From assembly GCA_021731625.1 (NCBI GenBank), contig JAKFXC010000098.1, positions 1-39,571 on the forward strand: a stretch of DNA of 39,571 bases. The letters run 5' to 3'. This DNA is from Candidatus Omnitrophota bacterium (GTDB taxonomy: Bacteria; Omnitrophota; Gorgyraeia; Zapsychrales; Fredricksoniimonadaceae). The notes under the pieces were generated by a model, which was given only the letters and a program-made list of their open reading frames with translations, had not been told where the DNA came from and did no database searches. The position numbers and the translations under genes are program-made. The first letter of the stretch is position 1, and each line of letters opens with the position of its first letter. Below, piece after piece: positions 1 through 39,571 of this stretch.

Positions 1-1
1 T

Positions 2-58
2 GAAAATAAACTCAAGAAAATTTTCAGATTGGCTAACAAACCATACAAGGATGGGTAA
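2..58 (+). CDS. 3' end of an unidentified gene (possible transposase tail)
   Basis: An open frame enters from the left edge and reads ENKLKKIFRLANKPYKDG before a TAA stop at 56-58. Only the last 18 residues are visible, so the family cannot be assigned. The basic, lysine-rich tail, the stop codon lying inside a repeated motif (GGGTAACATT), and a second copy of that motif 46 bp downstream together suggest the end of an insertion sequence whose transposase stops within its terminal binding sites. That is inference. It could equally be an ordinary gene tail or a chance open frame. Confidence 0.3.
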   Translation, partial: ENKLKKIFRLANKPYKDG

Positions 59-118
59 CATTACTTTTGAGGCATGGCTCCCACAAATTCGCCCCACAGG
101 GTAACATTTACTTATGAG
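53..118. repeat. Pair of imperfect direct repeats GGGTAACATT(T)ACTTnTGAG
   Basis: The motif GGGTAACATTACTTTTGAG at 53-71 recurs as GGGTAACATTTACTTATGAG at 99-118, 46 bp further on. The two differ by one inserted T and one substitution. The first copy contains the stop codon of the leftmost reading frame. Tandem short repeats just past a reading frame are typical of transposase-binding sites at an IS end, but the rest of the element lies outside the window. Confidence 0.5.
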
Positions 119-147
119 TCAACTGTCAAAGCCTTTTAGAGACTTAG

Positions 148-176
148 TTGCAAAAATGGCGTCGATCAGGTAGACT
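148..176 (+). promoter_or_regulatory. Sigma70-type promoter of the first large exported protein; probably leaderless
   Basis: TTGCAA (148-153), a 17-bp spacer and TAGACT (171-176) match a housekeeping promoter. The expected start point, about 7 bp past the -10, falls on or next to the A of the ATG at 183. No Shine-Dalgarno sequence lies in the intervening TTTCCTC. Confidence 0.5.
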
Positions 177-182
177 TTCCTC

Positions 183-3100
183 ATGATCAAAAGCAGTATT
201 TCAGCCGTGATTTTATTGGCTTTCGTGACAAACACAATGCCTCTGGGCCATGCCCAGGGCATCTCGGATCTACCGGTTCCAGGGGCCATGGTCAACTTAA
301 GCCCTGCCTATGAACCGGTGCTGATCAAGGGATTAAAGGTCGACCTGCAGGACCCCTTTAACTTTGATTTTATTGTCGACACCGGCCACACCGGCTTAAG
401 CCCCGCCGACCCCTTATTAAAGGAAGAGTCCCGTAAATTAATCAAATACTTTTTGGCGGCCATCACCCTGCCGGAGAAGGATTTATGGGTCAACCTTTCT
501 CCCTATGAAAAAGACCGCATGATCCCCGAGAATCTGGGGCAGACCGAAATGGGCCGCGACTTGCTGGCTCAGGACTACATTTTGAAACAATTGACCGCTT
601 CGCTGATTTATCCAGAAAAAGAGCTGGGCAAAGCATTTTGGGACCGGGTCTACGGCAAGGCCCGGCAGGTCTACGGCAGTGCCGAGGTCCCGGTCAATAC
701 CTTTCATAAAGTCTGGATTGTGGCGGAACGGGCGGATGTGTTTGAAAAAGCGGGGGCCGCGTATGTGACTGGGGCGCATTTGAAAGTCATGATGGACGAG
801 GACTATCTGGCACTGACTAGGAACGCCACCGGCGCAATCCCCTTAAGCGCTACGGCTGCCTCCCAAGTCATGCGCCAAATTGTCCTCCCGGAAATCGAAA
901 AGGAAGTCAACTTTGGCAAGAATTTTGCGCCTTTGCGGCAGATGTTTTATGCCATGATTCTATCCAGCTGGTACAAAATGGCGCTCAAAGACAGTATCCT
1001 CAGCCAAATTTACGGCAATCAGTCCAAAGTCAAAGCCGGTGTCAACGCCCCCAATCCTGTGGAGACCGCCCAAATTTTTGAACGGTATCTTGCGGCCTAT
1101 AAAAAAGGGGTGTTTAACTATATCAAAGAAGACCTGGACAAAACTCGCCATACGCCGGTGCCTAGAAAATATTTTTCCGGCGGGGCCAATCTGGCCATGC
1201 TGGCCAAGACCCAGGTCCTGCGGCGCCAGCGGGCGGCGGGGGTGTTTCCGCAAAGCGGGCGTTTGATTTCTATCAATACGAAATTACTTTTGGCCAATGA
1301 CCTGGCCATGGCCAAGGGCTCGGATGATTTGAGCAGACTGCTGGACGACGTCCAGGCTAAGATCGCGGCCCCGCAACAAGACGAGTTAGTCACCCTGCTT
1401 GCGGATTTGAGGCAGGCCTTGGCTGCCAAGTACCCAGGCGCGGCCCGCCGGATCAACGGTTATATGGACCAAATTTATACCCTCATCGGGGAGGAGTTTG
1501 CACCATTGGTGCAGGATTTGAGGAAAAAGCTAAGGCAAGAGGGCAGTGATGCGATCGAAGAGGAATTTGATTATCTGTTTTTAGCGCAATTGGATTTTTT
1601 GCAGAACATAATAGAAAATCAAGACGCTAAGGACGTAGTGGGGATATTTCACCAAATCGCCGTGGCCATCAAGCAGGGGGTTTTTCGTGGCCGGGAATAT
1701 GATTGGGCAGATTTTTTTGACAATTTTATTGTTAATGCCCCTATGGCCCTGCTTGTTTTGTTGAATTTTGAAAGAGAAATTCCGGCAAAACAGCGTTTTT
1801 CCGGCAAAGTGGTCATGGCATTGTTGGAGGGTTCGCAAAATGAGCTTGCGTTTCGGACCCGATTAGAGAGTTACCACAGGATCCGCTTAGCACACCGGGA
1901 CTTTTCTCCAGACAACATCCTGAAGCGGGTCAATGAGATGAGCGGCCGCGAATTAAGCCGCAAGGACTACCGTCCCGTTAGTAAAATGAGAGAGCATGCG
2001 ATGATCGCCGCACCTGTGAAGGACAACCGCCATGCCGATAGCCCCACTACGAAGGGCTATTCTAGGAAGGGATCCTCGGAGGCTGGTGAAGGACCGGATG
2101 CTGACTTTGACGATGCCATGACCACGGAAGGTTTATCGAAGGAAAAAATCAAATGGCTCGAGATAGGCCAAGAATATTATCCGTCGGTGGATGTTAAGCA
2201 TGTTCTCAAGCAGGTCAATAAGGCAACCACGAATCCAGGCATTATTAATATGGAAACAGGTAGTGTTCGTGGGGGTGTGATCCCCGTGCTGGCTGTGGCG
2301 CCGGCGGCCCTTACAGAGTATGAACGCGAGATATTGACCGCGCTCGTAGAACACAGGCTGTTTCCCAAGGGACTTGACGGGTTAGTCGAAGGGTTAGTAC
2401 CGGATTTTTTTAAATTGCATATTGTCTCAACCACTCAGGGGTCTTTTTGGGTCATGTCATTTAAGAGGAGCCCTCTTTCTGAAGCTGAAGCAAGGTTATT
2501 GGAACGTAAATTTGCGGTGGTCAAGGAACGCTACCAGAAGTTGTTCCGTGCTCTTCCAGACCCGGCTATGGCGTCAGAACTCCCAGGACCCGCCGACATT
2601 CAAGCGGCGGCTTGGAAAAGGTCCATAGGGGGTTTCAGACCGTGGGCCTGGAAAAAATTCACTCAACCAGATTTTCTCGAGGCCTATATAAAAATGGTCA
2701 ATTCCAAAGCTGCGGAACTGGGGGACATCGGCAGAATTAGGCAATTAATTCATAAGATTGCTAACGATGACAACTATGGTAAATTTGGTGGCCCGGGCCG
2801 TACGCACAATTGGACGGCCTTTATGACAAAATTTAACCGACCGAGAGACTTAGAAGACGTGCTGGAAGCCATTGTCACATTTGAAACAAACCAGACGGGG
2901 CATCAGTATAGCATTGACTTTCCCGAGGTTGAGCGTATTGTCATGGACGCCGAAAATGTCACGCAAGCCATGGCCCGTCTGGCTTTGCTGAACGCTGATC
3001 TTATGGGCAATTCTCGCCAAAGGTACAGCTACGAAGCGTTCATGGACAAACACCACTTCACAGCTTCGACCGGCCGCGAACCGGCCATGATTGCCGGTGA

Positions 3101-3290
3101 ATTTGACCCCGGCGGTATTGATTTAAACCGCGCCCGCATGCAGCTTAATGTGCAGAAGCAAGGCGCCGGGGTGCCCCGCCCATTTGACCCCATCATGCTG
3201 GAAAACATGCGCAAAGACCTCAAAGGCATGGATTTCGAGATCCGCAGCATGGCTCCCGTGGTTGATTTGCCCATGTTCATGGGTGTGTGA
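183..3290 (+). CDS. Large exported protein of unknown function, copy 1
   Basis: A 1035-residue protein with an N-terminal signal peptide (MIKSS, then a hydrophobic core, cleavage near GHA/QG at about 24-25), so it is exported. Residues about 45-360 align by eye with the product of 33515-36263: shared blocks include KGLxVD, FxFxxDTGxTGL, KYFLAAxTxP, YEKDR, TEMGRDLLAQDY, PVNTFxKVWIV, MxDEDYLA and PRKYxSGG. The middle and C-terminal parts diverge, but both copies end with a GGIDL motif. I recognise this as a family repeated in Omnitrophota but know no function. The DTG in the conserved block recalls aspartic proteases, but the surrounding sequence gives no support for that. It is monocistronic: its own promoter is upstream and a new promoter with a hairpin follows. 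Confidence 0.8.
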   Translation: MIKSSISAVILLAFVTNTMPLGHAQGISDLPVPGAMVNLSPAYEPVLIKGLKVDLQDPFNFDFIVDTGHTGLSPADPLLKEESRKLIKYFLAAITLPEKDLWVNLSPYEKDRMIPENLGQTEMGRDLLAQDYILKQLTASLIYPEKELGKAFWDRVYGKARQVYGSAEVPVNTFHKVWIVAERADVFEKAGAAYVTGAHLKVMMDEDYLALTRNATGAIPLSATAASQVMRQIVLPEIEKEVNFGKNFAPLRQMFYAMILSSWYKMALKDSILSQIYGNQSKVKAGVNAPNPVETAQIFERYLAAYKKGVFNYIKEDLDKTRHTPVPRKYFSGGANLAMLAKTQVLRRQRAAGVFPQSGRLISINTKLLLANDLAMAKGSDDLSRLLDDVQAKIAAPQQDELVTLLADLRQALAAKYPGAARRINGYMDQIYTLIGEEFAPLVQDLRKKLRQEGSDAIEEEFDYLFLAQLDFLQNIIENQDAKDVVGIFHQIAVAIKQGVFRGREYDWADFFDNFIVNAPMALLVLLNFEREIPAKQRFSGKVVMALLEGSQNELAFRTRLESYHRIRLAHRDFSPDNILKRVNEMSGRELSRKDYRPVSKMREHAMIAAPVKDNRHADSPTTKGYSRKGSSEAGEGPDADFDDAMTTEGLSKEKIKWLEIGQEYYPSVDVKHVLKQVNKATTNPGIINMETGSVRGGVIPVLAVAPAALTEYEREILTALVEHRLFPKGLDGLVEGLVPDFFKLHIVSTTQGSFWVMSFKRSPLSEAEARLLERKFAVVKERYQKLFRALPDPAMASELPGPADIQAAAWKRSIGGFRPWAWKKFTQPDFLEAYIKMVNSKAAELGDIGRIRQLIHKIANDDNYGKFGGPGRTHNWTAFMTKFNRPRDLEDVLEAIVTFETNQTGHQYSIDFPEVERIVMDAENVTQAMARLALLNADLMGNSRQRYSYEAFMDKHHFTASTGREPAMIAGEFDPGGIDLNRARMQLNVQKQGAGVPRPFDPIMLENMRKDLKGMDFEIRSMAPVVDLPMFMGV

Positions 3291-3307
3291 TCTAGCCAAT
3301 TCATTGC

Positions 3308-3336
3308 TTGATATCGCGGCTTAATAAATATATAAT
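3308..3336 (+). promoter_or_regulatory. Strong sigma70-type promoter for the trxA operon
   Basis: TTGATA (3308-3313), a 17-bp spacer and a perfect TATAAT (3331-3336) lie in the gap between the first exported protein and trxA. Transcription should start near 3343, immediately before the hairpin at 3347-3368, so that hairpin would form the extreme 5' end of the trxA mRNA. Confidence 0.7.
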
Positions 3337-3346
3337 TACTTAAAAG

Positions 3347-3374
3347 TCCCACGGTCGATGCCGTGGGATTGTGT
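3347..3374 (+). terminator. 8-bp GC-rich hairpin followed by a T-rich run, upstream of trxA
   Basis: TCCCACGG (3347-3354) pairs perfectly with CCGTGGGA (3361-3368) around a 6-nt loop and is followed by TTGTGTTTTGTTT. It looks like the intrinsic terminator of the preceding gene. Because a promoter precedes it, it may instead act as a 5' stabilising hairpin or an attenuator for trxA. The T run is interrupted, so termination may be incomplete. Confidence 0.55.
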
Positions 3375-3395
3375 TTTGTTTAGAAAGGAAACCCT

Positions 3396-3719
3396 ATGGG
3401 CGCCTTAAAGTTAGACGCAGCCAATTTTGAGCAGGAAGTATTAAAATCACCCACGCCGGTGTTGGTGGATTTCTGGGCGGAGTGGTGCGGGCCTTGCCGG
3501 GCCATTTCTGGGATCATCGATGAGCTTTCGACTGAAATGCAGGGAAAATTAAAGGTGGCTAAGCTCAACGTGGATGACCTGCCGGAATTGGCTGGAGAGT
3601 ACAATGTGATGTCCATTCCCACCATGTTGGTCTTTAAAGGCGGCAAACCGGTGGACCAGATCATCGGCGCCATGCCCAAGGAAAAATTGCTGGCCAAACT
3701 TAAAGTCCACGTAAGCTGA
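3396..3719 (+). CDS. trxA: Thioredoxin
   Basis: A 107-residue cytoplasmic thioredoxin with the canonical active site WCGPC at residues 30-34, the preceding VLVDFWAEW strand, and the cis-proline loop SIPT about 45 residues later. The length is normal for a single-domain thioredoxin and there is no signal peptide. It reduces protein disulfides using electrons from thioredoxin reductase, which is not in the window. The ATG is preceded by GAAAGGA at good spacing. It is the first gene of the run leading into panD, def and lipA and has its own strong promoter. Confidence 0.95.
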   Translation: MGALKLDAANFEQEVLKSPTPVLVDFWAEWCGPCRAISGIIDELSTEMQGKLKVAKLNVDDLPELAGEYNVMSIPTMLVFKGGKPVDQIIGAMPKEKLLAKLKVHVS

Positions 3720-3729
3720 AAGGGTATTG

Positions 3730-4086
3730 ATGCTTATTGAAGTTTTGAAATCCAAGATCGGACATGCCTCGGTCACCCAGGCAGAGTTGCATTACGAAGG
3801 CAGCATCACCATTGATGCCAACTTAATTAAGGCCGTGGGCATCATTCCGGGCGAAAAGGTGCAGGTGCTCAATGAAAATACCGGCTCCCGCCTGGAAACC
3901 TACGTGATTGCCGGCAACCCGGGCTCCGGAGAGATTTGTTTAAACGGCCCGGCAGCCCGCCATGGCTATATCGGCGATCGGTTGATTATTTTAAGCTACG
4001 CGCAGTGCGAGCCGCAAGAGGCCAGGCGTCTTCAGCCCCAAATCATTTATCTGGACAAAAGTAATAAAATAAAAAAAAGTAAATAG
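3730..4086 (+). CDS. panD: Aspartate 1-decarboxylase
   Basis: Makes beta-alanine from L-aspartate for pantothenate and CoA synthesis. The self-processing site is visible as YEGSIT, where cleavage between Gly and Ser generates the pyruvoyl cofactor. The N-terminal MLIEVLKSKIGHASVTQAEL and the GDRLIIL strand near the C-terminus are typical of the family, and about 118 residues is the usual length. I chose the ATG at 3730 over the TTG at 3727 offered by the ORF track because it fits the family and sits after GAAAGGG. The gene follows trxA by 10 bp and precedes def by 3 bp. Confidence 0.93.
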   Translation: MLIEVLKSKIGHASVTQAELHYEGSITIDANLIKAVGIIPGEKVQVLNENTGSRLETYVIAGNPGSGEICLNGPAARHGYIGDRLIILSYAQCEPQEARRLQPQIIYLDKSNKIKKSK

Positions 4087-4089
4087 GGT

Positions 4090-4623
4090 ATGTTAGGTTC
4101 CTTAAAAGTCAGACTGCTTGGCGATGCCTGCCTGCGGGCCAAATCCAAACCGGTCAAATCGGTTGGAGCGGTGGAGCGGATGCTGATTGCCTCCCTGTTT
4201 GAGACCCTGCAATCGCAGAAAGGCATTGGACTGGCGGCGCCGCAAGTGGGCATCAATGAGCAAATTTTTATCGTCGATACCGGCAAGGACACCTTTGCGG
4301 TCATTAACCCTAAAATTCTAAAGAGCATCGGCAGCGAGGTCATGGAAGAAGGGTGTTTAAGCATCCCGAACCTGCAGCTTAACATCAAACGGGCCAAGTC
4401 CATCGAAGTGAGTTTTATCGACGAAAGCAATCATCCGGTGCGGGCCCACTTAACCGGGCTGGCGGCGCGGGTGTTTCAACACGAATATGACCACGTGCAG
4501 GGCAAGTTGATCATCGATTATTTGCCGGCGGCAGAACAGAAAAAAATCCTGAAACTGATTAAAGACGGCGTGTACATCGGAAAGACCAAGGAGCATGCGC
4601 AAGTTAGCGCCGGAAAAATTTGA
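4090..4623 (+). CDS. def: Peptide deformylase
   Basis: Removes the formyl group from the initiator methionine of nascent proteins. All three catalytic motifs are present in order: GIGLAAPQVG (the GxGLAAxQ motif), EEGCLSIP (metal-ligand cysteine) and HEYDHVQGKL (HExDH, two metal-ligand histidines and the catalytic glutamate). At 177 residues it is a typical bacterial enzyme. Its last 29 bp overlap lipA, so the two are translationally linked. No methionyl-tRNA formyltransferase gene is adjacent. Confidence 0.95.
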   Translation: MLGSLKVRLLGDACLRAKSKPVKSVGAVERMLIASLFETLQSQKGIGLAAPQVGINEQIFIVDTGKDTFAVINPKILKSIGSEVMEEGCLSIPNLQLNIKRAKSIEVSFIDESNHPVRAHLTGLAARVFQHEYDHVQGKLIIDYLPAAEQKKILKLIKDGVYIGKTKEHAQVSAGKI

Positions 4624-5497
4624 AAGCGGGTTAGTCAAGCTGCCAGCCTGGTTTCACCAGGACTTGCCGGACATGCCCAAGATCAAGGCCATGAAAGAGG
4701 CCCTGCGCGGGGCGCATCTGCACACCGTTTGCGAAAGTGCGCATTGCCCGAACATGGGGCAGTGCTGGGGGCAGGGGGTGGCCACATTTATGATTTTAGG
4801 CGGCACCTGCACGCGGGCCTGCCGTTTTTGCGCGGTGCCGGCCGGCCATGCCGAGGCCGTTGATCCACACGAGCCGCAGCAGGTGGCGCAGGCGGTTGCC
4901 CGTCTGGGACTCAGCTATGTGGTGGTGACATCCGTCGCCCGTGATGATCTTCCTGATGAGGGGGCTGGACATTTTGTGGCGACTATCCAGGCGATCCGGG
5001 CCTTGCAGCGCAATGTGAAGGTTGAGACGCTCATCCCGGATTTTTCGGCTAAAGAAGAGTCGTTGATGGCGCTTAGCGCGGCAGCACCGGAGGTGCTCAG
5101 CCATAATATCGAATGCGTGCGCCGCATATCACCGGCCATCCGGCCCCAGGCCGCCCATGACCGGTCGTTGCACGTGTTGCGCCGTTTTCGCGCATTGACC
5201 AGCGGGGTTTTTATCAAATCGTCCTTCATGGTGGGTTTGGGGGAGAGCGAGCTGGAAGTCATGGGGCTGATGCGCGAGCTTAAAAGTGCCGGCTGCCAGA
5301 TTTTGACCATCGGCCAGTATTTGGCCCCCAGTCAAAAGAGGCGGCATGTGCCCGTCGAGCGGTTTGTGACGCCGGAAGAATTTGAACGCTGGCGCACGAT
5401 CGGCCTGGACATGGGTTTTAATTATGTGGAGAGCGGCCCCTTGGTCAGGAGTTCTTTTATCGCCGAGAAAGGCTATCGGGAGGCCCTCAAATCATGA
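4595..5497 (+). CDS. lipA: Lipoyl synthase
   Basis: A radical SAM enzyme that inserts two sulfurs into octanoyl groups on lipoyl-dependent enzymes. Both iron-sulfur motifs are visible: the auxiliary cluster motif CX4CX5C (CESAHCPNMGQC) and the radical SAM motif CX3CX2C (CTRACRFC). The conserved C-terminal RSS that caps the auxiliary cluster appears as VRSSFIAEKG. The 300-residue length is normal. The chosen ATG lies within def. No octanoyltransferase (lipB, lipM or lplA) is seen in the window, so the octanoyl donor enzyme must be elsewhere. Confidence 0.95.
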   Translation: MRKLAPEKFESGLVKLPAWFHQDLPDMPKIKAMKEALRGAHLHTVCESAHCPNMGQCWGQGVATFMILGGTCTRACRFCAVPAGHAEAVDPHEPQQVAQAVARLGLSYVVVTSVARDDLPDEGAGHFVATIQAIRALQRNVKVETLIPDFSAKEESLMALSAAAPEVLSHNIECVRRISPAIRPQAAHDRSLHVLRRFRALTSGVFIKSSFMVGLGESELEVMGLMRELKSAGCQILTIGQYLAPSQKRRHVPVERFVTPEEFERWRTIGLDMGFNYVESGPLVRSSFIAEKGYREALKS

Positions 5498-6489
5498 AGG
5501 AGCACCTGAAAAATTTTTATTCCTTTTTTTTGCGGTTCGGCATCAGCGGCATTCTTTTGGTGTGGATTTTCACCCACCTTGATTTTCAAGAGATCTGGAT
5601 GGTCATCAAAGGGGCGGACGCCAATTACATCATTGCCGCCGGCCTGGTTTTTTTCGCGATCAACTTCTTGATTTTATGGCGGTGGATGATTGTCATGAAG
5701 GCCCTGGATTTGAAATTCCATTGGAAGAGCGCCTTTCGCTGGTTTTTCTTTGGCCTGTTTTGGAATTTATGCCTACCCACCTCTGTCGGGGGAGATGTGA
5801 TCAAAGGCTTAGGCCTGTCCAAGGAGACCAAGCACAAGCCCAAGGTGTTCGCTTCCATTGTGCTGGATCGCCTTTCCGGTTTTAGTGGGATCGTGATCAT
5901 GTCCGGCTTGGCATTTGTGGGCGGACGGAGCGTCATCGAGAATCCCTGGATCATTGCCTCCATCGCTGCCATGGCCGCAGTTTCCTTGGTCCTGGTGATT
6001 GTGCTGTTTAACCACCGCGTGTTTTCCTGGGTCACCAAGGTGTTTTCGTTATGGCCGAAGGTCACGACGGCATTGATGAGCCTGCATTACGACATTGTGT
6101 TGATGAAAGGCAGGCAGAAAGAAACCGTATATATCATTTTGATATCCATCGCCGCGCAGGTCATGTTGGCCTTCGTCTTTTATTTGACCGCCAAAGGACT
6201 GCATCAAGACTTGCCTTTTAAATATTTTATTATTTTTTCTCCCCTGGTATGTGTGGCAACGGCCTTGCCTTCGATTGGCGGCCTGGGGATACGAGAGTAC
6301 AGCTGGGCCCATTTGTTGTTTGCCGTCGGAGTGGCCAAAGAAATAGGGGTGGGGTTGGCCATCATCAACTCTGGGTTTATGTACATGGTGGGCATCTTGA
6401 TGGGCGGGCTCCTTTATGTCATTGCATTATCTTCTGGACGGGTACAATATCGTCAAGCAAGCGCCCCGCACCTCCGGCCTCACCCTTGA
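5494..6489 (+). CDS. YbhN/LPG-synthase transmembrane-type membrane protein
   Basis: A 331-residue multi-pass membrane protein with about eight hydrophobic segments, overlapping lipA by ATGA. The blocks PTSVGGDVIKGLGL, a conserved DR in SIVLDRLSGF, and PSIGGLGIREYSWA are signatures of the lysylphosphatidylglycerol synthase transmembrane family (UPF0104, YbhN). The soluble aminoacyl-transferase domain of MprF is absent, so it is not predicted to aminoacylate lipids. The family may move or flip lipids or glycans, but the exact substrate cannot be read from sequence. Confidence 0.8.
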   Translation: MKEHLKNFYSFFLRFGISGILLVWIFTHLDFQEIWMVIKGADANYIIAAGLVFFAINFLILWRWMIVMKALDLKFHWKSAFRWFFFGLFWNLCLPTSVGGDVIKGLGLSKETKHKPKVFASIVLDRLSGFSGIVIMSGLAFVGGRSVIENPWIIASIAAMAAVSLVLVIVLFNHRVFSWVTKVFSLWPKVTTALMSLHYDIVLMKGRQKETVYIILISIAAQVMLAFVFYLTAKGLHQDLPFKYFIIFSPLVCVATALPSIGGLGIREYSWAHLLFAVGVAKEIGVGLAIINSGFMYMVGILMGGLLYVIALSSGRVQYRQASAPHLRPHP

Positions 6490-6922
6490 AGAGGGGCGGC
6501 AGCGGTTGCTCTCCTGGATCGACCAGTGTCGGCCGCAGGGCAGTGCACGCAACACTGTTACCGTGGTCTTCGACGGTGACAAAGGCCTGGGCACACATGC
6601 CGGGACTGCAGGCCCCCAAGCGTCGCTCGCCAGCGGACGGGTCATTTTTACCCACGGAGAAAGCGCCGACGACTACATTAAAGCGGAGGTGGAAAAAGCT
6701 GGCAATAAGAAAAGATGTGTGGTGGTCAGCGATGATAAAGATGTGCGGCTGTACACGCGGGCGCTGGGGGCCCAGGTGGTGCGGGTCAAAGAATTTGCGG
6801 GGGATTTATTCGGGAAGCCAAAGGTCCCGGGAAAATCAGGCGTCACTCCCGACGGTAAACACGTTTCTCTGAGCCAGGCGCACAAAATCAACAAAGAACT
6901 GGAAAAGATCTGGCTTAAATGA
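6416..6922 (+). CDS. YacP-like NYN domain ribonuclease
   Basis: A 168-residue cytoplasmic protein matching the YacP/Rae1 NYN (PIN-like) nuclease family. Acidic motifs appear in order: LLDGYNIVK near the start, VVFDGD, ESADDYIK in the middle, and VVSDDKDVR, which together form the usual metal-binding acidic site. Bacillus Rae1 cleaves mRNA on the ribosome, and a similar RNA-decay role is plausible here. The ATG lies 74 bp inside the upstream membrane protein gene, and the stop overlaps mlaE by ATGA. Confidence 0.8.
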   Translation: MSLHYLLDGYNIVKQAPRTSGLTLEEGRQRLLSWIDQCRPQGSARNTVTVVFDGDKGLGTHAGTAGPQASLASGRVIFTHGESADDYIKAEVEKAGNKKRCVVVSDDKDVRLYTRALGAQVVRVKEFAGDLFGKPKVPGKSGVTPDGKHVSLSQAHKINKELEKIWLK

Positions 6923-7689
6923 TTAAAATCATTAAAAATATGGGCGAGCGTGCGGCCTTCATCGGCGAAGCCATATTTTTTCTGGGCAGTATCGTTAAAG
7001 AAATTTTTCGGGGCCGCATCCGTTGGAATGAAGTGCTGGTGCAGATGTACGACCAGGGCGTGCGGTCGATTTTGATTGTGGTGTTGACGTCGCTGGCCTC
7101 CGGGATGGTTTTAGGTTTGCAAGGGTACATCACCCTGCAGCGGTTTGGGGCCAAGGAATTCATTGCCCGGTTGGTGGTGTTGTCGCTCGTCAGGGAGCTG
7201 AGTCCGGTGTTTACCGCGCTCATTTTTTCCGGTAAAGCCGGTGCCGGCATGACCGCCGCTTTAGGTACCATGAACACCAACGACCAGATCCAGGCCACCC
7301 GGGCCATGGGGGTCAACCCCATCGAATTCTTGGTGGTCCCGCGCTTTTTGGCCTGTGTGCTGGTGATGCCGGTGCTGGTCGTCATCTCTGAGATCGTTGG
7401 TATTCTCGGTGGGTATTTGATCGCGGTGAACGAAGCGAATTTGCCCGGCGTGTTTTATATCCGGGAAACCATCCAGTCGGTCACGTTCATCGATTTTTTA
7501 AGCGGGTACATCAAAGTCTTTTTTTTCTCGATCATTGTGGCCTGGATCTGCTGCTACCAGGGTTTTTATACCACCGGTGGTTCGCAGGGGGTGGGGCGGT
7601 TCACCACCAATGCCGTGGCGTATTCTTACATCAGCATCATTGTGTCCAACGTGGTGTTAACGAAAATTATTTTAACCTTATGGGGTTAA
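6919..7689 (+). CDS. mlaE: MlaE-type ABC transporter permease
   Basis: A 256-residue inner-membrane permease of the MlaE family. Family blocks include LVLSLVRELSPVFTALIFSGKAGAGMTAALGTM, the conserved E in the QATRAMGVNPIEFLVVPRF loop, and several hydrophobic helices. With MlaF and MlaD encoded just downstream it forms the core of an MCE system that moves phospholipids between inner and outer membranes. The order here is E, a lipoprotein, F, D. No mlaC, mlaB or mlaA is in the window. Confidence 0.92.
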   Translation: MIKIIKNMGERAAFIGEAIFFLGSIVKEIFRGRIRWNEVLVQMYDQGVRSILIVVLTSLASGMVLGLQGYITLQRFGAKEFIARLVVLSLVRELSPVFTALIFSGKAGAGMTAALGTMNTNDQIQATRAMGVNPIEFLVVPRFLACVLVMPVLVVISEIVGILGGYLIAVNEANLPGVFYIRETIQSVTFIDFLSGYIKVFFFSIIVAWICCYQGFYTTGGSQGVGRFTTNAVAYSYISIIVSNVVLTKIILTLWG

Positions 7690-7690
7690 C

Positions 7691-8047
7691 ATGATCAAAT
7701 GTGCAGACGGACGATTCTTGGCGTGCGCAGCGGCAGGGCTCATTTTGACCCTGGGCGGATGCGCGGGTTCCACCCGCGGTAACAGCGGCCAATTGCAAAG
7801 CTATCCGGCCCCGCTCATTGAAGCAGGGTGGATCCGCAACGGCGAGCCCATCATTTATGAGGGGAAAGAATGGTACCCGGCCCGCGACGTGGAAAACCTC
7901 CTGGACAATGAAGTTTTTCAGATCGGGGAATACCGCGGCGTGCAGATCTTTGTGGACAAAATCGACATCAAGCCCTACGAACGGTTGTACACCAAGTTTG
8001 CCAAGGGCAAATACCGCTACTTTCAAAGGCGTCCGGTCCATGATTAA
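7691..8047 (+). CDS. Small lipoprotein embedded in the mla operon, function unknown
   Basis: A 118-residue protein with a type II signal peptide: a hydrophobic stretch ending in the lipobox LGGC at about residues 21-24, followed by a small polar linker. The mature part has EPIIYEGKEWYPARDVENLL and a basic C-terminus (KGKYRYFQRR). I recognise no domain. It begins one base after mlaE and overlaps mlaF by 8 bp, so it is probably made with the transporter and anchored in a membrane beside it. A periplasmic accessory role is inference from position only. Confidence 0.8.
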   Translation: MIKCADGRFLACAAAGLILTLGGCAGSTRGNSGQLQSYPAPLIEAGWIRNGEPIIYEGKEWYPARDVENLLDNEVFQIGEYRGVQIFVDKIDIKPYERLYTKFAKGKYRYFQRRPVHD

Positions 8048-8759
8048 GATGGAAGATGTTTATAAAAAGTTAGGGCAACAGCAGGTGTTGGCGGGCATCA
8101 GCCTGACCATTGCCGAGGGGGAAATTGTGGTCGTGATGGGCCCCAGCGGCACCGGTAAGACCGTGTTGCTCAAACATTTAAACGGCCTGCTGCATCCGGA
8201 CCGCGGCAGGGTGTTTATTGATGGGGTTGACATCAGCCGTTTGAATGACGAAGACCTGCTGGAAGTGCGCAAGCGCATGGGCTATTTGTTTCAGGAAGGT
8301 GCTTTGTACGATTTTATGGACGTGTTTGACAACGTGGCGTTCCCGTTGCGGGAGCACACCGATTGGTCGGAAGAAAAAATCGCCGATCGCGTGCATGAAG
8401 TTTTGGAGATGGTGGACTTGCATGAGGTGGACCGCAAGCTTCCGTCGGAACTTAGCGGCGGCATGAAAAAAAGGGTGGGCCTGGCCCGCGCCATCGTGCT
8501 GGGCGCGAAAATCCTTTTGTGCGATGAGCCCACCACGGGACTCGACTCCATCCACAGCCGGGACATTTCCAAATTGATCCGGGCTGTGGCCCGCAAAATC
8601 AAGGCCACCACGGTCATTACTTCCCACGACATCGCCAATTCCTTCCGGATTGCCGACCGCCTGGTGCTCATCAATGACGGGCACATCTCGGCCATGGGAA
8701 CCAAAGAAGACATGGATTCTAACCCAGACCCATTTGTGCGGGAGTTTATGCATGCCTAA
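8040..8759 (+). CDS. mlaF: MlaF-type ABC transporter ATPase
   Basis: The ATP-hydrolysing subunit of the Mla lipid transporter, 239 residues. Walker A is GPSGTGKT, the signature is LSGGMKKR, Walker B is ILLCDEPTTGLD, and the H-loop is TSHD. The ORF track starts it at 7818, but that upstream part is an out-of-frame reading of the lipoprotein gene. The ATG at 8040 (MIKMEDVYKKLGQ) gives the normal ABC N-terminus. It overlaps its neighbours by 8 bp on both sides, indicating tight translational coupling. Confidence 0.93.
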   Translation: MIKMEDVYKKLGQQQVLAGISLTIAEGEIVVVMGPSGTGKTVLLKHLNGLLHPDRGRVFIDGVDISRLNDEDLLEVRKRMGYLFQEGALYDFMDVFDNVAFPLREHTDWSEEKIADRVHEVLEMVDLHEVDRKLPSELSGGMKKRVGLARAIVLGAKILLCDEPTTGLDSIHSRDISKLIRAVARKIKATTVITSHDIANSFRIADRLVLINDGHISAMGTKEDMDSNPDPFVREFMHA

Positions 8760-9366
8760 GGACAATGAACGCCCCATGAACAACCATTACCTGAGGAACA
8801 CCGTCGCCGGCTTGTTTTTCGTCATCGGGCTGGTGTTGATTGCCACCATCGTGTTTTGGATCGGGCTGGAGCGCGGCATGACTCAGCCCAAGTTCCAGGT
8901 CATTGCTCTTTTTAACCAGGTCAGCGGCCTGGTCGAGGGGGCGCCCATCCGCATTTCGGGCATCAATGTGGGGGTCGTCGGCGGGATCAATTTCCTGGAT
9001 GAACCCATTGAGGGGCGCAGTTTAAAAGTCACCATGAATATTTTTAAGAAGTACGAGGTTCAGTTCCGCAAATGCGCGCGCCTGAGCATCAAAACCGAAG
9101 GGGTGCTGGGCCAGAAATTGGTGGAAATCAGCGAAGACCATTCCCGGAAATTTTTTGATGTGACCAAACCGATCATCGGCGAAGACCCCTTAGACGTCGA
9201 GAACATGGCGGCCGTGATTACCCGCACCGCTCTGTCTTTGAAAACGACCAGCGACAATGCGGACAGCGTCATGCTGGACCTTAAAGAGGCGGCCCGCAAG
9301 ACCAAACGCCTCATCAACCGCATTGAGGAGCAGATCATCGCGGGGGATTTGTTTAAGATTTTTTAG
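8752..9366 (+). CDS. mlaD: MlaD-like MCE domain protein
   Basis: The substrate-binding subunit of the Mla complex, 204 residues. One N-terminal membrane helix (AGLFFVIGLVLIATIVFWIG) is followed by a single MCE domain: FNQVSGLVEGAPIRISGINVG, then SIKTEGVLGQKLVEIS. The C-terminal part is predicted helical. The start at 8752 (MPKDNERPM) replaces the ORF-track start at 8650, which runs through mlaF. Single-MCE proteins of this size form hexameric rings in the periplasm. Confidence 0.9.
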   Translation: MPKDNERPMNNHYLRNTVAGLFFVIGLVLIATIVFWIGLERGMTQPKFQVIALFNQVSGLVEGAPIRISGINVGVVGGINFLDEPIEGRSLKVTMNIFKKYEVQFRKCARLSIKTEGVLGQKLVEISEDHSRKFFDVTKPIIGEDPLDVENMAAVITRTALSLKTTSDNADSVMLDLKEAARKTKRLINRIEEQIIAGDLFKIF

Positions 9367-9395
9367 CAACGCACCGGCTCATTGAGGGAGGGTCT

Positions 9396-9689
9396 ATGTT
9401 TGTCCTGGGCAATTTTTTCAGCGCCGCTGCCTATTTGCTGGATATTTTCCTGATGGTCATGAGTTGGCTCATCTTGATCCGGGTGATTATCAGCTGGGTG
9501 AACGCCGATCCGTTTAATCCGCTCGTGCAGTTTTTGCACCGGACCACGGAACCGGTGCTGGAACCCATCCGGCGATTTATGCCGCCGATGGGATTTGATT
9601 TATCACCGCTGATTGTGCTGTTGGTGATTATCTTTTTAAGGAAATTTTTGGTGGCAACTTTATTGGATTTGTCCGTGCGGCTCCAATAA
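9396..9689 (+). CDS. YggT family membrane protein
   Basis: A 97-residue inner-membrane protein with two hydrophobic regions. It matches the YggT family by IRVIISWVNADPFNPLVQFLHRTTEPVLEPIRRFMP followed by a second membrane segment with DLSPLIVLL. Its role is not well defined; relatives occur near division and envelope genes. A GGGAGGG ribosome site sits just before the ATG. It ends the mla run, 29 bp after mlaD. Confidence 0.88.
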   Translation: MFVLGNFFSAAAYLLDIFLMVMSWLILIRVIISWVNADPFNPLVQFLHRTTEPVLEPIRRFMPPMGFDLSPLIVLLVIIFLRKFLVATLLDLSVRLQ

Positions 9690-9706
9690 AGAGCCCAACC
9701 TTATGC

Positions 9707-9735
9707 TTGCCAAAATGGCCGGATTAAGGTATAAG
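9707..9735 (+). promoter_or_regulatory. Putative promoter for the ybaB-greA group, with palindrome at the start point
   Basis: TTGCCA (9707-9712), a 17-bp spacer and TATAAG (9730-9735). The predicted start near 9742 lies within a perfect 10-bp palindrome, ACGCTAGCGT (9738-9747), which could be an operator. A strong GGAGGG ribosome site and the ybaB ATG at 9761 follow. Confidence 0.5.
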
Positions 9736-9760
9736 AAACGCTAGCGTACTTGGAGGGACT

Positions 9761-10054
9761 ATGTTCGACAAAGTTAAAGAAATGCTGGAGCTCAAGAAAA
9801 AGGCCGACCATCTCAAAAAAGAGCTGGAAGCCACCATCATTGAGATTAATGAAGCCCGCGGGATCAAGCTGACCATGAACGGGGCCCAGATCGTGCAGAA
9901 AATCGACATCGATGAAGGGTTGCTCACCGCTGCCAATAAGAACCGCATTCAAATGGATTTACTTAAAAGTTTCAACAATGGCGTGAAAAAGTCGCAGCAG
10001 GCTGCGGCCCATAAAATGAGGAACATCCCGGGGCTCAACCTTCCGGGAATGTAA
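9761..10054 (+). CDS. YbaB/EbfC family nucleoid-associated protein
   Basis: A 97-residue DNA-binding protein. It has an N-terminal helical, lysine-rich region, then the family core LTMNGAQIVQKIDIDEGLL, a helix with FNNGVKKSQQAAAHKM, and the typical end PGLNLPGM. YbaB proteins form dimers that bind DNA and help organise the nucleoid. They often sit between dnaX and recR, but here the neighbours are a YggT protein and a small unknown gene. I assigned it by pattern, as identity to the standard family appears low. Confidence 0.72.
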   Translation: MFDKVKEMLELKKKADHLKKELEATIIEINEARGIKLTMNGAQIVQKIDIDEGLLTAANKNRIQMDLLKSFNNGVKKSQQAAAHKMRNIPGLNLPGM

Positions 10055-10071
10055 AAACAGGAGGAGACACA

Positions 10072-10302
10072 ATGCCTTACGATGCCGCTTTAGATGTGGC
10101 CACATTCAAGGAAGTGATCGATTTTGAAAACACCCGCGTCACCGTCGGGATTTTTTCTTACAACGGGGCCCCCAAAAAACTGCAGATCACCCGCGAGAAC
10201 ATGATTGACGGGGCGTGGAATTTCACCAAGCTGGGACGTTTGAGCAAAGAGGAAGCCCAGGCCGCGGTGCCCATCATCATGAAAGCCATTGCGACGATGT
10301 AA
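10072..10302 (+). CDS. Small protein, possible PC4/YdbC-like ssDNA-binding fold
   Basis: A 76-residue soluble protein preceded by an excellent GGAGGAG ribosome site. The reading TVGIFSYNGAPKKLQITRE, then WNFTKLGRLSKEEAQAAVPII, resembles the YdbC/PC4 pattern of strands carrying a WNG-PKxxIR motif, a KxGKG turn and a C-terminal helix. PC4-like proteins bind single-stranded DNA and act in transcription, which would fit its place between ybaB and greA. The resemblance is by eye and weak, so the name is tentative. Confidence 0.7.
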   Translation: MPYDAALDVATFKEVIDFENTRVTVGIFSYNGAPKKLQITRENMIDGAWNFTKLGRLSKEEAQAAVPIIMKAIATM

Positions 10303-10310
10303 GGAGAACC

Positions 10311-10790
10311 ATGGCCGGCGAAGTGTATTTGACCAGAGAAGGTTTCCATAAGTTGCAGGCGCAGCTGGAGGCGTTTAAGAGCACCGAACGCAAAAAAATT
10401 GCCAAGGCCATTGCCGAAGCCCGCGCTCAAGGCGATATTTCGGAGAATGCCGAGTATGATGCGGCCAAAGAAGCACAGGCGCACAACGAGGCCAAGATCG
10501 CGGAACTAGAGACCAAGCTTTCGAATGTGCGCATCATTGAGAACGAAAACATCCCGTCTGACAAGGTGTTTATCGGTGCCATCGTCACCCTGCAGGACTT
10601 GGACAATGATGAAGAATTGACCTACATGCTGGTTTCGCCCGAAGAAGCCAGCTACGAGGAAAACAAAATCTCCGTATTTTCCCCCATCGGCAAAGGCTTG
10701 CTGGGCCACAAGGCGGGCGAGACGCTGGAAATCAAGGTCCCCGCTGGGATGCTTAAGTACAAAATCAAGAAAATCAAACGCCCTTCGTAA
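10311..10790 (+). CDS. greA: Transcription elongation factor GreA
   Basis: Rescues backtracked RNA polymerase by stimulating transcript cleavage. At 159 residues it has the standard architecture: an N-terminal coiled coil with LTREGFHKLQAQLEAF and the tip signature GDISENAEYDAAKEAQ, which carries the catalytic acidic residues, then a C-terminal FKBP-like domain with FSPIGKGLLGHKAGETLEIKVP. I start at 10311, after AAGGAGAACC, not at the ORF-track 10215 start, which reads through the preceding gene. Its last 17 bp overlap the convergent gene on the minus strand. Confidence 0.95.
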   Translation: MAGEVYLTREGFHKLQAQLEAFKSTERKKIAKAIAEARAQGDISENAEYDAAKEAQAHNEAKIAELETKLSNVRIIENENIPSDKVFIGAIVTLQDLDNDEELTYMLVSPEEASYEENKISVFSPIGKGLLGHKAGETLEIKVPAGMLKYKIKKIKRPS

Positions 10791-12030
10791 CGCTTAATCC
10801 CAGCCATAGGCCCATCGATGGAAGCAGGGCAAAAATCACCCGGCTGAGCGTGTTGTCCAGCCACCAGCTGATTTCAAAGAAGGTGTTGATCTGATAGTAA
10901 GCCAACAGCACGACGAAGAATGAAACAAAGAACGCCACAAACGTTTTGACCTTTCCCTCCAGAACCGTATTTCGAAAGGCCACAATTCCAGCCAGCCACA
11001 ATAGCAGCAGGCCATTCCATTTAAAATTGATCACTTCCTTGTAGAGAAAAGTCAGGATGGTGGTCAGACGGCCAAGATCCGATGGTTTTTTCGCCGAGGT
11101 CAAGCCGTTGATAAAGGCCTCGTTGGGCGGGGCCATAAAAAGTGTAAACCATAGCGTGGGGATGCCTGCCACTGTGAGGGCGGCACCAAATCGCCGGAGC
11201 CAGACGCAATTGGTTCTATAGCGCCACATCATGAGCCCAGCCAGGATGAGGGCAGCAACCATGCCTTCGGTCTTGGTAAAACTTAAGAAACCTAAAAATA
11301 CCCCCATGAGCACCGGCTCATCGGCCCATAAGCAGATAAACGCGCACAAGAGATAAAGGCCGACGAGGATATCGCTGTATTGGCTGGCGCCCAGGGTGAT
11401 GTTAAAAGGCAGCAGGAAGGTTGCCGCGGTCAAAATCAAAGCCGGCAGCCAGTGCGTGCCAAAATGTCTAAGCCCGAACAATAAAAGTCCGGCGGTCAAA
11501 ATATAAAATGCCCCGGCCAGAAACAAGGGGCCGCCGGGATGCCCCCCGGTCAAGTCCCAAAACCACACATTGATGCACGGCAGCAGCAGAGGATATTGCG
11601 TGTTGCTCCGCCACAGAATCGGATCAAAGATATCCTTCCAGCGTTCCTGGCCTAGATAAATAAATTTCGCTTTCAAGTTCCAGCACGACCAGGCATCCCA
11701 GCCGCCCAAAGGGTAATGCCCGGCCTCGAGATAAATAAAAATTCCAATGAGGGCCAGAAGCGCAAAGCCCTGCCATTCAAAAATATGTTTTAGTTTTAAG
11801 GTCCGACGATTCAGCCACAGCCCGACGCCCAAAAAAAGACAGCTGATGGCAACCGGCACCCAAGGGATCACGCATCCCAGCACCAGGCGGGCAAAGAAAA
11901 CAATGGCGCCATTGATGCCGAGGCCTAAGGCCGCGCCTAGAAAAAATGCTAAAATGCCCCAATTGCGGTTGGTTAGCAGCCGCAAGCTGTAGATCCCCAG
12001 GAGAGTTGTTGCTAGCAAACCTAAGATCAT
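10774..12030 (-). CDS. Multi-pass membrane protein, probable GT-C type glycosyltransferase
   Basis: A 418-residue protein with roughly ten hydrophobic segments. The first large loop carries GHYPLGGWDAWSCWNLKAKF and then NTQYPLLLPC, a layout like PMT/ArnT-type GT-C glycosyltransferases, in which an acidic residue in the first periplasmic loop is catalytic. These enzymes use lipid-linked sugars. Neither the donor nor the acceptor can be told from sequence. It overlaps the small gene upstream by ATGA and runs into greA from the opposite side by 17 bp, with no terminator between. Confidence 0.65.
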   Translation of the reverse strand: MILGLLATTLLGIYSLRLLTNRNWGILAFFLGAALGLGINGAIVFFARLVLGCVIPWVPVAISCLFLGVGLWLNRRTLKLKHIFEWQGFALLALIGIFIYLEAGHYPLGGWDAWSCWNLKAKFIYLGQERWKDIFDPILWRSNTQYPLLLPCINVWFWDLTGGHPGGPLFLAGAFYILTAGLLLFGLRHFGTHWLPALILTAATFLLPFNITLGASQYSDILVGLYLLCAFICLWADEPVLMGVFLGFLSFTKTEGMVAALILAGLMMWRYRTNCVWLRRFGAALTVAGIPTLWFTLFMAPPNEAFINGLTSAKKPSDLGRLTTILTFLYKEVINFKWNGLLLLWLAGIVAFRNTVLEGKVKTFVAFFVSFFVVLLAYYQINTFFEISWWLDNTLSRVIFALLPSMGLWLGLSVTKGV

Positions 12031-12449
12031 AGGCGTTCGCCTTTGGGATTTTCCGCCAGAATAATGCCGGTGTTGCTGGCGGACAAGGGCACCAGCCCAA
12101 GCTCCTTGATTTTAGCGACGGCTGTTTCTGGAGTGGTGCAATCGAAAATCACCAAGGGAAGCGAGGTGTTATTAAGCTCTAAGACGGTGGGGGCCAGCAT
12201 GTATTGGGCCTGCTCGAATTGGGCAATGGACAACGGCAATGCCATGTCTTTGTCGGTGTAATACCCGGCCCGGGGGATATGGGCAAATAACGGTTGCAGG
12301 CCAGCAAATTGGGCCGCTAAATCATGCAATTGCATGCGGTGGGGTTGGGTCAATTGGGTGTACGTGCGGATGCTGAGTTGCAGCAAGCTCAAGCCGGCGG
12401 AAAGAGCCAATAACGTCAGAAAGACGGTTCGCAAAGAGAAGGAAGGCAC
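12027..12449 (-). CDS. Small membrane-anchored protein of unknown function
   Basis: A 140-residue protein starting at GTG with one N-terminal membrane segment (SLRTVFLTLLALSAGLSLLQL), the rest predicted outside the membrane. I do not recognise the domain. The region PHRMQLHDLAAQFAGLQPLFAHIPRAGYYTD is the kind of globular extracytoplasmic domain that often accompanies GT-C enzymes. It overlaps the GT-C-like gene by ATGA and so is probably a partner made in a fixed ratio. A -10 box lies 7 bp before its start codon. Confidence 0.7.
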   Translation of the reverse strand: MPSFSLRTVFLTLLALSAGLSLLQLSIRTYTQLTQPHRMQLHDLAAQFAGLQPLFAHIPRAGYYTDKDMALPLSIAQFEQAQYMLAPTVLELNNTSLPLVIFDCTTPETAVAKIKELGLVPLSASNTGIILAENPKGERL

Positions 12450-12456
12450 AAAGCAG

Positions 12457-12462
12457 ATTCTA
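12457..12462 (-). promoter_or_regulatory. -10 box for the minus-strand GT-C pair
   Basis: On the minus strand TAGAAT lies at 12462-12457, 7 bp before the GTG start at 12449, so the expected start point is within a base or two of the start codon. No good -35 is visible at 16-18 bp (best is TTAGTC at 18 bp), so support is modest. Confidence 0.35.
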
Positions 12463-12497
12463 CACGTAATTCCAAAACCAGACTAATACAAAATTAA

Positions 12498-12527
12498 TTA
12501 TGGCGCCCCCAAATTTCCTTGTATAAT
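12498..12527 (+). promoter_or_regulatory. Putative promoter for the Gfo/Idh oxidoreductase
   Basis: A perfect TATAAT (12522-12527) is preceded by CTTG, the same CTTGTATAAT seen before rmuC. The -35 region is poor: TTATGG at an 18-bp spacing is the best candidate. Transcription would start near 12534, leaving a leader of about 32 nt containing GAGG before the GTG at 12566. Confidence 0.45.
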
Positions 12528-12565
12528 TATCGCCACAGTATCCATTTAAAGTGAGGCATTCTCTT

Positions 12566-13579
12566 GTGGTTTCCATTGGTGTGATCGGCTGCGGGCATTG
12601 GGGCCCCAACCATATCCGTATTTTTTCCCAGTCCAATTCTTCGAAAGTTTTGATGTGCGCCGACTTAGACGAGGGCCGTTTAGCGGCCGTGCGCAGTTTG
12701 TATCCGGCGATTGAGACCACCAAGGACTTGAGCGCCATTTTCAAAAACCCGGCCATTGACGCGGTGGTTATCGCGGTGCCGACCAATCTCCATTTTGACT
12801 TGTCCAAAGCGGCCCTGGATGCGGGCAAGCATGTGTTGTGTGAGAAACCATTGTCTCTGGACCCGCAGGAATGTTTGGTGCTGGAAGAGCTGGCTCGTCG
12901 GCAGAAAAAAGTCCTCATGGTGGGCCATGTGTTTGTGTTTAACCAAGGCGTGGTGCAGATGCGCAAATATATGCAGTCCGGCGAATTGGGCAGCATCCAC
13001 TATGCGCATTCCGAGCGCACCAACCTGGGGCCGTTCCGATATGATGTCAACGCGTTGTGGGATTTGGCCCCGCACGACATTGCCATTTTCAATTACCTTT
13101 TTGACAGCAGCCCGGTGGGTGTATCCGCCCGCGGGCATAAATGTTTGGGGGGCAACCTGGAGGACCTGGCGTTCGCCACCCTGGATTATCCCGACAATGT
13201 GATGGTCAATGTGCATGTGAGCTGGGTGGACCCTAAAAAAGCCCGCCAGATCACCGTGGTGGGCGATAAGAAAATGCTGGTGTGGGACGACTTGGACACC
13301 AACGGGCCGATCAAGCTCTACGATAAGCATGTGGAAAAAACCAATGTGTATTACGAGACGTACGGGGAGTTTCAGCTATTGTCCCGCGAGGGCAGCATCA
13401 CCATCCCCAATGTTGCCAGCTCTGAACCCCTCAAGGCCCAAGCCCAGTATTTTATCGATTGTATCCACAACCATGCTGACCCGGTGCTGGCCAATGCCCG
13501 ACGGGCGCATGATGTGGTGCGCACCCTCTGCGCCATTTCAGAATCGATCAGCCGCAAAGGAGAATTGGTCAAGGTATGA
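12566..13579 (+). CDS. Gfo/Idh/MocA family sugar dehydrogenase, WbpB/WlbA-like
   Basis: An NAD(P)-dependent oxidoreductase of 337 residues. The Rossmann motif GVIGCGHWGPNH is at the N-terminus, and the catalytic block GKHVLCEKPLSLD carries the EKP lysine. A likely catalytic histidine lies in WDLAPHDIAI. Fused to an adjacent WbpD-like acetyltransferase gene by a 4-bp overlap, it probably oxidises a UDP-GlcNAc-type sugar during synthesis of a 2,3-diacetamido uronic acid. The start is uncertain: the ORF track begins at GTG 12551, but GTG 12566 has GAGG at proper spacing. Confidence 0.85.
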   Translation: MVSIGVIGCGHWGPNHIRIFSQSNSSKVLMCADLDEGRLAAVRSLYPAIETTKDLSAIFKNPAIDAVVIAVPTNLHFDLSKAALDAGKHVLCEKPLSLDPQECLVLEELARRQKKVLMVGHVFVFNQGVVQMRKYMQSGELGSIHYAHSERTNLGPFRYDVNALWDLAPHDIAIFNYLFDSSPVGVSARGHKCLGGNLEDLAFATLDYPDNVMVNVHVSWVDPKKARQITVVGDKKMLVWDDLDTNGPIKLYDKHVEKTNVYYETYGEFQLLSREGSITIPNVASSEPLKAQAQYFIDCIHNHADPVLANARRAHDVVRTLCAISESISRKGELVKV

Positions 13580-14139
13580 CACCGAGCAAATTTTTTAAGC
13601 ACGAGAAAGCATTGGTGGCGCCGGAAGCAGAGATCGGCGAAGGCACCCGGGTGTGGGCGTTTGCCAATGTCCTTGGGGGGGCCAAGATCGGCAGCCACTG
13701 CAACATTGCCGACGGCTGTTTCGTCGAGGGGGGCGCCGTCATCGGCAACCACGTCACCTTAAAAAATCAGGTGGCGGTGTGGGATGGGGTCAGTTTGGCC
13801 GACGACGTCTTTGTGGGCGCCGGCGTGACGTTTATCAATGACCGTTATCCCCGCAGCCACCGCAGTGACGCCTGGACGCTGGAAAAGACCACCGTGCACA
13901 AAGGGGCCACCATCGGCGCCAATGCCACGGTCCTGTGCGGATTGAGCATCGGCACCTATGCGGTGGTGGGGGCCGGAAGCGTGGTGACCAAAGATGTGAA
14001 GCCCCACACCATTGTGGCCGGAAACCCGGCCCGGTTCGCCGGCCATGCCTGCCGTTGCGGACGCAAATTAAATGACGCCCTGCACTGTCCCTGCGGGTCG
14101 AAATATCGCCTGGCAGATAACTCCCTGGTCCCGCAATAA
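13576..14139 (+). CDS. Hexapeptide-repeat N-acetyltransferase, WbpD/WlbB-like
   Basis: A 187-residue left-handed beta-helix protein with many hexapeptide repeats (for example IGEGTRVWAFANVLGGAKIG and GATIGANATVLCGLSIG) and the acetyl-CoA site region GAGSVVTKDVKPHTIVAGNPA. The C-terminus carries two CxC-type pairs (CRCGRK ... CPCGSKY) resembling a small zinc ribbon, a feature I associate with WbpD-like enzymes. It probably acetylates the 3-amino group of the sugar nucleotide made with the preceding oxidoreductase. The matching aminotransferase (WbpE) is not adjacent. Confidence 0.85.
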   Translation: MTPSKFFKHEKALVAPEAEIGEGTRVWAFANVLGGAKIGSHCNIADGCFVEGGAVIGNHVTLKNQVAVWDGVSLADDVFVGAGVTFINDRYPRSHRSDAWTLEKTTVHKGATIGANATVLCGLSIGTYAVVGAGSVVTKDVKPHTIVAGNPARFAGHACRCGRKLNDALHCPCGSKYRLADNSLVPQ

Positions 14140-14140
14140 T

Positions 14141-14881
14141 ATGAATCCCCGTATCTTAGTCAGCCCGGTGGCGTACAATGAGAAGATCAAATTAAAAAAC
14201 GTCATCGAACGTTTTTTAAAAAGCACCTTGGCCGGCCGCGTCGATTATTTAATCGTAGACGATGGATCCACCGATGGGACAACCGAGATGATTGCCTCCT
14301 ACGGCGCGGCAGGGGTCAAAACCATCAAGCATCCGGTGCGCAGCGGCGTGGGGGTGGCCATCCGCACCGCCATCCATTATGCGCGCGCTCAGGGGTATGA
14401 GATCCTTGTGATCATGGCCGGGAATGATAAGGACAATCCTAACGAAATCCCGTTTTTGTTGGCCCCGCTGACGGAGGAAGGCTTTGACCTGGTGCAGGGG
14501 TCGCGGTATTTGAACAAGGCCGGCGGTTTCGGGGGGGACATGCCGTTGTACCGCAAATTTGCCACTCGCCTGCATCCCTTGATGTTTTCTCTGCTGACCG
14601 GCCATCGGATGACCGACACCACCAACGGCTTCCGGGCCATGCGCCTGTCCATGTTTAACAACGAGCAAATCCACTTGGACCAGGAGTGGCTAAGCACGTA
14701 TGAGCTGGAACCGTATATCCTGTGGAAGACGGTGAGTTTAGGCTATAAAATCAAAGAAGTGTGTGTGACGAAAATTTATCCGCCGCGGCATTTGGGCGGT
14801 TACACCAAGATGACCCCGCTGATTAGCTGGTGGAGCATATTAAAACCTTTGTTTTATTTGAAATTGGGGATTAAGAAATGA
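14141..14881 (+). CDS. GT2 family glycosyltransferase (dolichol-phosphate-sugar synthase type)
   Basis: A 246-residue GT-A fold enzyme. VSPVAYNE opens the nucleotide-binding fold, YLIVDDGSTDGT carries the donor-binding aspartates, and VIMAGNDKDNP is the DxD-like site, here NDKD. VQGSRYLN and the downstream TTNGFRAMR match polyprenyl-phosphate sugar synthases. It likely charges a lipid carrier or extends a glycan, and could supply the GT-C-like enzyme. The ATG at 14141 replaces the ORF-track start in the previous gene. It overlaps rlmB by ATGA. Confidence 0.87.
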   Translation: MNPRILVSPVAYNEKIKLKNVIERFLKSTLAGRVDYLIVDDGSTDGTTEMIASYGAAGVKTIKHPVRSGVGVAIRTAIHYARAQGYEILVIMAGNDKDNPNEIPFLLAPLTEEGFDLVQGSRYLNKAGGFGGDMPLYRKFATRLHPLMFSLLTGHRMTDTTNGFRAMRLSMFNNEQIHLDQEWLSTYELEPYILWKTVSLGYKIKEVCVTKIYPPRHLGGYTKMTPLISWWSILKPLFYLKLGIKK

Positions 14882-15594
14882 AACTCTATGGCAAGAATCC
14901 CGTCTTAGAACGTTTGAAATCCAATCCATCGACCATACGGCGCATTTTGATCGAAGACGGGCATGCCGAATCCGCCTATATTTTTACCAAGGCCAAGCAG
15001 CATCGAATCCCGGTGTCCAGGGTGCCCTACAGCCAGATCCAGAAATTGGCCCGCAATGTCAACACCCAGGGAATCATGGCCGATGTGGATGAGTTTGCGT
15101 ATGCGGATTTTTTTGAACTTTTGGAAACCGCCCGGGAAAAAAAACTGGTCGTGATTTTTTTGGACAATTTGACGGATCCGCAAAACCTGGGGGGGATCAT
15201 CCGCACCGCTGGGGCCCTGGGGAATTTTGCCATCGTTCTGCCCACCCATGATTCCGTGGAGGTGACGGAAGCGGTGCTTCGGGTTGCCTGCGGCGGAGAA
15301 AATAATTTGTCCATTGCCATCGTCAGCAATCTGGCCAATGCCATCACCAAGGCCAAAGAAAACGGGTTCTGGATCGCCGGCACGGTCACCAAAGCTGGTG
15401 CGCCGCTGACCGGCGTGCGGTTCCAATTTCCCATGGGCCTGGTTTTGGGTTCCGAAGACAAAGGGGTCCGTGAAGTTGTGCGTAAAAAGTTGGATTGCGA
15501 AGTCATGATCCCTATGAAATACGAAAGGATGTCGCTCAATGTCGCGCACGCCGCGTCGATCCTCTGCTGGGAAATCACACGTCAACGCCCTTAA
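14878..15594 (+). CDS. rlmB: RlmB-type 23S rRNA 2'-O-methyltransferase (TrmH/SpoU family)
   Basis: A SAM-dependent 2'-O-ribose methyltransferase with a trefoil-knot fold, 238 residues. The N-terminal substrate domain reads LYGKNPVLERLKSNPSTI. The three SpoU motifs follow: LDNLTDPQNLGGIIRTAG, LVLGSEDKGV and MSLNVAHAASILCWE. The most likely target is the G2251 position of 23S rRNA, though other SpoU targets cannot be excluded. A second SpoU gene occurs at 25515. The end overlaps the HD gene by 56 bp. Confidence 0.9.
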   Translation: MKLYGKNPVLERLKSNPSTIRRILIEDGHAESAYIFTKAKQHRIPVSRVPYSQIQKLARNVNTQGIMADVDEFAYADFFELLETAREKKLVVIFLDNLTDPQNLGGIIRTAGALGNFAIVLPTHDSVEVTEAVLRVACGGENNLSIAIVSNLANAITKAKENGFWIAGTVTKAGAPLTGVRFQFPMGLVLGSEDKGVREVVRKKLDCEVMIPMKYERMSLNVAHAASILCWEITRQRP

Positions 15595-16147
15595 TTTTTT
15601 TGCCGAGGCCGGCCTGCTCAAACGCGTCAAGCGCAGTGGCTGGTGGGTGGCGGGCATTGAAAATCCCGAGACCGTGGCCGAGCATTGTTTTCGGTGCGCG
15701 GTGATTGCTTTTTATGTGGCCCACCACGAAGGGGTGGACCCGTACAAGGCCGCGGTCATGGCCCTCTTTAACGACATCCACGAAGCCCGCATCAATGACC
15801 TGCACAAGATGGGGCATTACTACATTGAGTTCCGCCTCGCCGAGCAAAAGGTGTTTTTCGACCAGATGGTCCGGCTGGATAAAAAAGTTGCCGCCGACCT
15901 TAAGCACCTGCGGGATGACTACGATGGCCAGAAATCGCAGCTTAGCCGGGTGGTGCGCGACGCCGACATCTTAGAATGTCTGGTGCAAGCCAAAGAATAT
16001 GTGGACAATGGGTACCCGATGGCGCGGACATTTTTTAACCGCGCCCCGGCGCATTTAAAAACACCGACGGCCAAGCAATTGTGGGCGCAGGCCCGCCGAT
16101 GGGACAGCCATGCCTGGTGGCAGAATGTGGTCAAGTTTGAACGCTAA
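15539..16147 (+). CDS. HD-domain phosphohydrolase, HDDC2/YfbR-like, with altered HD motif
   Basis: A 202-residue protein resembling HDDC2 and YfbR 5'-deoxynucleotidases: FFAEAGLLKRVKRSGW, then ENPETVAEHCFRCAV supplies the first metal histidine, and VVRDADILE supplies the last aspartate. The central HD pair reads ND (ALFNDIHEARIND), so the second metal histidine appears replaced by asparagine. The following HEAR keeps another histidine three residues later. The enzyme may still be active with a changed metal site, or may be a binder. The ATG is 56 bp inside rlmB. It overlaps the M48 gene by 23 bp with my start choice. Confidence 0.8.
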   Translation: MSRTPRRSSAGKSHVNALNFFAEAGLLKRVKRSGWWVAGIENPETVAEHCFRCAVIAFYVAHHEGVDPYKAAVMALFNDIHEARINDLHKMGHYYIEFRLAEQKVFFDQMVRLDKKVAADLKHLRDDYDGQKSQLSRVVRDADILECLVQAKEYVDNGYPMARTFFNRAPAHLKTPTAKQLWAQARRWDSHAWWQNVVKFER

Positions 16148-16898
16148 ATGGATGCTCACATGCGGGCTGCTGTTGGTGGCCGCCGGCTGCGCCACGTATA
16201 ACTCCGCTACCGGGCGCAATGAAGTGATTTTTATTTCCACGTCCCAGGAAGTGTCGGCGGGGCATCAAATCCACGGGGAACTCTCCAAAAAACATAAAAT
16301 CCTCAAAGGCACGGACGAAGCCGCCCGCCTGGAGCGCATCGGCCAAAAGGTGGCGCGGGTGTCCGACCGCCAGGATATCGAGTACCAATTTAACCTGATC
16401 GAAAGCGATGAGATCAATGCCTTCACGGTGCCCGGCGGGCACATTTATTTTTACACCGGCCTGTTCCGCCAGTTAAATACCGACGATCAAATCGCCGCGG
16501 TCCTAGGCCATGAGATTGGCCACAGCGCCGCCAAGCATGTGGTCAAGAAATTTCAGGCCGCCCTAGGATATAACGTGGCCAGGAATGTGGTTGTCAACCT
16601 ATTGGCCCTCAAGGCCCCTGGGCTGGGAAACGTGGCTGGCATGGGCGCGGACGGGTTGATGACGTTGGCCTCCTCGTCGTACGGACGGCAGGATGAATAC
16701 GAGGCCGACCGTTTAGGAATTAAATATCTCCATTTGTCGGGCTATGATGTCAATGGTATGATACAAATATTGACGCTGCTGCAGGCGCAAGACAAGGGGG
16801 GCAAAGGGGGGCTGGTGTTTTTACGCACCCACCCGTTTGCTAAAGACCGCGTCGTGGCGGCGCAGAAAACCATCGACGAGGTCAAAAAGAAGTACTAA
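16125..16898 (+). CDS. M48 family metalloprotease, lipoprotein
   Basis: A zinc metalloprotease of the BepA/LoiP/Oma1-like group. The HExxH site is GHEIGHSAAKH and the third ligand lies in DEYEADRLGI. A lipobox VAAGC after a short hydrophobic stretch predicts a lipid-anchored periplasmic protein. The domain before the active site (NAFTVPGGHIYFYTGL) is characteristic of the family. Relatives trim or degrade misassembled outer-membrane proteins. I start at ATG 16125, which gives a positively charged signal sequence; TTG 16137 or ATG 16152 are alternatives. No TPR domain follows, so it is the short form. Confidence 0.9.
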   Translation: MWSSLNAKWMLTCGLLLVAAGCATYNSATGRNEVIFISTSQEVSAGHQIHGELSKKHKILKGTDEAARLERIGQKVARVSDRQDIEYQFNLIESDEINAFTVPGGHIYFYTGLFRQLNTDDQIAAVLGHEIGHSAAKHVVKKFQAALGYNVARNVVVNLLALKAPGLGNVAGMGADGLMTLASSSYGRQDEYEADRLGIKYLHLSGYDVNGMIQILTLLQAQDKGGKGGLVFLRTHPFAKDRVVAAQKTIDEVKKKY

Positions 16899-16904
16899 TT
16901 TGTT

Positions 16905-17204
16905 ATGGAGCGCATCGGTTTAGCCGCCAGTAAAATGGCCCAGGGCAATTTGCTCAAATACAACCTGTTCGTGGTCGGGATTTCCTGCCTGTTTGCCATA
17001 TTCTTGTTTGTCATTTCCGGCTTCTCCGTCCTGGCTGCCCTGTTCCTCATTTCCCTCATCCTGCGCAGTCTGCTGCCGCCGGAATTTTCCAGCAATTGGG
17101 TGCAGGTGGTCAAAATGTCTCTGATTTCTCTGGCCGTGGTCATCGGCATTCTAAACGTGCTGGCTATCATCAAGAATATTAAACTGGGCAAAAGGGGGCT
17201 ATGA
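16905..17204 (+). CDS. Small membrane protein of unknown function
   Basis: A 99-residue protein with two clear hydrophobic regions: about residues 21-60, probably two helices (LFVVGISCLFAIFLFVISG and onward), and about 70-90 (SLISLAVVIGILNVLAII). The ends are basic. I recognise no family. It starts 7 bp after the M48 protease and overlaps the histidine kinase by 4 bp, so it is in the same transcription unit. It might supply the membrane contact that the soluble kinase lacks, but this is only a suggestion. Confidence 0.65.
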   Translation: MERIGLAASKMAQGNLLKYNLFVVGISCLFAIFLFVISGFSVLAALFLISLILRSLLPPEFSSNWVQVVKMSLISLAVVIGILNVLAIIKNIKLGKRGL

Positions 17205-18790
17205 GCAACGACCAGTCATACCTACAGCAGGCGCTGGTTGAGTCCAAGGAAATTTTCCGCATTATCTTTGAGCATTCCCCCGAGGCCATCACCGTCACCG
17301 ACAAAGAAGAGCGGATCATGGCCTGGAACCCCATGGCTGAGAAACTTTTAGGCATGGACAAAACAGACTTGTTCAACAAACCGGTCCACGAGTTATACCC
17401 CATCAAAGAGTGGGAGCGCATGCGCGCCCTCAATATCCGCAAGACCGGTTGGCTGTCCGACTTAGACACCAAAGTCGTCCGCAAGGACGGCCGGCTGCTG
17501 GATGTCAATGCCTCCATCACCGTTCTTAAAGACAATAAGGGCCACATCATGGGGGCGATTGCCATTTTGCGGGACCTGTCCCGCCAAAAACTAGTCGAGG
17601 AACAGCTGGTGCAGGCCAAACTGGCCGCTGAAGAAGCCAATACCTCCAAAAGTGTTTTTCTGGCCAAAATGTCCCACGAAGTCCGCACCCCGATGAATGC
17701 GGTGATCGGGATGTTGGAGCTGACCCTTGACACCGAACTGACCGACGAGCAGCGGGACAATCTGAAAGTGGCCAAAGATGCGGCTGACAATTTACTCAGT
17801 TTGATCAACGATATCCTTGATCTGTCCCGGGCCCAGGCCGGCAAGGTGGTCATCGAGGAAGTGGAAATCAATGTGGCGGACATTGTCAAGAACGTGTGCA
17901 AGGCCCTGATGGTGATCGCCCGCCACAAAAATATCGACGTGGTTTGGGAGATTGACCCGAAAATCCCGCGCCTGATGATCGGCGACCCGGTGCGGCTGCG
18001 GCAGGTGCTTATTAACATCATCAATAATGCCGTCAAGTTCACGCACAAAGGTCAGGTGCAGGTGAAAGTCAAGGTCGAATCGTTTACCGCCAAGGACTGC
18101 ATCATCAAATTTGATGTGGTCGATCAGGGCATCGGCATTCCGCCCAAGAATTTGGCCACCATTTTTGACGTATTCACCGAGGCCCACAACACCACGGCCC
18201 GCCGGTTTGGCGGCACCGGCTTGGGGCTTGCCATTTGCAAAAAATTGGTGGAAATGATGAAGGGCACACTCTCAGTCACCAGTGTCGACGGACAGGGCAG
18301 CACGTTTTCGTTTTCGATCATTTTCGGCGTGGATGGCGAGCTGCTTAAAAAACATGCCGGCCAAAGCAGCCACGAGGGGGGGGTCGGCGCCCTTCCCGCT
18401 GCCATCAAGCATTTGCGCATTTTGCTGGCGGAAGACAACATGGTCAATCAGCGCATCGCCTTAAAGACCTTGGAAAAATTCGGCTGGACCGTGCACGCGG
18501 TGGCCAATGGCAAAGAAGTTTTGGATGCGCTCACTAAGCAAAGTTTCGATGTGGTGCTCATGGACGATCAGATGCCGGAATTGACCGGCATTGAGGCCAC
18601 GCAGGCCATTCGCCGGGAAGAAAAGCAGACCGGCATGCACATGCCGATCATTGCCATGACCGCCAATGCCATGACCGGCGACCGGGAGAAGTACTTGGCC
18701 GCCGGGATGGACGGATACGTGTCCAAACCCATCAACCGCAGCGCGCTGTTTGAAGAAATCGTCGGGCTGGTGAAGAAGCAATTGGAATAA
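17201..18790 (+). CDS. Soluble hybrid sensor histidine kinase (PAS-HisKA-HATPase-REC)
   Basis: A 529-residue cytoplasmic kinase with no membrane segment. In order: a PAS domain at about 8-125 (ITVTDKEERIMAWNPMAEKL), HisKA with the phospho-accepting histidine in MSHEVRTPMNA near 157, the ATPase domain with N box INNAVKFTHKG, DQGIGIPP and GGTGLGLAICKKL, then a receiver domain with AEDNMVNQR and the phospho-aspartate in VVLMDDQMPE near 451. The phosphoryl group would pass to the separate HPt protein encoded next. The signal sensed by PAS is not evident. Confidence 0.95.
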   Translation: MSNDQSYLQQALVESKEIFRIIFEHSPEAITVTDKEERIMAWNPMAEKLLGMDKTDLFNKPVHELYPIKEWERMRALNIRKTGWLSDLDTKVVRKDGRLLDVNASITVLKDNKGHIMGAIAILRDLSRQKLVEEQLVQAKLAAEEANTSKSVFLAKMSHEVRTPMNAVIGMLELTLDTELTDEQRDNLKVAKDAADNLLSLINDILDLSRAQAGKVVIEEVEINVADIVKNVCKALMVIARHKNIDVVWEIDPKIPRLMIGDPVRLRQVLINIINNAVKFTHKGQVQVKVKVESFTAKDCIIKFDVVDQGIGIPPKNLATIFDVFTEAHNTTARRFGGTGLGLAICKKLVEMMKGTLSVTSVDGQGSTFSFSIIFGVDGELLKKHAGQSSHEGGVGALPAAIKHLRILLAEDNMVNQRIALKTLEKFGWTVHAVANGKEVLDALTKQSFDVVLMDDQMPELTGIEATQAIRREEKQTGMHMPIIAMTANAMTGDREKYLAAGMDGYVSKPINRSALFEEIVGLVKKQLE

Positions 18791-18802
18791 GTAGGGACAA
18801 CC

Positions 18803-18827
18803 AAAATAGGGGCCAGCCCCCTATTTT
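18803..18827. repeat. REP-like palindrome between kinase and HPt genes
   Basis: AAAATAGGGG (18803-18812) pairs with CCCCTATTTT (18818-18827) over a CCAGC loop. The same palindrome occurs twice at 25442-25509. It could act as a weak bidirectional terminator. It ends exactly where the AAGGAG ribosome site of the HPt gene begins. Confidence 0.75.
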
Positions 18828-18838
18828 AAGGAGATAAA

Positions 18839-19195
18839 ATGGATGAATCAGTCATAGATTTGCCCGACGCCATGGAGCGGGTCCAGGACGACAAAGAGCT
18901 GTTCCTGGAATTGCTGCAAATTTTCGAAGACGATTTTGTCAAAAAACGACAGGCCTTGGCCGGGGCAATCTCCGCCGGGGACATCACCAAAATCAAGGAA
19001 TTGGCCCACTCCATCAAAGGGGCGTCGGGGAATATCTCCGCCAAAGTCATGCATGCGGCTTGCCTGCAATTGGAACAACTGGCAAAGTCCAATTCCACGT
19101 CGGGAATGCCGGACGTCTTAAAGTCCATCGATGCCGAGTTTGAGAAAATCAAGGCCTACCTGGTTCAAAAGAAAAAGGAGTGGGAACGCGGATGA
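18839..19195 (+). CDS. HPt domain phosphotransfer protein
   Basis: A 118-residue helical protein with the phosphotransfer motif LAHSIKGASGNISA, where the histidine of HxxKG accepts phosphate from a receiver domain. It follows the hybrid kinase, so the likely relay is kinase His, kinase receiver Asp, this His, then a further receiver such as the lone one at 23070. The N-terminal EDDFVKKRQALAGAI helix is also typical. The ribosome site AAGGAG abuts a REP-like hairpin. It overlaps the next gene by ATGA. Confidence 0.88.
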   Translation: MDESVIDLPDAMERVQDDKELFLELLQIFEDDFVKKRQALAGAISAGDITKIKELAHSIKGASGNISAKVMHAACLQLEQLAKSNSTSGMPDVLKSIDAEFEKIKAYLVQKKKEWERG

Positions 19196-20778
19196 TCGTG
19201 AGGATTGCCGCGTTTCTTTTCCTTTCCGTTCTCATCTATGCCAGTACCCTCAACCACCCGTTTGTCCACGATGACATCGTATTCATCCAGCTAAATCCCA
19301 ACATTAGCCGTTTGGATGATTGGGGCCAAATTTTTGGTGGCGGGGCGGTGTCCTCGGCGAGCGGTATCAATGCCTACTACCGTCCGATATTGGAACTGGT
19401 GTACCGTCTGGAGTACCGCCTTTTCGGCTTCGACCCTCGGGGCTGGCATTTGGTCAACATTCTGCTGCACGGCCTCAATGGCATTTTATTGTGGCGGTTT
19501 TTGGGGCTCATAGGATTTAGTGCATTTTTATCCTGGGCAGCGGCGGTGTTGTTTATCGTTCACCCCGTCCAGGTGGAAGCGGTGGCCTGCGTTGCGGGCA
19601 TTTCCAATTTACTCATGGCCACATTTGGCTTGGCGACCCTGGTTGCCTATTTGCGTGGCCACATCGCCTTGAGTCTTGGTCTTTTTATTTTGGCCTTGCT
19701 CACCAAGGAACAGGCAGTGCTGTTGCTGCCGCTCATTGTGCTGATCGATCGTCACCGCAAAATACCGGCCTGGGGAAGTTGGTTTTGGTTTTTCTTGCTC
19801 ATGTTTGATTTTTTGATGCTGCGTTCGCTGGTGACGGGAGGAAGCTCCCTCACCGCCGGGATTTTTGCCTCCATTCCCGAACTCCTGTTGCGATTATGGT
19901 CCATTGCCAAGACTTTGTTTTCCTATCTATGGGTCTTGTGCGTCCCAGTGGACCTGCATTATTACCGGTCCGCCGACATGTTGGCCATTCAGGGGTGGTG
20001 GTGGCTGGGCGTGGCCGGGCTGGGGATCCTGGTGGCGCGTTCTGGTGAAATCGTGCGGTTTGGGGCCTGCTGGTTTCTTTTGGCTTTGCTGCCGGTGCTC
20101 AATGTGGTGCCGCTGGTTAACGAGTACTCCTTCATTCTGACGGCCGAGCATTTTTTGTATCTGCCCATGGCGGGGATCATGATCATCCTGGTAAGCTTTC
20201 TTGAACGCGTGTTTAAACACAAGGCCGTGTTGGTGTTCGCCCTGGCCACCGGCCTCTGCGCGTTCCTCGCCTATGGACAAACCAAATTTTGGCGCAATGA
20301 GGTGGTGCTGTTTGAGAGGATGCTGACCTTTGAGCCGAATTTCGGACGGGGGCATTTGTTGCTGGCCAAGGCCTATTATTTTCAAAAAGAATATTCTAAG
20401 GCAGATGCTCATTTTGCGAGGGCCTATGACATCATGGACAGCTATTTGCGCAGGGCACGTGGCAGCCGGCCGCGGCATTTTTACAATGGTTTCAAGAAGG
20501 GCATTCTCTTTGATTGGGCCCATAGTTTGGAGGATACCGGCAATCTGCAGGGCGCCATTGACAAATACCGGCTGGCGCTTGGCATTGACCCCGCTGATTC
20601 CGTGATTTGGAACAACCTGGGCGTGGCATTTTTAAAAAGCGGGGACGTGGCAACCGCAAGGTCATGTTTCCAAACGGCGGTGCAGCTGGCCCCGAATTTC
20701 GGCCCAGCGCAACAGAACCTGCGAAGCGTGCAGCATGTGCAGAGCGCGCAAAGCCGACAAAATTTGGGCGGGAGATAA
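19192..20778 (+). CDS. TMTC-like membrane protein with C-terminal TPR repeats
   Basis: A 528-residue protein with about ten membrane segments followed by a soluble C-terminus. The first loop reads STLNHPFVHDDIVFIQLNP, the acidic DD layout of TMTC-like GT-C O-mannosyltransferases. At about 385-525 come TPR-type repeats (LAKAYYFQKEYSKADAHFARAY; AIDKYRLALGIDPADSVIWNNLG). A role in protein or glycan glycosylation is plausible but unproven. I choose the ATG at 19192, overlapping the HPt stop, since GTG 19180 lies directly on the ribosome site. Confidence 0.8.
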   Translation: MIVRIAAFLFLSVLIYASTLNHPFVHDDIVFIQLNPNISRLDDWGQIFGGGAVSSASGINAYYRPILELVYRLEYRLFGFDPRGWHLVNILLHGLNGILLWRFLGLIGFSAFLSWAAAVLFIVHPVQVEAVACVAGISNLLMATFGLATLVAYLRGHIALSLGLFILALLTKEQAVLLLPLIVLIDRHRKIPAWGSWFWFFLLMFDFLMLRSLVTGGSSLTAGIFASIPELLLRLWSIAKTLFSYLWVLCVPVDLHYYRSADMLAIQGWWWLGVAGLGILVARSGEIVRFGACWFLLALLPVLNVVPLVNEYSFILTAEHFLYLPMAGIMIILVSFLERVFKHKAVLVFALATGLCAFLAYGQTKFWRNEVVLFERMLTFEPNFGRGHLLLAKAYYFQKEYSKADAHFARAYDIMDSYLRRARGSRPRHFYNGFKKGILFDWAHSLEDTGNLQGAIDKYRLALGIDPADSVIWNNLGVAFLKSGDVATARSCFQTAVQLAPNFGPAQQNLRSVQHVQSAQSRQNLGGR

Positions 20779-20782
20779 TTGT

Positions 20783-21445
20783 ATGTTTTGGATCATTCTA
20801 GCTTGCCTGGGCGTCATCTTAGCCGTAGCCTACATGATTTATTCGTTACCGGAGGAGTCCCACAAGAAAAAGAAGCGCCGCGAACAAGGCCGTTTGGCGG
20901 CGGAAGCTCCGGTATCGCCGGAGAAAAATTGGGAGGAGATTGCCCGGCGATGGGAAAAGCACAACCAAGCCCTTTTGGCGGACCTGGAGAAAGTGAAAGT
21001 CGAGGAACGGAAAATCATCCAGGATCTGCAGGCCAAGCAGGCGGAGAACAAAGACTTGCTGGAGCGGCTGGCCTTGGAAAAAAGCTGGCGGGAAAAAGAA
21101 CAGGTCAACCTTGATAAAGCCAAGACGCATGAAAGAGATTTCAAGGAGCAGATCGTGCGCACCGAGAAAGACCTGGAGGTAGAGCACTCGGGCCGGCTGC
21201 GCACCGAGCGTGACCTGCAGGAACTAAAAATCAAGTATGAGGCCCAGATGGAGGAAAAGCGGGTGACCCTCACCCAGGCGAAGAGTCTGGAAGCCACACT
21301 CAAGCAAATGACCAATGATTTGGCAGAACTGCGCCGCAACAATGAGGAGCTCAAAAAAAAGCGCGAAGACATCCAATGGGTGGCCAAAAGCGCGTACGAC
21401 GAGTTGCTGGCGAAATACAATCAAAGCAAACCTTCCCCGCCGTAG
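20783..21445 (+). CDS. Membrane-anchored coiled-coil protein
   Basis: A 220-residue protein with an N-terminal membrane helix (FWIILACLGVILAVAYMIY), a basic patch (KKKKRR) and then an almost continuous charged coiled coil to the end, rich in E, K, L and Q. It has no catalytic motif and I do not recognise a family. Such proteins act as scaffolds or spacers at the membrane. The true start is ATG 20783, 4 bp after the TPR gene; the ORF-track start at 20735 lies inside that gene. It is directly followed by an aminotransferase. Confidence 0.7.
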   Translation: MFWIILACLGVILAVAYMIYSLPEESHKKKKRREQGRLAAEAPVSPEKNWEEIARRWEKHNQALLADLEKVKVEERKIIQDLQAKQAENKDLLERLALEKSWREKEQVNLDKAKTHERDFKEQIVRTEKDLEVEHSGRLRTERDLQELKIKYEAQMEEKRVTLTQAKSLEATLKQMTNDLAELRRNNEELKKKREDIQWVAKSAYDELLAKYNQSKPSPP

Positions 21446-22594
21446 ATGCCCATGTCGTTTTCTCGACGCACCAATTGGAACCAAGAACCCAATGCCCTCA
21501 CCCGCGCCATCGAGGATTTAAAATCACGCGGCACACCGATCGTCGATGTGACAGAATCCAACCCCATGCGCTGCGGGTTTGAGTATCCGGGCGCCATCCT
21601 GCAAACACTCTCTGACCCCAAAAATTTGGATTACCTGCCTGACCCTAACGGGATGGCCTCGGCGCGACAGGCCGTGGCCCGGTTTTGTGGGATCCCGACG
21701 GACCGTATGGTGCTCACCTCCAGCACCTCGGAGGCCTACACTTTTTTGTTTCGGCTGTTGCTCAACCCCGGAGAAAAAGTCTTGCTTCCCCGCCCTTGTT
21801 ATCCCTTATTTCAATTTTTATTGGAACTGAGCGACGCAACTTATGGATATTATCCGCTGCGCTACAGCGGCGATCAATGGGCCATTGATGTTGAAGCCTT
21901 GGCATCCTTAATCGATTCAAATACCCGGGCCATTATATTGGTTAACCCGAATAATCCTACCGGCTCCTATGTTAAAAAACACGAATTGCAGCAGTTAAAC
22001 CGTTTATGCGCCAAGCATCGCCTGTCGATCATATCCGACGAGGTGTTTTGGGATTATGCTTTACCGGTGCAGGGAGTGGTCGATGCTGCGAGCTTAAAAA
22101 ACAATGCCGAAGTGCTGACCTTTGTTTTGGGGGGATTGTCCAAAAGCGCAGGTCTGCCGCAAATGAAATTGGGATGGATATTGGCCAGCGGCCCGCCGAT
22201 GCTTGTTCAGGAAGCATTGGGACGACTGGAAATCATTGCCGACACTTTTTTATCCGTCAACATTCCGGCCCAGAATGCGTTGCCCGCATGGTTGGCCCTG
22301 GCACCTGCCATCAACGCTCAGCTCCTGGAACGGGTGCGGGGGAATTTGCAGTTGCTTAGGCAAGGGCCGGTCAAGGTGCTCACGGTGGAAGGCGGCTGGT
22401 ACGCGGTGCTCTGCCTGCCCGGCATCGATGAAGACCAATATGTCTTGGAGCTTTTGACACAGCACCACCTCCTGATCCATCCCGGCTATTTTTTTGATTT
22501 TCTCGAGGAAGGCCATTTGGTGGCAAGCCTGTTGCCGAAGCGAGAATGTTTTGCTAAGATGATGGGTATTTTAACGGAGGACAACAGTGCATAA
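21446..22594 (+). CDS. Class I/II pyridoxal-phosphate aminotransferase
   Basis: A 382-residue fold-type I aminotransferase. Visible blocks: LTSSTSEAYTFLFRLLL (cofactor-binding loop), NPNNPTGSYVKKHEL (substrate and cofactor asparagine), SDEVFWDY (ring-binding aspartate), and GGLSKSAGLPQMKLGW with the Schiff-base lysine in LSKS. The substrate amino acid cannot be told from sequence; the layout resembles alanine or aspartate-type enzymes. It begins immediately after the coiled-coil gene stop codon and overlaps the deaminase by 8 bp. Confidence 0.88.
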   Translation: MPMSFSRRTNWNQEPNALTRAIEDLKSRGTPIVDVTESNPMRCGFEYPGAILQTLSDPKNLDYLPDPNGMASARQAVARFCGIPTDRMVLTSSTSEAYTFLFRLLLNPGEKVLLPRPCYPLFQFLLELSDATYGYYPLRYSGDQWAIDVEALASLIDSNTRAIILVNPNNPTGSYVKKHELQQLNRLCAKHRLSIISDEVFWDYALPVQGVVDAASLKNNAEVLTFVLGGLSKSAGLPQMKLGWILASGPPMLVQEALGRLEIIADTFLSVNIPAQNALPAWLALAPAINAQLLERVRGNLQLLRQGPVKVLTVEGGWYAVLCLPGIDEDQYVLELLTQHHLLIHPGYFFDFLEEGHLVASLLPKRECFAKMMGILTEDNSA

Positions 22595-23060
22595 ACGGCC
22601 GGATTGGGACGAATATTTTTTGAAATTGGCGATGCTGGCTTCCGAGCGGGCGACCTGCCCGCGCCTGCATTGCGGATGTGTTTTGGTCAACACCAAAAAT
22701 GTCATCGCCACCGGCTACAATGGGTCCATCCCTGGTGACGACCATTGCGACGAGGCCGGTTGCCTCATTGTGGACAACCATTGCGTGCGCACCGTGCATG
22801 CCGAAATGAACGCCCTCATCCAGGCAGCCCGCCGGGGACATGCGGTGGAAGGCGCAACGGCGTACATCACCAATATGCCGTGCACCACCTGTTCCAAGGC
22901 CTTGATCACCGCCGGAGTCCAGCGGGTGGTGATTTTTTCCGATTTTCATGACACCATGGCTGAGGAATTTTTTGCCAAGGGCGGGGTGGTGATTGACCGC
23001 ATCCCGATGCCCGGCCTGGAAATCCGTTACCAGATCAAAAATTATTCCTCCGCCCGATAA
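22587..23060 (+). CDS. dCMP deaminase (ComEB-like)
   Basis: A 157-residue zinc deaminase with HAEMNALIQAA (zinc histidine and catalytic glutamate) and MPCTTCSKALITAGV (the two zinc cysteines). An upstream HCDEAGC segment and CGCVLV fit the second zinc or structural site of the dCMP deaminase family. It converts dCMP to dUMP, the precursor for thymidylate synthesis. The GTG start has GGAGG before it. The ORF lies 8 bp inside the aminotransferase. Confidence 0.9.
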   Translation: MHKRPDWDEYFLKLAMLASERATCPRLHCGCVLVNTKNVIATGYNGSIPGDDHCDEAGCLIVDNHCVRTVHAEMNALIQAARRGHAVEGATAYITNMPCTTCSKALITAGVQRVVIFSDFHDTMAEEFFAKGGVVIDRIPMPGLEIRYQIKNYSSAR

Positions 23061-23069
23061 GGACACGCC

Positions 23070-23459
23070 GTGGCCATCAAGGTTCTGTTAGCTGATGACG
23101 AGCAAAGCATTTTAGAAATCATGGCCAAGCAAATTGCCACCGCAGGATATTCTGTCATCACCGCCTGCGACGGACAAGAGGCGTGGGACAAAATCAATGC
23201 CCAGGAGCCCGACGTCATTGTGTTGGACGTCACTATGCCCAAAATGGATGGGTGGGAGGTGCTCAAACAATTGCGCACACACCCGCCGTCCAAGAAATGG
23301 CAGCCGGTCATCATTGTGTCCGCCCTGGGGGAGATGGAAAACATCAACAAAGGCCTCCGTCTGGAAGCCGACCATTATTTGACCAAGCCCTGCCGTATGG
23401 AAGATGTGATCAAAGCAATCCGCTTGATGGTTTCCCTCATTCCGATGCGACAGCATTGA
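23070..23459 (+). CDS. Single-domain response regulator receiver
   Basis: A 129-residue protein that is only a receiver domain: ADDEQSIL (acidic pocket), VIVLDVTMPKMDGW (phospho-aspartate), VSALGE (switch residue) and YLTKPC (conserved lysine). No output domain follows. It starts at GTG, 9 bp after the deaminase. Together with the hybrid kinase and HPt protein upstream it could be the final receiver of a phosphorelay, acting by protein contact. The link is inferred from proximity (about 4 kb). Confidence 0.9.
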   Translation: MAIKVLLADDEQSILEIMAKQIATAGYSVITACDGQEAWDKINAQEPDVIVLDVTMPKMDGWEVLKQLRTHPPSKKWQPVIIVSALGEMENINKGLRLEADHYLTKPCRMEDVIKAIRLMVSLIPMRQH

Positions 23460-23461
23460 CT

Positions 23462-24277
23462 ATGCGTCCCATGATCGTTTTTGCCCTGCTTATTATTTGT
23501 GCGGCCATTGGCCTGGTAATTCTGGTGCGGTATCTGGAAGCCACCGGTGTATTCTTTCCCAACAAAGAAATCAACATCACCCCCGCCCAGATGCGCCTGC
23601 CGTATGAGGACCTGTATGTGACCACCTCCGATGGGATAAAGATCAATGCTTGGCTTTTGAAAAACCCCGGAGCCAAATTCACCCTCATTTATGCGCATGG
23701 CAATGCCGGCAACATGGGGGACCGGCTCCTGAAAGTAAAATTTTTTCGCGATTTGGGTTTAAACGTTTTGATTTTTGATTACCGCGGATACGGCAACAGC
23801 CACGGCCATCCCAGCGAACCAGGCGTGTATTTGGATGCCCAGGCCGTGTATGACTATTTAAAAACCCGGACCGACATTGATGCGCATCGCGTCATCGCTT
23901 ACGGGACGTCCTTAGGGGGGGTCGTGGCGGTGGATCTCGCCGCTCATCGGCCATTGGCAGGCCTGATCATTGATTCTTCCATCACGTCCGCCCGCGAAGC
24001 CGCCCGGCATTTTTACCCCTATCTGCCGTCGTTTATTTTACATCTTAGGTTTGATTCGCTAAGCAAAGTGAGGGATTTGACAATTCCCAAACTCATCATC
24101 CACAGCCCCGAGGACCAGACCATCCCGTATGTCATGGGGCAGCGTTTGTTCGAAGCTGCGGCGGAGCCGAAGGAGTTCTTGACCTCCAGCGGCGGGCATA
24201 ATGAGATCCAGATTTTAAACGATCCTAAAACTGCGGCCGGCGTAAAGCAATTCCTGGTTGCCCATCATTTATTATGA
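23462..24277 (+). CDS. Alpha/beta hydrolase, ABHD13/Bem46-like
   Basis: A 271-residue hydrolase with an N-terminal membrane anchor (MIVFALLIICAAIGLVILV). The oxyanion region is AHGNAGN, the nucleophile serine lies in YGTSLGGV, the acid is in HSPEDQTIP and the histidine in SSGGHNE. Family members act as serine esterases or thioesterases on lipids. The substrate is unknown. The ORF-track start at 23183 is an out-of-frame extension into the receiver gene; ATG 23462 is correct. It overlaps the glycosidase by ATGA. Confidence 0.87.
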   Translation: MRPMIVFALLIICAAIGLVILVRYLEATGVFFPNKEINITPAQMRLPYEDLYVTTSDGIKINAWLLKNPGAKFTLIYAHGNAGNMGDRLLKVKFFRDLGLNVLIFDYRGYGNSHGHPSEPGVYLDAQAVYDYLKTRTDIDAHRVIAYGTSLGGVVAVDLAAHRPLAGLIIDSSITSAREAARHFYPYLPSFILHLRFDSLSKVRDLTIPKLIIHSPEDQTIPYVMGQRLFEAAAEPKEFLTSSGGHNEIQILNDPKTAAGVKQFLVAHHLL

Positions 24278-25449
24278 CCACGACTTTCTTAAGGACACAG
24301 GGCGGCAACATTGTCGACGGTAAGAATAAAGCCGTGCGCCTGCGGGGCGTCAATTTCGGCGGCTGGTTGATGATGGAGGCGTACTTCATGCATGCCCCTA
24401 ATCGGCCAGAGCAGTTGATGAAGAGTGAGTTCGCTAAGACTTTAGGGAAGACAGCTCTAGCCGCATTGGAACGTTCTTTTCGGGGTAATTTTATCCAGGC
24501 ATCCGACATGCGGCAGGTGGCGCAGTGGGGGTTTAATTGTGTGCGATTGCCTTTTCATTATCGAGTAGCGCAAGGCCATGCCGAATACCTTGATCAAGCT
24601 ATACGCTGGGCGAAAAGCTGCGGTGTGTACGTCATTCTGGATTTGCATGCAGCGCCGGGGGCCCAGAACAATGATTGGCATTCGGACAGTTTGGGAGAAG
24701 CTGCCTTGTGGACCAAAATGAGCAATCGTCGACGGGTTTATGAGCTATGGGAATTTTTGGCGGACCGGTATAAAGACGAACCGACAGTGGCAGGATACGA
24801 TGTGCTCAATGAGCCGGTGTTGGATGACACCGCTGTTTTAAATCAATTTTACCGGCAAACTATCAAAGCCATACGCAACAGCGATAAAAAGCATATGTTA
24901 TTTATCGAGGGCAACCGCTGGGCTCAGGACATTGCCCCATTGGATGAATTCAAGGATGACAATTGGGTTTACAGCATGCATTTTTACGAGCCTTTGGAAT
25001 ACACGTTTAATTTTGTGCCTCATCTGCGTTATCCGCTGCGATCAAAGGCGGGGACATGGGGAAAGACGGCTATGCGCGGGCGCCTGCAGGGGTATTATGA
25101 TTTGGCCAAAGAGCGTGAGCGCCCTGTGCACGTTGGTGAGTTCGGGGTCAATTTTCGGAAAGGGCACGGCCACGAGGATATTTATTTAAGGGATCTGGTC
25201 GCGTGTTTTGATGACTTTGGCTTTCATTGGAATTACTGGACCTACAAGGCCATCAAGCATTTTATGTTTCCCGATGGGATTTATAGCTATTACCCGAACC
25301 CTCCTTGGGTCAACCGCCCAGGCCCGGTCACCGGCTGGAACCGCTGGAAAGATTTTTGGCCTAAACATAAAAAGGAAATGACTCGCTCATGGCAGACTCA
25401 AGCATTCACTTTGAATGCGCCGGTACTGAAGGAATTAAGGGAAAAATAG
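24274..25449 (+). CDS. Glycoside hydrolase family 5-like enzyme
   Basis: A 391-residue TIM-barrel glycosidase. The strands show LRGVNFGGWL, GFNCVRLPFHYR, VILDLHAAPG and VLNEPV, where the glutamate of NEP is the acid/base, and VHVGEFGVN, where the glutamate is the nucleophile. This is the GH5 (exo-glucanase/cellulase) pattern. There is no signal peptide, so it appears cytoplasmic and may process an internal glycan or glucan. The stop codon lies inside the following REP-like hairpin. Confidence 0.87.
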   Translation: MTTTFLRTQGGNIVDGKNKAVRLRGVNFGGWLMMEAYFMHAPNRPEQLMKSEFAKTLGKTALAALERSFRGNFIQASDMRQVAQWGFNCVRLPFHYRVAQGHAEYLDQAIRWAKSCGVYVILDLHAAPGAQNNDWHSDSLGEAALWTKMSNRRRVYELWEFLADRYKDEPTVAGYDVLNEPVLDDTAVLNQFYRQTIKAIRNSDKKHMLFIEGNRWAQDIAPLDEFKDDNWVYSMHFYEPLEYTFNFVPHLRYPLRSKAGTWGKTAMRGRLQGYYDLAKERERPVHVGEFGVNFRKGHGHEDIYLRDLVACFDDFGFHWNYWTYKAIKHFMFPDGIYSYYPNPPWVNRPGPVTGWNRWKDFWPKHKKEMTRSWQTQAFTLNAPVLKELREK

Positions 25450-25509
25450 GGCCAGCCCCCTATTTTTTGTAGATATGCTATAGAAAAATAGGGGGCTGGC
25501 CCCATTTTT
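25442..25509. repeat. Inverted pair of REP-like palindromes after the glycosidase
   Basis: The first palindrome is AAAAATAGGG (25442-25451) with CCCTATTTTT (25458-25467). The second is AAAAATAGGGGGCTGGCCCC (25484-25503) followed by ATTTTT. The second is the reverse complement of the first apart from single-base changes, with 16 bp between. The first contains the stop codon of the glycosidase, and its arm followed by a T run would terminate transcription in both directions. The layout resembles a BIME pair. Confidence 0.8.
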
Positions 25510-25514
25510 CCACT

Positions 25515-26291
25515 ATGAAAATCACTAGTATTCAAAACTCCATGATCAAGGCCGCCGTAGCTTTGCGTGATCCTAAGGCCCGCAGGATTACAGGGCTGAC
25601 TCTTATCGATGGCGAACGGCAGGTGCGCCGGGCCCTGGATGCCGGGGTAGAGCTTGAATACATATTTTATCGAGAGCTGCCGATCTCCAAGGGCCTGTTT
25701 CATCGTGGGGCCAAAGCGATTGAGGTCACCGCGGCCGTACTGGCAAAATTAGCCTATGGCCAAAACGAGGAAGGATTAGTCGCTGTGGCCCGGGTCAAAG
25801 TCAAAAGCCCGGAAGAATTGAAATTTCGATCCAATCCTCTCGTGGTGGTGCTCGAGTCCCTGGAAAAACCCGGCAACCTGGGCGCGATCTTGCGCACCTG
25901 CGATGCCGCCGGCGTGGATGCCTTGCTCATTGGCGATCCCAAAACGGATGTGTATAACCCCAATGTCATTCGTGCTAGCACCGGCGCGGTCTTTACCGTC
26001 CCCATTGGGGTGGGCACCAATGCGTCGATCGCCGCATTCTTAAGGACAAAGAAGATCACAAGGGTGGGAACTTTTCCAGAAGCGATTGATGCCTATACTC
26101 AGGCGAACCTCAAAGGCCCTATCGCGCTTGTTTTGGGCACGGAAGACAAGGGCTTAAGCGATTTTTGGCAACAGCGTTGTGACCTGAAAGTCAAAATCCC
26201 CATGAAAGGCAGCGCCGATTCTTTGAACGTTTCGGTCACGGCCGCCATCGTCATTTACGAAACCCTGCGCCAAAGGGCCACCCACCCGTAA
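25515..26291 (+). CDS. SpoU/TrmH family RNA 2'-O-methyltransferase
   Basis: A 258-residue SpoU enzyme. The N-terminal domain (ARRITGLTLIDGERQVRRAL) is a substrate-binding domain of the TsnR/RlmB type. The catalytic motifs are VLESLEKPGNLGAILRTCD, LVLGTEDKGL and SLNVSVTAAIVIYE. The RNA target is unknown: rlmB is already present at 14878, so this is a second, different enzyme. It starts 6 bp after the REP pair, so a promoter close to or within that pair is likely but I see no clear one. Confidence 0.88.
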   Translation: MKITSIQNSMIKAAVALRDPKARRITGLTLIDGERQVRRALDAGVELEYIFYRELPISKGLFHRGAKAIEVTAAVLAKLAYGQNEEGLVAVARVKVKSPEELKFRSNPLVVVLESLEKPGNLGAILRTCDAAGVDALLIGDPKTDVYNPNVIRASTGAVFTVPIGVGTNASIAAFLRTKKITRVGTFPEAIDAYTQANLKGPIALVLGTEDKGLSDFWQQRCDLKVKIPMKGSADSLNVSVTAAIVIYETLRQRATHP

Positions 26292-26292
26292 T

Positions 26293-26976
26293 ATGCGTCT
26301 CCAGGTGTTCTTATCCCATAATGGAGTATCTTCCCGTCGCGAAGCGATGGACATTATCAAGGCCGGCCGTGTTAAAGTCAACGGCTGCGTGGTGCGGGAG
26401 CCATCCACCGATGTCATCGGCACCGAGCACGTCACCGTCGACAATTGCCCGGTGGAAACCAAACAATACACGTATCTGATGCTGCACAAACCGGCCGGAT
26501 ACACCACCACCAAGGATGACCCGCATGCCGAAAAAACGGTCATGGAATTATTGCCCAAAAATTTGCATCACCTCTCGCCGGTGGGGCGGCTGGACCGCGA
26601 GACCGAGGGGCTACTGCTTTTTACCAATGACGGGACCTGGGCCCAGGAAATCATGCATCCCAAATTTCATCTGGATAAAACATACCTGGCGCGCATGGAA
26701 GGGCAGTTAAAAGATGCGGAAGAAAAAAAGCTGGAGGCGGGGATTGCCTTAAGAGGAGAACAAACCCTCCCTTGCCGAATCTTTGATGTGCATTATAATG
26801 GAACAGAAACCCAGGCCACCATCACCATCCAGGAAGGCCGCAAACGGCAGGTGCGCATGATGTTTCAGTCCGTCGGCCACCGGGTGGTGTATTTAAAACG
26901 GCTGGCCGTCGGAAAATTGCAGTTAGGGGATTTAAAATTAGGCCAATGGCGGGAACTTAAAAAGACAGACGTATGA
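26293..26976 (+). CDS. RluB/RsuA-family rRNA pseudouridine synthase
   Basis: A 227-residue enzyme with an N-terminal S4 RNA-binding domain (RLQVFLSHNGVSSRREAMDIIKAGRVKVNG) and the pseudouridine synthase core with the catalytic aspartate in PVGRLDRETEGLLLF. The C-terminal EGRKRQVRMMF motif is also standard. It isomerises uridine in rRNA. The C-terminal tail typical of E. coli RluB is absent, so RluB, RluE and RluF cannot be separated. It ends in an ATGA overlap with the ABC-F gene. Confidence 0.9.
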   Translation: MRLQVFLSHNGVSSRREAMDIIKAGRVKVNGCVVREPSTDVIGTEHVTVDNCPVETKQYTYLMLHKPAGYTTTKDDPHAEKTVMELLPKNLHHLSPVGRLDRETEGLLLFTNDGTWAQEIMHPKFHLDKTYLARMEGQLKDAEEKKLEAGIALRGEQTLPCRIFDVHYNGTETQATITIQEGRKRQVRMMFQSVGHRVVYLKRLAVGKLQLGDLKLGQWRELKKTDV

Positions 26977-28910
26977 TCACGGTGTCCAATCTTTCCAAAA
27001 ACTTCGACCAGCGCATGCTGCTAGACAATGTGTCGCTGAGCATTTTTCCAGGCGAGCGCATCGGTTTGACCGGCCCCAACGGGGCCGGCAAGACCACCTT
27101 GTTCCAAATCATTTTGGGCCAAATGGAACCCACCTCCGGCAGTGTCAACATCCAAAAGGGTCTCAATATCGGCCACATGGCCCAGGAAGCCAGCTATGCC
27201 AGTGACCGCACCGTCATGGAAGAAATCACCTCCGGCGACACTGAAATCAAAGCCCTGCTCGCTGAGAAACACGCGCTGGAGGAGGAACACAAAGCCGACA
27301 GCCCTAGGTATGGCGATGTGTTGGAACTGCTCGAGCAAAAAGGGATTTATGAACTGGAACACAAGGCCGAAAAAATCCTCTCCGGTTTGGGATTTAAAGA
27401 GGCAGAGTTTCATAAACCCGTCGCCCAACTCTCCGGCGGATGGCAGATGCGCACCCAGCTGGCCAAACTCTTGACCTACCAATATGACTTGCTCCTCTTG
27501 GACGAGCCCACCAATTACCTGGACCTGGAAGCGACCATTTGGCTGAAAAATTATCTCTCCGGCTATCGAGGGACCTTCATCATCATTTCGCATGACAAGA
27601 TTTTTCTAAATGATGTGACCAATTACACCATCATTCTGGAAGACGCTAGGATGACCAAGGTCAAAGGCAATTACGAGGCGTATCAAGAGGCCAAAGACAT
27701 TCGTTTTCGGACTTTGGAAAAACAGCAAAAGGTGGTCGATGCCAAGCGCCAGCAGTTGGAGCGTTTTACGGAACGTTTCCATGCCCAGCCCAACCGCGCC
27801 TCTGCCGTGCGCAACAAACGCAAAATGCTGGAAAAGCTGGACGAAATAGTTCTGCCGCAAGAAAAGCATTCCATCCGCGATTTCGAATTCCCGCCGACCA
27901 TCGAAAGCGGGTATACCGTTTTGACGCTCAGCAAAGTCAATAAATCATATCCGGACAAACAAGTGTACAAAGACCTGGATTTCGAAATCATCAAGGGCCA
28001 AAAACTCTGCCTGGTGGGTCCCAATGGCGCCGGTAAATCCACTTTGCTCAAAATGATCGCCGGGGTTTTGCCGTTTGATTCCGGGGTCCGCAAAGTGGGG
28101 CATCAGGTCACTTTGGGATATTTTTCTCAGACCCGCCTGGATGTGCTTAACCCGACCAAGACGGCGTTTGAAGAATTGCTTTCCGCCACCGACCGCAGTG
28201 TGCCGCAGGCCCAGGCCCGCACGTTGCTGGGGGTCTTTAACTTTCGCGGCGACGATGTGTTTAAACCGGTGCGGGTGCTCTCCGGCGGCGAGAAAAGCCG
28301 CTTGATCCTGGCCAAGCTGCTGATCAATCCCCCCAATTTCATTTGCCTGGACGAGCCCACCACCCATTTGGACATCGACGGGGTGGAGGCCTTGACCAGC
28401 TGTTTTCAAAACTACCGCGGCACGTTGTGTTTTATCAGCCATGACTTGTTTTTTGTGAAAGAAATTGCCAACCATCTGGTGGAAGTGACTCCCGGCCAAG
28501 TCAAACATTTCCATGGTGGCCTGGAGTACTATATGGACAAGAAGGCCGGCATTGAAACAGAGCAGAAGAAGGACATGGCAAAAGCAGCGATGGCCCAGGG
28601 CGGAGGAAACGGGGCCAAACGTAAGGCCGACGAGGTCCCATCGCATGTGCAGGAGGCCCAACGCAAGCATAAAGAGGCGGTGGCGCGGCTGGAAGCGGTC
28701 AAGAAGGAAATCAAGGCCCTGGAAAAAGAACAACAGGACCTGGAGACCGAAAGTTACGTGAAGTCGCGTTTTTTAAGCGAGGCCTTTGGCCGCGAGCCGG
28801 AGATGCTCAAGGACTATGGCGTGCGTTTGAAAGAAATCCAGCGACGCCAGCGCGAAATTGCGGTAACATTGGATAAACTGCAGGAAGAAAAATTAAGGAT
28901 CAATAAATAG
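26973..28910 (+). CDS. ABC-F family ATPase (ribosome-associated type)
   Basis: A 645-residue protein with two ATP-binding domains and no membrane helix. The first has Walker A GPNGAGKT, signature LSGGW and Walker B LLLLDEPTNYLD; the second has GPNGAGKS, LSGGEKSR and FICLDEPTTHLD. An ABC-F linker (about 240-300) lies between them with KRQQLERFTERF, and a charged coiled coil ends the protein (about 540-645). Such proteins act at the ribosomal E-site on stalled complexes or confer antibiotic resistance. The Uup-like C-terminal coiled coil suggests the general translation type. Confidence 0.93.
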   Translation: MITVSNLSKNFDQRMLLDNVSLSIFPGERIGLTGPNGAGKTTLFQIILGQMEPTSGSVNIQKGLNIGHMAQEASYASDRTVMEEITSGDTEIKALLAEKHALEEEHKADSPRYGDVLELLEQKGIYELEHKAEKILSGLGFKEAEFHKPVAQLSGGWQMRTQLAKLLTYQYDLLLLDEPTNYLDLEATIWLKNYLSGYRGTFIIISHDKIFLNDVTNYTIILEDARMTKVKGNYEAYQEAKDIRFRTLEKQQKVVDAKRQQLERFTERFHAQPNRASAVRNKRKMLEKLDEIVLPQEKHSIRDFEFPPTIESGYTVLTLSKVNKSYPDKQVYKDLDFEIIKGQKLCLVGPNGAGKSTLLKMIAGVLPFDSGVRKVGHQVTLGYFSQTRLDVLNPTKTAFEELLSATDRSVPQAQARTLLGVFNFRGDDVFKPVRVLSGGEKSRLILAKLLINPPNFICLDEPTTHLDIDGVEALTSCFQNYRGTLCFISHDLFFVKEIANHLVEVTPGQVKHFHGGLEYYMDKKAGIETEQKKDMAKAAMAQGGGNGAKRKADEVPSHVQEAQRKHKEAVARLEAVKKEIKALEKEQQDLETESYVKSRFLSEAFGREPEMLKDYGVRLKEIQRRQREIAVTLDKLQEEKLRINK

Positions 28911-28914
28911 GGAC

Positions 28915-29307
28915 ATGGCCCGCACCATACTTCTCTTGATCTTGAGTCTTTCCGCCAGTGGCTGCATGCAAATGAAGATGCTGCCGCACCTGGACCAGGC
29001 CTTGGTATTGAAGGATTTCGGGGACGACAAAGATGCCCAGCATAAGTATGTGGCATCGGTCGACGGCAAATTCGATGAACTTTTGGTTGCCATTAAATCC
29101 GGGGGCATTTCCAAATACAAAACTGAGAAAGATGTGGTCGAAAAATTCGGGCCGCCGGTATTTTGTACAACCGCTGAATCCGAAGGGAAAACTGTGAAGC
29201 AATGCCTATACCGCTACGCCATCCAATCCAAAAGCCCGCAACGGGTGTATTTATTTTACGACCAAAATGGCGGTTTGGTCCGTTTTGCGGCGCCTTCCCT
29301 TGGTTAG
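28915..29307 (+). CDS. BamE/SmpA-OmlA-like lipoprotein
   Basis: A 130-residue lipoprotein with lipobox SASGC right after a short hydrophobic stretch. The mature domain has SKYKTEKDVVEKFGPPVFC, a linker, and CLYRYAIQSKSPQRVYLFYDQNGGLV, the strand-turn pattern of SmpA/OmlA domains. In other diderms such domains are part of BAM or bind outer-membrane proteins. It follows the ABC-F gene by 4 bp. The family assignment rests on this pattern alone. Confidence 0.68.
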   Translation: MARTILLLILSLSASGCMQMKMLPHLDQALVLKDFGDDKDAQHKYVASVDGKFDELLVAIKSGGISKYKTEKDVVEKFGPPVFCTTAESEGKTVKQCLYRYAIQSKSPQRVYLFYDQNGGLVRFAAPSLG

Positions 29308-29348
29308 CGCTCAAGCGGTTTCAAGGCTGCGCTGACCCCCGGCGTCGC

Positions 29349-29376
29349 TTGCATAAAATAATTCATCTTGTATAAT
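29349..29376 (+). promoter_or_regulatory. Promoter of rmuC; probably leaderless
   Basis: TTGCAT (29349-29354), a 16-bp spacer and a perfect TATAAT (29371-29376) preceded by CTTG. The ATG at 29386 is only 9 bp past the -10, so the predicted start (near 29383) leaves a leader of about 3 nt and no room for a Shine-Dalgarno sequence. Confidence 0.65.
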
Positions 29377-29385
29377 GTCCCTATT

Positions 29386-30477
29386 ATGATCTGGATAGCC
29401 CTGGGAATTGTGGTGTTCTGCGCCCTGTTTATGGTGGCGTTCTTTAAAATGCTGCAGTACATGCAGACGGAGATCCTACGCACCGCCCGCCAGCAATTCG
29501 AAACCAATCAAGTCCAAGCCATCAATGAACTGGAAATGCGCAAGCAGGCAGTGGAGAGCACCGTCGACGGCCTTAAAGAGCAGCTGGACAAATACCAGCA
29601 GCTCTTGCGGCAGATGGAGGAAGACCGCAACCGCACGTATGGCAATTTGGAGAATGAACTCAAGAACGCCTCCGGTGCCACCGTTAAACTCCAGGAAACC
29701 ACCAATCGTTTAAACAATATTCTAGGCAACGTGAAATTGCGCGGTCAGTGGGGCGAGCGCATGGCCGAGGACATCATCCAATATGCCGGCTTGATCGAAA
29801 ACATCAACTACCTCAAGCAGGACACCAATATTTCCCTGACCAAGCCCGACTACACATTTTTGCTGCCCAACGGCCACAAAATCAACATGGACGTCAAATT
29901 CCCGCTGGACAATTACCTGCAGATGGTCAATGCCGAGATCGTCGAGCAAAAGGAGTTTTTCCAAAAAGAATTTATCCGCAACGTCAAAGAGCGCATCAAA
30001 GAGATCCAAAACCGGGACTACATCAACCCCTCTGACAATACTTTGGACTTTGTGATGTTGTTTATCCCCAACGAGCAGGTGTTTTGCCTGATTCAGGAGA
30101 AAATGCCGGACTTAATGGACGTGGCGCTCAAACAAAAAGTGGTGTTGTGCTCGCCGTTTACGCTCTATGCCATGCTCAGCGTCGTGCGCCAGGCCTATGA
30201 GAATTTCCGTTATGAGAAAGATTTAAAGCAAATTATCGGCTTGATCGACCAATTTGCCAAACTCTACGGCACCTTTAAAATTCGTTTCGAGGGCATGGGG
30301 GAGGCGTTGGCCAAAATGAACCAAATGTATCAGGACATCCAGGAGAAAAATTTTAAACAGCTCGACATCAAGATCCGACACATCGAAGATTATAAAAAAG
30401 GCCATTTGTCTGCGGATTTGCCTACCGGTCACAGCGGTGCCTCTAAGCAGGGCACGGTCATTGATGTTCCCTCCTGA
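29386..30477 (+). CDS. rmuC: DNA recombination protein RmuC
   Basis: A 363-residue membrane-anchored protein. It has one N-terminal helix (MIWIALGIVVFCALFMVAFF), a coiled coil to about residue 110, and the RmuC nuclease-like domain with LNNILGNVKLRGQWGERMAEDI, DTNISLTKPDYTFLLPNG, MDVKFPLDNYL and a FIPNEQVF segment. RmuC limits sequence inversions at short repeats, probably as a nuclease. The ORF-track start at TTG 29368 overlaps the -10 box, so ATG 29386 is preferred. It overlaps pgeF by 14 bp. Confidence 0.93.
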   Translation: MIWIALGIVVFCALFMVAFFKMLQYMQTEILRTARQQFETNQVQAINELEMRKQAVESTVDGLKEQLDKYQQLLRQMEEDRNRTYGNLENELKNASGATVKLQETTNRLNNILGNVKLRGQWGERMAEDIIQYAGLIENINYLKQDTNISLTKPDYTFLLPNGHKINMDVKFPLDNYLQMVNAEIVEQKEFFQKEFIRNVKERIKEIQNRDYINPSDNTLDFVMLFIPNEQVFCLIQEKMPDLMDVALKQKVVLCSPFTLYAMLSVVRQAYENFRYEKDLKQIIGLIDQFAKLYGTFKIRFEGMGEALAKMNQMYQDIQEKNFKQLDIKIRHIEDYKKGHLSADLPTGHSGASKQGTVIDVPS

Positions 30478-31147
30478 TCAAGTCCTGGCCGTGACCAGCG
30501 ACGACGGTGTAGATTTTACACCGCAGGATTTTGAGGTCCCCTTAACCCAAGCCCAGCAGGCCTATCTCCAAACTAAGACTGGCCGTGACATCCCGCAGGT
30601 GTTTTGGCGGGCCCAAGTCCACGGGGACACCGTGGTGTCGGCCCAGGGTGCACCGTCCGATTGCAGCACCGCCCCCGAAGCTGACGCCTTTATCACTAAT
30701 CAGCCCAATCTTCCCATTGCCATCCGTACCGCCGATTGCCTGCCGGTGTTTATTTTTGACCCGTTAAAGAAAGCCATTGGCCTGGTCCACGCCGGATGGA
30801 AGGGCACCCAACGTCAAATTACCGCCAAAACCCTCAAAACAATGCACGACAAATTTGGCAGCCAGTGTTATAATCTACACATATTTTTAGGGCCCGCGAT
30901 TGGGGCCTGCTGTTACGAAGTCGGCCCCGAATTTAGGGCCTATTTCTCTGAAGATGTGAGCGAACGCGACGGGCATCTGTTTTTCGACGTGACGTCCGCT
31001 AACCGCAGACAATTGATCGCCGCGGGTGTGTTGCCAGAAAACATCGGCACCAGCGGCCAATGCACCTCCTGCGGCAAAGGGTATTTTTCCTACCGCCGGG
31101 ACGGCCCGAAGGCCGGGCGGATGATTTCGGTGATGATGCTCTTATGA
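30464..31147 (+). CDS. pgeF: Laccase-domain purine nucleoside phosphorylase PgeF (YfiH/YlmD family)
   Basis: A 227-residue enzyme of the multicopper oxidase-like DUF152 family. The metal and active site residues appear as AQVHGDTV, IRTADCLPVF, LVHAGWKGTQ and LGPAIGACCYEVG. Characterised relatives cleave purine nucleosides and edit peptidoglycan precursors. Typical length. I use ATG 30464 rather than the GTG at 30437 inside rmuC. It overlaps cutA by ATGA. Confidence 0.92.
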   Translation: MFPPDQVLAVTSDDGVDFTPQDFEVPLTQAQQAYLQTKTGRDIPQVFWRAQVHGDTVVSAQGAPSDCSTAPEADAFITNQPNLPIAIRTADCLPVFIFDPLKKAIGLVHAGWKGTQRQITAKTLKTMHDKFGSQCYNLHIFLGPAIGACCYEVGPEFRAYFSEDVSERDGHLFFDVTSANRRQLIAAGVLPENIGTSGQCTSCGKGYFSYRRDGPKAGRMISVMMLL

Positions 31148-31461
31148 CCAATGCCATTATTGTTTTAGTGACGTGCAAAGACAGAAAACAGGCGCAGGCC
31201 ATTGCCCAAGGCCTGCTTGAGAAAAAACTCATTGCCTGCGCCAACCTCATTGGCAGGGTGGAGTCCCGGTTTTGGTGGGAAGGAAAAATTGACCATGGCA
31301 AAGAGACGATGCTGGTCTTAAAGACCCAAAAGAATGTGCTTAGCCGCATCATCACCGTGGTCAAAACCCTGCACAGTTACGAAACCCCGGAAATTATCGC
31401 CTTGCCGATCATCGGCGGCAGTAAGGATTACTTAAAATGGATCAAGGAAAGTGTATGTTAA
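31144..31461 (+). CDS. cutA: CutA-like divalent cation tolerance protein
   Basis: A 105-residue cytoplasmic protein of the CutA family: LVTCKDRKQAQAIAQGLLEKKLIACANLIG, then SRFWWEGKI, KTQKNVLSRI and HSYETPEIIALPI. CutA forms stable trimers with a ferredoxin-like fold; its link to copper tolerance in E. coli may be indirect. The ORF-track start at 31060 lies in pgeF. It overlaps the thioredoxin-like gene by 7 bp. Confidence 0.95.
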   Translation: MTNAIIVLVTCKDRKQAQAIAQGLLEKKLIACANLIGRVESRFWWEGKIDHGKETMLVLKTQKNVLSRIITVVKTLHSYETPEIIALPIIGGSKDYLKWIKESVC

Positions 31462-31964
31462 AGGCGTGGACGCTCATAGTAGGTTTATGTTTAATCAACC
31501 CGGCCCTGGCATTGGCTTCTGCCCAGGTACCCACCAGGACCCAGGGCTTAATCGACAAACCAGCCCCGGACTTCACTTTAGACACGGTCTACAACGGAAT
31601 GAAGACATTGTCAGAGGCCCGGGCCGGCAAAAAAGCCATTCTGTTTTTTTGGGCCACCTGGTGCCCGCATTGCCACACGGCCTTGACCAGTTTAAACAAC
31701 AGCGTCGAGGCGCTCAAGCACGACGGAGTCTCGATCATTTTGGTCGACATGGGAGAATCCCGCAACGACGTCAAGGCCTACCTGGAATTCAATACCTTTA
31801 ATTTGGATTCGTTTCTGGATCCCAACGCCAGCCTGCAGGAAGACTACGCATTAATCGGCGTGCCCACACTGTATTTTGTCGACGAGCAGGGCATCATCCG
31901 CAGCGAAAAGCACGATTTCCCGGGGAATTTTGAGAAGTTCTTTAGGTCCAGCCAGAAGGATTAA
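31455..31964 (+). CDS. TlpA/ResA-like thioredoxin, secreted
   Basis: A 169-residue thioredoxin-fold protein exported by a signal peptide (MLKAWTLIVGLCLINPALALASA). The redox motif is WCPHC in FWATWCPHCHTAL, preceded by the family segment KPAPDFTLDTV. The cis-proline lies in IGVPTLYFVD. It probably reduces or oxidises cysteines in periplasmic proteins, perhaps for cytochrome c maturation. I start at ATG 31455, which has AAGGAA upstream, not at 31437. It runs into the convergent chaperone gene with a 4-bp overlap and no terminator. Confidence 0.88.
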   Translation: MLKAWTLIVGLCLINPALALASAQVPTRTQGLIDKPAPDFTLDTVYNGMKTLSEARAGKKAILFFWATWCPHCHTALTSLNNSVEALKHDGVSIILVDMGESRNDVKAYLEFNTFNLDSFLDPNASLQEDYALIGVPTLYFVDEQGIIRSEKHDFPGNFEKFFRSSQKD

Positions 31965-33430
31965 CGGTAGCGGATTTTGTTCTTGAGGTCGGTCTTTAAC
32001 TTGGCTTCAAACTTGGTCTTGTTGACAAACGTGGAAATGGCCTGGTTGCGCCGCTGGGCGAGCATCATCTGTTCAAAATCTGTCTTGTCTTCTTCAAATT
32101 TCTTGTCGTCCACCACTTCCGTCGAGCTTAAATAGAGAATGACCGGTCCCTGAGACGTCGGCACCACGCCGCTCAAGGGGCGGGTTTGGTTGATGTTCAT
32201 GCTTTCTTGCTGAAACTCGGCAATGAGTCCCGGGGCATTGATGTACTCCCCTCGGCTAAAGGGCGTGGTCTCTTCCAATTTCAAACCCATGCCTTCGACC
32301 ACACTTTTAAAATCTTTGGTCTTCACCTGCTCCTGAATGGTTTTTTGCGCTTCTTCGGCCTTGGCCGTGGCGGCGTCAAATGCTTTTTGGGTGATCAGGG
32401 CAGCTTTGACTTTGGCTGTGATCTGCGCATAAGGAGGCACCAGGGCTTCCTTTTTTTCTTTGATCTTGATGATCTGCCAGCCGTCGGGGCTTTCCTGCGG
32501 GCTGCTGGTTTCACCCACTTTCATGGCGAAGATTTTATCCACAAATTCCGGCGACCAGGCAAAGGTGAGCAGGGGTTGCTCCTGGGTGAAGAACCCGCTG
32601 TCCTTGACGGTTTGATTGTGCTTTTGGGCCACCGCAGCGAAATCCGCCTTCGGCGTCAGCTCATGGGCAATGTCGATGGCGATCTTTTTGATGTCTTGTT
32701 TTTGTTTGTCGTCGGCTTTTTCGGGATTGAATAAATGCACGTACTGCACATTGACCATCGGCGGCTCCTGGAAACTGTCTTTACGGTCATTGTAGAATTT
32801 TTGGGCTTCTTCATCGGTGACGTTTAGGTCCTTCTTAAAATCTTCCGGCGAGAAGAGCACATAGTCTAACTTGATTTTTTCGTGGCGCAGGACATATTCT
32901 TTTTTGAGTTCTTCGGGGGTAATGGCAGTTTCGCCGGCGGCTTGGTCCAGGAGTTTTTTGACGATAAGATATCGGCGGGCCCCTTCTTCAAAATCCTTGG
33001 GCTTGCGGCCAAAAATGGAGGGGTTGCGCACAATGCCTTCATAAACCCGCTGGTCAAATTTGCCGGCCTGCTGGAAGAAGGGGATGGAGGCAATGTAATC
33101 GACAACTTCCTGGTCGGTGACGGTGATGTTCTGTTTCTTGGCCTCTTTAAGCATGATCAGGCGGGTCCAGGCCTCCCGTTCCAGGTCGAGCATCTGGCCC
33201 ATTTTGAAAAACCGATCGCCATAGGTGATGATGGCCTGGTCGTGGCTGTCCATGTAGGCCTTTTCGAAATCCCGCAGCGAGACGGAACGGCCGTAAATGC
33301 TGCCGGCGCTGTTGACCACATTGTCCATACGGTACGCGGTGCCGAACACCCCAAAAGAAAGGATGATGATGACGGCAACGCCCCATAGGATTTTGCGGGA
33401 CACACCTTTGTGGCGTAGAATATCGAGCAT
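31961..33430 (-). CDS. PpiD/SurA-type periplasmic peptidyl-prolyl isomerase
   Basis: A 489-residue chaperone anchored by one N-terminal helix (RKILWGVAVIIILSFGVFG). A SurA/PpiD-like N-terminal helical domain (about 35-200) is followed by a parvulin domain: a region from NVQYVHLF through AKHNQTVKDSGFFTQEQPL to ESPDGWQIIKIKEKKE, and then a long helical C-terminus. It probably folds newly exported outer-membrane or periplasmic proteins. The ORF-track start (33469) is a TTG; ATG 33430 is better because its -10 box lies 10 bp upstream and the product is a normal PpiD start. It is divergent from the second exported protein. Confidence 0.87.
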   Translation of the reverse strand: MLDILRHKGVSRKILWGVAVIIILSFGVFGTAYRMDNVVNSAGSIYGRSVSLRDFEKAYMDSHDQAIITYGDRFFKMGQMLDLEREAWTRLIMLKEAKKQNITVTDQEVVDYIASIPFFQQAGKFDQRVYEGIVRNPSIFGRKPKDFEEGARRYLIVKKLLDQAAGETAITPEELKKEYVLRHEKIKLDYVLFSPEDFKKDLNVTDEEAQKFYNDRKDSFQEPPMVNVQYVHLFNPEKADDKQKQDIKKIAIDIAHELTPKADFAAVAQKHNQTVKDSGFFTQEQPLLTFAWSPEFVDKIFAMKVGETSSPQESPDGWQIIKIKEKKEALVPPYAQITAKVKAALITQKAFDAATAKAEEAQKTIQEQVKTKDFKSVVEGMGLKLEETTPFSRGEYINAPGLIAEFQQESMNINQTRPLSGVVPTSQGPVILYLSSTEVVDDKKFEEDKTDFEQMMLAQRRNQAISTFVNKTKFEAKLKTDLKNKIRYR

Positions 33431-33440
33431 AGAAGGAGGG

Positions 33441-33469
33441 ATTATAATCGATAGCCGTAGATTTGACAA
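33441..33469 (-). promoter_or_regulatory. Promoter of the PpiD-like chaperone, minus strand
   Basis: Minus-strand TTGTCA (33469-33464), a 17-bp spacer and TATAAT (33446-33441) precede the ATG at 33430 by 10 bp, so the leader is about 4 nt and the mRNA is near leaderless. Its -35 shares 5 bp with the plus-strand -35 of the second exported protein gene. Confidence 0.65.
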
Positions 33470-33491
33470 GGGCTTGTTTTTATTCTACTTT
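33463..33491 (+). promoter_or_regulatory. Promoter of the second exported protein gene, plus strand
   Basis: A perfect TTGACA (33463-33468), a 17-bp spacer and TACTTT (33486-33491). The -10 is weak but keeps the key T, A and final T. Transcription should start near 33498 with a leader of about 17 nt. It overlaps the divergent minus-strand promoter at the -35. Confidence 0.55.
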
Positions 33492-33514
33492 TAAGGCATA
33501 CTTTAGGTAAATTC

Positions 33515-35155
33515 ATGTTTAAACTCATCAAATTCCTGCTGGCGCTGGTTTTTCTATTTAACGGCCTACCCTGGTTTACGGCCCAGGCCCAAGGGATTGT
33601 GCTGCCCTCCCCAGGTGTTCGATTTGAATTAACCAAACCCTACATGCCGGTCATGGTCAAAGGCCTGATCGTTGATCCCAAAGAACCGCTCAAATTCGAA
33701 TTTTTGATCGATTCCGGCGACACGGGCCTGAAGGGCGAGGCCCTAAAACCCGAATCCATGAAATTGATGAAGTATTTCTTGGCGGCCATGACCATACCCG
33801 ACGAGGAGATGTGGGTCAATCTGTTGCCTTACGAAAAAGACCGCATCATTGCCAAAAGTTTCGGTGAAACGGAAATGGGCCGCGATTTGCTGGCCCAGGA
33901 TTATGTCCTCAAGCAATTGGTTGCTTCATTGACGTATCCGGAGGGGGAAATGGGTAAAAAATTTTGGGACCGGGTGGGCATGGTTCCCGTCAATACGTTT
34001 AATAAAGTTTGGATCGTACCGTCTAAAGCCGAGATTTTTGAAAATAGCAAGGGTGCTTTTGTGATGGACGCACACATGAAAGTGATGCTAGATGAAGATT
34101 ACCTGGCGTTTACTAACAACAACAAAACGTCCCCGAAGGGGACCACCAATACCAAGGCCCAACATACCACGGCCTCCGACATGGTACGCCAGCTGATTGT
34201 CCCGGCCATTGAAAAGGAAGTCAACGAAGGCGAACATTTTGCCAATTTACGGCAGATTTACCAGGCCATGATTTTGGCCACCTGGTATAAGATCCGATTA
34301 AAAGAAAGTATACTGGGAAAGTTTTATGTGGACCGTCATAAAACCAGAGGTGTGGCAGTCGCGGACAGTGGGGGGAATGAGCGGATTTATCAGCAGTATC
34401 TAGCAGCCTTCAAAAGAGGAGCTTATAACTATATTAGGGAAGAGGTCGATCCCTTGACCAACGCAATGATTCCTCGTAAATATATTTCCGGCGGTTTTGA
34501 TTCAGCCCTACTGGCCAAAGTTGTCAATGCAGGATTAAAAAAAGGAGACCCGGTCTTGACTCCGCATGGGGACCTGGCCATGGTGAAGGCGGAAGCCCGT
34601 GCCAATCACCCACATGAGGATGCGGTCAAGGCGCTTTATGAATCGGTCCGCACATATGAACGCAAACTTTTAAAACGGTGGAGAATGCATCAATTCGAAG
34701 TGTTTTATTATCCCGCCCTTGGAGTTTATGAAAAAAGATTAAGTGAACAACAGCTTTGGGTTTTAGAATCCGTTCGTTTAGCCCAGGCACGTTTAGACGG
34801 TTTGGTGGCGGATTTCGTGTTCTTTAAGGACGGCCATGAATGGGTAATGCTGCAGACAGCGGTGGAACCGCTTGACCGCGTGTTAAAGAAAGAGAAACAT
34901 GCCGCGGTCGTCGACGATCTCTTGGAACAAGTGCTTGAATTAAATACCCGCATGATCAGCCGCGGGGTCCTGCATTGGGACAATCGCATGAGCAATTATG
35001 GCGTCATCGATGGAGAAGACGGTAAGAGAAAAGTGGTTCTCCTGGATCTTGGTGGTTTATTTGACCTGCATGGGGACAATGCGCATTCGTCCTTGCGATG
35101 GGAGAGCATCACGTTTAAACGATTATTGGGGCATAGGGGTACGCCTTGGACTTAA
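33515..35155 (+). CDS. Large exported protein, copy 2, first part; contains a kinase-like signature
   Basis: The first 546 residues of a paralogue of the 183-3290 protein. A signal peptide (LIKFLLALVFLFNGLPW, cleavage near AQA/QG) is followed by about 330 residues that match copy 1. Unlike copy 1, residues about 390-540 look kinase-like: a hinge-like VMLQTAVEPLD, a helix LLEQVLELNTRM, then GVLHWDNRMSNYG near 487 and VVLLDLGGLFDL near 511, matching the HxDxxxxN and DxG catalytic motifs of protein kinases and aminoglycoside phosphotransferases. A frameshift near 35128-35139 then truncates the frame at TAA 35153. If real, it is a secreted kinase-like enzyme; the sequence alone does not prove activity. 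Confidence 0.75.
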   Translation: MFKLIKFLLALVFLFNGLPWFTAQAQGIVLPSPGVRFELTKPYMPVMVKGLIVDPKEPLKFEFLIDSGDTGLKGEALKPESMKLMKYFLAAMTIPDEEMWVNLLPYEKDRIIAKSFGETEMGRDLLAQDYVLKQLVASLTYPEGEMGKKFWDRVGMVPVNTFNKVWIVPSKAEIFENSKGAFVMDAHMKVMLDEDYLAFTNNNKTSPKGTTNTKAQHTTASDMVRQLIVPAIEKEVNEGEHFANLRQIYQAMILATWYKIRLKESILGKFYVDRHKTRGVAVADSGGNERIYQQYLAAFKRGAYNYIREEVDPLTNAMIPRKYISGGFDSALLAKVVNAGLKKGDPVLTPHGDLAMVKAEARANHPHEDAVKALYESVRTYERKLLKRWRMHQFEVFYYPALGVYEKRLSEQQLWVLESVRLAQARLDGLVADFVFFKDGHEWVMLQTAVEPLDRVLKKEKHAAVVDDLLEQVLELNTRMISRGVLHWDNRMSNYGVIDGEDGKRKVVLLDLGGLFDLHGDNAHSSLRWESITFKRLLGHRGTPWT

Positions 35156-36263
35156 AAAACAATTTAGAGACAAATCCGTTGCCCACGGGTTTGCCCATAC
35201 GTCATCGTATTTTTTATTTAAACGGCACCGCAGGGAAGTTATGGAGAAGACCGTTTTGCGTATTGTGAGCTTAGCAAGGGAAAATTATCAGCCGCTCAAT
35301 CCTCAAAAGTCTGCCGCGCACATCGCAGAACGGATCAAAGATTTTGGGCGTGGGCATGATTTGCGTGAACGCTTTGCCCAAAGCAGCGATGGGGCCATGT
35401 GGTCCGCAGAATGGAACCGGGTGCTATCAGGACCTCACCGTTTTTTTCTCTCTGATGTAGTGCGCGTGGAGCAAGGTTCAGCAGAGATGATAAAATTTGT
35501 GGAAAAATATGTCCACAATCCCTCGATGTTTTACGCATCGATCTATAGCTTACAGCCGGGCCAGCCGATGCCCAGGACGAAATTGTCTGAGGGTTTTTTT
35601 AAATTACTTAAGAAATACAAATTGGTTGACGACCACATGGTTTTATCGGAGCAAGCCAGGCATCTCATGCAAGCATTTATTCAAAAAAAGCAGACAACAT
35701 ACGCTTTTAGGCCGATTAGAGTGACGATAGCCGATGGGGTAAAAGTCAGCCCCTTGGTTCTGTTAAAAGCCATAAATAAATTCGGCCGGCTCACTGAGAT
35801 CGAATTGCAAATGCGGGTCTCTCAGATACGCGCTATTGAAAACCCCTTTCAATATAAACATGCGGAAAACAGAGGGCTGCAACGGTTTATTGAGGGGGAC
35901 TACAAGGCCTTTCAAGATTTTCAAAAAATTGTGGCAGTGACCATACGAGAAACATCCGAAGGAGGAGTGTCCTCCTATAAATTTGTTGAGCCAAAAATCA
36001 CTGTTGACGAGGACCTAGCGATGCAGCGGCTCATGGCGCGCGCCCCCGACAACACCGGCGGTATCGATTTAGACGCCGGCAACCTGGAGCTCCAGATCAA
36101 GCGGGACGGCCGGGGCATGCCTTTGCCTGCCAAGCATCAGGATCTGGCCCAGAGGAGCATTGACGCCCTTTACCCGACGATCTTGACGATTACCCCCATC
36201 ACGCACCCGGAGGATGTTTTAGGCCACAATAGCTCTTTACATTCCCCGGGCCGATCGTTATAA
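35127..36263 (+). pseudogene. Large exported protein, copy 2, continuation in the next frame
   Basis: The reading frame continues one base forward at two adjacent G4 tracts (35128-35131 and 35136-35139). Deleting one G gives KRLLGIGVRLGLKKQFRDKSV without interruption, so the two ORFs are one gene of about 916 residues. The tail ends with GGIDLDAGNLELQIKRDG, matching GGIDLNRARMQLNVQ at the end of copy 1. The ORF track's 34998 start is an out-of-frame reading of the first part. The cause could be a sequencing error, a genuine pseudogene or a +1 programmed shift; these cannot be told apart here. Its stop codon lies in the hisG -10 box. Confidence 0.72.
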
Positions 36264-36264
36264 T
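36236..36264 (+). promoter_or_regulatory. Strong promoter for hisG; probably leaderless
   Basis: TTTACA (36236-36241), a 17-bp spacer and a perfect TATAAT (36259-36264). The hisG ATG at 36273 is 8 bp past the -10, so a leader of only 0-3 nt is expected. The stop codon of the upstream gene is inside the -10. Confidence 0.7.
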
Positions 36265-36272
36265 CCCCTGTT

Positions 36273-37148
36273 ATGAAAAAGCTAAAACTAGGTTTTCCTA
36301 AGGGAAGTCTACAGGAAGCCACTGTCGGCCTGTTTGCCAGGGCTGGCTTTAAGGTGACGATCTCCTCGCGTTCGTATTTCCCGCAAATTGACGACGATGA
36401 AATTGAACCGGTGCTCCTGCGGGCCCAGGAAATGTCCCGCTATGTCCAGGACAACACCTTAGACTGCGGCATCACCGGCAACGACTGGATCCTGGAAAAT
36501 TCTTCCGATGTGGTGCGCCTGGCCGAACTTTTATATGCCAAACAAACCGCCAGCAAAGTGCGCTGGGTGCTGGCCGCCCCTGAGGGCTCGACCATTAAGT
36601 CTGTCAAAGACCTGGAGGGCAAGAAAATAGCGACGGAACTCGTCAGCGTGACCCGGCAATATTTGGCCAAGCATAAAGTCAAAGCGGACGTGGAGTTTTC
36701 CTGGGGCGCCACGGAAGCCAAAGTGGCCACAGGTTTGGTGGACGCCATTGTCGAGTTGACCGAGACCGGATCGTCGCTGCGGGCCAATAAATTGCGCATC
36801 GTCGACACCTTGTGCGAGTCAACCACCCAGTTTATCGCCGGGAAAGCTGCTGCCAAAGACCCCTGGAAGAAGAAGAAAATGGAGCAGGTGATCTTGCTCC
36901 TGAAAGGTGCGCTCGCCGCCAATAATATGGTGGGCCTTAAGATGAACGTCAGCCGCAAGAACCTGGATAAGATCCTCAAGGTCCTCACCGCCTTGCGCAA
37001 CCCAACGATATCGCCGCTCTCGACCGACGGATGGGTGGCCCTGGAGACCGTCATCGACGAGGGCACGGTCCGGGTCATCATCCCGCAGCTTAAGGAAGCC
37101 GGGGCGGAAGGCATTATCGAGTATTCCCTCAATAAATTGATTTATTAG
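36273..37148 (+). CDS. hisG: ATP phosphoribosyltransferase, long form
   Basis: The first enzyme of histidine biosynthesis, joining PRPP and ATP. At 291 residues it is the long form, with the extra C-terminal regulatory domain ([44 protein letters not shown]) that binds histidine for feedback inhibition. The catalytic part shows [12 protein letters not shown] at the start, [10 protein letters not shown], and the PRPP loop region [13 protein letters not shown]. Other his genes are absent, so the pathway is scattered. It has its own strong promoter. Confidence 0.95.
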
Positions 37149-37161
37149 AAATTCTTCAGAT

Positions 37162-37184
37162 AGCCCGTGGATGGCCCGGGTTTT
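37162..37184 (+). terminator. Weak hairpin with TTTT after hisG
   Basis: AGCCCG (37162-37167) can pair with CGGGTT (37177-37182), including one G-T pair, and TTTT starts inside the right arm. The stem is short, so this is only a possible terminator between hisG and the small basic gene. Confidence 0.35.
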
Positions 37185-37213
37185 GTATGTTACACTACTA
37201 AGTAAGGACATGT

Positions 37214-37315
37214 ATGCCCTGCGGACGAAAAAGAAAATTGCGCAAAATACGCACGCACAAACGCAAGAAATTGCGTAAAGCCTTGCGTCATTTGAAAAAA
37301 CGCGCCACTCGCTAG
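37214..37315 (+). CDS. AURKAIP1/COX24-domain small basic protein
   Basis: A 33-residue, strongly basic protein reading MPCGRKRKLRKIRTHKRKKLRKALRH and on to a TAG stop. The RKxRTHKRKKLRK pattern matches the AURKAIP1/COX24 C-terminal domain, which in mitochondria is ribosomal protein mS38 and in bacteria occurs as very short ribosome-associated proteins. It was missed by the ORF track because of length. AAGGA sits 5 bp before the ATG. The next gene starts 16 bp after its stop, so the two are probably co-transcribed. Confidence 0.75.
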   Translation: MPCGRKRKLRKIRTHKRKKLRKALRHLKKRATR

Positions 37316-37331
37316 TTCTAGGAGGAAATGT

Positions 37332-38315
37332 ATGTGGAAGTTGCTCATCGGCACCCTTGCTTTCGGTTATGCCTGCGCATCGGGTGTCTATGCCGGAGAT
37401 ACCGAAACGGAATTTAAGGCCAAGGCGTTGGCCCATTACATTATGGGAGTGACGTATGACCTCAATGGCCAGACCGACGAGGCCATCAGCGAATACGAGC
37501 AAAGCGCCCAGATGGACAACACTCAGCCGCTCCCGCATTTGCGCCTTGCCACCTATCATGCCCGCACCGGCGGGCTGGCAAAATCAATCCAGCAGTTAAA
37601 TATGGTGTTGGCCTTGGAGCCGCAGAACGCCCAGGCCCGGTACTTGCTGGCCCTCATTTATTCCGCCCAAAAAAAATACGACCAAGCCGCTTCCGAATAC
37701 GAAAGTATTTTAAAGAACGTCTCCCAGGACAATCCCGGCAATCTTGAAATTTATACCTACCTGGCCCAATTGTATTATTCGCAAGGCAAATACAAACAGG
37801 CCATCGAGCAATTCCAGCGCATTTTAAGTATTGACCCCGACAACATCTCGGCCAATTATTTATTGGGCACTGCCTGTTTGGAAACCCAGCAGCGCCCCAA
37901 GGCCATGCAGCTTTTTAAAGAAGTATTGCGCCTGCAGCCCGACAACGACGAGGCGCTTAACTCGCTCGCTTACATGTATGCGGAAGACGAGGTCAATCTC
38001 GACGAGGGTTTAAGAATGGCCCGCAAAGCCGTGGACCTCGACCCTTCCAATGGGGCTTATTTTGATACGCTGGGATGGCTGCTGTTTAAGAAGGGCATGA
38101 ATTCCGAGGCCCTGCTGTCTTTTCAAAAAGCGGAAATGTACGTCCACGATTCCGTTGTGTATGAACATATGGGCGATGTGTACTACGCCATTAAGGAATT
38201 TGTCCTGGCCCGCAAATACTGGCGCAAGTCGCTGGACCTGCAACCCCATCAGCCGCAAGTCAAGGCTAAACTCGAAGAGCTGGAGAAGCTCCAAGCATTT
38301 AGAAAACCAGACTAG
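37332..38315 (+). CDS. Exported TPR-repeat protein
   Basis: A 327-residue protein with a signal peptide (LIGTLAFGYACASGVYA) and about eight TPR repeats in series, for example IMGVTYDLNGQTDEAISEYE, LAQLYYSQGKYKQAIEQFQ and HMGDVYYAIKEFVLARKYW. The repeats fill the protein, so it is a periplasmic or surface adaptor with no enzyme domain. TPR proteins of this kind serve in outer-membrane assembly or secretion. An AGGAGG ribosome site lies before the ATG. Confidence 0.85.
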   Translation: MWKLLIGTLAFGYACASGVYAGDTETEFKAKALAHYIMGVTYDLNGQTDEAISEYEQSAQMDNTQPLPHLRLATYHARTGGLAKSIQQLNMVLALEPQNAQARYLLALIYSAQKKYDQAASEYESILKNVSQDNPGNLEIYTYLAQLYYSQGKYKQAIEQFQRILSIDPDNISANYLLGTACLETQQRPKAMQLFKEVLRLQPDNDEALNSLAYMYAEDEVNLDEGLRMARKAVDLDPSNGAYFDTLGWLLFKKGMNSEALLSFQKAEMYVHDSVVYEHMGDVYYAIKEFVLARKYWRKSLDLQPHQPQVKAKLEELEKLQAFRKPD

Positions 38316-38323
38316 TTCCCTTC

Positions 38324-39181
38324 ATGAAAAAGCTTTGCCTGCGTTCCCCCGCGAAGTTAAATCTGGCTTTGGATGTTTTGGCCAAACGCAGTGATGGGTA
38401 TCATGAACTTAAGACTGTTTTTGAGCGCATTGACCTTTGCGACCGCATCACCCTGTGGCCCCGCGCCGATGGTTTGGTCAAGGTTATCTGCTCCCACCCG
38501 CAGGTGCCCAAAGGTCCGGCCAATTTGGCAGCCAAGGCAGCCATGTTGCTTAAGCAAGACCTAAATCTGGCCCAGGGCCTTAATATCCACATTGAGAAAA
38601 AGATTCCCGTGGCCGCCGGCTTGGCGGGGGGCTCCAGCAATGCCGCCACCGTTTTGCTGGGGCTTAACCGCTTGTGGAAATTGAGGCTATCGCAAAAACA
38701 ATTGCGCGATTACGCCGGCCGTTTGGGCTCGGATGTGACTTTTTTTATTTACGATGTTTCTTATGCTGTGGGGGAGGGCCGGGGGGAGAAAATCCGACCC
38801 TTGCCGATACCTACCAAATTGTGGCATCTGCTTGTTACTCCTAGGGTTAAGATGCTCACCAAAGACGTATTCGGCCGCTTGAATTTAGATTTGACAAATA
38901 AAATGGATAGTGTTAATATTTTGCTTCCTTATTTAAGGAAGAGTGTGCCTTCCGCCATCGGCCCCAAGTTGGCCAATGGTTTGGAGCCGGCAATTTTGTC
39001 TTTACGGCCGGATTTTGCGCGTTTAAAAAAGAAAATGTCCGACGCTGGCGCTTGCGGCGTGTGTTTTTCCGGCAGCGGGCCTTCCGTTTTTGCTTTAGCG
39101 CGTTCTAAGCAGCACGCCGGGCAAATGAAAGCGCGCCTTGATCGCCGCTTTGCGCAGGTAAAAATCGTTTCGACACTGTGA
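38324..39181 (+). CDS. ispE: 4-diphosphocytidyl-2-C-methyl-D-erythritol kinase
   Basis: A GHMP kinase of the MEP isoprenoid pathway, 285 residues. The start SPAKLNLALDVLAKRSDGYHEL carries the substrate-binding site, VAAGLAGGSSNAATVLLGL is the ATP-binding glycine loop, and CFSGSGPSVFAL is the C-terminal GHMP motif. It phosphorylates CDP-ME. It starts 8 bp after the TPR gene with no clear ribosome site, and is followed at 4 bp by tRNA-Gln. In other bacteria ispE is often near glmU and prs, which are not in view. Confidence 0.95.
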   Translation: MKKLCLRSPAKLNLALDVLAKRSDGYHELKTVFERIDLCDRITLWPRADGLVKVICSHPQVPKGPANLAAKAAMLLKQDLNLAQGLNIHIEKKIPVAAGLAGGSSNAATVLLGLNRLWKLRLSQKQLRDYAGRLGSDVTFFIYDVSYAVGEGRGEKIRPLPIPTKLWHLLVTPRVKMLTKDVFGRLNLDLTNKMDSVNILLPYLRKSVPSAIGPKLANGLEPAILSLRPDFARLKKKMSDAGACGVCFSGSGPSVFALARSKQHAGQMKARLDRRFAQVKIVSTL

Positions 39182-39185
39182 CTTC

Positions 39186-39259
39186 TGCCCGGTGGTGTAA
39201 TGGTAGCACCCGAGAATTTGGATCTCGTTGTCAAGGTTCGAATCCTTGCTGGGCAACCA
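39186..39259 (+). tRNA. tRNA-Gln (anticodon TTG)
   Basis: A 74-nt cloverleaf: acceptor TGCCCGG with CTGGGCA, D stem GTG/CAC, anticodon stem CGAGA/TCTCG around the loop ATTTGGA with TTG at positions 34-36, T arm CAAGG-TTCGAAT-CCTTG, and an encoded CCA end after the discriminator A. It sits 4 bp after ispE. Confidence 0.95.
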
Positions 39260-39267
39260 AGATACGA

Positions 39268-39289
39268 GGTTCATTTGATAAAATGAACC
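39268..39289 (+). terminator. 9-bp hairpin with GATA loop after tRNA-Gln
   Basis: GGTTCATTT (39268-39276) pairs perfectly with AAATGAACC (39281-39289) around GATA, followed by GAGTTTT. It may end tRNA transcription or guide 3' processing. The T run is short, so termination here is uncertain. Confidence 0.5.
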
Positions 39290-39296
39290 GAGTTTT

Positions 39297-39335
39297 GGTA
39301 GTCCTTGAGCTACCACTTTTTTAGAAAGCTCAAGG
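39297..39335 (+). promoter_or_regulatory. Two mutually exclusive hairpins around a T6 tract
   Basis: GGTAG (39297-39301) can pair with CTACC (39310-39314) just before ACTTTTTT, an intrinsic-terminator layout. Alternatively CCTTGAGCT (39303-39311) pairs perfectly over 9 bp with AGCTCAAGG (39327-39335), which sequesters the same strand. The second form is stronger but needs sequence made after the T run. Confidence 0.5.
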
Positions 39336-39399
39336 GCAACATCTGTTTTCTATATTGCTTTTTATAGAGAAATCAGGGCAACCTCACGAATTTACAAAG

Positions 39400-39571
39400 A
39401 TGAAGAACAATTTTAAATTGTTGGGGATTGTCGTTTTCCTTATGTGTGGGCATGTGTCCTATGCCGGAGGGGGGGGCTTCAATGTGCGCCGGAATATGAA
39501 TGTTTGGCCACCGAAGCGAAATCGTCGGAATATGACAACAAAGATTTGGTTACTGCTTTGACCTCATTTAG
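39400..39571 (+). pseudogene. Start of a secreted protein gene, out of frame at a G8 tract; runs off the window
   Basis: ATG 39400 starts MKNNFKLLGIVVFLMCGHVSYAG, a clear signal peptide. Just past the cleavage site is a run of eight G (39469-39476). In the annotated frame the protein then becomes an odd RRNMNVWPPKRNRRN tail and stops at 39561. One extra base in the run gives CTT CAA TGT and onwards, reading QCAPEYECLATEAKSSEYDN, open to the window end and much more protein-like. So the real gene is probably longer and is shifted here. Causes: phase variation, -1 slippage or a sequencing error. The family is unknown. Confidence 0.55.

Follow-up and report, generated by a model that had tools for sequence, protein, structure and literature searches.

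A divergent AceK-like kinase-fold domain is carried as cargo by a predicted Sec-exported modular protein in Omnitrophota

The window, a 39,571-nucleotide stretch of DNA from a Candidatus Omnitrophota bacterium, encodes two members of a large modular protein family, here termed copy 1 and copy 2. Copy 2 is best explained as a modular protein that is exported by Sec and carries, as the first of its cargoes, a divergent kinase-fold domain of AceK type, with proposed processing and extracytoplasmic phosphotransfer, and we place the probability of this reading at roughly 0.6. Computational analysis of the locus and its relatives established a kinase fold, an Asp/Asn/Asp triad in AceK register, a signal peptide, and a repeated architecture bordered by D-x-A-M motifs. 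An earlier note on this DNA had interpreted copy 2 as an exported kinase-like enzyme, an interpretation that is partly supported by the results below.

Copy 2 is located on the forward strand at 33515..36263 and encodes a read-through product of ~916 aa. The first open reading frame (33515-35155, 546 aa) has no natural end, and homologous sequence resumes in the +1 frame from ~35133 to 36263, with the frame break (35123..35144) falling around a GGGG run at 35129. For the read-through, GGGC was taken as G to join the frames, and in relatives the two frames correspond to a single uninterrupted architecture. The break may represent either a sequencing error or a true mutation.

All features of copy 2 lie on the same strand. 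The protein begins with a Sec signal peptide (MFKLIKFLLALVFLFNGLPWFTAQA followed by QG; 33515..33589), recognized by its sequence, hydrophobic core, and AxA-type site, and continues into a conserved N-module (33590..34495) that ends in IPRKYISGG and recurs in ~57 paralogues of the same genome. Two D-x-A-M boundary motifs, GDLAM (34568..34582) on the 5' side and SSDGAM (35382..35399) on the 3' side, bracket a kinase-like block of ~265-270 residues. This AceK-like kinase-fold cargo (34580..35390) was delineated by profile, model, and fold search, and continues in the +1 frame after 35133. A second cargo without a Pfam match follows (35400..36011), and a third boundary motif, DEDLAM (36006..36023), precedes the C-terminal GGIDLD module (36051..36263), which matches the ends of at least 10 paralogues.

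The earlier note had drawn attention to an HxDxxxxN and DxG motif pair, and the pair is indeed present in copy 2. The catalytic loop GVLHWDNRMSNYG (residues 484-496; 34964..35002) contains the Asp at 34979-34981 and the Asn at 34994-34996 and aligns with GDMLFKNFG of AceK, while VVLLDLGGLF (residues 507-516; 35033..35062) forms the DxG metal-binding motif, the Asp of which (35045-35047) is invariant in relatives and aligns with AceK Asp475. The pair arose in 0 of 300 shuffles of the copy 2 open reading frame, and HxDxxxxN followed by DxG was found once in the family versus 0.10 expected by shuffling. HxDxxxxN alone was found 4 times across the 57 paralogues versus 2.5 expected, a difference that is not significant, and the motif, being near chance in the family, was judged too slight a basis for calling a kinase. 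That count would suit a chance resemblance, a reading that is scarcely credible since it is contradicted by the agreement of profile, conservation, structure prediction, and fold search. Weak as the motif is when taken by itself, the copy 2 domain is a real kinase-fold domain.

Copy 1 (183..3290, forward strand) is a paralogue that shares the N-module and GGID module of copy 2; no kinase domain was detected in it. The sequence HRDFSPDNIL occurs in copy 1 at 1893-1922. Copy 1 was considered as a second kinase and rejected, having no kinase-profile match and no DxG after HRDFSPDN, which agrees with the prior observation that it lacks an equivalent motif pair.

A single-sequence search with the copy 2 domain yielded relatives that were weak but convergent, and a five-sequence kinase profile found matches in 70 of 384 genomes of the phylum at E<=0.1. 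Among 32 distinct relatives (E<=1e-3), the catalytic Asp was kept in 24, the catalytic-loop Asn in 28, the DxG Asp in all 32, and the DxG Gly in 25. The HxD His was kept in just 2 of the 32, although copy 2 itself reads HWD, and the family therefore lacks the conserved His of a Hanks-type HRD. Thus the conservation anticipated for the D, N, and D residues held, but that of the His did not. A leave-out profile, built from relatives without the window and L106 sequences, recovered both the window domain (1.3e-17) and AceK (3.5e-4). When a 24-sequence profile was compared with PDB sequences, AceK was the best single-domain match (9.3e-5), followed by numerous protein kinases whose catalytic loops aligned in register. 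PPR matches in the PDB profile searches were rejected as repeat artefacts, being sums of sub-threshold copies.

A template-free AlphaFold2 model of the kinase domain, built from a 24-sequence alignment, reached pTM 0.69; most core blocks scored pLDDT 83-94, and the tails were weak. The model displays the bilobal kinase order of b1-b3, aC, b4-b5, hinge, aD, aE, catalytic loop, b7-b8, and DxG, with the N-lobe extending to ~34850 and the C-lobe beyond. VMLQTAVEPLD (34844..34876), previously guessed to be hinge-like and accompanied by a helix, forms a hinge in the model, flanked by strand b5 and helix aD, and the catalytic loop comes after a long aE helix. A candidate b3 lysine in VYEKRL (34733..34735) falls in model strand b3 and corresponds to the VxK of relatives, and a candidate aC glutamate in VLESVRL (34766..34768) is within model helix 62-77 and is common to some relatives. 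Both candidates occupy the right model elements, with an N-lobe alignment that is ambiguous. A Foldseek search of the model against the PDB returned 600 matches at E<=1e-3, and the best 50 of these were all kinase-domain proteins, with AceK first (E 6e-7). Searched against a viral library, the model likewise matched mostly protein kinases. Foldseek TM-scores were modest (0.35-0.47), and no Pfam or NCBIfam family matched copy 2 when the window proteins were searched; both results count against the preferred reading. A PHROGs search returned no match for the window kinase. Profile, structure prediction, and fold search nevertheless all support the kinase fold.

The profile alignment to E. coli AceK places the copy 2 catalytic Asp, Asn, and DxG Asp at AceK Asp457, Asn462, and Asp475. 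In AceK these residues (D457, N462, and D475) form the catalytic triad, and their mutation abolishes kinase activity (PMC3747045). Similar to most relatives of the copy 2 kinase domain, AceK has no His at the HxD position, and its loop FPGDMLFKNFG is close to FPKDAKFANFG and FPIDIKFKNFG of relatives. This AceK-type FP-x-D-x-x-F-x-N-F-G loop is common to close relatives, whereas copy 2 has HW in place of FP. Copy 2 further differs from AceK in its DLG (versus DYDE), in the absence of the AceK regulatory domain, and in its predicted export. The AceK family model PF06315 gave no significant Pfam match for copy 2, and the relative L136 scored 0.0014, below the cut-off. Because the family model does not match and the regulatory domain is absent, the domain is named AceK-like; it is not an AceK.

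Hanks-type Ser/Thr kinases, PRPK/Bud32, and RIO kinases gave fold matches of 1e-6 to 1e-5 and have the Asp, Asn, and DxG in common with copy 2. Compared with these groups, however, the family has no conserved HRD, and copy 2 has neither a glycine-rich loop nor a Pfam match. APH and Fam20 share the logic of the kinase superfamily with the copy 2 domain, and Fam20 is also reported to act in a secretory pathway (PMC7948968). Both were absent from the best 50 of the 600 fold matches and from the PDB sequence matches listed, and no Pfam APH or Fam20 match was found for copy 2. The bilobal fold expected by the earlier note was thus recovered, but not the suggested kinship with APH or Fam20, the nearest solved relative being AceK. 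The domain might still be a small-molecule phosphotransferase of the APH type rather than a protein kinase, given a fold and triad common to both, a small domain, and a substrate that cannot be read from sequence. We consider this quite unlikely, as the nearest match in both sequence and fold is AceK, a protein kinase, and no APH family matched.

The b1-b2 turn of copy 2 reads RMHQ, and the glycine-rich loop is missing, whereas several kinase-domain relatives possess one (e.g. IGGGEQ). The window copy may be inactive because of this missing loop and the frame break, and its own kinase activity is doubtful. The domain could accordingly be a pseudokinase, with the kinase fold kept as a binding or scaffold module and the gene a degrading pseudogene. 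In addition to the break at ~35129 and the missing loop, the catalytic Asp is lost in 8 of 32 relatives, and KPDG and NPHG stand at the catalytic loop of L133 and L134, respectively, two relatives from the exported family. On the other hand, copy 2 keeps the Asp, Asn, DxG, and the candidate b3 Lys and aC Glu, and the triad is kept in most relatives, so we regard decay as unlikely, though a serious possibility.

The ~57 paralogues, including copies 1 and 2, are encoded in a genome of 2.28 Mb and form a lineage-specific modular family in which a signal peptide is followed by an N-module of ~300 aa with PRKYxSGG at its end, then by a middle part that varies, and usually by a GGID[LF] C-module. 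They are located at loci L011-L053 of genome G000 and in the window at 183-3290 and 33515-36263, and their cargo is unrelated among copies. Among the 43 paralogues with an anchorable N-terminus, a strong hydrophobic core is seen in 41, and an AxA-type site likewise in 41. Export, as proposed in the earlier note, is therefore supported by a Sec-type signal in copy 2 and in nearly all 57 paralogues. After the N-module, D.AM was observed 120 times versus 5.7 expected from shuffled post-N-module sequence, and D-x-A-M often stands shortly after SGG and directly before GGID. In some kinase-bearing relatives outside the paralogue family the motif is sparse or absent, which counts against the preferred reading, and for this reason its role as a cleavage site is only putative. 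The AF2 model of the N-module was confident (pLDDT 82.6) and had no PDB fold match at E<=0.001; the N-module also had no Pfam match and no PDB sequence match. The N-module was found in 37 of 145 sampled genomes of the phylum and was most abundant in the family of the window genome.

Kinase cargo is not restricted to copy 2. An N-module and a kinase-like cargo were combined in one protein in genomes G055, G060, G011, G016, G009, and G052, and this exported framework also holds a Hanks kinase in G019 (Pfam Pkinase, 40.4 bits versus a cut-off of 31.7) and a UbiB-like kinase in G082. In the window's own genome, L022:3885-4667(-) encodes a second kinase-like cargo (profile E 7e-4), for which Pfam names none, with a glycine-rich loop (LGRGGNGLVYAF; GRGGNGLVYAF) and a VK lysine (QAVKAN). 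Kinase-fold domains hence recur in this framework, at odds with the view of copy 2 as rare and isolated. L064:5845-12909(+) encodes an exported-framework protein of 2,355 aa, a beads-on-a-string arrangement in which segments resembling kinases and HAD proteins (VFDWDDT) occur together with seven D-x-A-M motifs. Other kinase-profile matches fall in open frames of very large size in which no N-module was detected, and export is therefore supported for only part of the kinase-domain family. AceK-like kinase domains recur in many giant frames of up to 39,957 aa, for example G334:C62 (39,957 aa), G125:C5 (25,332 aa), and G372:C22 (16,193 aa). Giant Omnitrophota open reading frames are reported to have few annotated domains, and a term search of that report on the same phylum found no discussion of signal peptides, polyproteins, or paralogues (PMC10066038).

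By Pfam, paralogue cargoes include aldolase, TIM, and GAPDH, and the TIM cargo has an intact active-site motif (AYEPIWAIGTG). Further cargoes are response regulators, HATPase, an SNF2-type domain, and a glycoside hydrolase. The exported-framework copies of fructose-bisphosphate aldolase and TIM adjoin, with GAPDH elsewhere (L014:1237-3753 and 5421-9377; L012:1286-4321). Free-standing, ordinary TIM and GAPDH genes are also present in the genome, and the exported TIM and GAPDH copies are therefore extra. Cytosolic-type cargoes such as aldolase, TIM, GAPDH, response regulator, HATPase, and SNF2, some needing NAD or ATP, could instead suggest that the protein does not function outside the cytoplasm, with its N-terminal region targeting an internal compartment or the cytoplasmic membrane face. 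Such a location is improbable considering the separate TIM and GAPDH genes and the hydrophobic signal with an AxA site directly before Q/G in nearly all paralogues.

These data are most simply read as enzyme-like cargo being delivered beyond the cytoplasm and processed at D-x-A-M. In the proposed mechanism, Sec would export an intact form of copy 2, targeting or anchoring may fall to the N-module and GGID module, and a protease cutting at or near D-x-A-M would release the cargo. The released kinase-fold domain would then transfer phosphate to a protein or small molecule, such that copy 2 may phosphorylate its target outside the cytoplasm. ATP is normally absent there, which counts against this explanation; possibly, the site of action is the inside or the surface of a host or prey cell, with ATP available there. 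Predation or symbiosis has been proposed for Omnitrophota in the giant-frame report (PMC10066038), and such a lifestyle would supply both a target and ATP for the exported cargo.

Bacterial kinases acting outside the cytoplasm are, to our knowledge, rarely documented, and Omnitrophota are not known beyond genomes and a small number of enrichment cultures. The present results describe AceK-related kinase domains as a family that spans the phylum, in part within a framework clearly predicted to be exported, and that is open to cloning and testing. Furthermore, the large exported protein family of Omnitrophota appears to be undescribed within open-licence PubMed Central, where the literature search likewise found no description of such an export system, and the AceK-like domains offer annotation for part of the poorly annotated giant proteins of this phylum. 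With a confidence falling somewhat short of even odds, we tentatively suggest that Omnitrophota of this order may possess an export system comprising dozens of Sec-exported polyproteins per genome, each with a novel-fold N-module, a GGID C-module, and swappable cargo flanked by D-x-A-M processing motifs. Such a system would carry copies of enzymes that are otherwise intracellular (AceK-like, Hanks, and UbiB kinases and glycolytic enzymes) to the periplasm, to the surface of the cell, or to a host or prey cell.
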